Below, piece after piece: positions 1 to 56,424 of a stretch of DNA of 56,424 bases. How positions within the stretch are numbered: position 1 is the stretch's first letter; each line of letters opens with the position of its first letter. The stretch comes from Oscillospiraceae bacterium (GTDB taxonomy: Bacteria > Bacillota > Clostridia > Oscillospirales > Acutalibacteraceae). The notes beneath the pieces were generated by a model. The model had not been told where the DNA came from, searched no databases, and saw only the letters and a list, made by a program, of their open reading frames with translations. The stretch lies in assembly GCA_015066225.1 (NCBI GenBank), contig SVOT01000011.1, positions 1-56,424 of the forward strand, given 5' to 3'. Both the position numbers and the translations under genes were made by a program.

Positions 1-42
1 TTCTTTTTCATACTGTTTGATATGTCTGTATTCTCTGGGCAT
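1..42 (-). CDS. N-terminus of putative IS3-type OrfA (partial)
   Basis: Only 14 codons are inside the window: MPREYRHIKQYEKE. The start is well defined, because an AGGAGG-type ribosome binding site (complement of 49-55) sits 6 bases upstream of the ATG. Basic, aromatic N-termini of this kind are typical of helix-turn-helix OrfA subunits of IS3-family transposases, which bind the IS ends and are fused to OrfB by frameshifting. The rest of the gene lies to the left of the window, so the call is provisional. Confidence 0.45.
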   Translation of the reverse strand, partial: MPREYRHIKQYEKE

Positions 43-48
43 AACAAA

Positions 49-86
49 ACCTCCTATAGTAGTTTCTTAATTCTACCATAGGAGGT
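49..86 (-). repeat. 14-bp inverted repeat that can hide the transposase ribosome binding site
   Basis: Positions 49-62 and 73-86 are complementary over 14 bp with one mismatch and a 10-base loop. On the minus strand the second arm contains the AGGAGG of the IS gene starting at 42. RNA read into the IS from outside would fold this arm away, while a transcript starting inside the loop would leave it free. Confidence 0.7.
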
Positions 87-150
87 CTCTTTTTTCTATT
101 GTCCGTTTTTACTGGACTTGTTCAAAACAAAGTTTGCGGCTGCTCTTTGA

Positions 151-687
151 TTAAGCTATTTCAAAGCTGACATTTGAAAAATCAAGGTTTTTTAAATCTT
201 CGGCACTTATTTTGAAATATCCGATTTTTTCTGTTTCGGCTAAGAAGTCGGGCATGTTGTCATCCAACGGGTCATATTGCAAAATAGTGATTTCATCACC
301 GTCTTTTATAAATAATGCGGAGCCGTCCTCACAGGAGTCGGTTTCGTAATAATCTATGGAATACTCTGTTTCCGTGTCGCCCAAAAAGTCAAAGCCTGCA
401 TTGAAATCATCAATCAAAGCGTCGGGTTCTCCATCGAAATACTGAACATTGGGAACAAACTCCCCATTTTTTTCAGTGAGGAAAATATAAATAAAACCCT
501 TTTCCGGGATTATATCTGATTTATCGTATTTTTTGAATTCTGCTAATTTTAATTGGCAAAAGAAAAAATCATCTTCACCGATTGTTTCGTTCTCAAGCCA
601 CTCCTCGGGCATTGTGGGCGAGCCGAAAAATTTGCTTGTTCCGGGGTCGTATTCGCCATGTGCTTTTTCAACTTTAATACCAATCAT
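151..687 (-). CDS. DUF1963 (YwqG-like) protein
   Basis: About 178 residues, acidic and soluble, with no signal peptide or membrane segment. The N-terminal half has the DUF1963 layout: a GSPTMPEEW stretch (GxPxxPxxW type), then a 'FFFCQLKLAEF' strand and 'IPEKGFIYIFL' (lP-x-G-x-l-x-F). The molecular function of the family is not established. A TTG codon at 699 would overlap the upstream carboxypeptidase gene. The ATG at 687 is preferred because GGGAG lies 12 bases before it, whereas the same GGGAG directly abuts the TTG. The gene is last in a two-gene unit behind vanY, so it probably depends on the vanY promoter. Confidence 0.75.
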   Translation of the reverse strand: MIGIKVEKAHGEYDPGTSKFFGSPTMPEEWLENETIGEDDFFFCQLKLAEFKKYDKSDIIPEKGFIYIFLTEKNGEFVPNVQYFDGEPDALIDDFNAGFDFLGDTETEYSIDYYETDSCEDGSALFIKDGDEITILQYDPLDDNMPDFLAETEKIGYFKISAEDLKNLDFSNVSFEIA

Positions 688-691
688 ACTG

Positions 692-1558
692 TTATGCAAC
701 TCCCATATATTCTTCTAAAACAAGACCGCTGTCCTTGAGCTCATGTGCCAGCTCAACGCCGACATAACGCCAATGCCAGGGCTCATAAATAACCTTTGTT
801 ATATCCTGCTTGTCTTTCGGATAACGCATAATGAAGCCGTAGTCGGCGGCATTTTCCGTTAACCATTTGAATGCATCTGTGTCTTCAAAGTATTCTTCAA
901 CACAAATAATGTCCATAGCGTAGCCCAGATTGTGTTCTGAAGAACCGGGGGGCATAATAATTGAAGCGGCTTCGATTATTGCTTCCTCATGGCTGTAACC
1001 CTGGCTTTCAAAGAAGCTGACCTTGTTGTTATAGTTTCTTTCCTGTAGTTCGTATGACCGGTAGCCCGAGCAAGGGGTGAGTGTTACACCGTCCTCCAAT
1101 GCAGCATTATACATATCTTCGTAATGTACGGCTACCTGTGCATCAAGCCTTTCTGCACTGCCACAGACGTAAACTAAATTCGGCTCATAATCATCGGGGA
1201 TTCTGTAGCAGGAATTCACAAGCGTGAGGTGCCAGTTTTCTTCGTCAATTGTGATTATTGTGGGGTTATCGATTGTACCCGGAGCAAGAACGGGGAGTGC
1301 CGTTTCAGGCTCGGTTATGGGGGAGGTGGTTCCGCCGGTTGCGGGCGAAGTTGAACCGGGCTCGGCAGTTTGTGCGTTTTGTGCAGATTCGGTGGTGCCG
1401 TTGCCGTTTTGGAGCAATTTGTCGTTATGTTTGTCGAGTGTTATGAATACAACCGCCGTTATTGCGATTATCAACGCCAATAAAAAGCAGCTGAATTTCA
1501 ATGCATTTGCTTCAGCTCTGCGTTTGGCGGATTTCTTCTTCTTTTTTACATTTGCCAT
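692..1558 (-). CDS. Membrane-anchored D-alanyl-D-alanine carboxypeptidase, VanY type (M15B)
   Basis: 288 residues. A Lys/Arg-rich N-terminus and one transmembrane helix (about 21-41) place the enzyme outside the membrane, followed by a Thr/Gly/Pro-rich linker (about 52-92) and an M15B catalytic domain (about 105-280). The zinc and catalytic motifs are intact: SSEHNLGYAMD (His209, Asp216) and EPWHWRYVG (His262), plus CSGYRS near 163. The family removes the terminal D-Ala of peptidoglycan pentapeptides, and a role in wall maturation is more likely than vancomycin resistance because no van ligase or regulator is near. It is read from a clear promoter at 1590-1618. Confidence 0.9.
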   Translation of the reverse strand: MANVKKKKKSAKRRAEANALKFSCFLLALIIAITAVVFITLDKHNDKLLQNGNGTTESAQNAQTAEPGSTSPATGGTTSPITEPETALPVLAPGTIDNPTIITIDEENWHLTLVNSCYRIPDDYEPNLVYVCGSAERLDAQVAVHYEDMYNAALEDGVTLTPCSGYRSYELQERNYNNKVSFFESQGYSHEEAIIEAASIIMPPGSSEHNLGYAMDIICVEEYFEDTDAFKWLTENAADYGFIMRYPKDKQDITKVIYEPWHWRYVGVELAHELKDSGLVLEEYMGVA

Positions 1559-1589
1559 TTTTGTTACCTCTCAGCAAGATTATACGTTA

Positions 1590-1618
1590 ATTATATTGCC
1601 ACAGGCAGGAAAAGTCAA
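1590..1618 (-). promoter_or_regulatory. Sigma-A-type promoter of vanY
   Basis: On the minus strand TTGACT (complement of 1613-1618), a 17-bp spacer and TATAAT (complement of 1590-1595). The start of transcription would fall near 1583, 25 bases before the vanY start codon. Confidence 0.75.
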
Positions 1619-1711
1619 ATAGTAATATTTATATAAATTAGTTGTTAGCACCAAAAGGAGGGTTTTTGTTTTGTGCTTTTTATACAAAGATAAAAAAATG
1701 TTAAAAATAAC

Positions 1712-1740
1712 TGTTGTTAAGTGAGTTTTTGTGTTATAAT
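1712..1740 (+). promoter_or_regulatory. Extended -10 promoter for the lipoprotein pair
   Basis: TGTTATAAT at 1732-1740 is an extended -10 (TG-n-TATAAT). The -35 is weak, TGTTGT at 1712-1717 with 17-bp spacing. It lies about 70 bases before the lipoprotein start at 1809. Confidence 0.6.
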
Positions 1741-1808
1741 TACTGAGTATAAAAAGTACCATCGATATTTATGGGTGGTTATCAATTCTCGAAAGGGGTA
1801 AAACCTTT

Positions 1809-2702
1809 ATGAAACGTATAATTACAGTTGCAACATCCATCTTGCTTGTCAGCGCTCTTTTGCTGACGTTGACTTCGTGCGGCTCTTCAGGTGGAATTGA
1901 GGAAACAAAGCCTTACGAAACAGAGGAAGCTGTTTATACAGAGGGTGCAACTCAGGTAGGCAAAACAAGTGAAGAGGTTCTCGCATATTTCAACAGCCTT
2001 ATTAACGGTGTTAAGGTTGATATGCCTGCAGTTTCTTACAACATTGAAAAGAACGTTCCCAACGACAGCCTTAAGGTTACAAAAAGAGGTGCTGAGGAGG
2101 CTGAAGAGATTGACTCTTCTCTCAAAGCTCTCAACGATGGCGCTAAGGGTATAAAAGACCTTATCCTTCAGGATATTAAGTCAACATCCGGCGATATCGC
2201 TTATGGTGCAGACAACACAGAAACTCTTTTTGTTCAGGGTGAATCATGGGCTTCAAAGCTCACATCTGAAGATATTGCATATGCAACTCTCAAAGAGGTT
2301 GGCGACCAGTATTTCATCACAATAGCCTTCAATGACCTTACAAGCGCAGAGGCACAAGCGGTTCTCACAAAAGCATTTGATCTCAGAGATAAGGAAGAAA
2401 TCCTTGCGTCTGAAGAATTTGCAAAAACCAAAGAGTATCTTGCACTTGAGGATTATGACGTTGTTTACAGCGGATGCAAAATTACTGCAACTGTTGACAG
2501 ACTCACAGACAAAATCACAAACATCAACTATTACAAAGCGGCAAACGTTACCGCATATATGACAGGTGCAGGCACTCTTGAGTCATATGGCGAATTGAGC
2601 GTATTGTTCACTCTTGAGGATAAGGCTGATTTCAATATCACATGGGAAACAGAGTTGCCCACAAGTCCTCTTGAGACAGAAGCAGAAGCCGTTGCAGAAT
2701 AA
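1809..2702 (+). CDS. Lipoprotein of unknown function
   Basis: 297 residues. The N-terminus is a lipoprotein signal peptide: MKR, a hydrophobic core, and the lipobox LTSC near residue 22. The mature protein starts with a Glu/Thr-rich linker and continues as a mixed alpha/beta domain of about 240 residues with no Cys apart from one late residue. It should be tethered to the outer face of the membrane. I do not recognise the family; Clostridia carry many such beta-rich lipoproteins. The ATG is preceded by AAAGGGG. A second lipoprotein starts 15 bases after its stop, so the two are probably co-transcribed and may work together. Confidence 0.7.
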   Translation: MKRIITVATSILLVSALLLTLTSCGSSGGIEETKPYETEEAVYTEGATQVGKTSEEVLAYFNSLINGVKVDMPAVSYNIEKNVPNDSLKVTKRGAEEAEEIDSSLKALNDGAKGIKDLILQDIKSTSGDIAYGADNTETLFVQGESWASKLTSEDIAYATLKEVGDQYFITIAFNDLTSAEAQAVLTKAFDLRDKEEILASEEFAKTKEYLALEDYDVVYSGCKITATVDRLTDKITNINYYKAANVTAYMTGAGTLESYGELSVLFTLEDKADFNITWETELPTSPLETEAEAVAE

Positions 2703-2717
2703 ACGGAGGTAAATTCC

Positions 2718-3410
2718 TTGAGCAAGAAAATTATAGCAATCTTTGTGGTTGCGACAGTAGTATTTATGTGTATATTTGCCGGTTGCAGTAAAAAAGGCGT
2801 GTACACTGACCCCAAAACAGGTAAAGAGTATATTCTCGTTACCGATGAAAACGGGCAAAAGATTCTCAGTGACGATGGCGAATTGCTTGTTTATGCCACA
2901 GAGGATAACGGCAAAATCGTTACTGATGCTGATGGCTCACAGGTTACCGATATCTATGGCTTTATCGGTCAGATTGAGGAAGATGGCATTGTTGAGGATT
3001 TCGCATATAAGCTCTTCCTCCCCGATGGTTGGTCATCTACAGACACATTCGGCACTTTCCAGAATAAATCTGCAAAACAGACATGTGTCATAACAATTCT
3101 TGATGAGACGTATGACGACTATTATAAAACAAACAAAGACACCTATAACCAGTTGGCAGGGATGGAAGAAGTTGATGAGGTCACCTGGGAAGAAGATGTT
3201 AAAATAAGCGATGACGCAGAAAAGGTCGTTCGTTTCACAATGAAGTCAAAAGACGGTATGCGTGTTATGTATTTCTTCGAAAACTCCGATAACACATATA
3301 AGGTTCTCTTTGATGCTGAAAGCCCCGACGGTGCATTGGAAGCTGCAGAGGAATTTGTTAAATCAATTAAATACAAACCATACACATATTTCCCGGCTGA
3401 AGAAGCGTAA
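2718..3410 (+). CDS. Second lipoprotein of unknown function
   Basis: 230 residues with a TTG start chosen because CGGAGGT ends 7 bases upstream. Signal peptide and lipobox (FAGC, about residues 20-23) are clear. Next come three short repeats built around a turn, seen in KTGKEYILVTDENG, SDDGELLVYATEDNG and DADGSQVTD, which suggests a stretch of beta-hairpins. The C-terminal part (about 95-220) resembles the compact alpha/beta folds of PsbP/DUF-type lipoproteins, but this is only an impression. It is the last gene of its unit and is followed by a strong terminator. Confidence 0.7.
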   Translation: MSKKIIAIFVVATVVFMCIFAGCSKKGVYTDPKTGKEYILVTDENGQKILSDDGELLVYATEDNGKIVTDADGSQVTDIYGFIGQIEEDGIVEDFAYKLFLPDGWSSTDTFGTFQNKSAKQTCVITILDETYDDYYKTNKDTYNQLAGMEEVDEVTWEEDVKISDDAEKVVRFTMKSKDGMRVMYFFENSDNTYKVLFDAESPDGALEAAEEFVKSIKYKPYTYFPAEEA

Positions 3411-3421
3411 TATAAAAATCA

Positions 3422-3455
3422 AACCTCGCAAGTTTAACTTGCGAGGTTATTTTTT
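3422..3455. terminator. Rho-independent terminator, usable in both directions
   Basis: AACCTCGCAAGTT and AACTTGCGAGGTT (3422-3434, 3436-3448) are perfectly complementary and are followed by ATTTTTTAT. It closes the lipoprotein pair. The upstream A-run also lets it serve the convergent gene ending at 3483. Confidence 0.85.
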
Positions 3456-3482
3456 ATATATGAAAAACAGGCTTTATAAAAG

Positions 3483-4064
3483 TTAGATTTTATCTTTAAT
3501 GTATTTGTTGGTTGCCATATAAATTGTGGGAACAAGAATAACGGCGGCAACTACCTCGATAATACCGTTAACACCTATAAGTGTTGTAATAATTGTGTTA
3601 AGTGTTGTTGTTACACCAAGTGTCAAGGTTTCGAAACCGTTGAAAACGTTTAATGCTGTAATAACAAGAACGGTATTTGTTAACGTACCTGCCAATGCAC
3701 CGATTGCAACGGCAAGGGGCTTTTTTATTTTTGTTTTCAAAAGAAGCATAACTACTATGCCTGTAACTAAGCCTACGAATATTCTTGGTACAACGGATAT
3801 CATAGGATTCTGGAAAGGAATGTTTGCCGGTATCGGCTCCTGAAAGGCTTTGATAACACAAAGCACGCCCCAGAATGCACCAAGAAAAGCACCCTCTTTA
3901 GGCCCGAAAATTGAAGCACCGAGAATGGTCACTAAGTGGATTGTTGTTATTGCTATGCCGGGGCCGATGATGATGTAGCCAAGCGGTGTGAATGTCAGAA
4001 CGACTATCAATGCCGCAAACAAGGCAAGCAAAACAAGACGAACAAGTTTTTTCTTTTTTTTCAT
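3483..4064 (-). CDS. panT: ECF transporter S component, probably for pantothenate
   Basis: 193 residues, almost all hydrophobic, with about six membrane helices after a basic KKKKK start. 'LTFTPLGYIIIGPG', 'TTIHLVTILGASIFGPKEGAFLG' (in pieces) and the spacing of the helices fit the PanT group of energy-coupling-factor substrate-binding subunits. The substrate is inferred from the adjacent coaX gene, 60 bases upstream in the same direction, since pantothenate kinase acts on what PanT would import. Such proteins need a shared EcfA-EcfA'-EcfT module, which is not in this window. The start has AAAGGAG eight bases upstream. Another vitamin precursor cannot be excluded. Confidence 0.75.
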   Translation of the reverse strand: MKKKKKLVRLVLLALFAALIVVLTFTPLGYIIIGPGIAITTIHLVTILGASIFGPKEGAFLGAFWGVLCVIKAFQEPIPANIPFQNPMISVVPRIFVGLVTGIVVMLLLKTKIKKPLAVAIGALAGTLTNTVLVITALNVFNGFETLTLGVTTTLNTIITTLIGVNGIIEVVAAVILVPTIYMATNKYIKDKI

Positions 4065-4124
4065 GGTAAAACTCCTTTAGCTACTGTTCTCAAAGAGATA
4101 CAATGCTGCTTGTTTTAGTTTTTG

Positions 4125-4889
4125 TTACCTGTTTTTCTTATAAATTGCCAAAAGCCCCTGTAAAACAAGGTCTTTGTTATATATTATGTTTTTTGTGCAA
4201 CAAGCAACAATATCTTTTGCAAGACCGCCGGTTGCTACGAGTGTTTTTATGGGCTTGCCCAACTCCTTTTCGATTCTGTCAGCCATACCGTCAAGCATAG
4301 CGGCGTTGCCGAAAACAGTTCCGGAGCGAATGCACTCAATAGTGTTTGTGCCAATAACGTGTGCGGGGGCTGAAAGCTCAATTGTGGGAAGCTGAGAGGT
4401 TCTTGCGGCAAGGGCATCAAGAGAAATGCCGATACCCGGAGCAATTGTGCAACCGCAAAAAACGCCCTTTTCATCAATAAGAAGAAGCTTTGTGGCTGTG
4501 CCAAGGTCCATAACAATGCAGGGCAATTCGTATTGTGATAAAGCACCAACGGCACCTGCAACTAAATCTGCACCAACTTCCTTTGGGTTGTCTGTTGCGA
4601 TTTTGAGACCGTTTTTTATACCTGCAGCCACAATAAGGGAGTCGCACCCCGTGACTTTCTTTATTGCGTCTTTGAAAACGCGTGTTAATTCGGGAACAAC
4701 AGAGCTGATAACAGCACCCTCGAAATTTCTGTCTATGCCTTCAAGCTGAAAAATGGCATTCAGTTCGATGGCGTATTGCTCGGCAGTTCTGTGCCTTTGT
4801 GTTGCAAGGCGTGAAATAAAAACGAGAGAGTCGTCTTTGAAAACGCCTAAAGTGATGTTTGTATTGCCGATGTCGGCTGCAAGAATCAT
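4125..4889 (-). CDS. coaX: Type III pantothenate kinase
   Basis: 254 residues, the usual CoaX length. The ASKHA-fold phosphate motif DIGNTNITLGVF is at the very N-terminus, and 'DLGTATKLLLID' and 'PGIGISLDALAARTSQLP' are the further family signatures. It makes 4'-phosphopantothenate, the first step from pantothenate to coenzyme A. CoaX enzymes typically need a monovalent cation and are not feedback-inhibited by CoA. The reading frame extends 21 codons further upstream, but GGAGGTGACCG directly in front of the ATG at 4889 fixes the start. It is the first gene of a two-gene unit with the S component. Confidence 0.95.
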   Translation of the reverse strand: MILAADIGNTNITLGVFKDDSLVFISRLATQRHRTAEQYAIELNAIFQLEGIDRNFEGAVISSVVPELTRVFKDAIKKVTGCDSLIVAAGIKNGLKIATDNPKEVGADLVAGAVGALSQYELPCIVMDLGTATKLLLIDEKGVFCGCTIAPGIGISLDALAARTSQLPTIELSAPAHVIGTNTIECIRSGTVFGNAAMLDGMADRIEKELGKPIKTLVATGGLAKDIVACCTKNIIYNKDLVLQGLLAIYKKNR

Positions 4890-4958
4890 TTCGGTCACCT
4901 CCGTGATGGATAGATTATACAACAATAAACATAATTTATCAATAAATTTCAAAAAACT

Positions 4959-4988
4959 CTTTAAAATGAGTTATATCTGTGATATAAT
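4959..4988 (+). promoter_or_regulatory. Possible mscL promoter
   Basis: TATAAT at 4983-4988 lies 36 bases before mscL. The -35 (CTTTAA, 4959-4964) is weak, so the element is uncertain. Confidence 0.35.
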
Positions 4989-5024
4989 TTCTGCGTAATT
5001 TTATAAAAGTGAGGTATTACACTT

Positions 5025-5513
5025 ATGAGCAAAAAAGATGCAGCAAAAAAAGGAATCGGATTTTTGAAAGAGTTCAAGGATTTCATCTCAAAAGGTAACG
5101 TAATCGACCTTGCAGTCGGCGTTATCATCGGCGGTGCTTTTTCAGGAATCGTAACAAATCTCGTTACAAACATTATTACACCTGTTATTACACTTATCAC
5201 AGGTAAGGTTGCTTTCACAGACTTGTTTGTTGTTCTCGGCAGCGATGCTGAATATGCTACTCTTGCCGCAGCACAGGAAGCAGGCGCATCAACATTGAAC
5301 TACGGTCTTTTCATTCAGGCTGTTATTGATTTCATCATCACAGCATTCGTTATCTTCCTTCTTGTTAAAGGCATCAACAAGGTAAGAAACGTTGGCAAAA
5401 AAGAAGAAGCTCCTGTTGAGGAAGCACCCACAACAAAGGTTTGCCCCTTCTGCAAAAGCGAAATCAATATTGAAGCAACTCGTTGCCCCAACTGCACATC
5501 GGAGGTTGAATAA
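5025..5513 (+). CDS. mscL: Large-conductance mechanosensitive channel with a C-terminal zinc ribbon
   Basis: 162 residues. The N-terminal amphipathic helix and first membrane helix read FKDFISKGNVIDLAVGVIIGG, the classic MscL pore region. A second helix lies at about 95-115. The family opens under membrane tension and protects against osmotic downshock. The tail is longer than usual and ends in CPFCKSEIN...CPNC (about residues 140-158), two CxxC pairs that should bind zinc. The start has GAGGT upstream. The gene lies 5 bases before murT, which may make channel and wall synthesis co-expressed. Confidence 0.92.
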   Translation: MSKKDAAKKGIGFLKEFKDFISKGNVIDLAVGVIIGGAFSGIVTNLVTNIITPVITLITGKVAFTDLFVVLGSDAEYATLAAAQEAGASTLNYGLFIQAVIDFIITAFVIFLLVKGINKVRNVGKKEEAPVEEAPTTKVCPFCKSEINIEATRCPNCTSEVE

Positions 5514-5518
5514 TCCCA

Positions 5519-6910
5519 ATGGGAAAATTAAGGTATTTTATTGCACTCTGGGCTTCCAAAGGTGCTTATATACTGTTACGTATTCTTAAAAGAAACGCCA
5601 CGATGTATCCCGGGTTTGTTGCTTTAAAGATTTGCCCGGATTACCTTGCAAGAACAAAGAAATCACCAAATGTTCTTTGTGTTACGGGTACAAACGGCAA
5701 AACAACCACAACCAATATGGTTGCAGATATTCTTTCTCAGAGCGGGATGAGGGTTGTATCCAACAGATACGGCTCAAACATTAATACGGGTGTTGCCACA
5801 GCGCTTACACATAGCGTTAACGTGTTCGGCAAGCCCAGAATTGATGCACTTGTTCTTGAGGTTGATGAAAGATTTTCGAGACTTATTGTTCCGTTTATTA
5901 AGCCCGATTATTTTATTGTAACCAACCTATTCAGGGATTCTATAAAGCGAAATGCTCACCCTGAATATATTTTCAGTATTCTTGATACTTATATCCCCAA
6001 GCAAACAAAGCTTGTTCTCAATGCCGATTGCTTGCAGTCTTCACAGTTGTGCAAAGATAATGAAAGAGTTTATTTCGGTATTGATAAGCTTGATACAGAC
6101 GTTACTGAGTGCGTTAACCTTATTAACGATTTTTCTATTTGCCCGGTATGCAACGAAAAACTCAAGTTTAATTATCTCAGATATCACCACATCGGTAATG
6201 CATATTGTCCCAAATGCGATTTCAAGTCATTTGATGCTGATTACAGATTGACAAATATTGATTATGACGCTAAGACCATTACGGTTAAACACGGTGAAAC
6301 CGAAGACGTTTACCCGATGGTAAACAGAGCTCTTTATAATATTTATAACGAGCTTGCGGCAATCAGCCTTATGTCTGAATTTGGCGCTGACCTTGACAAG
6401 GTCAAGGAATATATGGCTAAAATCAGCGTTACGCAGACCCGCTACAATGAAACAAAGGCGGGCAAAACGGAGATTATCAGAACTATGGCAAAGGGGCAAA
6501 ACTCTGTATCCTGTTCCAGAACACTCGATTTCGTAGGTCACGAAACAGGCGCCAGAACAGTTTTCATTATGATTGATGACCTTTTTGAACGCAGAGATTC
6601 TTCTGAGTTTGTTGGTTGGATATATGATGCCGATTTTGAGTTTCTTAACACTGACGATATTAAGCAGATTGTTCTTGCGGGTCCCCGATGCTTTGACTAC
6701 AAGCTGAGATTACTTATTGCGGGAGTTCCCGAAGAAAGAATTCTTTGTGAAGAAGATGAATTCAAAGCAGTAGATATAATGGACAAGGATATTGATAAGC
6801 TTTACCTTCTCCACGATACCTCTACCTATGACCTGGCTTGCAAGGTTGAAGAAAAAATCAAAGACGTGTTTCGGAAAGAGTATTCGTTAAAAGGCGGTGA
6901 ACAGGCATGA
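5519..6910 (+). CDS. murT: Lipid II isoglutaminyl synthase, MurT subunit
   Basis: 463 residues. A short hydrophobic start is followed by a Mur-ligase ATP site TGTNGKTTTT (Lys61), a Cys4 zinc ribbon (CPVC at about 207-210 and CPKC further on) inserted in the middle domain, and a DUF1727-type C-terminal domain with 'WIYDADFEFL'. MurT with GatD converts the alpha-carboxyl of D-Glu in lipid II to D-isoglutamine, and the Asp in WIYD corresponds to the residue reported to complete the GatD triad. The stop overlaps the gatD start by 4 bases, so the subunits are translationally coupled. ATP motifs are intact, unlike those of its partner. Confidence 0.93.
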   Translation: MGKLRYFIALWASKGAYILLRILKRNATMYPGFVALKICPDYLARTKKSPNVLCVTGTNGKTTTTNMVADILSQSGMRVVSNRYGSNINTGVATALTHSVNVFGKPRIDALVLEVDERFSRLIVPFIKPDYFIVTNLFRDSIKRNAHPEYIFSILDTYIPKQTKLVLNADCLQSSQLCKDNERVYFGIDKLDTDVTECVNLINDFSICPVCNEKLKFNYLRYHHIGNAYCPKCDFKSFDADYRLTNIDYDAKTITVKHGETEDVYPMVNRALYNIYNELAAISLMSEFGADLDKVKEYMAKISVTQTRYNETKAGKTEIIRTMAKGQNSVSCSRTLDFVGHETGARTVFIMIDDLFERRDSSEFVGWIYDADFEFLNTDDIKQIVLAGPRCFDYKLRLLIAGVPEERILCEEDEFKAVDIMDKDIDKLYLLHDTSTYDLACKVEEKIKDVFRKEYSLKGGEQA

Positions 6911-7617
6911 AAATAGAGGTTCTGTATCCCGAAATCTGTTGCCTGTTTGGCGATAAAGCGAATATGAGATATCTTGAAATGTGTCTTCCGGAGGCTGAGT
7001 TTATCAGAACACCTGTCAGCGAAATGCCTCGTTTTCTCAGCGAGGATGTTGATATGGTGTATATCGGCTCCTGCAGTGAATCAAACCAGGAAAAAATTCT
7101 TTCCCGACTTATTGAGAATAAAAGCAGGGTGGAAGAGTTGGTGGAAAAAGGCGTTGTTTTTCTTTTGACAGGCAATGCATTTGAAATTTTCGGTAAATGC
7201 ATAAAAACTCCTGACGGCAAAGAAATTGAAGGTCTCGGGCTTTTCAGCTTCTATGCCCAAAGAACCATCCCCAAAAGAAACAACTCACTTTTCCTTGGTA
7301 AGTTTGAAAACATTGAAATTGTCGGTTATACAAGCAGGTTTTCTCACAGCTATGATATTTCTGAGAGTGATGCTTTCATTTCGGTAGCAAAGGGCTACGG
7401 CTCTTATACGGATTCCAAAACAGAGGGCGTCAGAAAAAATAACTTGTTTGGCACATATCTTCTGGGTCCTTTCCTTATTCAGAATCCCTTGTTTACTGAA
7501 TATCTTATTAAGCTTCTTGGTGTGGAAAATCCAAGTCTTGCGTTTAAAGACGAGATAATGAAAGCCTACGAAGTGAGATTAGCCGAGTTTAAAAGAGATA
7601 TAACTTTCGCAGAATAA
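6907..7617 (+). CDS. gatD: GatD-like subunit lacking both catalytic residues (pseudo-glutaminase)
   Basis: 236 residues with the class I glutamine amidotransferase fold of GatD throughout: N-terminal 'IEVLYPEI', 'TPDG-x-EIEGLG', 'GTYLLGP-x-L-x-x-NP'. In characterised GatD the nucleophile is the Cys of ICGGYQ and the base is the His of YLHGP. Here the first segment reads LLTGNAFEIFG, placing Gly89 at the Cys position, and the second reads YLLGP with Leu186 for His. The GGGSDREQ loop is also changed (GSCSESNQ). Glutamine hydrolysis is therefore unlikely. The protein may be structural or may pass free ammonia to MurT. It is coupled to murT and followed by a terminator. Confidence 0.85.
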   Translation: MKIEVLYPEICCLFGDKANMRYLEMCLPEAEFIRTPVSEMPRFLSEDVDMVYIGSCSESNQEKILSRLIENKSRVEELVEKGVVFLLTGNAFEIFGKCIKTPDGKEIEGLGLFSFYAQRTIPKRNNSLFLGKFENIEIVGYTSRFSHSYDISESDAFISVAKGYGSYTDSKTEGVRKNNLFGTYLLGPFLIQNPLFTEYLIKLLGVENPSLAFKDEIMKAYEVRLAEFKRDITFAE

Positions 7618-7620
7618 AAA

Positions 7621-7656
7621 AAGTCACCGCAATCATTGATTGCGGTGACTTTTTTA
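7621..7656. terminator. Strong bidirectional terminator between gatD and the convergent gene
   Basis: AAGTCACCGCAATCA and its complement (7621-7635, 7637-7651) form a 15-bp stem followed by TTTTT. An A-run in front makes it work for the minus strand too, where it overlaps the last codons of the gene ending at 7654. Confidence 0.88.
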
Positions 7657-8373
7657 TTGTTGTTCTGTTCGTTGCTTTTTAAAGCTTTTGTTGACTATTG
7701 TGTTAAGAATAAGGTTGAGCGTGAAAAGTGCAATACCAACAAATATTCCGTATTGAAGTGAACCGTCTATAAACATGACTGTTGTGTTACCTACAGCTCC
7801 GAAGCAGAGTGTGAAAAGTATTGCCGCAACGGCGAAGCAAAGTGTTGAACCGATGCACATAGTCATATTAAAGCCGGCTTTGAGCTTTGATGCTCTGAGA
7901 AGAATAAATACGAAATTCAAAACGCCGAAAACAACTGCGAGGTACAACAGTAAAATTGCAACGAAAAGCATTGCAAAGGCTCCCCCGAGAAAATCTGAGG
8001 ATACAAGACCTATCAACGACCCCCAGTTCATTGATAACAAGGAGTTCAAGGTGAAGTCAAGAAGAGTGAGATTTGTTGATGAGCCGGAAACGAAGGGAAG
8101 CGTTATTGTGTAGTTTGCCAGAGGTAAAACTAAAGCAACAAGGGGGACAAAGGTGCATATAAATCTTAAAATTCGCAGCTTGCTTCCAAACAATGCACTT
8201 TTGAAGTTGCCTGTGAATTTGTTAAATTTTGCCCAGGCGATCTCAGCTTTTTCTGCATCCTTCTCTAATCTGCCTTCCCAGTCAAAGTTGGGGATGTTAA
8301 TTCCGCAATCGGGACATTCTGCTTTGACGTTCCAGAAGTTAAGAACTCTGCCACAGTTCGGGCAATTTGCCAC
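7654..8373 (-). CDS. Zinc-ribbon multipass membrane protein of unknown function
   Basis: About 239 residues. The N-terminus carries two CPxCG knuckles (CPNCGR and CPDCGI), a zinc ribbon facing the cytoplasm, then a charged helix rich in Glu, Ala and Lys, then four to five membrane helices from about residue 70. I do not recognise the family. GTG at 8373 is taken as start because AGAAAGGGTG lies at good distance; GTG at 8382 would sit inside that site. It starts 17 bases after the homoserine dehydrogenase gene and is probably co-transcribed with it. Confidence 0.6.
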   Translation of the reverse strand: MANCPNCGRVLNFWNVKAECPDCGINIPNFDWEGRLEKDAEKAEIAWAKFNKFTGNFKSALFGSKLRILRFICTFVPLVALVLPLANYTITLPFVSGSSTNLTLLDFTLNSLLSMNWGSLIGLVSSDFLGGAFAMLFVAILLLYLAVVFGVLNFVFILLRASKLKAGFNMTMCIGSTLCFAVAAILFTLCFGAVGNTTVMFIDGSLQYGIFVGIALFTLNLILNTIVNKSFKKQRTEQQ

Positions 8374-8390
8374 GACAGTCACCCTTTCTT

Positions 8391-9626
8391 TTAATAATCA
8401 AGAACACGAAGAATAGTTTTTGTTTTTATCGGAAGCTGTTCAATAACAGCACGAGCCTCTTTCTCACGCATAACAGGAGTTATAAATGCGATTTCGTTTT
8501 TGGGCGCATTTTCTCTGTGAAGTATAATAGGGGAATCGAACTGTTTGTTAATTTCGTTGAAAGCTGTTATGTAGTTTTCTGTTTCAGCGCATACGTAAAG
8601 AGATGTGCTTTGTAAAACAGGATCGATAACATAGTTTTCAGCGGCTTTGCCCCAGCCGAAAGCCTTTCTTCTTGCTGTGTGCTTAGCGCTGTCTATGATG
8701 TCTGCGACAACGGCGCTTGCGGTGGGAAGCTTACCTGCACCCTTACCATAGAAAACAACGTCACCGATTGCATCGCCTCTGACAAGGATTGCATTAAAAA
8801 CATCGTCAACAGATGCCAGCTGGCTGTGATTCTGGATAAGGCAGGGACCGACGGTTGCACTGATGCTGTTGTCATCAAGCTTCTGTGCACGACCGATGAG
8901 CTTGATAACCCCGCCCCAGCTTTTAGCATATTCAACATCTTCGGGAGTTATGTTTGTGATTCCCTCAGTTTCAACAAAATCAGGATAAACGTGTTTGCCG
9001 AAGCAAAGTGAGGCGAGAATACAGATTTTTCTTGCGGCATCGTGGCCGAGAATATCTGCAGAAGGGTCGCGTTCTGCGTAGCCGTTATCCTGTGCAAGCT
9101 TCAACGCATCCTCAAAAGCCATACCTTCAGCTATCATTTTGGTGAGAATGAAGTTGGTTGTGCCGTTGAGAATGCCTGCGATTTCACAGATTTCGTTGGC
9201 AGCAAGGCATTGGCTGATTGGTCTGATAATCGGAATACCGCCGCCTACGCTTGCTTCAAAAAGGAAGTTTACGTTATTTTCCTTTGCAAGTTCCAAAAGC
9301 TCAAAACCTTTTGCGGCAACAAGCTCTTTGTTTGATGAAACAACACTTTTACCCGCCATAAGGCTCTTTGAAACATATTCATAAGCGGGTTCTGTTCCGC
9401 CCATACATTCAACGACAATGCCTACGGAAGGGTCGTTGAGAATATCGTTAAAATCTTTTGTGAAGCATTCGCTTAATTCGTGATCGGGGAAATCACGAAT
9501 GTCGAGAATGTATTTAATGTCTAATGAAGCCTGTCCGCTTTTAGCGACGATGCTTTTCTGGTTTTTCAAAAGCAACTCGGCAACACCGGAACCGATGGTG
9601 CCGAAGCCCATAATTGCAATTTGCAT
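8391..9626 (-). CDS. hom: Homoserine dehydrogenase
   Basis: 411 residues. The NAD(P)-binding motif GFGTIGSGV is at the N-terminus. The catalytic domain shows ILNGTTNFIL and the signature AERDPSADILGHDAARK, and a short ACT-like domain fills the C-terminal 80 or so residues. It reduces aspartate semialdehyde to homoserine, the branch point to threonine and methionine, and the ACT domain suggests feedback control, usually by threonine. ATG at 9626 is chosen over a GTG 15 bases upstream because GGGGG lies 8 bases before it. It stands alone, without thrB or thrC. Confidence 0.94.
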   Translation of the reverse strand: MQIAIMGFGTIGSGVAELLLKNQKSIVAKSGQASLDIKYILDIRDFPDHELSECFTKDFNDILNDPSVGIVVECMGGTEPAYEYVSKSLMAGKSVVSSNKELVAAKGFELLELAKENNVNFLFEASVGGGIPIIRPISQCLAANEICEIAGILNGTTNFILTKMIAEGMAFEDALKLAQDNGYAERDPSADILGHDAARKICILASLCFGKHVYPDFVETEGITNITPEDVEYAKSWGGVIKLIGRAQKLDDNSISATVGPCLIQNHSQLASVDDVFNAILVRGDAIGDVVFYGKGAGKLPTASAVVADIIDSAKHTARRKAFGWGKAAENYVIDPVLQSTSLYVCAETENYITAFNEINKQFDSPIILHRENAPKNEIAFITPVMREKEARAVIEQLPIKTKTILRVLDY

Positions 9627-9737
9627 TGAGTTTACCCCCACGGTACAAAATATTCCATATCATTATATCACACAAAAAAGGGATAATAAAGAGGTTAATG
9701 AACTTTTTTTGAAAATATTTTAAAAAGTAAATTTTTT

Positions 9738-9766
9738 TCAATACTTCTTGTAATATTGTCTATAAT
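9738..9766 (+). promoter_or_regulatory. Possible promoter for the YtvI-like gene
   Basis: TATAAT at 9761-9766 with a weak -35 (TCAATA, 9738-9743) at 17-bp spacing, 40 bases before the start codon. The 180-base region to hom is very AT-rich and probably also carries the hom promoter on the other strand. Confidence 0.45.
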
Positions 9767-9806
9767 GTTATAAAATAATAAAACAATACTTTTTCCGGAG
9801 GTCAAA

Positions 9807-10982
9807 ATGGAAGGCGTAATTGAGAGAAAAAGGCAATTTATTATAAATTTTGTTTACTCGGTTATTTTCATAGGGCTGTATTATTTTATTGTAAAATATG
9901 CATTTGGCTATGTTTTTCCGTTTTTGGCTGCTGCTGCCCTTGCGGTTTTTTTACAGCGCCCGATTAATGCAATAAAAAGAAAGCTCCATATAAAAGCACA
10001 CAGTGTTGTGTCAATTATTCTCGTGCTTGCTATTGTTGTTCTCATTGTTGGCGGCGTGGTTTTAGCTGGTATGATTATTTTTAAAGAGCTTAAAGAGTTT
10101 GTTACACAAGCCTTGAGCAGGTTTACCTCTGTTGCCGATTTAATTGACTCTGTTGAAAATTTCGTTATGGGTATTGTTGTTAAGCTGCCCGGTGGTCTTG
10201 GTGAAACTGTTGGGGGATACGTTAACAATTTCTTCAGTGGCTTAGGCACCAAGAGCCTGGATTTTGATTTTTCAATGCTCTCTGCTCCTTTGAGTGGTGC
10301 ATGGAACGTAGTTAAGGGTATCCCATCGGTTTTCCTTGGTGTGCTTGTTACAGTCATCTCTTGTGTATTTATGACAGCGGATTACGAGAGCATCAGAGAT
10401 ATGCTCCTCGGAATGTTTGTTTCCAAAAAGCGCCAAAAGCTTATTAACGCCAAAAGAACGGTTTCAAAGAGCATAGGTAAATTGGTTAAAGCATATGCAA
10501 CTATTATGCTTATAACGTTCACAGAGATGTTTGTAGGCCTGTCATTCCTAAAGCTTCTCGGTGTGTATAAAAGCGGGTATATTGCAATTATTGCCCTTGT
10601 TACTTGTGTGGTTGATATTGTTCCCGTTCTGGGCACGGGAACTGTCCTGATTCCCTGGGCGATTTATTCGTTGCTTACAGGTGAAATTGGCTTGACAATC
10701 GGTCTTGCTGTTATTTATGCTGTGATAACGGTTCTCAGACAAATTGTGGAGCCTAAGCTGGTTGCCAACCAGGTTGGTCTTCCTGCTATTGTAACAATTA
10801 TGGCAATGTTTATAGGTGCTAAAGCCTTCGGTACTTTCGGTATCATTATTCTTCCTCTTACGGTCATTACGTTAAAGCTTATGTATGATGAAGGAATCAT
10901 AGGTAATAAAGAGTATATAGAAAAAGAAGCACAGTTGGAAAAAGAAGCACAGTTAGAAAAAGCGGCAGAAAAAAATGAGTAA
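9807..10982 (+). CDS. AI-2E/YtvI-family membrane protein
   Basis: 391 residues with about eight membrane helices and the large loop after helix 3 that marks the AI-2E transporter family. 'VDIVPVLGTGTVLIPWAIY' (in the second half) is the family signature. Members include the B. subtilis sporulation protein YtvI, the closest functional guess for a spore-former, though other members export ions or small molecules. The C-terminal tail contains a duplicated 6-residue unit EKEAQL encoded by two 18-bp direct repeats at 10920-10955. CGGAGG lies before the ATG. The last 8 bases overlap the next gene. Confidence 0.8.
   Translation: MEGVIERKRQFIINFVYSVIFIGLYYFIVKYAFGYVFPFLAAAALAVFLQRPINAIKRKLHIKAHSVVSIILVLAIVVLIVGGVVLAGMIIFKELKEFVTQALSRFTSVADLIDSVENFVMGIVVKLPGGLGETVGGYVNNFFSGLGTKSLDFDFSMLSAPLSGAWNVVKGIPSVFLGVLVTVISCVFMTADYESIRDMLLGMFVSKKRQKLINAKRTVSKSIGKLVKAYATIMLITFTEMFVGLSFLKLLGVYKSGYIAIIALVTCVVDIVPVLGTGTVLIPWAIYSLLTGEIGLTIGLAVIYAVITVLRQIVEPKLVANQVGLPAIVTIMAMFIGAKAFGTFGIIILPLTVITLKLMYDEGIIGNKEYIEKEAQLEKEAQLEKAAEKNE
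10920..10955 (+). repeat. Two 18-bp direct repeats inside the YtvI-like gene
   Basis: GAAAAAGAAGCACAGTTG is repeated once with a single last-base change, extending the charged tail in frame. A third partial copy follows. Such a repeat can expand or contract by slippage without breaking the frame. Confidence 0.8.
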
Positions 10983-11718
10983 TGGTTTTATTGATATCCA
11001 CTCACATACTTTGTGGGGGATGGATGACGGTGCGCGGGATATCGAAACGGCTATAGATATGTGTGATATAGCTGCCCGTAGCGGAACAGCGGTTTTGTTT
11101 TTAACCCCCCATCTTATGTATTGGGAAAATGCAGATAGCCTGTTTGATGAAAGAAACGAGAAAGCAGACTATCTTCGGGACGTGTTGATTGATAACGATG
11201 TTGATATTGATTTGAAGCTGGGCTTTGAAATATTATGCGATGACGATATCTTCAACATTAAGTACTTCAAGCCATATACACTTTGCGGCTCTCGTTACAT
11301 TTTAATAGAGTTTGATTTTTTAAAGCCGACAGTTGAAGATGTTGAGGCATGGTTAAAATACCTTATTTCATTTGACCTTATTCCTATAATTGCTCACCCG
11401 GAAAGATATGCTTTTATTCGGGATAACTCAGATTGCTTGAAGAGGTTTTCAGATATGGGAGTGCTTTTTCAGGCTAATATGCAGTCTTTTACAGGTGTAT
11501 TTGGCGCTGCAATACAGGACTTTGCTGTTGATATGCTTAATAATGGGTTTGTATCTTTTGTTGGGTCAGATGCTCACGATTACAGGGGCAGAAACACTGA
11601 CATAGCTTTATGTTTTGAAGAATTACCCGATGATTGTGATATGGAACTTTTAAATAAAGCACTGTATGACAACCCGAAATGCATAATAAAGGACAAAAAA
11701 ATGATAAAAAACAGTTGA
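10975..11718 (+). CDS. PHP-family tyrosine-protein phosphatase (CpsB/YwqE-like)
   Basis: 247 residues, the usual length for CpsB/CapC/YwqE. All metal-binding motifs are there: DIHSHTLWGMDDG (7-19), TPHL, IAHPERY and GSDAHD. The family removes phosphate from tyrosine kinases that control capsule or exopolysaccharide export. No bacterial tyrosine kinase gene is in this window, so its partner must lie elsewhere, and a different phosphoester substrate cannot be excluded. The start overlaps the preceding gene by 8 bases, which points to coupled translation. Confidence 0.88.
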   Translation: MSNGFIDIHSHTLWGMDDGARDIETAIDMCDIAARSGTAVLFLTPHLMYWENADSLFDERNEKADYLRDVLIDNDVDIDLKLGFEILCDDDIFNIKYFKPYTLCGSRYILIEFDFLKPTVEDVEAWLKYLISFDLIPIIAHPERYAFIRDNSDCLKRFSDMGVLFQANMQSFTGVFGAAIQDFAVDMLNNGFVSFVGSDAHDYRGRNTDIALCFEELPDDCDMELLNKALYDNPKCIIKDKKMIKNS

Positions 11719-11743
11719 AATTTTATCACGGATGTGTTAAAAT
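11715..11743 (+). promoter_or_regulatory. Promoter of the 75-residue protein gene
   Basis: TTGAAA (11715-11720), 17-bp spacer, TAAAAT (11738-11743) with an upstream TG (extended -10). It overlaps the stop codon of the PHP gene and lies 34 bases before the start at 11777. Confidence 0.65.
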
Positions 11744-11776
11744 ATACCCAAAATAGGGAAGAAAGGAGGAACAAGC

Positions 11777-12004
11777 ATGTTAGAATCCATTTGGCAGCTT
11801 CTCGCTAACTACGGTCTTGACACAAAAGAAATCGCTGACGGTATCGGTAGCCTTTTCTCAATCACAACAACTACAGACGCTGAAGGCAACGTTGTAGAAG
11901 TTTACGGTGGTAGCTTGGCAGCTCTTGCTGATTTCCCGCTTATCGGTATGGTTCTCAAGGCATTTGCAAGCTTTGCTCCTGCTGTTGAAGAGACAATTGC
12001 TTAA
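11777..12004 (+). CDS. Small protein of unknown function (75 residues)
   Basis: I do not recognise the family. The sequence has no Cys, Lys-poor and acidic composition, a Thr-rich middle (TTTTD) and two hydrophobic Ala/Leu/Phe-rich stretches (about 45-70) that could form amphipathic or membrane-associated helices. The ribosome binding site is excellent (GAAAGGAGG, 7 bases before ATG), and codons such as GGT, CTT, GAA and AAG are those used in the neighbouring ribosomal genes. It has its own promoter and terminator, so it is likely a real and well-expressed gene. Confidence 0.7.
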   Translation: MLESIWQLLANYGLDTKEIADGIGSLFSITTTTDAEGNVVEVYGGSLAALADFPLIGMVLKAFASFAPAVEETIA

Positions 12005-12058
12005 GTAAACGGTTTTCCGCACTTAGCAGTTAGTGTGAATTATTGCAATAGTTTTCAC

Positions 12059-12090
12059 AAGAGAGTGTGGGTGACCGCACTCTCTTTTCC
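12059..12090 (+). terminator. Terminator of the 75-residue protein gene
   Basis: AAGAGAGTG (12059-12067) pairs with CACTCTCTT (12078-12086), with three more inner pairs closing on a GTGA loop, then TTCC. The stem is long and the T-run is short (TTTT at its end). Confidence 0.8.
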
Positions 12091-12147
12091 TTGAAATTCA
12101 TAGCATTTTGCTATACCATTATATATATGTTCTTGTGAGGTACTGTT

Positions 12148-12855
12148 ATGAACCAGAAATCAAACAAAAAAGGCGCAGGAGTTATTATTGCTTTGGCTGT
12201 TGCTATTTTGTTGGGCATTATAGTTTTGGTTGTGGCAATCGGCAGCTTATCGGGTGCCGGTGGTCTTAAACAAAATGAGCCGTCAAAGTATATTACAACT
12301 GAGCCGCGGAATACAGAGACAACAGATGACGGCTTCAACCTGGATGATTACACAGACGAAGATTCGGTAGCGGGTAATGGTGGTGCAGGTAATACCCAGG
12401 CGGTAATCGGTAACGGGAACAATAGTGCGGGTGATAATGTGCAGACTAATCCCGTGACGCCAAATACTTATGAAGATCCCGTTGAGCATTATGAGAATAT
12501 TGAAAAGAATGGTGAAAATATATTATCAGACCACCACGACAATAAATACATAAAGCTTGTTGCTGCAAACTACAAGGTCGATACAGATAAGCTGGTGGCA
12601 ATTTATTCAACACCTGATACGGGCAATAACCTTGTGCTTGAATTCTCAGGTAAAAAAGACAGCGACGGTAATGTCGTTAAAAGTCCCGATACACTCGTAA
12701 GGGTTTATCAGATAGATAAAAACAAAAACATTACGGTTGCTACAGGCAAAACAACAGGTAACGTGGGTATATCATACGAAGAGGCTGTTTTCAGCTTCAA
12801 TATGGTAAAGGTTTTGATTATGCCCCAATACCCCGATTATTTTGACGGTGTTTGA
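12148..12855 (+). CDS. Membrane-anchored extracellular protein of unknown function
   Basis: 235 residues. A basic start and one strong membrane helix (about 11-35) are followed by a long low-complexity linker rich in Asn, Gly, Thr and Asp (about 40-125), including a GNGGAGN-type stretch, and then by a folded domain of about 105 residues starting near DHHDNKYIKLVAANY. The orientation should be N-in, C-out. I do not recognise the C-terminal domain. The start has GTGAGGT upstream. It ends about 70 bases before the S10 promoter and is probably closed by the hairpin at 12951-12988. Confidence 0.65.
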   Translation: MNQKSNKKGAGVIIALAVAILLGIIVLVVAIGSLSGAGGLKQNEPSKYITTEPRNTETTDDGFNLDDYTDEDSVAGNGGAGNTQAVIGNGNNSAGDNVQTNPVTPNTYEDPVEHYENIEKNGENILSDHHDNKYIKLVAANYKVDTDKLVAIYSTPDTGNNLVLEFSGKKDSDGNVVKSPDTLVRVYQIDKNKNITVATGKTTGNVGISYEEAVFSFNMVKVLIMPQYPDYFDGV

Positions 12856-12923
12856 TAAAAAATCTATTGTAACTATATAACAAAAAAACATTGAAAAATT
12901 CTTAAAAAAATACTAAAAAACTA

Positions 12924-12952
12924 TTGATTTATTGGAAATAGTATGATATTAT
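12924..12952 (+). promoter_or_regulatory. Promoter of the S10-spc-alpha superoperon
   Basis: TTGATT (12924-12929), 17-bp spacer, TATTAT (12947-12952). The region before it is A/T-rich, like an UP element (A-runs at 12904-12920). Transcription would start near 12959, leaving about 300 bases of leader before rpsJ. Confidence 0.7.
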
Positions 12953-12988
12953 GGTAGGGCTTGCGATAGGCGTGTCCTACCATTTTTA
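12951..12988 (+). terminator. Candidate terminator of the upstream gene, overlapping the S10 promoter
   Basis: ATGGTAGG (12951-12958) pairs with CCTACCAT (12976-12983) and is followed by TTTTT. Transcripts from the gene at 12148 would meet it, while those from the S10 promoter start inside it and would not form the stem. Confidence 0.5.
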
Positions 12989-13257
12989 TGCCCTGTTGCA
13001 GGCAGATATGCGTAGATGCAGGAGGTGGCTGCCCTCTGAGGCAGGGAATTTCTGCGGAGTATGTCCGATTTAAAACCGGGCGATTAATAACCGAATACAA
13101 AACTGTTTGCCGTCCTTAACTGTGGCTGCAGATTTGTGTCGGAACGCGAGTTCATCCCGGATTTCCCGTTCCGCTTTTTAAACGGAGCGAGCGATAAGCC
13201 CGGGGGAGTTGTTGAAACTTGCGTACAGCCCGCCAAAAAAATTAGGAGGCGTTACAA
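12960..13257 (+). promoter_or_regulatory. Structured 5' leader of the S10 operon (402 bases without a gene, 12856-13257)
   Basis: The leader has several helices that compete with each other. CTGCC at 13029-13033 can pair with GGCAG at 13001-13005 or with GGCAG at 13040-13044. CGTTCCG at 13167-13173 can pair upstream or downstream (see the attenuator entry). No reading frame with a ribosome binding site is seen before rpsJ. A long structured leader is expected for this operon because r-protein L4 controls it by feedback in E. coli. The binding protein here is unknown, and I cannot match it to a named leader family. Confidence 0.6.
13140..13189 (+). promoter_or_regulatory. Candidate terminator/antiterminator switch in the S10 leader
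   Basis: CGGAACG (13140-13146) pairs with CGTTCCG (13167-13173), which is followed by C and TTTTT (13175-13179), the form of an intrinsic terminator. CGTTCCG can instead pair with CGGAGCG (13183-13189) just downstream, with the T-run in the loop. The two pairings exclude each other, the arrangement expected for transcription attenuation. The terminator stem is only 7 bp with a 20-base loop, so it may be weak. Confidence 0.45.
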
Positions 13258-13569
13258 ATGGCAGTTAAGGAAAAAATCAGAATCAGACTCAAAGGTTACG
13301 ATCACAACCTCGTTGACAAGGCAGCAGAAAAGATCGTTGAAACAGCAAAGCGTACAGGCGCTCAGGTTTCCGGTCCCATCCCGCTCCCCACAGAGAAAGA
13401 GGTTATCACAGTGCTTCGTGCAGTTCACAAGTACAAAGACTCTCGTGAACAGTTCGAACAGCACACACACAAGAGACTCATTGACATTCTCAGACCTTCA
13501 AATAAAACAGTTGAAGCTCTCACAGGTCTTGAGCTCCCCGCAGGTGTTGATTTTGAGATCAAGCTTTAA
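13258..13569 (+). CDS. rpsJ: 30S ribosomal protein S10
   Basis: 103 residues, normal length. '[18 protein letters not shown]' (N-terminal) and 'HTHKRLIDI' are S10 signatures. S10 sits in the 30S head and, as NusE, also takes part in Nus-dependent antitermination with NusB. AGGAGG lies 9 bases before the ATG. It is the first gene of the superoperon, behind the long leader, and is separated from rplC by 96 bases that contain a GNRA-capped hairpin. Confidence 0.98.
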
Positions 13570-13622
13570 TCCGATAAAAGTTTGATTTTAAATATACCTA
13601 TTATATATAGGTAGCAGGTCAT

Positions 13623-13638
13623 GTTGGGGCGACCCAAC
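13623..13638 (+). promoter_or_regulatory. GNRA-capped hairpin between rpsJ and rplC
   Basis: GTTGGG, GCGA tetraloop, CCCAAC: a perfect 6-bp stem 24 bases before the rplC ribosome binding site region. GGTCA (13617-13621) and TGAC further on could extend it as an outer helix. It may be an RNA processing or protein-binding site. Confidence 0.5.
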
Positions 13639-13665
13639 CAATAATCTGACAGGAGGAAACAAAAA

Positions 13666-14298
13666 ATGAAAAAAGGTCTTATCGGAAAAAAAATCGGCAT
13701 GACCCAGATTTTCGACGAAAAGGGAAATATGATTCCCGTAACAGTAGTTGAAGCAGGTCCTTGCGTAGTTGTCCAGAAGAAGACAACTGAAAACGATGGC
13801 TATGAAGCTATCCAGGTTGGTTACGGCGACGTTAAAGTTAAGAACGTGACAAAGCCCTTGGCAGGTCACTTCGCAAAATCAGACGTTGCTCCCAAAAAGG
13901 TACTCAAAGAGTTCAGACTCGCTGATACCTCATCAGTAAACGTTGGCGACATTCTCAAGGCAGACATCTTTGCTGCAGGTGAGTACGTTGACGTTGTAGG
14001 TAAGAGCAAAGGTAAAGGAACAGCAGGTGTTATCAAGCGCTGGAACTTCGGCAGACTCAGAGAGTCTCACGGTACAGGTCCCGTTGCAAGACACGGTGGT
14101 TCTTTGGGTGTTATCGACCCCGCTCGTATCTTCAAGGGTAAGAAAATGGCAGGTCACCTCGGTGCAGAGCGTGTAACTGTTCAGAATCTCAGCGTAGTCA
14201 AGGTTGACAGCGAAAACAACCTCATCGCAATCAAAGGCTCCATCCCCGGACCTAAAGGCGGCATTGTTGTTATTGCTGACAGCGTAAAGAAAGCATAA
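13666..14298 (+). CDS. rplC: 50S ribosomal protein L3
   Basis: 210 residues. '[15 protein letters not shown]' at the start and '[11 protein letters not shown]' near 160 are L3 signatures. Its long internal loop reaches towards the peptidyl transferase centre. In this protein that loop reads [21 protein letters not shown], cut here at the Arg; the usual PGSIG is GGSLG and the residues that follow differ from the common NQTPGK type. This is probably a lineage trait. AGGAGG lies 9 bases before the start. Confidence 0.97.
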
Positions 14299-14314
14299 GG
14301 AAGGAGTGTAACAG

Positions 14315-14938
14315 ATGAGTAAATTATCAGTACTTGATATGGCAGGCAAAAAGGTTTCTGACATCGAGCTTAACGACTCCATCTTTGGTATCGAGCCCAA
14401 TATGTCAGCTATGCACCTTGTTGTTGTTGGCTATTTAGCAAACCAGCGTCAGGGCACTCAGTCCACAAAGACTCGTTCCGAGGTTAGCGGCGGCGGTAAA
14501 AAACCGTGGCGTCAGAAGGGAACAGGTCGTGCAAGACAGGGTTCAACTCGTTCACCTCAGTGGTACCATGGTGGTATTGCTCTTGGTCCGAAGCCCCGTA
14601 CTTACGGCATCTCAATCAACAAGAAAGTAAGAAGACTTGCTATGAAGTCAGCTCTTTCTTCAAAGGTTGCTGCAGAAGAGATGCTCGTACTTGATTCCAT
14701 CGCTCTTGAGTCAATCAAGACAAAAGAGATGGCAAAGGTTCTTGCAGCTATTAATGCAGGCAAGAAGGTTCTCGTAGTTCTTCCCGAAAACAACGAAGTT
14801 ATCTACAAGAGCACAAGAAATATTGAGGGTGCAAAGGTTTCAACAGTTAACACTCTTAATGTTTACGATATCCTCAACTGCGATACACTTGTAGTTCTCA
14901 AGGATTCAGTTACAAAAATCGAGGAGGTATATGCATAA
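14315..14938 (+). CDS. rplD: 50S ribosomal protein L4
   Basis: 207 residues. The extended loop with GTGRARQGSTRSPQW and the Gly-rich SGGGKKPWRQK that precedes it line the nascent peptide tunnel. In E. coli L4 binds the S10 leader and represses the whole operon, so it is the first candidate for control of the leader at 12960-13257. AAGGAGTG precedes the ATG. The stop overlaps rplW by one base (TAATG), giving coupled translation. Confidence 0.97.
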   Translation: MSKLSVLDMAGKKVSDIELNDSIFGIEPNMSAMHLVVVGYLANQRQGTQSTKTRSEVSGGGKKPWRQKGTGRARQGSTRSPQWYHGGIALGPKPRTYGISINKKVRRLAMKSALSSKVAAEEMLVLDSIALESIKTKEMAKVLAAINAGKKVLVVLPENNEVIYKSTRNIEGAKVSTVNTLNVYDILNCDTLVVLKDSVTKIEEVYA

Positions 14939-15231
14939 TGAAACTCGCACAGGACATTATCATTAAGCCTATTATCACAGAAGCTTCTATGATGGGCGTT
15001 GCTTTCAAGAAATATACCTTTAAAGTTGCTACAGACGCTAACAAAATCGAAATTGCTAAAGCAGTTGAAGAGCTTTTCGGCGTTAAGGTTGCAAAGGTAA
15101 ACACAACTACCGTAAACGGTAAGATGAGAAGATACGGCAGATTCGAAGGCTACAAGGCTTCTTGGAAAAAAGCTGTTGTTACTCTTACTGAAGATTCAAA
15201 GACAATCGAGTTCTTTGACGGTATGATGTAA
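14938..15231 (+). CDS. rplW: 50S ribosomal protein L23
   Basis: 97 residues with 'IIIKPIITEASM' and 'KYTFKVATDANKIEIAKAVEELFGVKV' (in pieces), the L23 hallmarks. It sits at the tunnel exit and is the docking site for trigger factor and signal recognition particle. GGAGG is inside the end of rplD. An 88-base gap follows, with a 6-bp hairpin at 15254-15271, before rplB. Confidence 0.97.
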   Translation: MKLAQDIIIKPIITEASMMGVAFKKYTFKVATDANKIEIAKAVEELFGVKVAKVNTTTVNGKMRRYGRFEGYKASWKKAVVTLTEDSKTIEFFDGMM

Positions 15232-15253
15232 TCTGTTAAAACTATTATAAACT

Positions 15254-15271
15254 TATACCCGTTCTGGTATA
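15254..15271 (+). promoter_or_regulatory. Hairpin between rplW and rplB
   Basis: TATACC, CGTTCT loop, GGTATA. A second small stem, GGAG and CTCC, follows at about 15276-15291. Short stems at this spot in a continuous operon may mark RNA processing or fine-tune rplB translation. No T-run is present, so it is not a terminator. Confidence 0.4.
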
Positions 15272-15319
15272 GTATGGAGTTGACAGTCTCCGCAAAACCA
15301 TTATAGGAGTGTGAATAAA

Positions 15320-16153
15320 ATGTCTATAAAAGTTTACAATCCGACAACAAACGCAAGACGTAATATGTCGGTTACAGATTACTCCGATCTTTCTAAGGTT
15401 GCTCCCGAGAAGAGTCTTTTAAAGCCTCTCAAAAAGAATTCAGGCCGTAACAGCTACGGTAGAATTACAGTTCGTCACCGTGGTGGCGGAAACCGCAGAA
15501 AGTACAGAGTAATCGACTTCAAGAGAGCAAAGTTTGACGTTACAGCAACAGTTAAAACTCTTGAATACGATCCCAACCGTTCAGCACATATCGCTCTTAT
15601 CGAGTACGCAGACGGCGAGAAAGCTTATATCCTTGCTCCCGTTGGTCTCAAGGTAGGCGATACAGTTGTTTCAGGTCCTTCAGCAGATATTAAACCGGGT
15701 AATGCACTTCCCCTTACAAATATCCCTGTTGGTACTTTCGTTCACAACGTAGAACTTTATCCCGGTAAGGGTGGCCAGCTTGCAAGAGCAGCAGGTAACG
15801 CAGCTCAGCTTATGGCTAAAGAAGGCGTTTATGCTCTTCTCAGACTTCCCTCCGGTGAGCTTCGTAACGTTCCCGTACAGTGCATGGCTACTGTTGGCCA
15901 GGTTGGTAACCTTGACCATGAGAACGTTAAAATCGGTAAAGCAGGTCGTACACGTCACTTGGGTATCAGACCTACAGTTCGTGGTTCTGTTATGAACCCC
16001 AACGATCACCCCCACGGTGGTGGTGAAGGTAAGTCACCCATCGGTCGTCCCGGTCCTGTTACTCCTTGGGGTAAACCCGCTCTCGGTTATAAGACAAGAG
16101 CTAAGAAGAACCGCTCCGATAAGCTTATCGTGAAGCGTCGTAACGGCAAATAA
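15320..16153 (+). CDS. rplB: 50S ribosomal protein L2
   Basis: 277 residues. '[18 protein letters not shown]' and the C-terminal [17 protein letters not shown], with the conserved His near the peptidyl transferase centre, are clear. L2 joins the subunits and is essential for peptide bond formation. GTG at 15311 is in frame, but ATG at 15320 is taken because AGGAG lies 10 bases before it and MSIKVYNP is the usual start. Confidence 0.98.
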
Positions 16154-16173
16154 GCCGGAAAGGAGCATAACTA

Positions 16174-16455
16174 ATGAGCAGAAGCATTAAAAAAGGACCT
16201 TTCGTTCAGCCTAAGCTCCTCGAAAGAGTTCAGAAAATGAATGAAAACGGCGAAAAAATCGTTCTTAAAACATGGAGCAGAAGTTCAACAATCTTCCCCG
16301 ATTTCGTTGGTCACACTTTTGCAGTTCATGATGGCCGTAAACATGTTCCGGTTTATGTTACTGAGGATATGATCGGTCACAAGCTCGGTGAATTCGCTCC
16401 CACAAGAACCTTCAAGGGTCATGCGGGATCAAAAACTTCCAATAACGGTAAATAA
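16174..16455 (+). CDS. rpsS: 30S ribosomal protein S19
   Basis: 93 residues. 'SRSIKKGPF' at the start and '[23 protein letters not shown]' in the middle (with '[13 protein letters not shown]' after it) are S19 signatures. It forms a complex with S13 in the 30S head and contacts the A-site tRNA. GGAAAGGAG precedes the start; 20 bases separate it from rplB. Confidence 0.98.
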
Positions 16456-16478
16456 TAGGTCGAAAGGAGTGTGTAACA

Positions 16479-16811
16479 ATGGAGGCAACTGCAAAAGCTA
16501 CTTATATAAGAATAGCTCCCCGTAAGGTTCAGATAGTTCTTGACCTTATTCGCAACAAGCCTGCAGATGAAGCAATGGCAATTCTCAAGCACACACCGAA
16601 GGCCGCTTGCGAGCCGCTTGAGAAGCTTCTTAAATCCGCAATCGCTAATGCGGAAAACAAAAATATGGACGTAACTTCACTTTACGTTTCACAGTGCTGG
16701 GTATGCCAGGGTCCCACTCTCAAGAGAATCAGACCCCGTGCAAGAGGCAGCGCTAACAGAATCAATAAAAAGACATCACATATCACCCTTGTACTCAAGG
16801 ATGCAGAATAA
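16479..16811 (+). CDS. rplV: 50S ribosomal protein L22
   Basis: 110 residues. '[22 protein letters not shown]' (in part) and the C-terminal '[17 protein letters not shown]' define L22. Its beta-hairpin lines the exit tunnel, where macrolides and stalling peptides act. GAAAGGAGTGTG precedes the start. Confidence 0.98.
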
Positions 16812-16829
16812 GCGAGAGGAGGAAATATA

Positions 16830-17501
16830 ATGGGCCAGAAAATCAATCCTACAGGATTAAGAATAGGCGTTATCAAAGATTGGGAATCTCGCTGGTATGC
16901 TAAGAAGGGTGAATTTGGTAATATCCTTGTTGAGGATAATATGATTCGTGAATTCCTTCTTGAACTCCTTGCTCCGGCAGGCGTTCCTAAGGTAGAGATT
17001 GAGCGTGATCCCAAGAGAATCCGCATCAACATTTTCTGTGCAAAACCCGGTATCGTAATCGGCCGTGGCGGTGCAGAAATCGAAAAACTTAAAGAGACAG
17101 TTAAAAAGATGCTTAACAGTGATAAGGATATCTTCATCAATATCACAGAAATCAAGCAGCCTGATCTCAATGCTCAGCTCGTTGCAGAAGGCATCGCAGC
17201 TCAGCTCGAAAAACGTGTATCTTTCCGTCGTGCTCTCAAGCAGTCAATCGGCCGCACAATGAAGGCAGGCGCAAAGGGTATCAAAGCTCAGGTTTCCGGC
17301 AGACTCGGCGGTGCTGAAATCGCTCGTACAGAGCAGTACCACGAAGGAACAATTCCGCTTCAGACAATTCGTGCTGATATCGACTACGGTTTTGCAGAAG
17401 CAAAAACAACATACGGTCGTATCGGTGTTAAGATTTGGATCTACAAAGGCGAAGTTCTCCATGAGTCCCGCAAAACCAAAAGGGAAGGAGGAGCCAAGTA
17501 A
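16830..17501 (+). CDS. rpsC: 30S ribosomal protein S3
   Basis: 223 residues. '[12 protein letters not shown]' at the start, a KH domain with '[15 protein letters not shown]' and the C-terminal '[12 protein letters not shown]' are present. S3 lies at the mRNA entry of the 30S and helps unwind mRNA. GAGAGGAGG precedes the start. The stop overlaps rplP by one base (TAATG). Confidence 0.98.
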
Positions 17502-17929
17502 TGTTATTACCTAAAAGAGTTAAATACCGCAGAGTTCAGAGAGGCCGTCTTAAAGGCGTTGCTCACAGAGGAAACAAGGTCAACTACGGTGATTTCGGTC
17601 TTCAGGCTCTCGAACCCGCTTGGATCACATCAAACCAGATTGAAGCAGCCCGTATTGCTATGACAAGACATATCAAGCGTGGCGGTAAAGTTTGGATCAA
17701 AATTTTCCCCGATAAACCGATCACAGAAAAACCTGCTGAAACTCGAATGGGTTCAGGTAAAGGTTCTCCCGAATATTGGGTAGCCGTTGTTAAACCCGGC
17801 AGAGTTATGTTCGAAATCGGTGGTGTTGATGAAGCACTCGCTCGTGAGGCTATGCGTCTTGCAGCGAACAAGCTTCCGATTAAATGTAAGTTTGTCGTTA
17901 AGGCAGAACAGGATGGTGAGGCACAATGA
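17501..17929 (+). CDS. rplP: 50S ribosomal protein L16
   Basis: 142 residues. '[16 protein letters not shown]', '[19 protein letters not shown]' and '[19 protein letters not shown]' mark L16, which positions the aminoacyl tRNA in the A site. It overlaps rpsC by 1 base and rpmC by 4, so three genes are tightly coupled. Confidence 0.98.
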
Positions 17930-18129
17930 AGGCAAGTGAATTAAGAACACTCTCTCAGGCGGAGTTGGATGCTAAGCTCCTTGAACTGAAGAAGGAACTC
18001 TTTAACCTGCGTTTCCAGCAAGCCATCAATCAGCTTGATAACCCAATGAGAATTAGTGCCGTAAAGAAAGATATCGCACGTGTTATGACAGTAATCCGCG
18101 ATAATCAGATCAACGGCAAGAATTCTTAA
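17926..18129 (+). CDS. rpmC: 50S ribosomal protein L29
   Basis: 67 residues, two helices. '[22 protein letters not shown]' (in part) and '[15 protein letters not shown]' are typical. It sits beside L23 at the tunnel exit. The start ATGA overlaps the rplP stop; GGTGAGG is the likely ribosome binding site inside rplP. Confidence 0.97.
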
Positions 18130-18146
18130 TCACGGAGGGCAATTAA

Positions 18147-18404
18147 ATGAGTGAAAGAAATTTAAGAAAAACCCGTGTCGGTATCGTAACAAGCGATAAG
18201 ATGGATAAGACTGTAGTCGTTTCCATTAAGGACAGGGTAAAGCATCCGCTTTATGGTAAGATTGTCAATCGCACACTCAAGGTTAAAGCTCACGACGAGA
18301 CAAACCAGTGCGGTATCGGCGACCGTGTAATGATTATGGAAACACGTCCTATGTCAAAGGACAAAAGATGGCGTGTATGTGAAATAATTGAAAAGGCCAA
18401 ATAA
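18147..18404 (+). CDS. rpsQ: 30S ribosomal protein S17
   Basis: 85 residues. '[21 protein letters not shown]' (in part) and '[20 protein letters not shown]' are S17 hallmarks (OB fold). It is a primary 16S binder in the lower body of the 30S. CGGAGG precedes the start by 9 bases. Confidence 0.98.
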
Positions 18405-18431
18405 TTTGGTCGGTAAAAGGAGGCACACACT

Positions 18432-18800
18432 GTGATTCAACAGCAGAGTTACCTCAAGGTAGCCGACAACACGGGCGCAAAAGAGATTATGTGCATCCGC
18501 GTTTTGGGCGGTTCCGGTAAGAGGTATGCCAACATTGGTGATGTTATCGTGGCTTCTGTCAAGAAAGCAGCACCCGGTGGCGTTGTAAAAAAAGGTGACG
18601 TTGTAAAGGCTGTAGTTGTTCGTTCTGCAAGCGGCGTTCGCCGTGACGACGGAACATATATCCGTTTCGACGAAAATGCAGCAGTTATAATCAAAGAAGA
18701 CAAAAACCCGAAGGGTACCCGTATTTTCGGACCCGTTGCAAGAGAACTTCGTGAGAAAGAATATCTCAAGATTCTCTCTCTTGCTCCGGAAGTACTTTAA
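18432..18800 (+). CDS. rplN: 50S ribosomal protein L14 (GTG start)
   Basis: 122 residues. '[18 protein letters not shown]' begins with GTG at 18432, and AAAGGAGG is 9 bases upstream. '[21 protein letters not shown]' in the middle and 'GPVARELR' near the end are L14 signatures. It binds at the 50S face that meets the 30S and contacts initiation and silencing factors. Confidence 0.97.
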
Positions 18801-18815
18801 TGGGAGGTACGACTA

Positions 18816-19133
18816 ATGAGTAAAGTTCATGTCAAAACAGGCGACGAGGTCATCGTTATTCAGGGCAAAGACCGCGGCAAAAAAGGCAAGGTACTTCAGG
18901 TATCTCCCTCAGAAGGCAAGGTAATTGTTGAAAACGTAAACGTCGTTTCAAAACACGTTAAACCCCGCAAGATGGGCGAGCCCGGCGGCATCATTAAAGC
19001 TGAGAGCGCTCTCTATGCAGATAAGGTTCAGCTTGTTTGCCCCAAATGTGGTGTTGCTACAAGAGTAGGCCACGAAGGCACAGGCAAAGATAAAAAGCGC
19101 GTTTGCAAAAAATGCGGCGCTAAGTTTGAATAA
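18816..19133 (+). CDS. rplX: 50S ribosomal protein L24 with zinc ribbon
   Basis: 105 residues. The KOW domain with '[18 protein letters not shown]' is at the N-terminus. The C-terminus carries CPKCG and CKKCG, four Cys that should bind zinc, a form seen in many Firmicutes and thermophiles. L24 starts 50S assembly. GGGAGG precedes the start. Confidence 0.97.
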
Positions 19134-19147
19134 GGAGGGACTTTGAA

Positions 19148-19690
19148 ATGGCAGCAAGACTTAAAGAAGTTTACACAGCTGAAGTAGCTCCTCAGCTTAT
19201 GAAAAAGTTCGGCTATAAGAGCGTCATGCAGGTCCCCAAGCTTGATAAAATCGTTGTTAGCGTTACATCAGGTGAAATCAAGGATAACTCCAAGATTCTC
19301 ACAGCTATCATCAGCGACCTCAAGCAGATCACCGGTCAGACACCCGTAGTTTGCAAAGCAAAGAAATCAGTTGCTAACTTCAAACTTCGTGAAGGTATGG
19401 ACATCGGTGCAAAGGTTACACTTCGTGGTGACCGTATGTATGAGTTCCTTGACAGATTCTTCAATCTCGCTCTTCCCAGAGTTAGAGACTTCAGAGGTAT
19501 CAACCCCAACTCTTTCGATGGCAGAGGAAACTACTCCATCGGTATCAAGGAGCAGCTCATTTTCCCCGAAATTGAGTATGATAAAATCGATAAGGTTCGT
19601 GGTATGGATATCAGCTTTATCACAACCGCTAACACAGACGAAGAAGGCCGTGAATTGCTTACACTTCTCGGTGCTCCGTTTGCTAAGTAA
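19148..19690 (+). CDS. rplE: 50S ribosomal protein L5
   Basis: 180 residues. '[18 protein letters not shown]', '[20 protein letters not shown]' and '[18 protein letters not shown]' are L5 signatures. It binds 5S rRNA with L18 and contacts the P-site tRNA. AAGGAGGG precedes the start by 9 bases. Confidence 0.98.
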
Positions 19691-19701
19691 GGAGGGTCAT
19701 C

Positions 19702-19887
19702 GTGGCTAAAACATCTATGAAAGTTAAGCAGGCGAGACCTGCAAAGTATTCCACAAGACAGTACAACAGATGCAAAATCTGTGGTAGACCGCACGCTTAC
19801 CTTCGTAAATACGGTGTATGCCGTATCTGCTTCAGGGAACTCGCTCACGCAGGCCAGATTCCCGGTGTTAAGAAGTCAAGCTGGTAA
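19702..19887 (+). CDS. rpsZ: 30S ribosomal protein S14, zinc-binding type Z (GTG start)
   Basis: 61 residues, the short S14. '[20 protein letters not shown]', then CKICG and CRICF make the zinc knuckle of the C+ form. It stabilises the 30S head next to S3 and S10. GTG at 19702 is the start, with AAGGAGGG 6 bases upstream. Having the C+ form at the normal operon position suggests the zinc-free backup, if any, is elsewhere. Confidence 0.97.
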
Positions 19888-19915
19888 GAGCAATTGATAA
19901 AGGAGGAAACACGGC

Positions 19916-20314
19916 ATGCAGATTACTGATTCAATTGCTGATATGCTTACAAGAATCCGTAATGCTAATTCAGCAAAGCACGATACAGTGCAGATCCCCG
20001 CATCTAACATCAAGAAATCAATTGCTCAGATTCTTGTTGATGAGGGTTACATTAAAAGTTTTAAAGTAATCGAAGACGGCAAACAGGGCGTTATTGAGAT
20101 TGCTCTCAAATACGGTCCCAACAAGTCTCAGGTTATTACAGGACTTCGCAGAGTTTCTAAACCCGGACTCCGCATCTATTCAAACTGTGAGGATATGCCC
20201 AAGGTTCAGAATGGCCTCGGTATCGTTATCCTTTCAACTTCAAAGGGTATTATGACAGACAAGGACGCTCGCAAAGCTAATGTTGGCGGCGAAGTCCTCG
20301 CATACATTTGGTAA
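19916..20314 (+). CDS. rpsH: 30S ribosomal protein S8
   Basis: 132 residues. '[20 protein letters not shown]' opens the protein and '[25 protein letters not shown]' (in pieces) closes it. S8 organises the 16S central domain and in E. coli represses the spc operon. AAAGGAGG precedes the start. Confidence 0.98.
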
Positions 20315-20328
20315 GGAGGTACAGTACT

Positions 20329-20871
20329 ATGTCACGTATAGGCAGAATGCCCATTGCTGTTCCGGCAGGCGTTGATGTCAAGATTGACGGAAGCACTGTT
20401 ACCGTTAAGGGTCCCAAAGGCACACTTACCAGAACAGTAGCTGGCAGTATTACTGTCGCTCTTGACAATGGTGTAATTAACGTTACACGTCCCGACGATT
20501 CAAAAGAGAATCGTTCACTCCACGGTCTCACTCGTACACTTATTGCTAACATGGTTAAAGGTGTTAGCGAAGGTTTCTCAAAAGAGCTTGAGATCAACGG
20601 TATTGGTTACCGTGCAGCTAAGCAGGGCAAGGATCTTGTTCTTAACATCGGTTATTCACATAACGTTGTTATGCCCGAGATTGACGGCATCACAGTAGAA
20701 GTTCCCGGCCCCAACAAAATTATTATTTCCGGTCCTGATAAGCAAAAGGTTGGTCAGTTTGCTGCTGAAGTCAGGGGCAAGAGACCGCCGGAGCCTTATA
20801 AGGGTAAGGGCATCAAGTACATTGATGAAGTTATCCGTCGTAAGGAAGGTAAAGCCGGTAAGGGCAAATAA
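20329..20871 (+). CDS. rplF: 50S ribosomal protein L6
   Basis: 180 residues. '[14 protein letters not shown]', and at the end '[20 protein letters not shown]' (in part) and 'PYKGKGIKY' are L6 signatures. It stands near the factor-binding site. The frame is open upstream to 20308, but AAGGAGG directly before the ATG at 20329 decides the start. Confidence 0.98.
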
Positions 20872-20902
20872 TCCCTGAATTCAATTAAGAGGTGAAGAAA
20901 TA

Positions 20903-21262
20903 ATGGTACAAAGACCGAACACTAATAAAGCCAGGGTTCAGCGTCATAAGAGAGTTCGCGGCAAAATCAGCGGTACAGCTGCTTGCCCCCGTCTCGATGT
21001 ATTCCGTTCTCTTCAGCATATCTATGCTCAGTTGATTGACGACGTTAACGGTGTTACACTCGTATCTGCATCAACTGTTGAGAAAGACTTCAAGGATTAC
21101 GGCGGAAACAAAGACGCAGCCTTCAAGGTTGGTAAAACATTAGCAGAGCGTGCAGCGGCAAAGGGCATCACAGATGTTGTTTTCGACCGCGGCGGTTACA
21201 TCTATCACGGCCGTGTAGAGAGCTTGGCCGAAGGCGCCCGTGAGGGCGGCCTCAACTTCTAA
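20903..21262 (+). CDS. rplR: 50S ribosomal protein L18
   Basis: 119 residues. '[20 protein letters not shown]', '[14 protein letters not shown]' and '[21 protein letters not shown]' are L18 marks. It binds 5S rRNA with L5. AAGAGGTG precedes the start. Confidence 0.98.
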
Positions 21263-21279
21263 GAAAGGGAGGAATAACT

Positions 21280-21786
21280 TTGGCTAAATTCGATACAGCT
21301 CGTAGAGACTCTGAATACCAGGAGAGAGTCGTTGCTATTAACCGTGTATCAAAGACAGTTAAGGGTGGTAGAATTATGAAATTCTCCGCACTTGTAGTTG
21401 TTGGTGACGGTGAAGGCACAATTGGTTTTGGCTTAGGTAAGTCAAACGAAGTTCCCGATGCAATCCGTAAGGGTATCGAGGACGCAAAGAAGAATCTCGT
21501 TAAGGTTGCTCTTAAGGGCACAACAATTCCTCACGAGATTATTGGTAAATTTGGCGCAGGCGTAGTGCTTCTCAAGCCCGCAGCACCCGGTACCGGCGTT
21601 ATCGCAGGTGGCCCCGTTCGTGCTGTTGTTGAGACAGTTGGTATTAAGGACATTCGTGCAAAGTCACTTCGTTCTAACAACCCCTGCAACGTAGTAAGAG
21701 CTACAATGGATGGTCTTATGAAGCTTCGCAATGTTGAAGAAGTTGCAGAGATTCGTGGTAAATCCGTAAAACATTTTAAAGGCTAA
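21280..21786 (+). CDS. rpsE: 30S ribosomal protein S5 (TTG start)
   Basis: 168 residues. '[20 protein letters not shown]' and '[19 protein letters not shown]' are S5 signatures. It takes part in decoding accuracy and mRNA unwinding. TTG at 21280 is the only start near GAAAGGGAGG. Confidence 0.97.
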
Positions 21787-21800
21787 GGAGGGTGGCAACA

Positions 21801-21980
21801 ATGGCTAACGTAAAAGTTAAACTTGTAAAGAGCCTCATTGGTTCTAAAAAAGATCAGATTGCTACCGCCAATTCATTAGGTCTTCGTAAAATCGGCGATG
21901 TTTCAATTCAGCCCGATAATGCACAGACCCAAGGCAAAATTAGAAAAATCGCCCATCTTATTGAGGCTACTGAAGAATAA
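21801..21980 (+). CDS. rpmD: 50S ribosomal protein L30
   Basis: 59 residues. '[20 protein letters not shown]' (in part) followed by 'LGLRKIGD' is the L30 pattern. An in-frame ATG at 21792 lies inside the ribosome binding site AAGGAGGGTGG, so 21801 is taken. Confidence 0.96.
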
Positions 21981-21997
21981 GCAAGGAGGTGCAATAT

Positions 21998-22441
21998 ATG
22001 AAGCTTCACGAGCTTTCACCCGCAGCTGGTTCCAAAAAGGAAGTAAAGCGTATCGGTAGAGGTCCCGGTTCAGGCCAGGGCAAAACAGCCGGTAAGGGTC
22101 ACAAAGGCCAGAAGGCACGTGCCGGTCGCGGTATGCAGATCGGTTTTGAAGGCGGCCAGATGCCTTTACAGAGACGCCTTCCCAAAAGAGGTTTTGTTAA
22201 TATTTTCGGTAAAGAGTTTGCTATTGTTAATTTAGCTTCTCTTGAAGACAGATTTGATGACGGTGCAGTAATTGATATTGATGCACTTAAGGCAGCAGGT
22301 CTTGTCAATAAAACACTTGACGGTGTTAAGGTACTTGCCTATGGCGACATCACTAAGAAATTTACTGTCAAGGTTAATGCTTATTCTGATGCAGCTAAGG
22401 CTAAAATTGAAGCTGCCGGAGGAAAGGCAGAGGTGATTTAA
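21998..22441 (+). CDS. rplO: 50S ribosomal protein L15
   Basis: 147 residues. '[18 protein letters not shown]', '[20 protein letters not shown]' and '[17 protein letters not shown]' are diagnostic. AAGGAGGTG is 8 bases before the ATG at 21998. One base separates its stop from secY. Confidence 0.98.
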
Positions 22442-22442
22442 C

Positions 22443-23774
22443 ATGTTTCAGACTTTGGCGAATGCATGGAAAATCCCCGATTTAAGAAAGAAGATTCTCT
22501 TCACAGCATTCATCGTTGTGCTTTACAGAATCGGTGCTAACGTTCCGGTTCCGTTTGTAGCAATTCCCGAAACAGGCCTTTTAGGTGCTGAGGGCGGTGC
22601 TACATTCCTTAACTACTTGAGCATGATGACAGGTGATGCTTTCAACTACGGTACAATTTTTGCTCTTTCTATCACACCCTACATCAACAGCTCGATTATT
22701 ATCCAGCTTTTGAGCGTAGCGATTCCTGCTCTTGAAAGACTTTCAAAAGAAGGCGAAGAGGGTAGAAAGAAAATTGCAAAAATCACTCGTTATATGACAC
22801 TTGCTCTTGGTTTTCTCCAGAGTATTGCATACTTTGTTTACCTTAATGCTAAGGGTTACCTTCTTGGTGACGCTGAAGGTTTTGCAGCAGTTTTCAGAGC
22901 AATTACAGTTATTCTTGTTCTCACGGCCGGTACAACACTTGTTATGTGGCTCGGCGAACAGATTAACGGTAAGGGTATTGGTAACGGTATTTCAATTATC
23001 CTTTTTGCAGGTATCGTTTCACGTATCCCCACTGAAATGGCAATGCTCTTCAGCACAGATCCTAGCGTAGGTTATTTTGCAAAGGGCGGCATTTACTGGT
23101 TCCTTTCACCCTTCGTGCTTGTGTGCTATCTTCTTATGATTGCATACATTGTATGGATGGACAACGCAGAACGCAGAATCCCCGTTCAGTATGCTAAGAG
23201 AGTTGTAGGCCGTAAGATGTACGGCGGTCAGAGCACTCATATCCCGATCAAAGTTAACATGAGTGGTGTTATGCCCGTTATCTTTGCAAGCTCTATCCTT
23301 TCACTTCCCCCCACAATTGAGCTTTTTGTTTCTAAAAGTATCAAAGAGGGCGGATTCTGGGATACATTCTTCGGATGGTTCGAGCCCACAAGCGTGGTTT
23401 ACGGTGTTCTCTACTTCCTTATGATAATCTTCTTTGCATATTTCTATGCAGCAATCCAGTACAATCCCACTGAAATGGCAAATAACATCCGTAATAACAG
23501 CGGTACAATCCCCGGTATCAGACCCGGTAAACCTACTGCTAAATATATCGAGAAGATTATTTCAAGAATCATTCTCCTCGGTGCTTTGCTTCTCAGCGTG
23601 GTTGCATTGTTCCCCACTGTGTTCACACAGATTACATCACTTGTAACAGAGCACGGTATGAACATTTCACTTGGCGGTACTTCACTTATCATTATGGTTG
23701 GTGTTGCACTTGAGACTGTTAAACAGCTCGAAAGCCAGATGATGCTCCGTCATTACAAGGGCTTCCTTGATTAA
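22443..23774 (+). CDS. secY: Protein translocase subunit SecY
   Basis: 443 residues and ten membrane helices. 'RIGANVPVPFV', 'SIIIQLLSVAIPALERLSKEG', cut at Gly, 'QTHIP'-like 'STHIPIKVNMSGVMPVIFA' and the cytosolic loop 'NSGTIPGIRPGKPTAKYI' are SecY signatures. With SecE and SecG it forms the channel through which SecA and ribosomes push proteins. Translation is probably coupled to rplO, since the start lies 1 base after its stop and GGAGG is inside rplO. Confidence 0.97.
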   Translation: MFQTLANAWKIPDLRKKILFTAFIVVLYRIGANVPVPFVAIPETGLLGAEGGATFLNYLSMMTGDAFNYGTIFALSITPYINSSIIIQLLSVAIPALERLSKEGEEGRKKIAKITRYMTLALGFLQSIAYFVYLNAKGYLLGDAEGFAAVFRAITVILVLTAGTTLVMWLGEQINGKGIGNGISIILFAGIVSRIPTEMAMLFSTDPSVGYFAKGGIYWFLSPFVLVCYLLMIAYIVWMDNAERRIPVQYAKRVVGRKMYGGQSTHIPIKVNMSGVMPVIFASSILSLPPTIELFVSKSIKEGGFWDTFFGWFEPTSVVYGVLYFLMIIFFAYFYAAIQYNPTEMANNIRNNSGTIPGIRPGKPTAKYIEKIISRIILLGALLLSVVALFPTVFTQITSLVTEHGMNISLGGTSLIIMVGVALETVKQLESQMMLRHYKGFLD

Positions 23775-23790
23775 TCCCGGAGGTAGCGTA

Positions 23791-24423
23791 ATGAAACTTA
23801 TATTCCTCGGAGCTCCCGGTGCCGGCAAGGGCACACAGGCAGAAATTATTGCCGCTAAACTCAACATTCCCACTATTTCCACAGGCAACATCATTCGTGA
23901 GGCACTTGCCAACGGAACTGAAATGGGTCTTAAAGCTAAAGCATTTATTGAAGCCGGTAAGCTTGTTCCTGATGATGTCGTAATCGGCATCATCAAGGAT
24001 AGGTTGGCAAATGACGATTGTGAAGGCGGTTTCATCCTTGACGGATTCCCCAGAACAATTCCTCAGGCCGAGGCTCTTGATAAAATGGGCATCATCATTG
24101 ACAAGGTTGTTGATATTGATGTTCCCGATGAAAACATTGTAAACAGAATGTCAGGCAGACGTGTTTGTAAGGCTTGCGGTTCTTCTTACCACATTGAAAA
24201 TAAGAAGCCCAAGGTTGACGGCGTTTGCGATAACTGTGGCGGCGAGCTTCAGATTCGTAAGGATGATGCTCCCGAAACAGTTCTTGACAGACTCAATGTT
24301 TATCACGAACAGACCGAACCCTTAAAGGATTACTACGCAAAATGCGGAAAGCTCCGCAGCGTTGAAGGTACAGCTCCCATTACAGAGATTACCGAATCAA
24401 TCCTTAAAGTGTTGGAGGATTAA
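23791..24423 (+). CDS. adk: Adenylate kinase, zinc-containing LID
   Basis: 210 residues. P-loop GAPGAGKGTQ (about 7-16), 'DGFPRTIPQAEAL' and a LID domain with CKACG and CDNCGG, which makes the Cys4 zinc site of Gram-positive enzymes. It balances AMP, ADP and ATP. The frame extends upstream into secY, but CGGAGG at 9 bases before ATG 23791 decides the start. Two bases separate it from map. Confidence 0.98.
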   Translation: MKLIFLGAPGAGKGTQAEIIAAKLNIPTISTGNIIREALANGTEMGLKAKAFIEAGKLVPDDVVIGIIKDRLANDDCEGGFILDGFPRTIPQAEALDKMGIIIDKVVDIDVPDENIVNRMSGRRVCKACGSSYHIENKKPKVDGVCDNCGGELQIRKDDAPETVLDRLNVYHEQTEPLKDYYAKCGKLRSVEGTAPITEITESILKVLED

Positions 24424-24425
24424 GC

Positions 24426-25175
24426 ATGATAGTGCTGAAAAGCGAAAAGGAAATCAGGCAGATGCTTGAAGCCTGCAGGATTTCCGCCGAGGCACTTAAA
24501 GTAGCAGGTGAGGCAGTTGAACCGGGTGTTTCAACCTGGGAAATTGACCGAATAGCCAGAAAGTATATTGAGAGCAAGGGCGCAAGGCCGACGTTCCTCA
24601 ACTACAATGGTTTTCCTGCTGCGGCATGCATTTCCATAAATGACGAGGTCATTCATGGTATTCCTGATAAAGCACACATACTCAGAGCAGGCGACATAGT
24701 AAGTATCGACCTCGGAGCCTGCATTAACGGTTACACCGGTGACAATGCCGCCACTTTCGCTTGCGCAGACATATCTGCAGAAGCGAAGCGGCTGATAGAA
24801 ACTACTGAAGCGAGCCTTTACGAAGGCATCAAAAAGGCAGTTTCGGGCGGCAGACTCGGTGATGTTGGAAGCGCTATCCAAGCTTATTGTGAGGAAAGAG
24901 GCTTCAGCGTAGTCAGAGAATATACAGGTCACGGCATTGGTGCCAACCTTCATGAAGATCCCGCGGTACCCAATTACGGCACACCCGGAAGGGGAGTCAG
25001 ATTGGTGCCGGGCATGACAATTGCCATAGAACCCATGATTAATCAGGGTAAGGCATCTGTTAAAACGTTGTCTGACGGCTGGACGGTAAAGACAACCGAC
25101 GGCAAGCTGTCCGCACACTTTGAGCACACAGTTGCGATAACAAGCAGCGGACCGTTAATAATGACAAAGTTATAA
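24426..25175 (+). CDS. map: Methionine aminopeptidase, type I
   Basis: 249 residues. The five metal ligands can be placed: Asp and Asp in 'DLGACINGYTGDNAATF', His in 'GHGIGANLHEDP', Glu in 'IAIEPM' and Glu in 'HFEHTVAI'. It removes the first Met of new proteins after deformylation. GGAGG lies in the end of adk. The KOW-domain gene that follows map in many Clostridia is absent; infA comes 46 bases later. Confidence 0.97.
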   Translation: MIVLKSEKEIRQMLEACRISAEALKVAGEAVEPGVSTWEIDRIARKYIESKGARPTFLNYNGFPAAACISINDEVIHGIPDKAHILRAGDIVSIDLGACINGYTGDNAATFACADISAEAKRLIETTEASLYEGIKKAVSGGRLGDVGSAIQAYCEERGFSVVREYTGHGIGANLHEDPAVPNYGTPGRGVRLVPGMTIAIEPMINQGKASVKTLSDGWTVKTTDGKLSAHFEHTVAITSSGPLIMTKL

Positions 25176-25221
25176 TCAAACGGAATGAAAAATCTAAATA
25201 ATCAATCGGGAGGTAGTTGTT

Positions 25222-25440
25222 ATGTCTAAAGACGATATGATCGAAGTTGAAGGTACTGTTATTGAAGCATTACCTAACACAACATTTCAGGTTGAACTTG
25301 AAAACGGTCACAAAATTTTAGCCCACATTTCCGGAAAGCTCAGAATGAACTATATTCGAATTCTTCCGGGAGATAAGGTTACGGTTGAAATGTCACCCTA
25401 TGACCTTACACGTGGACGTATCACATGGCGTTCAAAATAA
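25222..25440 (+). CDS. infA: Translation initiation factor IF-1
   Basis: 72 residues, the usual length, OB fold. '[19 protein letters not shown]' at the start and 'RGRITWRSK' at the end identify it. It binds the 30S A site during initiation. CGGGAGG precedes the start. Confidence 0.98.
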
Positions 25441-25477
25441 TAAAAAAGGCAAAAGCTGAATTTTAGGAGGTATTCTA

Positions 25478-25591
25478 ATGAAAGTCAGACCTTCTGTCAA
25501 GAAAATTTGCGAAAAATGCAAAGTAATCAAACGCAAGGGAAAAATCATGGTAATCTGTGAAAATCCCAAGCACAAACAGCGTCAGGGCTAA
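25478..25591 (+). CDS. rpmJ: 50S ribosomal protein L36, zinc-binding
   Basis: 37 residues: [17 protein letters not shown] is the start and QRQG the end. The three Cys and one His (CEKC, C, H) form the zinc site of the C+ form. TTAGGAGG is 8 bases before the ATG. It lies in the normal place between infA and rpsM. Confidence 0.97.
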
Positions 25592-25632
25592 TAGCCTTAC
25601 GCAAACCATATATTTGGAGGTGCAACTGACAA

Positions 25633-26001
25633 ATGGCGCGTATTTCAGGTGTTGATTTACCAAGAGATAAAAGAGTCGAGATCGGTCTTACCTATATTTT
25701 CGGTATCGGTCCCAAGACTGCCAGCGACATTATTGCTGCTACAGGCATAAATCCTGACACAAGAGTTAAGGATCTTACAGAAGATGATGTAGCAAAATTA
25801 CGTGAGTACATTGATCACAACGTTAAGGTTGAAGGTGACCTTCGTCGTGAAACAGCTTTCGATATCAAAAGACTTGTAGAAATCGGTTGCTATCGTGGCG
25901 TTCGCCATCGTAAAGGTCTCCCTGTAAGAGGTCAGCGTTCAAAAACAAACGCTCGTACTCGTAAGGGTCCCAAGAAAACGATAGCTAACAAGAAGAAGTA
26001 A
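25633..26001 (+). CDS. rpsM: 30S ribosomal protein S13
   Basis: 122 residues. '[20 protein letters not shown]', '[11 protein letters not shown]' and the basic tail '[17 protein letters not shown]' are S13 marks. It contacts the 50S through bridges B1a and B1b. TGGAGGTG lies 11 bases before the start. Confidence 0.98.
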
Positions 26002-26018
26002 TCGAAGGAGGTATTAGT

Positions 26019-26426
26019 ATGGCTACAAAAGCTACCGGCAAGAAAAACGCCGGAACACGCAAGCGTCGTGAACGTAAAAATATTGAACGCGGTGCGGCTC
26101 ATATCCAATCCACCTTCAATAACACGATAGTGACAATAACTGATACTCAGGGCAACGCAGTTTCATGGGCAAGTGCCGGCGAAATGGGCTTCAGAGGTTC
26201 TCGTAAGTCCACTCCCTTCGCAGCACAGACAGCAGCAGAAACAGCAGCAAAGGTTGCTATTGAGCATGGTATGAAAACTGTTGAAGTTTATGTTAAAGGC
26301 CCCGGTGCGGGAAGAGAAGCCGCAATCAGAGCATTGCAGGTTGCAGGTCTTGATGTTACTCTTATCAAAGACGTAACACCTATCCCTCACAATGGCTGCC
26401 GTCCGCCTAAAAGAAGACGTGTATAA
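26019..26426 (+). CDS. rpsK: 30S ribosomal protein S11
   Basis: 135 residues with a basic Lys/Arg start. '[20 protein letters not shown]', '[15 protein letters not shown]' and '[16 protein letters not shown]' are diagnostic. It lies on the platform near the E site. AAGGAGG precedes the ATG. Confidence 0.98.
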
Positions 26427-26447
26427 CATAATAGGAGGAAACGAATT

Positions 26448-27074
26448 ATGGCAAGATATACCGGTGCGGTATGTAAGCTTTGCCGCCGCGAGGGCCAGAA
26501 GCTCTTTTTAAAGGGTGGCAGATGCTATACAGGCAAATGCGCTATCGAGCGCCGTTCCTATGCTCCCGGCCAGCATGGTCAGGGTCGTAAAAAGATCTCC
26601 GAGTACGGCATGCAGCTTCGTGAGAAGCAGAAAGCAAGACGTTACTACGGCGTTCTTGAGGGACAGTTCCACAAGTATTTCCTTATGGCTGAAAAAATGC
26701 AGGGTCAAGCAGGTGAAAACCTTCTTCGTATCTGCGAAAGCCGTTTGGACAATATAGTTTACCTTCTCGGCTGGGCTGATTCCCGCGCTGAAGGCAGACA
26801 GCTTGTTACACACGGTCACTTCTGTGTTAACGGCAAAAAAGTTGATATTCCCTCATACCTTTGCAAGGCAGGGGACGTTATTTCAATAAAAGAAAAATCA
26901 GCAGGTACTGATTCTTTCAAAGCAATTATCGAAGCAAACAGCGGTCGTCCCGTTCCTGCTTGGCTCGATATCAATCGTGAAGCTAACTCAGCAAAGGTTG
27001 TTAACCTTCCCGAGAGAGATCAGATTGAAGCTCCTGTTGCGGAGCATCTTATCGTCGAGTTCTACTCGAAATAA
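26448..27074 (+). CDS. rpsD: 30S ribosomal protein S4, zinc-binding form
   Basis: 208 residues. The N-terminal CKLC and later Cys pair (near GGRCYTGKC) make a zinc site. '[15 protein letters not shown]' and the S4 domain with '[21 protein letters not shown]' (in pieces) follow. It nucleates 16S folding and, in other bacteria, represses its own operon. AGGAGG precedes the start. A 73-base gap with a 6-bp hairpin (27089-27103) separates it from rpoA. Confidence 0.98.
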
Positions 27075-27147
27075 TGCTCTTTAGCCTCATGCCTTACAGG
27101 CATAACAAAAACGCAGTTGTTCTGTGTAATTTTAAGGAGGGTTTGGT

Positions 27148-28098
27148 ATGATTGGTATTGAGAAACCTGAAGTAAAGTTTATCGGATCTGCCGAAGACTC
27201 AGCATACGGTACATTTGTTGTAGAACCCCTCGAAAGAGGATTCGGTACAACACTTGGTAACAGCCTTCGCAGAGTTCTTCTCTCATCACTTCCCGGATAT
27301 GCTATTACTTCTGTAAAAATTGATAATGTTCTTCATGAATTCTCAACGATCCCGAACGTAAAAGAGGATGTTACTGAGATAGTTCTTAACCTTAAGGGCG
27401 TTATTCTCAAAATACACGGAGACGGTCCCAAAACGATGTATATCGAAGCTAACGGCTCCGGCGAAATTACAGCAGGTGATATCAAAGCAGATTCCGAGGT
27501 TGAAATCCTCAACCCCGACCACCATATCGCTACACTTGATGCAGATGCACACGTTTCAATGGAGCTCACTGCAGACAAGGGCAGAGGATATGTTTCTGCT
27601 GACAGAAACAAAGGTTTGATTGATGCCGGTGTTAACACTATCGCAATCGACTCAATCTATACACCTGTTTTGAAGGTTAACTACACAGTAGATAATACTC
27701 GTGTTGGTCAGATTACCGACTACGACAGACTTGCAATTGATGTTTGGACAGATGGCACAATCTCTGCTAAAGAGGCTGTCTCATTTGCTGCAAAAATCCT
27801 TACAGAGCACCTTAATCTTTTCGTTGAGCTTTCTGATGAGGTTTCTAACACAGAGATTATGGTTGTTAAGGACGACAGCTCAAAAGAAAAAGTTCTTGAG
27901 ATGACTATCGAAGAGCTTGATCTTTCTGTTCGTTCATTCAACTGTCTTAAGAGAGCCGGTATCAATACCGTTGAAGACTTAATCAACAAAACTGAAGACG
28001 ATATGATGAAGGTTAGAAACCTTGGCAGAAAATCTCTTGACGAGGTTGTTGCTAAATTGGCTTCACTTGATCTTCGCCTTCGCGACGAGGACGAATAA
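27148..28098 (+). CDS. rpoA: RNA polymerase alpha subunit
   Basis: 316 residues. The N-terminal dimerisation domain shows '[21 protein letters not shown]', cut at Ser, and the C-terminal domain (about 240-316) shows '[16 protein letters not shown]' and '[10 protein letters not shown]', which contact UP elements and activators. GGAGGG lies 9 bases before the ATG. Confidence 0.99.
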
Positions 28099-28128
28099 GT
28101 CCCTATTTACTGCAAAGGAGTGATTTAG

Positions 28129-28470
28129 ATGCCAGGTACAAGAAAACTCGGCAGAGCGAGCGATCATCGTGATGCTATGCTTCGCAACATGGTTACATCT
28201 TTACTCGAAAACGGTAAGATGAACACAACAGTCACAAGAGCGAAGGAAGTTCGCGCTATGGCTGAAAAGATGATCACCCTCGCAAAGGTCGACAGTCTCC
28301 ACAACAAGAGACAGGCTTTGGCATACATTACAAAGGAAGATGTCGTTAAAAAGCTTTTTGACGAGATCGCTCCCAAGTATAAAGATGTAAACGGTGGTTA
28401 CTGCCGTATAATCAAGACTGAAGCTCGCCGCGGTGACGCAGCAGAGATGTGCATTCTTGAATTAGTATAA
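28129..28470 (+). CDS. rplQ: 50S ribosomal protein L17
   Basis: 113 residues. '[20 protein letters not shown]', '[19 protein letters not shown]' and the C-terminal '[18 protein letters not shown]' are L17 signatures. It is the last gene of the superoperon and is followed by a terminator. The ecfA-ecfA'-ecfT-truA genes that often come next in Firmicutes are not present. Confidence 0.98.
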
Positions 28471-28477
28471 TTTAAGC

Positions 28478-28512
28478 AAAAGTGCCCGACCTTTGCGGTC
28501 AGGCACTTTTAA
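28478..28512 (+). terminator. Terminator of the ribosomal superoperon
   Basis: AAAAGTGCC (28478-28486) pairs with GGCACTTTT (28502-28510); inside, GACC pairs with GGTC around a TTTGC loop. The stem is 13 bp with one mismatch. Confidence 0.85.
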
Positions 28513-28515
28513 ATT

Positions 28516-28554
28516 TATCCCCCTATCAGTGGCGAATCATCTGATAGGGGGATA
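28516..28554. repeat. Perfect 14-bp inverted repeat before the murC stop
   Basis: TATCCCCCTATCAG (28516-28529) and CTGATAGGGGGATA (28541-28554) are exactly complementary with an 11-base loop. There is no good T-run on either side; on the minus strand the stem is followed by AATTTAAAAG. It may be a weak murC terminator or an RNA-stabilising element. Confidence 0.65.
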
Positions 28555-28562
28555 GTGTTGTT

Positions 28563-29933
28563 TTATTCTTTATCCAAAACAATTTTTGCGATTTTATAAA
28601 CGTCGCCGCAGCCGAGGGTGAGGACCAAGTCGCCTTCTGTAATGTTTTCTTTGAGATAATCGGCAACCTTTGGGAAAGTATCAAACCATACGGAGCCGGG
28701 GATTTCGTCAGCGAGATCCTGTGTTGTTATGCCGTAGGTGTTGATTTCTCTTGAGCCCATAATTTCGGTGAGAACTACATTATCTGCAATAGAAAGCGCT
28801 TCAGCAAAGGCTTTCAGGTGCATCTGAGTTCTGCTGAAGGTGAATGGCTGAAAAACAGCCCAAACACGTTTATAGTCCATCTTTTTCGCGGCAGAGAGAG
28901 TGACCTCAAGCTCTGCGGGGTGGTGAGCATAGTCGTCAACAATATCTGCTCCGTTGTACGTGCCGAGAAACTCAAAGCGTCTGCCCGCACCCTTGAAGGT
29001 GAGAATACTGTTTTTGCATTGCTCTGCCGTTGCACCACAATACATAGCCGAAGCTATTGCCGCAAGTGAATTGAGGACGTTGTGTTCACCGGGAACGCTC
29101 AACTCAATATGAACAGTTTTTTCACCGTCGATATAAAGGTCATAGCAGGGAAAGGCGCCGTTGATATATCCGATGTTTTTGGCAACATAGTTACAGCTTT
29201 CGTTTTTGCCGAAGGATATTAATTTCTTGCCATCGCTGATACCGGCAATACTGTCCAAGGTGTTTTTATCGTCGCCGTTGTAGATAACGGCTTTTGTTGA
29301 CATATCTGCAAACTTTCTGAAGGAAGCTTCAAGGTTTTCAAGTGTCTTGAAGTATTCCATATGGTCGCGGTCAACGTTGAGAATAACGCTGATATCCGGC
29401 GTGAGGTCAAGGAATGTGTCTTTGTATTCACAAGCCTCGCAAACAAGAATATCGCTTTTGCCCACTCTGCCGTTGGTACCTGTCAGCGGGAGCTTGCCAC
29501 CGATGACAGCAGACGGGTCAAAGTCGTTGTCAAGCAAAATGTGGGTGAGCATTGATGTTACTGTTGTTTTGCCGTGTGTTCCGCAAACACCGATGCAGTT
29601 ATCGTATTTTCTTGTGAAATAACCAAATAGCTTGCTTCTTTCAAAGGTTGGGATACCGCTTTCTTTTGCAGCAACAAGCTCGGGATTGTCGGGCAAAAGA
29701 GCCGCCGTGTAAACTACCATATCGGCACCGTTAACATTCTCTGCCTTCTGCCCCATTGTTACGGGTATGCCGAGATTACGGATACGCTTTAAGGTGTCAG
29801 ATTCGTTATTGTCGGAGCCTGTGAGGTAGTGACCCTGGGAATGAAGAATTTCTGCCAGTGGGCACATACCACTTCCGCCAATGCCGATGAAGTGTATTCT
29901 TTTTGCTGATTTTATAACGTCGTCTATGAGCAT
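28563..29933 (-). CDS. murC: UDP-N-acetylmuramate--L-alanine ligase
   Basis: 456 residues. 'RIHFIGIGGSGMCPLAEIL', the ATP site 'GVCGTHGKTTVTSM' and 'DDYAHHPAELEVTL' in the C-terminal domain are MurC signatures. It adds L-Ala to UDP-MurNAc, the first step of the peptide stem. The frame opens with TTG at 29951, but AAAGGA lies 11 bases before the ATG at 29933, which is preferred. TATAAT on the minus strand near 29965-29970 may belong to its promoter. Confidence 0.96.
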   Translation of the reverse strand: MLIDDVIKSAKRIHFIGIGGSGMCPLAEILHSQGHYLTGSDNNESDTLKRIRNLGIPVTMGQKAENVNGADMVVYTAALLPDNPELVAAKESGIPTFERSKLFGYFTRKYDNCIGVCGTHGKTTVTSMLTHILLDNDFDPSAVIGGKLPLTGTNGRVGKSDILVCEACEYKDTFLDLTPDISVILNVDRDHMEYFKTLENLEASFRKFADMSTKAVIYNGDDKNTLDSIAGISDGKKLISFGKNESCNYVAKNIGYINGAFPCYDLYIDGEKTVHIELSVPGEHNVLNSLAAIASAMYCGATAEQCKNSILTFKGAGRRFEFLGTYNGADIVDDYAHHPAELEVTLSAAKKMDYKRVWAVFQPFTFSRTQMHLKAFAEALSIADNVVLTEIMGSREINTYGITTQDLADEIPGSVWFDTFPKVADYLKENITEGDLVLTLGCGDVYKIAKIVLDKE

Positions 29934-30004
29934 TTTGAAAGTTCCTTTCAAAAATATATATTAAAATTATACTCCTCGAAACAGAAAAAATAAACCCTTA
30001 TTAG

Positions 30005-30502
30005 TTAATTATTTTTTATGTAACGGAATAAATTGTTTTTCTCAACAATTTTTCTGAGAAGTGTTCCGAGAATTCCACAGGAAACAACTTCACCGATGAA
30101 AACAGTCAACGTGAAGTAAATATAACTACCGGGGAAATTGTAAACGTACATCAGAACAGGCGGAACAATTAACGTGTTTGCAACAATAGGTGGGATAACA
30201 GCAAGAACACCGTGATTTTTCAAAAGCCGTGTGCCTAAAGCACCCAACAAGGTAGCAAGGCTACCAAAAACAACGTCCCACAAAGCGCAGCCTGTCAGAA
30301 TGTTTGACAGAAGACACCCCAAGAACAGCCCGGGGACAGCGGCGGGGGTGAAAAGCGGTAAGATTGTTAATGCTTCTGAAAATCTTACTTGTATTACTCC
30401 ACTTGAAAGCCCCATTGCTGATGCAATGTAGGTGAGGACAATGTAAACCGTTGCTGTTATAGCAGCGGTGGCGATGTTGATGACCTTTTTTCTGTTTTTC
30501 AT
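30005..30502 (-). CDS. queT: QueT-family ECF S component for a queuosine precursor
   Basis: 165 residues and about five membrane helices. 'GVIQVRFSEALTILPLFTPAA', cut at Ala, is the QueT signature, and 'GLFLGCLLSNILTGCALWDVV' follows. QueT binds preQ0 or preQ1 type precursors for tRNA queuosine and needs a shared ECF energising module, which is not in the window. The preQ1-I riboswitch directly upstream independently supports the substrate. No queuosine synthesis genes are near, in line with salvage. Confidence 0.93.
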   Translation of the reverse strand: MKNRKKVINIATAAITATVYIVLTYIASAMGLSSGVIQVRFSEALTILPLFTPAAVPGLFLGCLLSNILTGCALWDVVFGSLATLLGALGTRLLKNHGVLAVIPPIVANTLIVPPVLMYVYNFPGSYIYFTLTVFIGEVVSCGILGTLLRKIVEKNNLFRYIKNN

Positions 30503-30511
30503 TTTTTGTCA

Positions 30512-30553
30512 CTCCATAGTTTTGTTTTGTGTGAGGATGGTTTCGAACTCACA
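30512..30553 (-). promoter_or_regulatory. preQ1-I riboswitch controlling queT translation
   Basis: Minus strand, 5' to 3': stem TGTGAG (complement of 30548-30553), loop TTCGAAACCATC, stem CTCACA, an A-rich tail ACAAAACAAAACT, then ATGGAG. CCAT in the loop can pair with ATGG in the tail, giving the H-type pseudoknot of preQ1-I aptamers. The tail ends in GGAG, the queT ribosome binding site, 9 bases before ATG, so ligand binding should block translation. Confidence 0.87.
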
Positions 30554-30557
30554 TTTT

Positions 30558-30587
30558 ATATAAAAAACAGCTTGTAGTTTTATGCAA
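30558..30587 (-). promoter_or_regulatory. Possible queT promoter
   Basis: Minus strand TTGCAT (complement of 30582-30587), 18-bp spacer, TTATAT (complement of 30558-30563). Transcription would begin just before the riboswitch stem. An AACAGCTT/AAGCTGTT inverted repeat overlaps the region. Confidence 0.4.
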
Positions 30588-30595
30588 AAAGCTGT

Positions 30596-30624
30596 TTGAT
30601 ATATGCAAAAAAATGTTATATAAT
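30596..30624 (+). promoter_or_regulatory. Promoter of the ThuA-like gene
   Basis: TTGATA (30596-30601), 17-bp spacer, TATAAT (30619-30624). The start would be near 30631, 29 bases before the ATG. Confidence 0.75.
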
Positions 30625-30659
30625 TTACACATTGAAACAATCACAGAGAGGTGTTCACT

Positions 30660-31394
30660 ATGATAAACGTAACAATATGGAACGAAGGCCGCCACGAGAA
30701 AGAAAGCGAATCTGTGGCAAGGGTTTACCCCGACGGTATTCATAACTGTATAAAAAATTTTCTTAGCACAGATGAAGAACTCAATATAAGAACCGCAACA
30801 CTTGATGACCCTGATAACGGTCTTCCTGATGATGTTCTTAATACTACCGACGTTCTTGTCTGGTGGGGGCATATGGCTCACGAATGTGTTCCGGATGAGC
30901 TTGTTGAAAAGGTGTATAACCGCGTTATGTGCGGTATGGGCTTTATTGCCTTGCATTCAGCTCATTTTTCAAAGCCCTTTAAAAGACTTATGGGCACAAC
31001 GTGTTCGCTGAAATGGAGAGACGGCGACCGTGAAAGAGTGTGGTGCATAAATCCCTCACACCCTATTGCAAAGGGTATTCCCGAAAGCTTTAACATCCCC
31101 GTTGAGGAAATGTACGGTGAACGCTTTGATATTCCCCGGCCTGATGAACTCGTTTTCATTGGTTGGTTCAAGGGTGGCGAGGTTTTTCGCTCCGGCTGTT
31201 GTTGGCAAAGGGGCTTAGGCAGAGTTTTCTATTTCCAACCCGGTCATGAAGAAAATCCCACCTATTATATCCCGGAAGTACAGAAGATTATAAAAAATGC
31301 TGTTCATTGGGCATCTCCCGAGAAAATACTTGATGAAATTGAGTGCCCCTGGGTTGAGTCTGTTGAAGAAAACTACAACGGAGAAAATAAATAA
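30660..31394 (+). CDS. ThuA-like domain protein
   Basis: 244 residues with the glutamine-amidotransferase-like fold of the ThuA (trehalose utilisation) family: 'VTIWNEGRHEKES' at the start, 'DVLVWWGHMAHECV', 'GFIALHSAHFS' in the middle, and 'GRVFYFQPGHEENPTYY' near the end. Family members are linked to disaccharide or other sugar metabolism, and the reaction of the cytosolic forms is poorly defined. No signal peptide. GAGAGGTG precedes the ATG. The next gene is an SGNH hydrolase in the same direction, suggesting a small carbohydrate-related unit. Confidence 0.82.
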   Translation: MINVTIWNEGRHEKESESVARVYPDGIHNCIKNFLSTDEELNIRTATLDDPDNGLPDDVLNTTDVLVWWGHMAHECVPDELVEKVYNRVMCGMGFIALHSAHFSKPFKRLMGTTCSLKWRDGDRERVWCINPSHPIAKGIPESFNIPVEEMYGERFDIPRPDELVFIGWFKGGEVFRSGCCWQRGLGRVFYFQPGHEENPTYYIPEVQKIIKNAVHWASPEKILDEIECPWVESVEENYNGENK

Positions 31395-31449
31395 GCTTTT
31401 TAATTATACCATTAAATGTACTTTTTAGCAATACGAACGGAGCATTAAT

Positions 31450-32079
31450 ATGATTAAATATCTTTTTCAAGGCGATTCAATAACTGATGCCGACAGGGAT
31501 CGCGACCGTGATGGTAATTTTGGTTTGGGCTATGGTTACCCGTTGCTTGTTGCCGCTGATTATTCAAAAAATAAAAAAGGCAAGTTTGAGTTTATAAACC
31601 GTGGAGTCAGCGGTGATAAAATAGTTGAGATTTATGCCCGCATAAAAGAGGATATTATAAACCTCAAGCCCGATATAATGTCTATTCTCGTGGGTGTTAA
31701 TGACATCTGGCACGAGCTCAACGAGCAAAACGGCGTTGACGCTGAGAAATACGAAAAAATTTACACAATGCTTATTGAAGAAATTCTCGAAGCACTTCCG
31801 AATATTAAAATTATTGTTCTGGAGCCGTTTGTGCTTAAAGGCTGTGGCACAGAACGATATTATGAGGTTTTTCGCGCCGAGCTTCTTAAACGAGCGGCTG
31901 CAGCAAAACGGGTTGCAGATAAGTTTAATCTCGCTTTCGTACCGCTTCAGAATATTTTTGATGAAGCTTCTGCAGACGGCAACACGGCATATTGGCTTGC
32001 GGACGGTGTTCACCCAACAGCGGCAGGTCACCAAATAATAAAAGAAGAATTGTCAAAGGCCATTGATTCAATAATTTGA
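31450..32079 (+). CDS. SGNH/GDSL-family esterase
   Basis: 209 residues, cytosolic. The four blocks of the family can be placed: GDSIT with the catalytic Ser at about 9, Gly in NRGVSGD, Asn in GVNDIW, and Asp and His in DGVHPTAAGH. Members remove acetyl or other acyl groups from sugars or act as lipases. Together with the ThuA-like protein upstream, a role in deacylating an imported glycan is plausible but not shown. Next comes a bidirectional terminator. Confidence 0.88.
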   Translation: MIKYLFQGDSITDADRDRDRDGNFGLGYGYPLLVAADYSKNKKGKFEFINRGVSGDKIVEIYARIKEDIINLKPDIMSILVGVNDIWHELNEQNGVDAEKYEKIYTMLIEEILEALPNIKIIVLEPFVLKGCGTERYYEVFRAELLKRAAAAKRVADKFNLAFVPLQNIFDEASADGNTAYWLADGVHPTAAGHQIIKEELSKAIDSII

Positions 32080-32087
32080 TTAAAGAA

Positions 32088-32122
32088 AACTCAGTTACCG
32101 TTACGGTAACTGAGTTGATTTT
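32088..32122. terminator. Bidirectional terminator
   Basis: AACTCAGTTACCG (32088-32100) and CGGTAACTGAGTT (32104-32116), 13-bp perfect stem with a 3-base loop, followed by GATTTTT. It separates two convergent genes. Confidence 0.85.
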
Positions 32123-32916
32123 TATATTATGAGCATTTTATCGTTGTTTTCAGGCTCTGCGATTTTCAGAATATAATCCCTGTTTTCGAGTGCACCCATT
32201 TCAAGCATCGCCGATGCTGCTGTTTCATAGGCAAGCTCAGGCGTGTTATTTTCGCGGCTGAGGTGGGCGAGTATAAAATGTGTGGTGCCTTTGTTTACCA
32301 ATGCTCTCAGAGCATCTGCACAGGCATCGTTTGAAAGGTGCCCGATGTTTGAGAGTATTCTTTTTTGCAGATTATAGGGATAGGGACCTGTTTTTACCAT
32401 GTTTACATCGTGATTTGATTCGATATAAACAAGCTTACAACCTGTAAGACTCGAAAGCATATCACTTGATAGGTAGCCTGTGTCGGTTGCAACTCCAACA
32501 CGCGTTGTTCCGTCGGAGCCTGTTACTATATAACCCCTTGGGTCAGCACAGTCGTGGGATGTTTTAAATGGCTTTATATTAAGGTTACCAATGCATAAAT
32601 CATCTTCATTAAGAGAAACGTCGATATGCTTTGATGTTAAAATGCCCTTTGTTTTTAATGAAAGAAGTGTTCCGGGTGAAGCATATACCGGGATATTGTG
32701 CTTTGCGGCAAAAACACTAAGCCCGCAAACGTGGTCTGTGTGCTCGTGTGTTAAAAGAATCCCTTTGATTTTTTCGGGCTCAAGGTCAATTTGCTTGAGC
32801 ATATTATCTGTTTGGCGGGCACTTCTGCCTACATCAATCAGGATTCCGCCGTCACGTTCACCGATGTAAACAGAATTGCCGCTGCTTGAAGAAAACAGCG
32901 GGCAAAATCTAATCAT
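32122..32916 (-). CDS. walJ: MBL-fold metallohydrolase, WalJ/YycJ-like
   Basis: 264 residues. 'FCPLFSSSSGNSVYI' at the start and the metal motif LTHEHTDH, then 'TSHDCADPRGY', 'GVATDTGYL' and 'HLSRENN', follow the YycJ pattern. YycJ is tied to coordination of cell division, wall synthesis and DNA repair, and in many Firmicutes lies next to walRK. Here walRK is absent and murA is the neighbour, 5 bases upstream. The ribosome binding site GAAGAGG lies in the end of murA. Confidence 0.87.
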   Translation of the reverse strand: MIRFCPLFSSSSGNSVYIGERDGGILIDVGRSARQTDNMLKQIDLEPEKIKGILLTHEHTDHVCGLSVFAAKHNIPVYASPGTLLSLKTKGILTSKHIDVSLNEDDLCIGNLNIKPFKTSHDCADPRGYIVTGSDGTTRVGVATDTGYLSSDMLSSLTGCKLVYIESNHDVNMVKTGPYPYNLQKRILSNIGHLSNDACADALRALVNKGTTHFILAHLSRENNTPELAYETAASAMLEMGALENRDYILKIAEPENNDKMLII

Positions 32917-32921
32917 ATTTA

Positions 32922-34190
32922 TTAATCCTCTTCGAAAGTAACTCTTGAAATATCTGCACCAACAGCGGTGAGCTTTTCAACAAGGTCTTCATAGCCTCGG
33001 TCAATGAGCTTAATGTTGCCGACAGAGGTTTCACCGTCTGCCATAAGGCCTGCAATAACCATTGCGGCACCAGCTCTGAGGTCATCTGCCTCAACGGGGG
33101 CGGCGTGAAGCTTGTCAACACCGGTAATCAATGCCGTGTCACCGTTTACAATTATGTTTGCGCCCATTCTGCGCAGCTGGTCAACGTATTTAAAGCGGTT
33201 ATCCCACACGTCTTCAACAACGGTGCTTGTACCGTTACAGGTGCAAAGAAGAGTTGCAAACTGCGGTTGCATATCTGTCGGGAAGCCGGGGTGGGGAGTG
33301 GTTTTAACACGGCAGGCACGGGGGCGACAGCCCTCGGAGATTACGCGCACGCTTTCATCCTCTTCGATAACGGTGACTCCGCAATCCTCAAGCTTGTTTG
33401 TGATTGATTCAAGATGCTTGGGGATAACGTTGTTTATAATTACGTCACCGCCAACAGCGGCGGCGGCAACCATATAAGTACCCGCTTCAATCTGGTCGGG
33501 GATGATTGAATATGTGCAACCGTGTAATTCTTCAACGCCACGGATTTTAATAACCTCGGTTCCTGCTCCGCGGATATCTGCACCCATAGAGTTGAGAAAG
33601 TTTGCGAGGTCAACAATGTGGGGTTCTCTTGCGGCATTTTCTATAACGGTTTTGCCCTTTGCTTTAACAGCGGCGAGCATAACGTTCATTGTGGCACCCA
33701 CAGAAACAACGTCAAGGTATATAGAGGATGCAACAAGCTCATCGCAAGTGGCATTTATAACGGCATTTTCTGTGCTGACAGTTGCACCGAGGGCCTCAAA
33801 GCCTTTGATGTGTTGGTCAACGGGACGCACACCGAAATAGCAACCACCGGGGAGAGCAACAGCGGCTTGTCCGAATTCGCCGAGAAGAACCCCCAAAAGG
33901 TAATATGAAGCACGGAGCTTTCTTGTCATTTCATCGGTAATGGTGAGGGGCTTGACGTTTTTGCCGTCAATAACCAGAACGCCCTTTTCGGGGTTTGAAA
34001 CCTCTGCACCGAGATATCTGAGGATTTTAGTCATTGTTCTGACGTCGCTGATATCGGGAACGTTTTCAATGCGACATTTTTCTCTTGCAAAAAGAGCCGC
34101 AGGAATAATAGCGAGAGCGGCATTTTTCGCACCGCTTATATTAATAGTGCCGTTAAGTTTATTACCACCATGGATAACGTATTTTTCCAT
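32922..34190 (-). CDS. murA: UDP-N-acetylglucosamine 1-carboxyvinyltransferase
   Basis: 422 residues. 'INISGAKNAALAIIPAALFA', cut at Ala, 'LPGGCYFGVRPVDQH' with the fosfomycin-reactive Cys, and 'TTPHPGFPTDMQPQF' are MurA signatures. It transfers enolpyruvate to UDP-GlcNAc, the first committed step of peptidoglycan. The Cys form predicts fosfomycin sensitivity. ATG at 34190 is chosen because AAGGAG precedes it by 9 bases; an ATG 9 bases upstream lies too close. Confidence 0.97.
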   Translation of the reverse strand: MEKYVIHGGNKLNGTINISGAKNAALAIIPAALFAREKCRIENVPDISDVRTMTKILRYLGAEVSNPEKGVLVIDGKNVKPLTITDEMTRKLRASYYLLGVLLGEFGQAAVALPGGCYFGVRPVDQHIKGFEALGATVSTENAVINATCDELVASSIYLDVVSVGATMNVMLAAVKAKGKTVIENAAREPHIVDLANFLNSMGADIRGAGTEVIKIRGVEELHGCTYSIIPDQIEAGTYMVAAAAVGGDVIINNVIPKHLESITNKLEDCGVTVIEEDESVRVISEGCRPRACRVKTTPHPGFPTDMQPQFATLLCTCNGTSTVVEDVWDNRFKYVDQLRRMGANIIVNGDTALITGVDKLHAAPVEADDLRAGAAMVIAGLMADGETSVGNIKLIDRGYEDLVEKLTAVGADISRVTFEED

Positions 34191-34252
34191 AACCCACACT
34201 CCTTGAATTCTATTCTATTTAAAAAGCCTTATGGCAGATGAAATCATAAAAA

Positions 34253-34268
34253 TGAACACAACTGTTCA
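34253..34268 (-). promoter_or_regulatory. Small hairpin in the murA upstream region
   Basis: TGAACA, GTTG loop, TGTTCA on the minus strand, followed by TTTTTAT, 63 bases before murA. A TATACT at about 34278-34283 (complement) could be the -10 just upstream. A weak attenuator is possible, but the stem is only 6 bp. Confidence 0.3.
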
Positions 34269-34342
34269 GTCTTGTATAGTATAACACTTTTCATTCGAAA
34301 AAGGAAGAGAAAAATAGAATAAACCTAAAATATTTTTACGCT

Positions 34343-35314
34343 TTATTTTACATATAACATTTTATAAAAGTTGGGATATGCAGCAAAAAATTGGTTGAGA
34401 GTTTTTCGTGACGTTGAGCCGGGGTCGTTAATATAAAAGACGGATTGAGATAAGGATGCGGTTTCTTTGACACCGGTTACAACAACGTAATGCTGGCTGC
34501 CGTTGGATTTTTTTGCACCCACGATAACGGGCTTGCCGGCTTTCAATGCTTCGTATATAACTCCGAGATAGTTCGAGGAGCTTGTTATTATATTGTAGCT
34601 TGTGGGCCAATAAACGGCGCCGCCGGAGGTGTATGAAAGCTTTTTTGCCATTTGGTGCGGGTATATTGTTGTGGATGTTTTGTAGCTTTCTGTCATTGCC
34701 AATGCAGTTGTTGCACAACCGATTTTACCGATTGACTGACCTGATGAGCCTAAGGTTACGTTAGCCCAACGTGAGTCGGTCTGTTTATAATCGGGGACGC
34801 TCAGCTTTATTGCTTTGTATTTTGCGGCGGCAGGCTTTTTCAGATAATCCGAATGCACGTAGCCTGTTTTCGAGCCGTTATATAAAACACGGCTGAAGCC
34901 CTCCTTTTCTGAGATAACGGTTACAATTGTACCCGATGAAAGGTAGCCTTTGATTTCTGCAGATGATGAAGCAGAAGAACGCACACGTAATCTGCCCTGA
35001 GTTGTTTTAACGGCTTTGGTGTTGGTGGATATTGTTTTTATATAGTCCTCGTGGCAATAGCCGTAGCCTTCTGCAGAATAGCGCACACGCCAAAAGTCAC
35101 CGCTTTTTGAAACAAGGGTAACGAGCGCGCCTTTTTTCAACGTTTTTTTAATCGAAGATGATGTTGAGGGTGATGAACGGACGTTTAACGATGTTGAGGA
35201 GGTTGTAACCTTGCCCGCCCCCTTAATGTTTGAAGATGCTTTTGCTTGCGGCGAATAAATAAACATAGACAAGCTTAGTATTATCGCCAATAGAAAACTG
35301 ATGGATTTTTTCAA
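34343..35314 (-). CDS. Secreted protein with two SH3b domains and a C39-like cysteine peptidase domain
   Basis: About 323 residues. A signal peptide (KKSISFLLAIILSLSMF) ends near QAKA. Two bacterial SH3 domains follow ('TSTSLNVRSSPSTSSSIKK' and 'TQGRLRVRSSASSSAEIKG'), then a papain-like C39 domain with the Cys in GKIGCATTALAM, His in QHYVVVTG and Asp in INDPGS. It should bind the wall and cut peptides there. A GTG at 35323 overlaps GAGGTG, so TTG at 35314, 6 bases behind that site, is the better start. The ribosome binding site lies in a long hairpin. Confidence 0.85.
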   Translation of the reverse strand: MKKSISFLLAIILSLSMFIYSPQAKASSNIKGAGKVTTSSTSLNVRSSPSTSSSIKKTLKKGALVTLVSKSGDFWRVRYSAEGYGYCHEDYIKTISTNTKAVKTTQGRLRVRSSASSSAEIKGYLSSGTIVTVISEKEGFSRVLYNGSKTGYVHSDYLKKPAAAKYKAIKLSVPDYKQTDSRWANVTLGSSGQSIGKIGCATTALAMTESYKTSTTIYPHQMAKKLSYTSGGAVYWPTSYNIITSSSNYLGVIYEALKAGKPVIVGAKKSNGSQHYVVVTGVKETASLSQSVFYINDPGSTSRKTLNQFFAAYPNFYKMLYVK

Positions 35315-35320
35315 AAAAAT

Positions 35321-35378
35321 CACCTCGTATGGAAGATTTCCGCAAAAAACGGATGGTTAAATCTTACCATACGGGGTG
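35321..35378 (-). promoter_or_regulatory. Hairpin covering the ribosome binding site of the SH3/C39 gene
   Basis: Positions 35321-35339 and 35359-35378 are complementary over 19 bp with one bulged base and one G-T pair. On the minus strand the second arm contains GAGGTG, the ribosome binding site. Translation should be low unless the stem is opened. No terminator T-run follows within the stem region except the coding T-run. Confidence 0.6.
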
Positions 35379-35412
35379 AGTAGAATTCATTGTATAAATT
35401 TTGGAAACGGCC

Positions 35413-36378
35413 TCATACATTCTGTTCTATAAGCTCCAAAGCAATCTGTCTGAGCTCGTCAACTGAGTTTATAAGACCGATTCTTGAACGGTAGTTTGCC
35501 GCACCGTGCAAGCCTTTAGTGTACCATGCGGCGTGCTTGCGTGCTTCGCGGATACCGACGCGCTCACCCTTGTATTCACAAAGGGTTTCGATGTGCCTGA
35601 GCATAACCCGCATTTTTTCCACAACGGGGGGCTCGGGCAAAATAACCTCGTGGTCAAGATAGGCATTGATTTGTGAAAATACCCATGGTCTGCCCAGGGC
35701 ACCTCTGCCTATCATTACCATATCGCACCCTGTTTTTTCCATCAGCTCAGCGGCGCTTTTCCCGTCAACAACGTCGCCGTTTCCCACAACGGGGACAGAA
35801 ACAGCTTGCTTCACAAGGCGGATTATTTCTGTGTTGACAGGCGGGGCATACATCTGCACCTTTGTTCTGCCGTGAACTGTGATAAGCGAAGCACCGGCAT
35901 CTTCACAGCGTTTTGCGAGCTCAACAGCATTTATGTTGTTAAAATCCCAACCGGAGCGCATTTTTACCGTTACGGGTACTGTTGAAACCTCTGTAACCGC
36001 CTTAACGATTTTTGCGGCAAGAACAGGGTCCTTCATAAGTAGAGCGCCACCACCGGAGGAAGCAACCTTGGGTGCGGGGCAACCCATATTTATATCTATG
36101 AAATCAGGGTTATATTCAAGAGCTTTCTGTGCGGCGATTGCCATTGTTTCGGGGCAATTACCGAAAATTTGTGAGCCTGCAGGGCGTTCGGATTCTGTGA
36201 TCGATAAAAGCTCAGCACTTTTTTTGTCGCCGAGGCTGATGCCTTTTGCGCTTGCCATTTCGCAAACAGTGTATGCGGCACCATAGCCACGGCACAGCTC
36301 ACGAAAGGCCCTGTCTGCAACACCCGCAAGGGGAGCAAGCGCCGCTTTTTCTTTGATTTCTAAATTACCTATTTTCAT
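35413..36378 (-). CDS. dusB: tRNA-dihydrouridine synthase, DusB type
   Basis: 321 residues. FMN-binding TIM barrel with 'LAPLAGVADRAFRELCRGYG', 'DINMGCPAPKV' (catalytic Cys), 'VKMRSGWD', 'VHGRT' and 'MIGRGALGRPWVF'. It reduces uridines in the D-loop of tRNA. The start overlaps the end of the DtxR-type gene by 14 bases, so the two are transcribed together, a chance neighbourhood more than a functional one. Confidence 0.93.
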   Translation of the reverse strand: MKIGNLEIKEKAALAPLAGVADRAFRELCRGYGAAYTVCEMASAKGISLGDKKSAELLSITESERPAGSQIFGNCPETMAIAAQKALEYNPDFIDINMGCPAPKVASSGGGALLMKDPVLAAKIVKAVTEVSTVPVTVKMRSGWDFNNINAVELAKRCEDAGASLITVHGRTKVQMYAPPVNTEIIRLVKQAVSVPVVGNGDVVDGKSAAELMEKTGCDMVMIGRGALGRPWVFSQINAYLDHEVILPEPPVVEKMRVMLRHIETLCEYKGERVGIREARKHAAWYTKGLHGAANYRSRIGLINSVDELRQIALELIEQNV

Positions 36379-36745
36379 TTTTTATGTTCTCAGATAATGC
36401 TTTTAATGCGTTAAAGGTTTCTTCGCTTATGTGATGCTCAATTTTGCAGGCGTCTTCACTTGCGATTGTTTTGTCAACACCCAATTTAACAAGAAATTCC
36501 GTTAAAATTGTGTGGCGCTCAAACATACTTTCTGCAACAGAGCTTCCCTTAGGGGTGAGGGTGAGGTATCCGTTAGAATCAACTGTGATGAAGCCGCCGT
36601 TTTTTAAAAGACCGATGGCTCTGCTGACACTGGGCTTTGAATAACCCATATATTCGCATACATCAATAGAACGGACGTTTTCAAGCTTTTTTGAAAGTAT
36701 ATAAACGGTCTCAAGATACATCTCGCCTGATTCTTGCAAATGCAT
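36365..36745 (-). CDS. DtxR/MntR-family metal-dependent repressor
   Basis: 126 residues: an N-terminal winged helix (about 1-65, 'SKPSVSRAIGLLKNGGFI' recognition helix) and a dimer/metal domain with 'ERHTILTEFLVKLGV' and 'DACKIEHHIS'. His and Glu residues of these motifs, plus Glu8 of SGEMYLE, make the metal site. The SH3-like third domain is missing, as in MntR and the short Clostridia forms. It lies divergently from feoA, and the paired palindromes there are its likely operators, so iron is the likely metal. AAAGGAGG precedes the ATG. Confidence 0.88.
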   Translation of the reverse strand: MHLQESGEMYLETVYILSKKLENVRSIDVCEYMGYSKPSVSRAIGLLKNGGFITVDSNGYLTLTPKGSSVAESMFERHTILTEFLVKLGVDKTIASEDACKIEHHISEETFNALKALSENIKNENR

Positions 36746-36780
36746 ATAAAGACCTCCTTTTGATTTTGTTTATTGTCAAA

Positions 36781-36794
36781 TTATGATATCATAA
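36781..36794. promoter_or_regulatory. 14-bp perfect palindrome upstream of the dtxR-type gene
   Basis: TTATGATATCATAA, 36 bases before the repressor gene. It may be an operator for autoregulation or a chance AT-rich palindrome. Confidence 0.3.
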
Positions 36795-36867
36795 AACGGC
36801 TGATAATTCAAGTGTTTGGCAGATTTGCCGAAACTTTAAAAAAATATATAAAAATGAAATTATTGTA

Positions 36868-36895
36868 TTGACAAATAATGGGATTGTGCTATAAT
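36868..36895 (+). promoter_or_regulatory. feoA: feo promoter
   Basis: TTGACA (36868-36873), 16-bp spacer, TATAAT (36890-36895) with upstream TG (extended -10), the strongest promoter match in this part of the window. The start would be near 36902, on top of the operator. Confidence 0.85.
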
Positions 36896-36901
36896 AACAC
36901 T

Positions 36902-36919
36902 AGTTAGCAGAGGCTAACT
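36902..36919. promoter_or_regulatory. Operator 1 of the feo unit
   Basis: AGTTAGC-AGAG-GCTAACT, 7-bp arms and a 4-base spacer, covering the predicted transcription start of feoA. The arms are identical to those of operator 2 at 37193. It is probably bound by the DtxR-type protein encoded at 36365-36745. Confidence 0.75.
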
Positions 36920-36944
36920 CAATATACTGTCAGAGGCGAATCTA

Positions 36945-37157
36945 ATGAATTTAACGAATGCTCAGGAAGGAATTGAATACATCATCAAGGACATTGTCAC
37001 AGATGACGAGGAGCTTGATTCATTCCTTTTTTCTTTAGGTTGTTACAGCGGCGAGCCAATAACTGTCATTTCAAGAAACAAAAGCGGTTGCGTCGTTTCC
37101 ATAAAGGATGGCAGATATAATATTGACAACCAGTTGGCAGAAGCCATTATTATTTGA
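36945..37157 (+). CDS. feoA: FeoA-family protein
   Basis: 70 residues, the SH3-like FeoA fold. 'EGIEYIIKDIVTDDEELDSF', 'LFSLGCYSGEPITVISRN' and 'IDNQLAEAIII' follow the family. FeoA supports ferrous iron uptake by FeoB, probably through its cytosolic domain. A GAGGCG lies before the start. An operator and a short gap separate it from feoB. Confidence 0.93.
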   Translation: MNLTNAQEGIEYIIKDIVTDDEELDSFLFSLGCYSGEPITVISRNKSGCVVSIKDGRYNIDNQLAEAIII

Positions 37158-37192
37158 TTTTTGGTAGCCAACTGTCATTTTTTTGGTTTGTG

Positions 37193-37210
37193 AGTTAGCG
37201 GCGGCTAACT
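37193..37210. promoter_or_regulatory. Operator 2, between feoA and feoB
   Basis: AGTTAGC-GGCG-GCTAACT, with arms identical to operator 1 and the same 4-base spacer. It lies 28 bases before feoB. Since there is no clear promoter next to it, it may work as a roadblock, a looping site or the operator of a hidden second promoter. Confidence 0.7.
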
Positions 37211-37238
37211 GTTTTGGATAGTTTTAGGAGGAAATACA

Positions 37239-39299
37239 ATGAGAATTGCTTTAGCGGGTAACCCCAATAGTGGCAAAACCACAATGTACAACGCCTTGAC
37301 CGGTCGCAATGAAAAAGTCGGCAACTGGGCAGGGGTAACAGTCGAAAAAAAAGAAAGCTCAATAAAAAGGAGTTTTCATAATGGTTCTGAAGAATTGATT
37401 GCCGTAGATCTTCCCGGGGCTTATTCAATGTCACCCTTTACATCCGAAGAAAGCATTACCAGCGAATACATACAAAATGAAAAGCTTGATGCAATTATCA
37501 ACATCGTAGACGCAACGAATTTGAGCAGAAGCCTTTTCTTTACAACACAGCTTCTTGAGCTTGGGGTTCCGGTTGTTGTTGCGTTAAATAAAAGCGACGT
37601 TAACAAAAAGAAAAAAACGGTTATTAACACCGAGGAGCTTTCAAAAATTCTCGGTTGCCCGGTTATTAACACAATTTCAACATCTGCCGAGGGCCTGGGT
37701 GAGGTAGTTAAAGCTGCAGTTGAATTAAAAGGCAAAAACCAAAAGTCTCCGTATACACAGGGCGATGTGAATCTTGCAGATAAAAAGGCTGTTCAGGCTG
37801 CAGACAGGCGTCGTTTCGCTTTTGTTAAAACAGTTGTTTCATCGGTTGAAAAAAGAACAGTTTTCACCAAGGATAAAAACAGTCAGGATAAAATTGATGC
37901 CGTTCTCACAAACAAATGGCTTGGTATTCCGATTTTTGCCGTAGTTATGTTTGCCGTGTTCTGGATTTCGCAGGCAGGCCCCGGTGTGTGGATTGCTGAA
38001 GGCTATGAATTAGCAAACGGTAAAACAATCCCCGGACTTGTGACATTGCTTGAAATGTTACAGGGTTGGGTAGCAGGGTTCTTTGTTGACGCAAATCCGT
38101 TGCTTTCAGCTCTTCTGGTTGATGGCGTAATCGGCGGTGTGGTTGCTGTTGTAGGCTTCCTTCCCCTTGTTATGGTGATGTATTTCCTGATTGCTCTTCT
38201 TGAGGATTGCGGCTATATGTCACGTGTGAGCGTTGTGCTTGACCCTATTTTCAAAAAAGTGGGTCTTTCGGGTAAATCTGTAATTCCTTTTGTTATAGGT
38301 ACAGGCTGCGCTATCCCCGGTGTTATGGCTTGCAGAACAATTCGTAACGAACGCGAGCGCAGGGCGACAGCAATGCTTTCACCATTTATGCCTTGCGGAG
38401 CAAAGCTTCCTGTCATTGCTCTTTTTGCAGGTGCATTTTTCGGCGATGCAACCTGGGTTGGTCCGCTTATGTATTTTGCGGGCATTCTGATTATCTTTTT
38501 CGGTGCTTTGCTGATAAATAAAATTACCGGCTATAAGGTAAGAAAATCTTATTTTATTATTGAGCTTCCCGAATACAAGGTTCCAAGCCTTAAACGAGCA
38601 ACTCTTTCGATGCTTTCAAGAGGTAAGGCTTATATTGTTAAAGCGGCAACGATTATTCTTCTTTGTAACACAGCAGTTCAGATAATGCAGACATTTACAT
38701 GGAAATTCACCGTTGCAGAAAGCGCAGATTCGTCAATACTTGCATCTATTGCGGGCCCATTCGCATATCTGCTTATACCTGTGGTTGGTATTCTTTCGTG
38801 GCAGCTTGCGGCTGCGGCTATAACCGGCTTCATTGCAAAGGAAAATGTTGTCGGCACATTGGCGGTTTGCTTTGTTGGTCTTGAGAATTTTATTGATACA
38901 GAAGAACTCGCACTTATGGAGGGTGCAGGTGCCGAGGTGGCTTCAGCCTTCGCTATCACTAAGGTTGCCGCCCTTGCATACCTTATGTTTAATCTTTTCA
39001 CTCCTCCCTGCTTTGCAGCCATCGGCGCAATGAATTCCGAAATGAAAAGTGCAAAATGGCTTTGGGGTGCAATCGGATTCCAGCTTGGCACAGGCTTCAC
39101 GGTTGGTTACCTTGTTTATCAAATAGGTACTTTAATCACAACAGGTTCATTGGGTGAAGGTTTTGTTCCCGGCTTGATTGCAGTTTTGGCTTTTGCAGGT
39201 ATTCTTTTGTATCTTGTTATCAAAAATAATAAAAGGAATAAAAATGCAGAGGTTCTCAAAAATAAAAAGAAAGCAGAAATGATTTTAAATAATAAATAA
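37239..39299 (+). CDS. feoB: Ferrous iron transporter FeoB
   Basis: 686 residues. The N-terminal G domain has GNPNSGKTT, the switch 'GNWAGVTVEKKE', DLPGAYS and NKSD. The membrane half has the paired gate domains with 'GYMSRVSVVLDPIFKKVGLSG', cut at Gly, 'CAIPGVMACRTIRNERERR' and 'PFMPCGAKLPV'. It brings Fe(II) across the inner membrane using GTP. AGGAGG precedes the ATG by 8 bases. The C-terminus ends in a Lys/Asn-rich cytosolic tail, and a tiny Cys-rich partner follows. Confidence 0.96.
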   Translation: MRIALAGNPNSGKTTMYNALTGRNEKVGNWAGVTVEKKESSIKRSFHNGSEELIAVDLPGAYSMSPFTSEESITSEYIQNEKLDAIINIVDATNLSRSLFFTTQLLELGVPVVVALNKSDVNKKKKTVINTEELSKILGCPVINTISTSAEGLGEVVKAAVELKGKNQKSPYTQGDVNLADKKAVQAADRRRFAFVKTVVSSVEKRTVFTKDKNSQDKIDAVLTNKWLGIPIFAVVMFAVFWISQAGPGVWIAEGYELANGKTIPGLVTLLEMLQGWVAGFFVDANPLLSALLVDGVIGGVVAVVGFLPLVMVMYFLIALLEDCGYMSRVSVVLDPIFKKVGLSGKSVIPFVIGTGCAIPGVMACRTIRNERERRATAMLSPFMPCGAKLPVIALFAGAFFGDATWVGPLMYFAGILIIFFGALLINKITGYKVRKSYFIIELPEYKVPSLKRATLSMLSRGKAYIVKAATIILLCNTAVQIMQTFTWKFTVAESADSSILASIAGPFAYLLIPVVGILSWQLAAAAITGFIAKENVVGTLAVCFVGLENFIDTEELALMEGAGAEVASAFAITKVAALAYLMFNLFTPPCFAAIGAMNSEMKSAKWLWGAIGFQLGTGFTVGYLVYQIGTLITTGSLGEGFVPGLIAVLAFAGILLYLVIKNNKRNKNAEVLKNKKKAEMILNNK

Positions 39300-39313
39300 A
39301 AGAGGGTGATTCG

Positions 39314-39481
39314 GTGGATAATTTCTTGCTTGTTGCTGTTCTGGTGGTTGTCGTTTTAATTGCCGCACTTTACATAATAAAGCAGAAGAAAAAAGGCGCA
39401 AAATGTATTGGTTGCCCCTATGCCGGCGAATGTGCTTCAAAAAACAACTGTTCTTGCGGTTGTCAAACAGATAACAAATAA
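39314..39481 (+). CDS. FeoB-associated Cys-rich membrane protein
   Basis: 55 residues, too short for many gene callers. GTG start at 39314 with AGAGGGTG upstream. One N-terminal membrane helix (about 4-22), a KQKKKG segment and a C-terminal tail with seven Cys (CIGC, C, CSCGC). This size and layout match the FeoB-associated Cys-rich membrane proteins that follow feoB in many Clostridia. It may hand iron or electrons to FeoB; its exact job is unknown. Confidence 0.85.
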   Translation: MDNFLLVAVLVVVVLIAALYIIKQKKKGAKCIGCPYAGECASKNNCSCGCQTDNK

Positions 39482-39494
39482 ACTCCATTCATAA

Positions 39495-39536
39495 CATAAA
39501 AGAGGCTATCCGTTTTGGCGGATAGCCTCTTTTATG
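39495..39536. terminator. Terminator of the feo unit, bidirectional
   Basis: CATAAAAGAGGCTATCCG (39495-39512) pairs perfectly with 39519-39536 over 18 bp, loop TTTTGG. The arms contain the A and T runs. It also serves the convergent gene that ends at 39537. Confidence 0.85.
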
Positions 39537-40046
39537 TCAATCGTTATCTTCCCATTTATAGTTGTGTAGCTGACCTTTGTTTGACAGCTCGGGGTAGCCC
39601 ATTTGTCTTAATGCCTCGTAAACACCGATAGCAACGGAATTTGAAAGATTCAGGCTTCTTGCGTCATCAATCATAGGAATGCGCACACATTCGTCAGGGT
39701 GCTCAAGCAGAAGCTCCTCGGGTAACCCTTTTGTTTCTTTACCGAAGAAAAGAAAAGATTTATCATCATAGCTGACGTCGGAGTGAGCCTTTCGTGCTTT
39801 TGTTGTGAAAAAGAAATATTTGGCGTCGGGATTTTTTTTGAAAAAATCATCGAGATTTTCATAATAGGTTAAATCAAGCAAATACCAATAATCAAGCCCC
39901 GCGCGTTTTAATTTTTTGTCATCTATTGTAAAGCCCATCGGCTTTATAATGTGAAGTCTTGCACCTGTTGCGGCACAGGTTCTTGCAATGTTGCCTGTAT
40001 TCTGAGGTATCTCGGGTTCCACAAGAACAATATTAAGCTCGCTCAT
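39537..40046 (-). CDS. trmL: tRNA (cytidine(34)-2'-O)-methyltransferase, TrmL type
   Basis: 169 residues, SPOUT fold. 'VLVEPEIPQNTGNIARTCAA', 'FFGKETKGLPEELL' and 'IPMIDDARSLNLSNSVAIGV' are the knot motifs. It methylates the wobble position of leucine tRNAs. The start overlaps the end of the kinase gene by 4 bases (ATGA). Confidence 0.94.
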   Translation of the reverse strand: MSELNIVLVEPEIPQNTGNIARTCAATGARLHIIKPMGFTIDDKKLKRAGLDYWYLLDLTYYENLDDFFKKNPDAKYFFFTTKARKAHSDVSYDDKSFLFFGKETKGLPEELLLEHPDECVRIPMIDDARSLNLSNSVAIGVYEALRQMGYPELSNKGQLHNYKWEDND

Positions 40047-40891
40047 ATTTTGCCTAACTCCTTGAGATAATAGGGGATTCCTCGCTCGAAATCAACACCG
40101 TAGGTTATGGGGTTATCCATCGCTTGGGTTCTTCTTATACAGTCGCACACATAGTTTGCGGCAATACTCATTGCTTCAAGGATTGTTTTGCCGTTCAGAA
40201 GAGCACCGCAGAATGAGCTCGCAAAAACGTCGCCCGTTCCGTGGTATGCACCGGGGAGCTTCTCAGCAAAATAGAATTGAGGGATTCTGTCCTGTCCCAT
40301 ACAGGCGGCACCAAGCTTGCCTTCTTCAAATGTGACACCCGTGAGAACAACGTTTTTTGCACCGATATCAAGCAATTTGTTTAAAAGGGAAATAATATAT
40401 TCCTCAGTCTGCACGCCCTCAATGTATTCGCTGTCTGTTATAAAGCAAGCTTCTGTTATATTGGGAAGAATGATGTCTGCTTTAGCACACAATTCCGCCA
40501 TTGCTTTGGCAAATTTCTTATCAAAAACAGCATACATTTTGCCGTGATCCGCCATACAGGGGTCGGCAATGAAAATATTGCTTTCTGTTTTGAAATTATC
40601 TACAAAATCTTTAACTATATCAATCTGGTCAAAAGAGCCCAAAAAACCGGAATATATAGCATCGGGATTAATACTTATGGATTTCCAATGCTTTCCCATT
40701 TCGGGCATATCGCAAGTAAGGTCACGGTATGTGTAGCCTGTAAAACCGCCTGTGTGAGTTGAAAGAACAGCGGTGGGCATACAAATTGTTTCAATTCCCG
40801 CGGCTGATATTATGGGGAGTGCAACCGTAAGTGAGCATTTACCAAAACCGGAAATGTCATTTATTGCAATCAATCTTTTTTGATTTTCCAT
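40043..40891 (-). CDS. Pyridoxal/pyridoxamine kinase-like protein (ribokinase fold)
   Basis: 282 residues. 'INDISGFGKCSLTVALPIIS', 'THTGGF', 'PCMADHGKMY' and the anion-hole motif 'AYHGTGDVFASSF' with the catalytic Asp follow the PdxK/PdxY layout. It should make pyridoxal 5'-phosphate from salvaged vitamers. Related kinases act on hydroxymethylpyrimidine, so the substrate is inferred. Strong ribosome binding site (TAGGAGG). It is first in a two-gene unit with trmL. Confidence 0.85.
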   Translation of the reverse strand: MENQKRLIAINDISGFGKCSLTVALPIISAAGIETICMPTAVLSTHTGGFTGYTYRDLTCDMPEMGKHWKSISINPDAIYSGFLGSFDQIDIVKDFVDNFKTESNIFIADPCMADHGKMYAVFDKKFAKAMAELCAKADIILPNITEACFITDSEYIEGVQTEEYIISLLNKLLDIGAKNVVLTGVTFEEGKLGAACMGQDRIPQFYFAEKLPGAYHGTGDVFASSFCGALLNGKTILEAMSIAANYVCDCIRRTQAMDNPITYGVDFERGIPYYLKELGKI

Positions 40892-41003
40892 AAAAATCCT
40901 CCTATGAAAAAAGTACGCAAAAATTATAGCACTTCCATATTTTTTTTCAATAAGTTTTGAGAAATAAAAAAATAACAGGGAAAACTTTTTTCAGGAGGTG
41001 TGT

Positions 41004-41183
41004 ATGATGAACAAAATGGAAAATGCGGCTGTTATCGGTGGTGCGGTAATGGCAGTGGGAACAGTTGCCGCAATTACTGCAGGTGTTGTCAGCAGCAGAA
41101 AAAGCACAAAAAATAAAATGAAAAAAATTGCCAAAAAAACGGCAAAAACAATGGATAGCATTCTTGATAATATGATGAAGTAA
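41004..41183 (+). CDS. Small membrane protein, unknown function (59 residues)
   Basis: The N-terminal half is a hydrophobic, Ala/Val/Gly-rich helix (about 7-28), and the C-terminal half is very basic (KSTKNKMKKIAKKTAKT) and ends in Met-rich IDN-type residues (SILDNMMK). This layout, a single anchor with a positive tail, resembles YtxH-like proteins but is too short to be sure. AGGAGGTGTG precedes the ATG at 41004. A terminator follows at once. Confidence 0.6.
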   Translation: MMNKMENAAVIGGAVMAVGTVAAITAGVVSSRKSTKNKMKKIAKKTAKTMDSILDNMMK

Positions 41184-41208
41184 AAAAAGCCTGCTATGCA
41201 GGCTTTTT
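41184..41208 (+). terminator. Terminator after the 59-residue protein
   Basis: AAAAAGCCTGC, TAT loop, GCAGGCTTTTT. It lies only 13 bases before the next start codon, so the following lipoprotein gene is probably expressed by read-through or from an overlapping promoter. Confidence 0.85.
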
Positions 41209-41221
41209 GAATGAGGTTGTT

Positions 41222-42217
41222 ATGAAAAAATATATTATTGCTTTAATTTGTATTTCGCTCACAGTTTCTTCAGCTGCTTGCGGCAAAGCTACTACCGGGG
41301 AGAGCACATCATTTTCGAGCGATGTCGCAACATCCGAGGCAACAGAGAAAACAGAAAGCACAACACGGGGGCAATCCGGCGAAAGCAGTTCTTCACCGGA
41401 GCCTGCACCAATGGATAAAAATAAGGTTAAGCCAATTTCGGTTTATGGAAAAAATACGGGCACAAAAGAAACCTTTACAGGTTACGAGCCGCTTCCCAAG
41501 GTTCAGCTCCCTGTTGTTGACCCACAAAATTTAAGGAAGCTTTCAGAAGAAGAATATAACCATAGCTACGGTGTATCCACAGGTGGCGTACCTCATGAAA
41601 TCTCGGTTAATAATCAGAAGCTCTATGACAAATACGGTGGTATTTGTCTTGACACAAGCGGTGAGAAGGTTATATACCTCACCTTTGATTGCGGTTATGA
41701 AAACGGTTGCACGGAAAAAATACTTGATACATTGAAAGAAAAAAACGTCAAAGCAATATTTTTTGTAACTCTTCCAAACGTTAAGGCTAACCCCGAGTTA
41801 ATTGCGAGGATGATAAAGGAAGGGCACGTTGTGGGCAATCACTCCGATTCACACCCGAATTTTTCAAAAATAACAAGGGTGGATATGGCACGAGAAATAC
41901 AAAATCTTGACAATTATCTGAGAGAAAAATTCGGATATTCTTCTAATTATTTCAGATTTCCTGAGGGTGCGTGTTCCGAGAATGCATTGGAGCTTGTTGA
42001 AAGTGTGGGCTTTACTTCTGTTTTCTGGTCAAGTGCCTATGCGGATTGGGATGTTTCAAACCCCAAAGGCAAAGACTATGCCTTTCAGACTGTGACGTCA
42101 CGGCTCCACCCCGGTTGCGTGTTGCTTTTGCACGCCGTTTCACACGATAATGCAGATGCTCTCGGTGATATTATTGACTACGCCCTTTCTCAGGGTTATA
42201 AATTCAGGTTAATATAA
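41222..42217 (+). CDS. Polysaccharide deacetylase lipoprotein, PdaA-like
   Basis: 331 residues. Lipoprotein signal with the lipobox SAAC near residue 20, then a Ser/Thr/Glu-rich linker to about 80. The NodB domain shows 'YLTFDCGYENGCTEKILDTL' (PdaA-type TFDxGYEN), 'GNHSDSHPNF' (metal His residues), 'FRFPEGACSE' and 'LLLHAVS'. PdaA enzymes remove acetyl from muramic acid in making spore cortex lactam. Here the linker and lipid anchor place it outside the membrane. ATG at 41222 has GAGGTTG upstream. Confidence 0.88.
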   Translation: MKKYIIALICISLTVSSAACGKATTGESTSFSSDVATSEATEKTESTTRGQSGESSSSPEPAPMDKNKVKPISVYGKNTGTKETFTGYEPLPKVQLPVVDPQNLRKLSEEEYNHSYGVSTGGVPHEISVNNQKLYDKYGGICLDTSGEKVIYLTFDCGYENGCTEKILDTLKEKNVKAIFFVTLPNVKANPELIARMIKEGHVVGNHSDSHPNFSKITRVDMAREIQNLDNYLREKFGYSSNYFRFPEGACSENALELVESVGFTSVFWSSAYADWDVSNPKGKDYAFQTVTSRLHPGCVLLLHAVSHDNADALGDIIDYALSQGYKFRLI

Positions 42218-42229
42218 ACAACATACACA

Positions 42230-42258
42230 TTGTTTTTTGCTGAAATTGATGGTATAAT
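42230..42258 (+). promoter_or_regulatory. Promoter of the GH63-like gene
   Basis: TTGTTT (42230-42235), 17-bp spacer, TATAAT (42253-42258) with an upstream TG (extended -10). It lies 36 bases before the start codon. Confidence 0.7.
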
Positions 42259-42293
42259 AAACGGGATAGTTTTCATCTGAAAGGATAGTTTAT

Positions 42294-45050
42294 ATGATTT
42301 ATTCTAAATGCTTTCCCGCTTGGGGACCTTACGGCAAAAAATATATGGGTATATCCCGCATTGCGGAGCATAACTACAAAAGCGGTATCCGCTTTGATTT
42401 TACAGTGGTGCCTGCCGTTTTCGGCGCAGATGTAAAAATCCCCAATGTTACAGTTCCGTCGGGATGTCATCCGTGGCTTGCAAGCGGTGATTATTCATTC
42501 TTTTCATACCGTTACGATCTGGAGTGGAAAGATAAAGTTTATGCTGACGTATCATATTCAAAAATAGATGACGAAAGTATTCTTGTCAGAACAGAGATAG
42601 TTAATAATTCAGAGATTATGCAGAATTGTCTTATTAACTATTTCAGTTCTGTTGAATATCCGTATCCTTATTTTACAAGACTTGTTACTCCCGAAAAGTT
42701 CGTTTATAAGGATGCTGTTTGTTATGACGAATACATATACAATTCCCCAAGACCCTGGGATGGAGAAAATCCCGATGGTCTGAAAAAGGGTGAGTTCAGA
42801 AGCCGTGATTTTGTTAACGAAAGCGGTCTTGGTGACAGAGTCGGTAAATGGCATATGCCCCACAAGGTTATTAAACCCTTTGGTGCAGAAAAGGGCGACA
42901 GGGTATCATACACCTTTAACGTGACGGATGATTACAGTGATGCTGTTCTTCTTGTTCGATACAGAACAAGCGACATTCACTATGAGCAGGGCAAAATGGT
43001 TGGTGTTAACCTTATTCCGGGTGAGGATATGGCTGTTTTTAAAATGAACGGCGACCTGCTTCTTGACTTTGCTCCCACAGATGAATTGAAAATTACTGCA
43101 ATAGGCTTGGGCGAACTTGAAAAAGGTGATTTCAGACTTGAGCTTGTATCCGAGGGAATGGGTGCGGCAGAGTTCGATTTCTTCTGCATTGTTGAGAAAA
43201 GTGATATTGATAAGGTTTCTGTGTTCAAGGAATTTAACGACACAATTCCGAAGATAGAAGAAAATAAAAATGAGGGCAGCGGCTACACCGCAAGACTCAG
43301 ATATAAAAATATTGCTGGTGAATATATTTTAAAAACCTTCAACGACAACACACGGTTCAGAAAAATTGAAACAGGTGCTTTGGAGGATTGTCTTTCTGCC
43401 AGACTTTCAAACTCCGACGTTACCTTTGATGACGTTCTTGAAAGCTTTACCGAAACATTCTCAAGAAAACACAGCGACGACGGTTTTTTCCACAACACTA
43501 TTGTACACACCTTGTTTGTGCAACCCGGTGAAAGTTGTGTTGAATATGCCGTTCTTTCAAAGGGTGAACAGAAGACTCTTTCCGAGGAAGAATGTGAAAA
43601 GCTTTATTTGTTAAGAAAAGCGGGAGCGGTTAAGTTCAGTTACAATGAAAACGGTAAAAAGTATGAGCTTAGCAATACCATTCTTGCTTCAACCCTGCTC
43701 ACAAACACTGTTTACCCCATATATAAACACGGTGAGCATATTATCCACCACACACCCGGCAAAAGGTGGGATTGCCTTTATACTTGGGATTCGGGCTTTA
43801 TCGGCCTTGGTATGACTGAGCTTTCAGATGAGTTTGCATATTACATACTTGAAACCTATCTCAGTGAAGAAAGCAATCCCGACTATGCGTTTTTGCACCA
43901 CGGTTCACCTGTACCCGTGCAGATGTATCTCTATCTTGAGCTTCTTAAAAAGAACAATAACAAAGAAAAGCTTCTGGCACTTTACCCCAGAGTGAAGCTG
44001 TATTACGATTTCCTCGCGGGCAAAATCAGAGGGTCAACAACAGCAAAATTTAAAAGCGGACTCACCACAACCTATGATTATTTCTACTCTTCAAGCGGTA
44101 TGGATGATTACCCCGCACAGGTTGCAATGATGAATGAAAATGTCCGTGACAAGGCGGCGCCTGTAATATCTTCTGCACAGCTTATCCGATGTGCGAAAAT
44201 CCTCAGAATGGTTGCCCTTGTTCTTGGCAAAACCGCGGATTGTGCCGAGTATGAAAAAGATATAAAGCGTGTCAGCGATGCCCTTAATAAATATTCTTGG
44301 GACGAGGATAGCGGTTATTATTCATACGTTCTTCACGATGAAAACTATGAACCTGTTGAAATATTCAGAACTAAGAACGGTGAAAACGTCAATAAGGGTC
44401 TTGACGGTATTTATCCTATAATCGCAGGCGTTTGCGACGAGAATCAGAAAAAACGCATAACCGCTCACCTCAAAAACCCCGAAGAAATGTGGTGCCCATA
44501 CGGAATCAGTGCCGTTGATATGAGTGCAGGATATTTCGTGGTTAACGGTTATTGGAACGGCAACGTGTGGTTTCCGCACCAATGGTTTATCTGGAAAGCT
44601 ATGCTTGACTCCGGTGAAAGCGACTTTGCATATAAAATAGCTTCAACCGCTCTTAATACGTGGAAGCGGGAGGTTGATTATTCCTATTACACCTTTGAAA
44701 TGGTTAACGTTGTAACAGGCAGGGGTGGCTGGTTCCATAACTTTGGTGGTCTTTCAGCACCAATTAATCTGTGGGCGGCGGCATATTACAAGCCCGGTAC
44801 TTTTAACACAGGTCTTGATGTTTGGGTTGAGAAGCAGAGGTTTTCCGAAGATAACAAAAAATTTGAATCGATATTCGCTTACCACGGCAACAGTGAAAAA
44901 TACACCGTTATTGTAACGCTTGATTCAGAGAAAAAAGATTATCTCGCAAAGCTTGACGGAAAGATGATTGACTATGTTTTCAGAGATGAAAGTGCTCTTG
45001 AGCTTACCATATCTGCAGACGATAAAACTCACACCCTTACAATAGAATAA
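42294..45050 (+). CDS. Large cytosolic glycoside hydrolase, GH63/trehalase-like (six-hairpin barrel)
   Basis: 918 residues without signal peptide. The N-terminal part (about 1-350) is beta-rich with carbohydrate-binding-like folds. The C-terminal barrel (about 470-850) has 'WDCLYTWDSGFIGLGM', 'TTYDYFYSSSGMDDYPAQ' and 'GYWNGNVWFPHQWFIWKAML', the Trp/Asp-rich layout of GH63, GH37 and related alpha-glucosidases. Acidic residues in WDS and GMDDYP are likely catalytic or substrate-binding. It probably cleaves an alpha-linked oligosaccharide imported into the cell. The substrate is unknown. A ribosome binding site (GAAAGGA) precedes the ATG. Confidence 0.75.
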   Translation: MIYSKCFPAWGPYGKKYMGISRIAEHNYKSGIRFDFTVVPAVFGADVKIPNVTVPSGCHPWLASGDYSFFSYRYDLEWKDKVYADVSYSKIDDESILVRTEIVNNSEIMQNCLINYFSSVEYPYPYFTRLVTPEKFVYKDAVCYDEYIYNSPRPWDGENPDGLKKGEFRSRDFVNESGLGDRVGKWHMPHKVIKPFGAEKGDRVSYTFNVTDDYSDAVLLVRYRTSDIHYEQGKMVGVNLIPGEDMAVFKMNGDLLLDFAPTDELKITAIGLGELEKGDFRLELVSEGMGAAEFDFFCIVEKSDIDKVSVFKEFNDTIPKIEENKNEGSGYTARLRYKNIAGEYILKTFNDNTRFRKIETGALEDCLSARLSNSDVTFDDVLESFTETFSRKHSDDGFFHNTIVHTLFVQPGESCVEYAVLSKGEQKTLSEEECEKLYLLRKAGAVKFSYNENGKKYELSNTILASTLLTNTVYPIYKHGEHIIHHTPGKRWDCLYTWDSGFIGLGMTELSDEFAYYILETYLSEESNPDYAFLHHGSPVPVQMYLYLELLKKNNNKEKLLALYPRVKLYYDFLAGKIRGSTTAKFKSGLTTTYDYFYSSSGMDDYPAQVAMMNENVRDKAAPVISSAQLIRCAKILRMVALVLGKTADCAEYEKDIKRVSDALNKYSWDEDSGYYSYVLHDENYEPVEIFRTKNGENVNKGLDGIYPIIAGVCDENQKKRITAHLKNPEEMWCPYGISAVDMSAGYFVVNGYWNGNVWFPHQWFIWKAMLDSGESDFAYKIASTALNTWKREVDYSYYTFEMVNVVTGRGGWFHNFGGLSAPINLWAAAYYKPGTFNTGLDVWVEKQRFSEDNKKFESIFAYHGNSEKYTVIVTLDSEKKDYLAKLDGKMIDYVFRDESALELTISADDKTHTLTIE

Positions 45051-45076
45051 TTATTAGATTTTTAATAATTGTTTAC

Positions 45077-45104
45077 TTGACATTTAGAGTCGCTATGGTA
45101 TAAT
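45077..45104 (+). promoter_or_regulatory. Strong promoter of the 59-residue CSC protein
   Basis: TTGACA (45077-45082), 16-bp spacer, TATAAT (45099-45104) with upstream TGG (extended -10). Confidence 0.8.
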
Positions 45105-45142
45105 TGTAATAGCTTAATTAATATTTTGGGAGGCTTACAGCA

Positions 45143-45322
45143 ATGAAAAAGCTTTTAAAGATTATCGGTATCATCGCAGCAATCGCAGCGGCGGCAGCAG
45201 CAGTTTATGTTGTTATTGAGAAAATCAAAGCAAAAAACGCTCCTCAGGGTTACGATGAAGACAACTACGTTTCTTGTTCCTGTCTTGATGAGGATTTCAT
45301 CAGCGAAACAGTTGCAGAATAA
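45143..45322 (+). CDS. Small membrane protein with acidic Cys-Ser-Cys tail (59 residues)
   Basis: ATG at 45143 with TGGGAGG upstream; 59 residues, so many gene finders would miss it. MKKLLK, then an Ile/Ala-rich membrane helix (about 7-25), a short basic turn, and an acidic tail with CSC (about residues 45-47) and a Glu at the end. The helix and charges suggest the tail lies in the cytoplasm or outside depending on topology. Function unknown. Own strong promoter and terminator show it is a separate, well-expressed unit. Confidence 0.75.
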   Translation: MKKLLKIIGIIAAIAAAAAAVYVVIEKIKAKNAPQGYDEDNYVSCSCLDEDFISETVAE

Positions 45323-45328
45323 TTTAAA

Positions 45329-45357
45329 ACTCTCCGCTTTGCGGAGAGTATTTTTTT
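45329..45357 (+). terminator. Terminator of the 59-residue CSC protein
   Basis: ACTCTCCGC, TTT loop, GCGGAGAGT, then ATTTTTTTT. A perfect 9-bp stem and eight T. Confidence 0.92.
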
Positions 45358-45401
45358 TGCCGTAATGCTAATAATAAATGTACAAGAGAGGTGCGTTTAT
45401 T

Positions 45402-45755
45402 ATGATGTTTATAAAAGCCTTTGCAGTCGGCGGAATTATTTGTGTCATAGGTCAGATTTTGATGGATAAAACAAAGCTTACACCGGCAAGAATACTTGTT
45501 CTTTTTGTTGTCAGCGGTGTTGTGCTGGGGGCTTTCGGAGTTTTTGAGCCCTTGAAAGAGTTTGCGGGCTCGGGTGCAACCGTGCCCATTGTGGGCTTCG
45601 GCGGGGCATTGGCGCAAGGCACAAGGGAGGCCATAAATACAGACGGATGGATGGGTATTCTCACGGGTCCGCTTTCTGCCGGTGCAGGCGGTATTACCAT
45701 TGTGCTTATTGCGGCACTCATTATCGCATTGATATCAAAGCCGAGGTCAAAATAA
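45402..45755 (+). CDS. spoVAE: Stage V sporulation protein AE
   Basis: 117 residues, SpoVAE length, with three or four membrane helices. 'AFAVGGIICVIGQILMDKTK', 'TPARILVLFVVSGVVLGAFG' and 'TVPIVGFGGALAQGTREAI' are SpoVAE signatures. With SpoVAC and SpoVAD it carries dipicolinic acid into the forespore and helps release it at germination. Here the partners are not adjacent. ATG at 45402 is taken because AGAGGTG is 9 bases upstream; an ATG at 45378 has none. Confidence 0.9.
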   Translation: MMFIKAFAVGGIICVIGQILMDKTKLTPARILVLFVVSGVVLGAFGVFEPLKEFAGSGATVPIVGFGGALAQGTREAINTDGWMGILTGPLSAGAGGITIVLIAALIIALISKPRSK

Positions 45756-45759
45756 CCAC

Positions 45760-45796
45760 TTAACATTATTTTAACAATATTATTATATACTATAAT
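45760..45796 (+). promoter_or_regulatory. TTAACA tandem repeats and promoter of the two-component pair
   Basis: TTAACA at 45760-45765 and 45771-45776, exactly 11 bp apart, and TATAAT at 45791-45796. This is the spacing of PhoB/PhoP-type boxes (TTAACA-N5-TTAACA), so the response regulator probably controls its own operon. Confidence 0.7.
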
Positions 45797-45817
45797 TTAA
45801 TAAAGAGGTGAAGTATT

Positions 45818-46492
45818 ATGGTTTGTGTATTAGTTGTTGAAGATGACATTCAGTTTAACAGAATAATATGTTCATATCTCAGTGATTTAGGCTACAGTGT
45901 GGTTGGGTGTAACGGTGCGCGGGAAGCGTTAAAAGAGATGGAAAAGATGTCTTTCGATATAATAATTTCCGATATTATGATGAAAGATGTTGACGGATTT
46001 GAGTTTGCAGAGCAGGTAAAAAAGCTGGATAAAGAAATACCATTTTTATTTTTAACTGCTCGTGACGATATTCAATCGAAAGAAAAGGGATACCGTCTGG
46101 GTATAGACGACTATATTGTTAAACCCATAGAAATGCGAGAGCTTCATCTGAGGATTGAGGCGATTTTAAGGCGCGCCAACATAGCCAATAAAAAGAAAAT
46201 TGTAATTGGTGATTTGGTTCTTGATTCCGCTGAAACGGCGGCGTATTATAACGGTGCTGAGTTGGGCTTATCATTAAAAGAATTCAATGTTCTTTTTAAA
46301 CTGTTGTCTTACCCCAAAAGAACATTCACACGGGCTCAGCTTATGAATGATTTTTGGGGATACGATAATGAAAGCACGCCCAGAACTGTTGATGTGTGCA
46401 TAACGAAGCTTAGAAGTAAGATTTCAATGTGTAAGGAAGTTGAAATTGTAACGGTTCACGGTCTTGGTTATAAAGCGGTGGTTCTTGTATGA
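45818..46492 (+). CDS. Response regulator, OmpR/PhoB family
   Basis: 224 residues. Receiver domain with the phospho-acceptor Asp52 in IIISDIMM, acidic pair ED at 8-9, and conserved Lys in DYIVKP near 103. C-terminal winged helix (about 130-224) with 'SLKEFNVLFKLLSYPKRTFT' and 'STPRTVDVCITKLRSKI'. It binds DNA as a dimer on direct repeats when phosphorylated. GAGGTG precedes the ATG. The stop overlaps the kinase gene by 4 bases. The closest known type is PhoP/PhoB, but the signal cannot be stated. Confidence 0.93.
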   Translation: MVCVLVVEDDIQFNRIICSYLSDLGYSVVGCNGAREALKEMEKMSFDIIISDIMMKDVDGFEFAEQVKKLDKEIPFLFLTARDDIQSKEKGYRLGIDDYIVKPIEMRELHLRIEAILRRANIANKKKIVIGDLVLDSAETAAYYNGAELGLSLKEFNVLFKLLSYPKRTFTRAQLMNDFWGYDNESTPRTVDVCITKLRSKISMCKEVEIVTVHGLGYKAVVLV

Positions 46493-47535
46493 AAAGTCAA
46501 TACAAAGAAAAGGAATTTGCCAGCAGAATACGAAATTTTATAGTTGAATTTCTTTCTGTGTTTTTCATTGTGGCATTAAACGGCACGTTTTTGGTTTTGA
46601 TTCTTGTCAATGTGATAGACAAGGGCATTGATAAATACATAACAGCATTGGTGGGTGCACTCTATCTTTTGTTTAGTTGTACAGTATCGACAATTTTGAT
46701 CTATTGGGTAAAAGGGCGTGTTTACAGCAACAAAATAAAAGATTTTTGTGATGCTGCAAAAAAAGTGGCAGCCGGAGATTTCAGCGTAAGAATACCTGTG
46801 TTTTTCAGCAAGCCTAAAACTGAAATGGATTACCTTGCGGTGAATTTCAATAAAATGCTTGTGGAGATTTCTTCGTTGGAGAATATGAGAAATAATTTTG
46901 TTGCGGATGTTTCGCACGAAATAAAAACGCCATTGTGTGTTGTTCAGGGGTATGCCGATTTGTTGCAAAACAAGGAACTGTCAGCGGAAAAGAGAGCAGA
47001 ATATACCCACAGACTTTCGCAGGCCATTGAATCGCTCACAAATCTTGTAACAAATATTCTGAAGATAAACAGAATAGAAAACCAGGAAATTGTTTCCAAA
47101 GAAGAATTTTCTTTGGATGAACAAATTCGTTGTTCTGTTTTAAATTACATAGATAAAATTGAAAATAAAAATATAACCTTGTATATAGATTTAGACGAAG
47201 CAGTAATTTGCAGTGAAAAATCCTTGTTAGAAGCAGTTTGGAATAACTTGATTTCTAATGCGGTCAAATTTACCGACGAGGGTGGGGATATATCAATTTC
47301 CCTGAAAAAAGAAAAGGATTACTTTTGCGTAAAGGTTGCTGATACAGGCTGCGGCATTTCATCTAAAGATATAAACAGAATTTTCGAGAAGTTTTACCAG
47401 TGTGACACCTCTCACTCGCAAGAGGGTAACGGGCTTGGTCTTGCCATGGTGAAACAAATTATCGACAAACTTGGGGGCTCGATAAAGGTTTCAAGTGAAG
47501 TAGGAAAAGGCACGACATTTATTGTATATATTTAA
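46489..47535 (+). CDS. Sensor histidine kinase
   Basis: 348 residues. Two membrane helices (about 18-45 and 50-72) with only a very short loop between them, so it has no extracellular sensor domain and probably senses a membrane partner or membrane state. A HAMP domain ('AKKVAAGDFSVRIPV'), the H-box DVSHEIKTPL with His143, N box 'NNLISNAVKFT', G1 'VADTGCGIS' and G2 'GNGLGLAMV' follow. It should phosphorylate the regulator encoded just before it. Intramembrane kinases of this design often answer to cell-envelope stress. Confidence 0.93.
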   Translation: MKSQYKEKEFASRIRNFIVEFLSVFFIVALNGTFLVLILVNVIDKGIDKYITALVGALYLLFSCTVSTILIYWVKGRVYSNKIKDFCDAAKKVAAGDFSVRIPVFFSKPKTEMDYLAVNFNKMLVEISSLENMRNNFVADVSHEIKTPLCVVQGYADLLQNKELSAEKRAEYTHRLSQAIESLTNLVTNILKINRIENQEIVSKEEFSLDEQIRCSVLNYIDKIENKNITLYIDLDEAVICSEKSLLEAVWNNLISNAVKFTDEGGDISISLKKEKDYFCVKVADTGCGISSKDINRIFEKFYQCDTSHSQEGNGLGLAMVKQIIDKLGGSIKVSSEVGKGTTFIVYI

Positions 47536-47543
47536 TCCACAAC

Positions 47544-47597
47544 TTAACATTTCTTTAACATTTTTTTAACCGAAGTTAAAACTTGATTTGCTAAAAT
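47544..47597 (+). promoter_or_regulatory. Three TTAACA-type repeats and promoter of the radical SAM operon
   Basis: TTAACA at 47544-47549 and 47555-47560 and TTAACC at 47566-47571, each 11 bp after the last, then TAAAAT at 47592-47597. The same half-site and period occur before the response regulator gene (45760), so this operon is a likely direct target. Confidence 0.7.
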
Positions 47598-47628
47598 ACG
47601 TAAGCATTGTTGTATTTCAGAGGTGCTT

Positions 47629-48603
47629 ATGAATTCAAAAAACAAGAAAAGAACTTCGGTTAACTCTTTTTTTTCTTCAAAATATAATAAAGTTGCTTCT
47701 TTGATTGTGGGCTTTGCATTGGTGTTTACAGTTGCAGTTGTGGTGTTCTTTTCGGTAGGTGGCGATCTTCTTTTGAAAAAAGGGGATGTAGGTACCGATA
47801 CATCAACAACAATAATTTATAAAGACGCTTTTATTACTTACGCAAATAAAGAAAACGATTATTTTGACGATGAAGCAGATGATAAAAAACAGAATGATTC
47901 TTCTGGAGCCGCTGTTAACGGGAATACACTACCGGCACAGAACACACCGTCAACACCCAATCTTGAAGACCCATCAGGCTGGTCTCAAGGCAAAATTTTA
48001 GAAAAAGCAAAAAACGCCGTCAATAAAACAAAGCAGTACAAAGGTAGCGTTACGGTTTCTCACAGCGAATCCTTTACGGCAGATGTTACCGAGTGCACAG
48101 GCGGAGAAATTGTAAAAGGTGTTGCAAACATTATGATCGGCTGGATTGTAAAGCCGGTTGATGAAACATTAACCTATAACAACGGTAAGGCAGTGAATTC
48201 AGAAGGGGAGACAATTCCGTTGCTCTTGCCATTGAAGAATAATTTTTCGCTCACTCAAAGCGGGGTAAAATCAGCAAAGGCATATAAAACCGGCACGGAA
48301 TATGTATTGAAAATTTCGCTTGTTGAGGAAAGTGTGGGTATCAATGACGTGCCCACGCATAATGCATCGTCAATTGGCTATCTTGATGTTAAAAACTTCG
48401 ATTTGAGCATATTAACTATAGACAGCGCAAATATTGTTTATAAGGGCTCATCACTTGAGCTTCATATAAATGCAGACGGTTTTGTGACCTATGCAAAATA
48501 CAGTATACCGTTAAATGTCAGCGGCGCAGGCCATAGAGGAAGCATAAGCGGAAGTGCGGTTTTTGACGGAGAGCAAACGGAAATCTGGGATTTTAATTGG
48601 TGA
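47629..48603 (+). CDS. Membrane-anchored extracellular protein, unknown family
   Basis: 324 residues. One membrane helix (about 22-45, 'VASLIVGFALVFTVAVVVFF') after a basic, Ser-rich start, then an Asp/Asn/Ser-rich linker to about 120, then a beta-rich domain of about 200 residues. I do not recognise the domain; the repeated T/S-x-hydrophobic strands resemble lipoprotein folds of the LolA/LppX type, only as an impression. N-in, C-out topology. AGAGGTG precedes the ATG at 47629. It is first in the operon controlled by the TTAACA repeats, so it may be the surface sensor or substrate of the system. Confidence 0.65.
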   Translation: MNSKNKKRTSVNSFFSSKYNKVASLIVGFALVFTVAVVVFFSVGGDLLLKKGDVGTDTSTTIIYKDAFITYANKENDYFDDEADDKKQNDSSGAAVNGNTLPAQNTPSTPNLEDPSGWSQGKILEKAKNAVNKTKQYKGSVTVSHSESFTADVTECTGGEIVKGVANIMIGWIVKPVDETLTYNNGKAVNSEGETIPLLLPLKNNFSLTQSGVKSAKAYKTGTEYVLKISLVEESVGINDVPTHNASSIGYLDVKNFDLSILTIDSANIVYKGSSLELHINADGFVTYAKYSIPLNVSGAGHRGSISGSAVFDGEQTEIWDFNW

Positions 48604-48622
48604 AAACAGAAAGGATGATATT

Positions 48623-50050
48623 ATGGATTTGAAAGGAAAGGCTCTTGAAAAAGCTATTAAAGAAGCTGTGCGTTATGTAAAAAAGGATTACGACACAAAC
48701 CTTTTTAAGCTTATCTCTTGGGGCAAAAAAATGGTTAAGGATGAACTCCATCTTAAGCTGCTCACAAGATTAGAAGAGCGTTTGAGTGACCCCACAAACG
48801 TTTATGCCGATTACGTTAAAAGGGTCATAATGAATACAGATACAAACATTATTGTTAAACTTGTTCCGCCGTTTATAAACGCAGTTGTAAAAAGCTACGA
48901 TATCAGAAAAAAAGCGATGGAGGAGCACAACTGTAATATTCCTTGGGCGGTTCTTATCGATATTACCACAGCTTGCAACCTTAAATGCAAGGGGTGTTGG
49001 GCTGCAGAATACGGCGACAAGCTCAATATGAGCTACGATGATTTGAACAAAATAATTCAGGAAGGCAAAGCCGTTGGTACTTATGTTTACCTTTACACAG
49101 GCGGTGAGCCCCTTGTTCGCAAAAATGATATTATACGTCTTTGTAAAGAAAATCCGGATTGCCTTTTCCACGCATTTACAAACGGTACTCTTTGCGATGA
49201 CCAGTTCGTGAAGGACGTTAAGGAAGTAGGTAATCTGCTTGTAACCATTTCTATTGAAGGCAATGAAGAAACAACAGATTCCCGCCGTGGAAAGGGTACA
49301 TACAAAGCGACGATTGACGCTATGGCTCGTTTGAAAGCAAACGGCATTCCCTTCGGTAACTCCTTGTGTTACACAAAAGAAAACGCCGATGTTATTTCCT
49401 CAGATGAGTATGTTGATTTCCTTATTGAGCAGGGTGCAGTCTTTGCGTGGGTATTTTCATTTGTGCCGGTAGGCTGTGGTGCTACTGCAGAGCTTATGGC
49501 TACAGCTGAACAAAGAGAAAGAATGTACAACCAGGTTCGCAAGTGGCGTTTCAAAGAGGTAAAGCCCCTTGTTATGATAGACTTCTTTAACGATGGTGAG
49601 TATGTCGGTGGATGTGTTGCCGGTGGTAAGCAGTATTTCCATATCAGTGCAAACGGAGACTGTGAGCCTTGTGTATTTGCTCACTATTCTAACGTTAATA
49701 TCAAAGACCCCGACACACATTTTATAGATGCACTTAAGAGCCCCATATTTATGGCATACAAGGCACGTCAGCCGTTTTCGGATAATATGCTTCGTGCTTG
49801 TCCTATTGTTGATAATCCCGGTGCTATCAAGAAGATTGTTGAAGAATCCGGTGCAAAATCCACAGACCTTCAGTCGCCTGAAAAGGTTGAGGACTTAATC
49901 GGTAAAACAATGGATGTTGCTAAAAAGTGGAAAGAAACTGCCGATAAAATGGCGGCTGAGCACGGCTTTATTCAGTGGCATATTCGTAGTGTTGATATAT
50001 ACAGAGACTATGAGTCAGAGCATATTAAGGACTATGAAGACTTTGAATAA
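48623..50050 (+). CDS. Radical SAM enzyme with Cys-rich C-terminal region
   Basis: 475 residues. Helical N-terminal part (about 1-105), then a radical SAM core: CNLKCKGCW (Cys118, 122, 125), 'YLYTGGEPLVRK' for SAM binding and 'AFTNGTL', 'TISIEGNEE'. The C-terminal third has more Cys (GGC near 330, GDCEPC, RACP) that may hold an extra iron-sulfur cluster in SPASM manner. No cobalamin domain. The product is unknown; family relatives modify peptides, lipids or cofactors. AAGGATG precedes the ATG at 48623. The serine hydrolase gene overlaps its end by 17 bases. Confidence 0.85.
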   Translation: MDLKGKALEKAIKEAVRYVKKDYDTNLFKLISWGKKMVKDELHLKLLTRLEERLSDPTNVYADYVKRVIMNTDTNIIVKLVPPFINAVVKSYDIRKKAMEEHNCNIPWAVLIDITTACNLKCKGCWAAEYGDKLNMSYDDLNKIIQEGKAVGTYVYLYTGGEPLVRKNDIIRLCKENPDCLFHAFTNGTLCDDQFVKDVKEVGNLLVTISIEGNEETTDSRRGKGTYKATIDAMARLKANGIPFGNSLCYTKENADVISSDEYVDFLIEQGAVFAWVFSFVPVGCGATAELMATAEQRERMYNQVRKWRFKEVKPLVMIDFFNDGEYVGGCVAGGKQYFHISANGDCEPCVFAHYSNVNIKDPDTHFIDALKSPIFMAYKARQPFSDNMLRACPIVDNPGAIKKIVEESGAKSTDLQSPEKVEDLIGKTMDVAKKWKETADKMAAEHGFIQWHIRSVDIYRDYESEHIKDYEDFE

Positions 50051-51620
50051 ATCAATTGAAAGAGCTAAAACACCTGAATCTGTAGGTATAGACTCCTCGG
50101 TTATCTTAAAGATGACCGAGGAAATGTCATATAGAGGTATAAATACTCACAGCTTAATGATTATAAGAAATAATATGGTCGCTTGTGAAGCCTGGAGCGA
50201 ACCGCTGGGCCCGGAAATACCGCATATGGTTTATTCAGTTAGCAAAAGCTTTTTGTCAACAGCCTATGGCTTCGCTTTGGCTGAAGGTAAAATAACGCGA
50301 GAAACAAAGCTGGTTGATGTGTTTCCCGAGCTTTTGAAAAAACGTGATGCATTTTTAGAAAAGCTTACAATTCATCATCTGTTGTGTATGACAGCAGGTA
50401 AGCAAACCGCAATCCGTGGTAGTAAAAGTGATGACTGGCTGAATGTGTTTGCAGAGGCAAAATGGATTTTTGAACCCGGTACAAGCTGGCGTTATGTTAA
50501 CGATAATTACTATGTTGCTTCAAAAATGCTTTGCGCTGTTTTGGGTGAGAGTATAACAGAATATCTTACGCCCCGTTTGTATGACCCTTTGGGAATTGAT
50601 GTTCCCTTTTGGGAGCACTCACCCGATGGCGTTGAGTCAGGGGGCTGGGGCTTGATGCTTAAAACCGAAGACATTGCAAAATTTATACTTTGCTATCAGA
50701 ACAACGGTAAATATAACGGCGAACAGATAATTCCCGAATGGTGGACAAAAGAGGCAACCGGCTTTATAACAGATAATTCTGTCAGTGAAAAAGCCCCGGA
50801 TGCCGGTGCGGGCTACGGTTGCGGCTTTTGGCGGTGCGCAGGTATGCCGAACACTTACAGATGTGAGGGGATGTTTTGTCAATATGCTATTTCCTTTGAG
50901 GATTATAACGCTTGTTTGGTTATGACCTCGGAGCACAGCGATCTGCAGGAAACGCTGGATGTTATATGGAAATATATGCCACGTGCATTTATCGAGCCCG
51001 ATTCGGAAAAAAAGACCTGCAAAATAACCTTGCCTGACAGAACGGCAGTTACAGTACCAAACCGTAATGAAACAGAAGGTTTAATAAACGGGAAAATATA
51101 CAATTTACGAAAATGCAGATTTATTAATTTTATCGGCTTCCCTGTAAGTGTTTTGCCTATGCCGATTGTTTTCTTTGCTAAAGACAGAGGGGGCAATATG
51201 AACGAGCTTCGTTTTTGCTTTTCAGAGAAGGGGTGCACTTTTTCTTGGAGTGAAGACGGTGGCTTTAAAAATGAAATTTTTATTTCTATGAACGGCGAGG
51301 CATCTTTTGATGAGGTTGTTATCGGAGAGCTTAAAATGCTTGTTCGCTCGTACGGGTTTTGGGAGAAAGACAAAACACTGGTAATGCACATAAGACCGCT
51401 GGCGTCGGTGTCTGAAAGAGTTTTGAAATTTGAGTTCAGTAAAAACCGAATTAAAATGTATCCGAGCTATATTCCGGGTACAGATGAGAAAGCCAAAAAA
51501 GTGGGCGAAAAATTAAAGTGTATTTTAATTGGAAAATGGTTTCACTGGTGGATAGATTTTCTTGTTCCGAGAGTTGGGCGGATTCTTAACCCGACACATT
51601 ACGGTAAAGCACAAAAATAG
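50034..51620 (+). CDS. Serine hydrolase, beta-lactamase/PBP class C fold
   Basis: About 528 residues. The SxxK motif SVSK (Ser68, Lys71) and YVN (Tyr154) are clear; the third motif, usually HxG or KTG, is replaced in the region around 'GYGCGFW'. The C-terminal 170 residues add a beta-rich domain. No signal peptide is seen, so it is cytosolic unless exported in another way. Such proteins act as esterases or D-aminopeptidases. ATG at 50034 overlaps the radical SAM gene by 17 bases, with AAGG 5 bases upstream. It is last in the operon and closed by a terminator. Confidence 0.78.
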   Translation: MKTLNKSIERAKTPESVGIDSSVILKMTEEMSYRGINTHSLMIIRNNMVACEAWSEPLGPEIPHMVYSVSKSFLSTAYGFALAEGKITRETKLVDVFPELLKKRDAFLEKLTIHHLLCMTAGKQTAIRGSKSDDWLNVFAEAKWIFEPGTSWRYVNDNYYVASKMLCAVLGESITEYLTPRLYDPLGIDVPFWEHSPDGVESGGWGLMLKTEDIAKFILCYQNNGKYNGEQIIPEWWTKEATGFITDNSVSEKAPDAGAGYGCGFWRCAGMPNTYRCEGMFCQYAISFEDYNACLVMTSEHSDLQETLDVIWKYMPRAFIEPDSEKKTCKITLPDRTAVTVPNRNETEGLINGKIYNLRKCRFINFIGFPVSVLPMPIVFFAKDRGGNMNELRFCFSEKGCTFSWSEDGGFKNEIFISMNGEASFDEVVIGELKMLVRSYGFWEKDKTLVMHIRPLASVSERVLKFEFSKNRIKMYPSYIPGTDEKAKKVGEKLKCILIGKWFHWWIDFLVPRVGRILNPTHYGKAQK

Positions 51621-51691
51621 ATGATAATGCTGCATTGTTTGATAGACTGTGATGTAAAGGATATTAAACAATGGGGGATATATCAAAAGCG

Positions 51692-51724
51692 ACCGACTTT
51701 TCCGAAATCGGAAGGGTCGGTTTT
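51692..51724 (+). terminator. Terminator of the radical SAM operon
   Basis: ACCGAC..TTCCG (51692-51704) pairs with CGGAA..GTCGGT (51709-51721) around AAAT, with two T-G pairs in the middle and TTT after. It ends the serine hydrolase unit. Confidence 0.8.
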
Positions 51725-51813
51725 AAATTTGCCTTAAATATCATCTTGTATTTTTGCATCATATTTATTATACTTAATGTGTATATGCAAATGTATAACG
51801 ATGAGGTGTTAAA

Positions 51814-52692
51814 TTGGCAAACTACGGTTTCGATTTGCAAAGAAAAAATAATGCAAAAAACAAAAAGAAAAGAAAATTCATTTTCGTTTGTGCTTTTTTG
51901 TGCTTTACTCTTATTTTGGGTTCAGTTTCGTTTTTGTTGTTATGGAAATCGCTTGATTACGATTTTAATAATTTTTTTCATAAATCAGATGAAACTACTG
52001 ACGCCGTGCAAACAACTGCACCACCAACCTCACGGGCTTCATATTCCGGTAATTACAGATTCCTTCTTGCTGTTACCTCCGATGATTTGGCACAGCTTCG
52101 TTTCGTGAATCTTGTTGATATAGACCTTTCTGAGAAAACTATAAAAATCATTCCCGTGGATTTGAATTTAAAAAATTCAGAAACAAAAGAAAGCTGTTCG
52201 GCGGTTTTCAAAAATAAGGGTATAAAGGAACTCGGTGCTTTCATTGGAGCATATTACGGAACAGATGTCAGCAGGTATATCAGCGTTACCGATACGGGTT
52301 ACAAATCGATTTTCAGAATATTGGGTAATATTACTGTTAACATTTCCGAAGATATAGAGTATGATACACCTGATATGTTCCTTGAAATGTTCAAGGGTCA
52401 AAATGAACTAACGCCTGAAAAAACATATAAATATATGAAATACATCTGCGAAACCAAGAAGGGCTACGAGTGTTCTGAGCTCAATGCCCGTATTATTGAG
52501 GCGGCATTTGTTGCTTTTTATACGTCAGATAATTTTGTTGACGGTGATTCGTTGTTTTCACAGCTTATTAATCAGACGCAAACCGATATTTCAATTGTTG
52601 ACTATACAAACGCAAAGGATGAAATGCAATCTCTTTTGCCACAGACGTCAAAGGATAAGTTAAAGGTGTTTGTTTATTCTAACCGGCCGTAA
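51814..52692 (+). CDS. LytR-CpsA-Psr (LCP)-like protein, catalytically degenerate
   Basis: 292 residues with a TTG start behind GAGGTG. Basic N-terminus, one membrane helix (about 22-46), a Thr-rich linker and an LCP-like domain from about residue 70. In LCP enzymes the core reads roughly RSDT and later SIPRDT; here the equivalent segment is IIPVDLNLKN, without the Arg, and the first motif is not recognisable. So attachment of wall glycopolymers, the usual LCP job, is unlikely. It may bind lipid-linked sugars or be structural. It stands alone, with a membrane transglutaminase-like gene after it. Confidence 0.6.
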   Translation: MANYGFDLQRKNNAKNKKKRKFIFVCAFLCFTLILGSVSFLLLWKSLDYDFNNFFHKSDETTDAVQTTAPPTSRASYSGNYRFLLAVTSDDLAQLRFVNLVDIDLSEKTIKIIPVDLNLKNSETKESCSAVFKNKGIKELGAFIGAYYGTDVSRYISVTDTGYKSIFRILGNITVNISEDIEYDTPDMFLEMFKGQNELTPEKTYKYMKYICETKKGYECSELNARIIEAAFVAFYTSDNFVDGDSLFSQLINQTQTDISIVDYTNAKDEMQSLLPQTSKDKLKVFVYSNRP

Positions 52693-52745
52693 GTGGCACA
52701 GTTGAAACCATAGCGCCACGTGTGGTAGCTTTAAGGAGTTTTGTA

Positions 52746-53912
52746 ATGAAAAATAAAACCGGTAAAATTATATTTTCTGTCGTAATGGTTGCGGTTGCTG
52801 TTTGTGCCGTGGTGTTCGGCGTCTTTTTTGCTGATTTCTTGCCCGAAAAGGAAGATGGGGCGACGAAGTTTGATTTTGTTGAGCCTTTGTCGGGTGCTGG
52901 CACGGGTTATTACAGACATTGCTACGATGAACTGACACTTGATGAGCAAAAGGTGTATAGTGTAATCCTGCAAAGCATTTATGATATGCCCGAGGAAATT
53001 GAGATACCCGATTTGGGAGAGGGCGACCTGACGGCTATTTTCAGAGCGTTGTCAAGAGATAACCCCGATTTATTCTGCCTTGGGTTGAAGTGCACCGTTG
53101 TTGAAACAAACGGCAAGTTCTATTTCAAGCCTGAATACAGTATGTCATACGATGAATATAAAGACAGGCTTGAGCAAAGTAAAAAAGCTATAGAAAGTAT
53201 TGTTAACTCGGCAAAAGCATACACATCCGATTATGAAAAAGAGCTTTTTGTTCATGACTATATAATAAATAATTGTCAGTATTATGATATTGCAGAAGCT
53301 CTCTTGGGGAACACCGTTTACGGTTGCCTTGTTGAGGGCAAAGCCTCTTGTGAGGGCTATTCAAGGACTTTTCAGTATATCCTGAATAGGCTGGATATAG
53401 ACAACAGACTTTTAACGGGCGAGTGCGCAGAGGATGGCGTGAATTATATAGGCCATATGTGGAACTACGTAATAATCGACGGCGACGGTTATTTTACCGA
53501 CGTCACCTGGGATGACCCCAAAGGTGAAGCGCAGACTCTCAGACACACCTATTTTAACGTCGACACCGAGGATATTCTTCTCGAGCATCGCATAGAGCAG
53601 ACGGTGCCATTTGTTACAGAAAACGAAAACAATTACTTTACTCGCGAAAACGCTTATTTGGATGTGGGCGCGGGCGAAGATTTTGAGCTGCAGGTAACAA
53701 ATGCGGTTCACAAAGCCCTGCAACGGGGCTACAAAAGTGTTGAGCTCCGATTCGCAGACGCAGACGTTGCAGCGCAGGCTAAAGCAACTTTGCTTGATGA
53801 TGGTGTTATATATAATGTATATAAGGATGCAGATCTGCTCAATACTCTTGATGGCGCGACTGTTTTTTACAGCCGCGAGGAGAATATGAATATAATTTGT
53901 TTCTTTTTTTAA
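52746..53912 (+). CDS. Membrane-anchored transglutaminase-like protein
   Basis: 388 residues. One N-terminal membrane helix (about 8-30) then an extracellular part. The transglutaminase-like core has '[17 protein letters not shown]' with the Cys near 202, '[10 protein letters not shown]' with the His near 237 and 'DVTWDDP' with the Asp near 253, so the catalytic triad is complete. Most bacterial members are cysteine peptidases or amidases acting on surface peptides. The C-terminal part (about 300-388) is a separate small domain. AAGGAG lies 8 bases before the ATG at 52746. The first folate gene starts 12 bases after its stop. Confidence 0.83.
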
Positions 53913-53923
53913 CGAGGTGCAAA

Positions 53924-54484
53924 ATGGATAGAGAAAAAATAGAAAGAGCCGTCAGAGATATCCTGGAGGCAATAGGCGAGGATCCTGACAGAGAGGGTCT
54001 TAAAGAAACTCCAAACAGAGTTGCAAGAATGTATGAAGAGGTGTTCAGCGGATTGAGCGAGGATGCTCATATGCATCTGAAGCTTTTCAACGAGCCCGGT
54101 AACGAGGAAATGGTGGTTGTGAGGGATATTCCCCTTTATTCGATGTGCGAGCATCATCTCCTTCCCTTTGTGGGCAAGGCTCATATTGCCTATATTCCCG
54201 CCGATGGCAGAATTATAGGTCTTTCAAAGCTTGCGAGAATTGTTAATGTCTATGCAAAGCGTCCCCAGGTGCAGGAGAGGCTGACCTCACAGATTGCTGA
54301 CTTCCTTCACGATGAATTGGGTGCTACAAGTGTTGCCGTTCTTATTGAGGCAGAGCATCTTTGCATGACCATGCGCGGTGCAAAGGCGGCGGGCTCGTCA
54401 ACCCAGACCTCTGCACTCAGGGGCACAGCAAGAAAAGATGCAAGAACACGTGCAGAGGTTATGGCACTTCTTACGGGTAAATAA
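53924..54484 (+). CDS. folE: GTP cyclohydrolase I
   Basis: 186 residues. '[15 protein letters not shown]', '[19 protein letters not shown]' (zinc Cys75 and His residues) and '[16 protein letters not shown]' are signatures of FolE. It makes dihydroneopterin triphosphate, the first step of folate synthesis. CGAGGTG precedes the ATG. It leads a four-gene folate unit. Confidence 0.97.
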
Positions 54485-54509
54485 TATACATATTATATAT
54501 GGTGTGAAA

Positions 54510-55334
54510 ATGTTTTCTTTTAAAAAACTGTCAGAAAATAAAAAACGTCCGTTGGTAATGGGCATACTCAATATCACCCCCGATTCATTTTCGGATGGGG
54601 GTGAATATTCTTCTTTATCAAAAGCTCTGGAAAGAATTGAGGAGCTTTGTGACGAGGGTGCTGATATAATAGATATTGGCGCCTGTTCAACTGCACCTAT
54701 GTCAATGATTGCTTCTGAGGAAGAAGAATTGGCTCGTCTGAGCATTTTGCCACAGCTCATAGAAAAATCAACTGTTCCTGTTTCGGTTGATACATTCAGA
54801 CCAAGGGTGGCTGAATTTGCTCTGAGATGCGGTGCGGCTATTGTCAATGACGAAAGTGGCGAATTCTCTTTTGAAATGGCATCCGTTGTGAAAGATTTTG
54901 GTGCAGGCTGGATTTTTATGCACACAGGCGGAAAAACTTCAACTGAGAAAGGCGTTTATCCAAGTGGTGTCACCTATGATGTTTTAACGTTTTTCGCACG
55001 AATGAAAAAAGAAGCAACCGATTACGGTATAAACGAAGAATGTCTCTGTTATGATTGCGGCATAGGCTTCGGAAAAAGTCGCAATGATGATGTTAAGCTC
55101 CTTAGCGAATGTAAAACGCTTTCAGAATATTCGCCTTTACTTGTCGGCGTATCACGAAAAAGGGTTATAGGGGAGATTGTTTCAAGCTCCGAGCCGTCAG
55201 AGAGAATAAACGGTAGTATAGCGGCGGCAGCTCTTGTGTCATATAACGGTGCGGATATTTTGCGTGTGCACGATGTTTCCGCCACGGTTGATGCCGTGAA
55301 GGTTGCAAATACAATAAAGAGAGGTTGTCTTTGA
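54510..55334 (+). CDS. folP: Dihydropteroate synthase
   Basis: 274 residues. 'MGILNITPDSFSDGGEYS' and 'DIIDIGACSTAPMS' are the pterin-binding signatures, with 'VPVSVDTFRPRVAEFAL' and the C-terminal 'LRVHDVSATVDAVKVA' following. It joins pterin and p-aminobenzoate and is the sulfonamide target. The frame runs far upstream, but GGTGTG directly before ATG 54510 and the family start (MFSFKK then RPLVMGILN) fix the start. Confidence 0.96.
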   Translation: MFSFKKLSENKKRPLVMGILNITPDSFSDGGEYSSLSKALERIEELCDEGADIIDIGACSTAPMSMIASEEEELARLSILPQLIEKSTVPVSVDTFRPRVAEFALRCGAAIVNDESGEFSFEMASVVKDFGAGWIFMHTGGKTSTEKGVYPSGVTYDVLTFFARMKKEATDYGINEECLCYDCGIGFGKSRNDDVKLLSECKTLSEYSPLLVGVSRKRVIGEIVSSSEPSERINGSIAAAALVSYNGADILRVHDVSATVDAVKVANTIKRGCL

Positions 55335-55721
55335 GTGGAAAAAATAGTTATCAAAGGATTAAAAATAAAAGCGTATCACGGGGTGCTTCCGGAAGAAAAG
55401 GTTCAGGGTCAGACGTTTATACTTGATGTTTGTGCAGATATCGACGTAAGAAAAGCACAGATAAGCGACGACCTTAACCATACCGTCAGCTATGCAGAAA
55501 TGATTTCAACCGTTGAAAGGGTCTTTACCGAAAAAAGCTATAATCTTCTTGAATGTGTTGCAAACAAGGTTTGTGTAGCATTGCTTGAGGAATATCCCAA
55601 GCTCAAGGGCGTAACGGTTTTGGTTAAGAAGCCCGATGCACCAATTGACGCTGATTTTGAATATGTCGCAATTGAAGATACGCTTACAAGAGAACAGCTT
55701 GTAGTGGGGTCAATGGAATGA
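55335..55721 (+). CDS. folB: Dihydroneopterin aldolase
   Basis: 128 residues. GTG start right after the folP stop. 'IVIKGLKIKAYHGVLPEEKV', 'DDLNHTVSYAEMISTVERVF' and 'YNLLECVANKV' are the family marks. It converts dihydroneopterin to 6-hydroxymethyl-dihydropterin. The stop overlaps folK by 4 bases. Confidence 0.95.
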   Translation: MEKIVIKGLKIKAYHGVLPEEKVQGQTFILDVCADIDVRKAQISDDLNHTVSYAEMISTVERVFTEKSYNLLECVANKVCVALLEEYPKLKGVTVLVKKPDAPIDADFEYVAIEDTLTREQLVVGSME

Positions 55722-56203
55722 AAAAGGCTGTAATAGGAATCGGCACAAATATAGGTGACCGAAAACTAAACATTGAAAATGCAGTAGATGCTTTGGAGTT
55801 GGTGCCCGGTATTAACGTTTTGCGAAAAGCAAGCATATACGAAACCGCACCCTGGGGATATACCGAGCAGCAGAATTTTTATAACACCGTTGTTGAAATT
55901 GAAACAAACCACACGGCAGAGGCTGTGTTGGGTGCGTGCCTTGGTATAGAAGCCGCTATGGGCAGGTTGCGCAGTATAAAAAACGGACCAAGAATTATTG
56001 ACCTTGATTTATTGGTTTATGAAAGCTATGAAAGTAACACCGACGAATTAACTCTTCCTCATAAGTATATAGGGGAGCGAGACTTCGTTTTGATACCCCT
56101 GTCAGAGCTCTATGACGATATGAATATTTTGGGGCATTCATATCAAAAAGAATACATAAAAATACTTCCGAAAAATTCTGCAAAAAAAATCGAAAAAAAT
56201 TAA
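55718..56203 (+). CDS. folK: 2-amino-4-hydroxy-6-hydroxymethyldihydropteridine diphosphokinase
   Basis: 161 residues. 'GIGTNIGDRKLNIENAVDAL', 'SIYETAPWGYTEQQNFYNTV' and 'GPRIIDLDLLVYE' are HPPK signatures. It makes the diphosphate that FolP uses. Last gene of the folE-folP-folB-folK unit; folC and pab genes are not here. Confidence 0.96.
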   Translation: MKKAVIGIGTNIGDRKLNIENAVDALELVPGINVLRKASIYETAPWGYTEQQNFYNTVVEIETNHTAEAVLGACLGIEAAMGRLRSIKNGPRIIDLDLLVYESYESNTDELTLPHKYIGERDFVLIPLSELYDDMNILGHSYQKEYIKILPKNSAKKIEKN

Positions 56204-56212
56204 AATTAGGTA

Positions 56213-56241
56213 TTGACTTTTTATTTGCAGGGTGATATAAT
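56213..56241 (+). promoter_or_regulatory. Promoter 1 at the window end
   Basis: TTGACT (56213-56218), 17-bp spacer, TATAAT (56236-56241). The RNA would carry a GGCGT-CAAA-ACGCC hairpin and CACCC-GGGA-GGGTG stem before promoter 2. Confidence 0.75.
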
Positions 56242-56357
56242 CCCTAACTGTTGGCGTCAAAACGCCGGCGGACAAGTTAATAACTTCTTTATCCTGAAGA
56301 AGACCCCGACACACCCGGGAGGGTGGAAGAGGGAATAAAAAAGGGATAAAAAAGATG

Positions 56358-56386
56358 TTGACAAACGGTATAATGCGTGGTATTAT
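56358..56386 (+). promoter_or_regulatory. Promoter 2 at the window end, with a 5' hairpin
   Basis: TTGACA (56358-56363), 17-bp spacer, TATTAT (56381-56386). The transcript would start near 56393 with GCGCTC, loop, GAGCGC (56393-56398 and 56405-56410), and AGGG (56390-56393) can pair with CCCT (56419-56422) around it. The controlled gene lies beyond the window. Confidence 0.7.
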
Positions 56387-56424
56387 ACTAGGGCGCTCTT
56401 GAGGGAGCGCAAAACGAACCCTGA

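What the first reader, a model, noticed from the sequence alone, without database searches (positions are those of the whole stretch)
45760..51724. Two-component system wired to a membrane protein, radical SAM enzyme and serine hydrolase by shared TTAACA repeats
TTAACA direct repeats with exact 11-bp period occur twice in this window: in front of the response regulator gene (two copies) and in front of the membrane-protein/radical SAM/serine hydrolase operon (three copies). This is the half-site spacing known for OmpR/PhoB-type regulators. The kinase has two close helices and almost no sensor domain, as in envelope-stress kinases that take their signal from a membrane partner. A controlled operon of an anchored protein, a radical SAM enzyme and a hydrolase looks like an inducible surface or lipid/peptide modification system. 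I know of no described system with this set.
Basis: partly seen in the sequence, partly recalled or inferred. Interest (0 to 1): 0.72.

Follow-up and report, generated by a model that had tools for sequence, protein, structure and literature searches.

The report
Sensor-controlled radical SAM envelope operon
In an uncultured group of gut bacteria, a two-gene sensor system appears to switch on itself and a neighbouring three-gene set (an anchored surface protein and two enzymes) through the same repeated DNA signal; what the enzymes make is still unknown.

Summary
TTAACA-N5-TTAACA ends 41 bp before the response regulator (RR) gene; a three-repeat array (third copy TTAACC) lies before the anchored-protein/radical SAM/serine-hydrolase genes (MEM-rSAM-SERH). 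At up to one mismatch the window has 4 matches, 0.67 expected. Relatives support the wiring: the site stands before MEM in 14 of 14 genomes with RR-HK beside it (up to 2 mismatches; 12 at up to 1), also where RR-HK is inverted, and in 0 of 3 with no RR seen beside it. A -10-like hexamer starts 9 bp after the repeats in 16 of 19 colinear promoters, but not in the window's own MEM promoter nor in the five inverted loci. A like site precedes metK (SAM synthetase) in 7 of 10 genomes with the close RR and 0 of 11 readable others. MEM's ectodomain may have a LolA/RseB/LprG-like fold (poor model; plain Foldseek found nothing significant). Best reading: an autoregulated, intramembrane-sensing, PhoB-type system inducing an envelope-modification operon, perhaps acting on lipids. 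Binding, signal and chemistry are untested; WalR-type regulators use the same box reversed and remain a rival. New variant of a known kind.

The parts
45760..45776 (+). TTAACA-N5-TTAACA, proposed RR box of the RR-HK promoter
   Evidence: conserved before RR in 10 of 10 colinear loci at up to 2 mismatches, 9 of 10 at up to 1
45786..45791 (+). candidate -10 hexamer TATACT, 9 bp after the second half-site; a better-matching TATAAT overlaps it at 45791-45796
45818..46492 (+). response regulator, OmpR/PhoB type
   Evidence: Pfam PF00072 E 5e-26, PF00486 E 2e-19
46489..47535 (+). histidine kinase with two close membrane helices, HAMP-like region, HisKA, HATPase_c
   Evidence: overlaps the RR gene by 4 bases
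47544..47571 (+). three 11-bp-spaced repeats TTAACA/TTAACA/TTAACC, proposed RR box of the MEM operon
   Evidence: a two-repeat site is kept before MEM in 14 of 14 loci with RR-HK beside it at up to 2 mismatches
47592..47597 (+). candidate -10 hexamer TAAAAT, 31 bp after the second half-site (9 + 2 x 11), not at the usual +9
47623..48603 (+). MEM: N-terminal membrane anchor, disordered linker, ectodomain with a tentative LolA/RseB/LprG-like fold
   Evidence: no Pfam or NCBIfam match
48623..50050 (+). radical SAM enzyme, CX3CX2C at 118-125 plus three invariant C-terminal cysteines (331, 350, 393)
   Evidence: PF04055 E 1.5e-20; invariant in 29 aligned sequences
50034..51620 (+). SERH: beta-lactamase-fold serine hydrolase or acyltransferase-like protein, S68-x-x-K71 and Y154-x-N156 invariant in 11 aligned sequences; overlaps the rSAM gene by 17 bases
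   Evidence: PF00144 E 1.2e-19; NF045925 E 2.9e-45 but 155 of 800 bits

Best explanation
An autoregulated PhoB-type two-component system with an intramembrane-sensing kinase controls an envelope-modification operon. The kinase detects a state of the membrane, directly or through a partner; phosphorylated RR binds the 11-bp-spaced TTAACA repeats, which take the place of a -35 box 9 bp (or 9 + 11n) before the -10, and activates RR-HK and MEM-rSAM-SERH. In part of this genus it probably also raises metK, and so the supply of SAM. MEM is a membrane-anchored, perhaps hydrophobic-pocket (LolA/RseB/LprG-like) protein that presents or senses a lipid; rSAM and the beta-lactamase-fold SERH modify that lipid or a lipid-linked group. 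Shown by computation: gene order, co-occurrence, site conservation, -10 phasing in the colinear loci. Inferred: binding and activation. Weakly inferred: that the substrate is a lipid.
Confidence: 0.6

Rival explanations
1. The repeats are boxes of the genome's WalR-like or another general OmpR-type regulator; the local RR need not bind them, and the operon belongs to a general cell-wall regulon.
For: TTAACA-N5-TTAACA reversed is TGTTAA-N5-TGTTAA; a WalR study lists TTAACACTACCTTAACA and similar as predicted sites (PMC5405149, passages seen). Sites recur beside secreted and envelope genes across the genus, some in genomes without this RR, G004 and G005.
Against: Site numbers rise clearly over the control only where the close RR is present, 36:5 against 22:15 and 7:6; MEM operons with no RR seen beside them lack the site; metK sites track the close RR.
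Confidence: 0.2
2. Cell-wall rather than lipid output: SERH and neighbours remodel peptidoglycan or its precursors after cell-wall-active stress, in the niche of VanRS or LiaRS (recalled), with rSAM in a supporting role.
For: SERH has the PBP/beta-lactamase fold; a secreted VanY-type D,D-carboxypeptidase or its close relative follows SERH in G008 and G020 and HK in G017; an LCP-family gene follows in the window.
Against: At the start shared with relatives SERH has no N-terminal hydrophobic stretch, so it should be cytosolic (a longer frame from 49914, would add one); its best NCBIfam model is a bile-acid acyl synthetase, below cut-off.
Confidence: 0.25
3. Peptide or protein maturation: rSAM is a SPASM-like maturase of an unseen peptide or of MEM itself (one invariant cysteine, C156, in the six MEM sequences aligned).
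For: Nearest solved relatives of rSAM by sequence are SkfB and a second chain named only 'Radical SAM' (5v1q, which I recall as SuiB); MEM and rSAM are adjacent also in G034.
Against: No small precursor-like frame stood out by eye in the three intergenic stretches read; G010 has rSAM-SERH without MEM; rSAM is below the cut-off of each of the 25 best models shown, of 64.
Confidence: 0.15

Closest known systems
PhoB/PhoP-type response regulators and pho-box promoters (recalled)
   Same: OmpR/PhoB RR; 11-bp-spaced direct half-sites in place of the -35, in phase with the -10
   Different: Kinase lacks a large sensor domain; RR and HK are below the cut-offs of the 25 best NCBIfam models shown for each, of 98 and 91; the operon is not a phosphate operon
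WalRK (YycFG)
   Same: Box is the same sequence read on the other strand (PMC5405149, passages)
   Different: RR 125 of 340 bits for YycF, HK 164 of 725 for WalK; a different own-genome RR at C8:126164, 30% identical, looks WalR-like by recall only
C. difficile HexRK-hexSDF and DraRS (PMC10601699, passages)
   Same: Clostridial two-component system controlling a small operon that changes membrane lipids in envelope stress
   Different: hexSDF codes for a glycosyltransferase-like synthase, a deacetylase and a flippase; no radical SAM enzyme and no LolA-like protein in the passages
LolA / RseB / MucB / LprG superfamily
   Same: Predicted MEM ectodomain: helix plus antiparallel sheet; rows 1-15
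   Different: MEM is membrane-anchored with a long linker, has no sequence match, and the model is of low confidence
[quoted passage not shown]
   Same: Enzymes joining lipid tails (Tes a radical SAM enzyme, PMC9433317 passages; Mss likewise by recall); Mss plus Ger homologs reported in 277 Oscillospiraceae and 561 Lachnospiraceae species (PMC13274423, passages)
   Different: No Mss sequence was available here; our rSAM profile matches Tes only weakly, in the core (E 2.6e-4)
3-succinylated cholic acid synthase (BAS-suc; PMC11749272, passages)
   Same: Beta-lactamase-type protein used for acylation; best NCBIfam match of SERH
   Different: 155 bits against a cut-off of 800

Membership tests
OmpR/PhoB two-component system | RR with receiver and winged-helix output domains; HK with HisKA and HATPase_c | tested here: met
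   all four over the Pfam cut-offs
OmpR/PhoB two-component system | Direct-repeat half-sites with 11-bp period before target promoters | tested here: met
   binding itself not tested
Intramembrane-sensing kinase | Two membrane helices with a very short loop and no cytosolic sensor domain | tested here: met
   hydropathy; besides the catalytic domains only a HAMP match below cut-off
PhoPR phosphate system | Match to PhoB or PhoR-type models at cut-off | tested here: not met
   RR best 171 of 270 bits, HK (PnpS) 205 of 400 bits
WalRK | Match to the YycF and WalK models at cut-off | tested here: not met
   RR 125 of 340 bits; HK 164 of 725 bits
Radical SAM superfamily | CX3CX2C cluster motif in a PF04055 domain | tested here: met
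Membrane-spanning lipid synthase Mss | Homology to the verified Mss (authors used E<=1e-30, identity >30%) | not testable with these tools
   sequence not held; criterion read in PMC13274423
RiPP radical SAM maturases | At the cut-off of a maturase model among those shown | tested here: not met
   best 25 of 64 models shown, all far below cut-off
RiPP radical SAM maturases | Precursor peptide gene nearby | tested here: inconclusive
   three intergenic stretches read by eye, none stood out
3-succinylated cholic acid synthase | NF045925 at cut-off | tested here: not met
   155 of 800 bits
Class C beta-lactamase/PBP-fold serine enzymes | PF00144 with SxxK and YxN | tested here: met
   the third (KTG-like) motif was not located
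LolA/RseB/LprG superfamily (MEM) | Half-barrel fold by structure comparison | tested here: inconclusive

The most novel reading that the evidence does not exclude
An inducible membrane-lipid remodelling regulon: an intramembrane kinase, with MEM as a lipid-binding co-sensor that feeds back on it, switches on a radical SAM enzyme that alters or couples acyl chains and a beta-lactamase-fold acyltransferase, together with metK to pay for the SAM used.
Probability: 0.17. Interest if true: 0.8.

Novelty: new variant of a known kind. Interest (0 to 1): 0.52.

Why it matters
It ties an uncharacterised kind of radical SAM enzyme to a definite regulator, a promoter code and two partner proteins, which makes its function testable by induction. 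If the metK link holds, it is a regulon that raises SAM supply together with a SAM-consuming enzyme. It also offers a natural experiment: relatives that lack the regulator, the operon, or both.

Tried and rejected
Whether rSAM is an Mss: the defining paper is not held, and the passages seen of the Mss papers gave no Mss accession, so it stays open. rSAM structure: model too poor (mean pLDDT 48) and therefore not searched. A viral-contig scan for more rSAM relatives gave one partial match. MEM relatives across the order: only the window's own genome among 394 drawn evenly, though G034 in the same family has a 43% match by the locus scan. PhoU in the genome gave only a match below its cut-off. 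SAM riboswitch before metK: none at Rfam's gathering scores. RR paralog loci (54-59% identical) read in G001, G008, G013, G020, G023, G024: no repeats at up to 1 mismatch next to their RR genes. Sites recurring beside other genes (640-aa secreted/160-aa lipoprotein pair, PF00198-like/ABC exporter pair and others) were not assigned to this RR.

Rows and limits: the G004 metK row is invalid, because no sequence is held before that gene; it is dropped, which leaves 11 genomes without the close RR. G016 gave 257 bases there, the rest 300. In one search some MEM starts could not be set and the upstream stretch was taken from where the protein match begins. In one search the mean for the colinear set leaves out the window's own MEM promoter; the full-set mean is given beside it. 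The spacer count over other own-genome pieces is biased, since those pieces were fetched for holding a site; only the window count is used. In some searches palindromic sites and overlapping arrays count more than once, and G015 is grouped by an RR fragment on another contig. The Fisher values ignore relatedness (and use the unmended metK count) and are not quoted.

Full report
What is there. Five genes on the + strand at 45818-51620 form two units: RR-HK (overlap of 4 bases) and MEM-rSAM-SERH (MEM ends at 48603 and rSAM starts at 48623; rSAM and SERH overlap by 17 bases). Upstream is spoVAE, downstream an LCP-family gene. TTAACA repeats with an 11-bp period stand before both units: two copies at 45760-45776, three at 47544-47571, the last TTAACC. 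At up to 1 mismatch the window has 4 matches against 0.67 expected, and no shuffle of 100 reached 4. The whole genome (2.04 Mb) has 7 exact matches at 6 places, the reversed control 1.

Who carries it. The five named relatives found are metagenome-assembled genomes, four labelled Clostridia from goat, cattle and deer gut and one labelled Oscillospiraceae. Among the 22 genus genomes, counting the window's own, rSAM orthologs (at least 60% identity) and SERH orthologs (at least 53%) are in the same 17 genomes; G004, G005, G009, G017 and G019 have only more distant relatives of each. The neighbourhoods show nine loci with the window's order (G000, G003, G006, G007, G008, G012, G013, G014, G020), five with RR-HK divergent from MEM-rSAM-SERH (G001, G002, G011, G018, G021), G015 cut by its contig end, G016 without RR-HK, and G010 with rSAM-SERH only. 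G017 has spoVAE-RR-HK followed by a VanY-type carboxypeptidase gene and no MEM-rSAM-SERH. In G004 spoVAE is followed directly by the LCP gene. In G005 it is followed by a relative of the VanY-type gene, without RR-HK. G034, another genus of the family, has MEM next to rSAM but neither RR nor SERH beside them in the stretch read. A profile of MEM found only the window's own genome among 394 genomes of the order.

The promoter code. Before MEM, the site is present at up to 2 mismatches in 14 of 14 loci with RR-HK beside it (12 of 14 at up to 1) and in 0 of 3 with no RR seen beside it (G015, G016, G034); before RR it is present in 10 of 10 colinear loci including G017 (9 of 10 at up to 1). In mononucleotide shuffles of upstream regions of two other genes, up to 1 mismatch turned up in 0-4% of 100 shuffles each. 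In the divergent loci there is one site, near MEM and 150-188 bp before the RR start. Downstream of the last half-site a -10-like hexamer (at least 4 of 6 matches) begins after exactly 9 bp in 16 of 19 colinear promoters. The three exceptions are the window's own MEM promoter, whose hexamer lies at +31, and both G008 promoters, with hexamers at +20, i.e. further whole 11-bp turns. Without the window's MEM promoter the colinear mean at +9 is 4.61 against at most 3.33 at any other offset from 0 to 35; over all 24 promoters it is 3.96 against at most 2.92. In the five divergent loci there is no hexamer at +9, and in 6 of 10 RR promoters another offset matches better. This is the arrangement recalled for PhoB-activated promoters, where the box replaces the -35.

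A wider set of targets. Exact sites over the genus number 79 against 26 for the control. Outside this locus there are 36 against 5 in the 10 genomes with the close RR, 22 against 15 in the 6 with the divergent RR, and 7 against 6 in the 6 without. Read gene by gene, metK stands out: a site at up to 1 mismatch, always antisense at -91 to -143, in 7 of 10 genomes with the close RR and in 0 of 11 others that could be read. A site just before a secreted hydrolase-like gene (divergent from a methyltransferase gene where that was seen) is in 7 of 10 of the same genomes but also in 3 of 9 others, among them G005, which lacks RR-HK. So some sites are likely read by another regulator. The obvious candidate is WalR, whose box is the same sequence reversed (PMC5405149, passages).

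Interpretation. The comparative data support an autoregulated PhoB-type system that controls MEM-rSAM-SERH; activation rather than repression is inferred from the position of the box. The chemistry is open. A lipid reading rests on MEM's tentative fold, on an acylating relative of SERH and on the report of lipid-joining Mss enzymes in Clostridia (PMC13274423, passages). A cell-wall reading rests on SERH's fold and on the VanY and LCP neighbours. C. difficile HexRK-hexSDF (PMC10601699, passages) is the closest known analogue in logic. The listings of two library searches showed no description of this set; the library holds open-licence papers only.

Noticed in passing
G000:C15:43524-43551 (L056 7525-7552): Three perfect TTAACA repeats with 11-bp period upstream of metK, antisense to it; sites there track the close RR across the genus.
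   Followed up: yes
G000:C12:327293, G000:C3:400803, G000:C16:688: Exact sites abutting two related secreted hydrolase-like genes and one between a gtrA-like and a HlyIII-family gene; the regulator is uncertain.
   Followed up: partly
L118, L120, L127, L134, L138, L146, L153, L155, L166, L170: A ~640-aa secreted protein gene divergent from a ~160-aa lipoprotein-like gene with an exact TTAACA-N5-TTAACA site between them, also in genomes without this RR; the one pair scanned, L118, matched nothing in Pfam.
   Followed up: partly
L083 7632-8573 (G034); L145, L162, L174: A stand-alone PF00198-like acyltransferase follows MEM-rSAM in G034; relatives of it lie beside an ABC exporter gene with a TTAACA site between in G008, G013, G007.
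   Followed up: partly
L070 11342-13084, L071 5202-6860, L184 8520-10142: Related secreted proteins, VanY-type D,D-carboxypeptidases in the two scanned (L070, L184), lie just downstream of SERH or HK; by eye the window carries a similar stretch at 692-1558.
   Followed up: partly
window 13005-13083: S10-Clostridia ribosomal protein leader RNA (RF03136).
   Followed up: no
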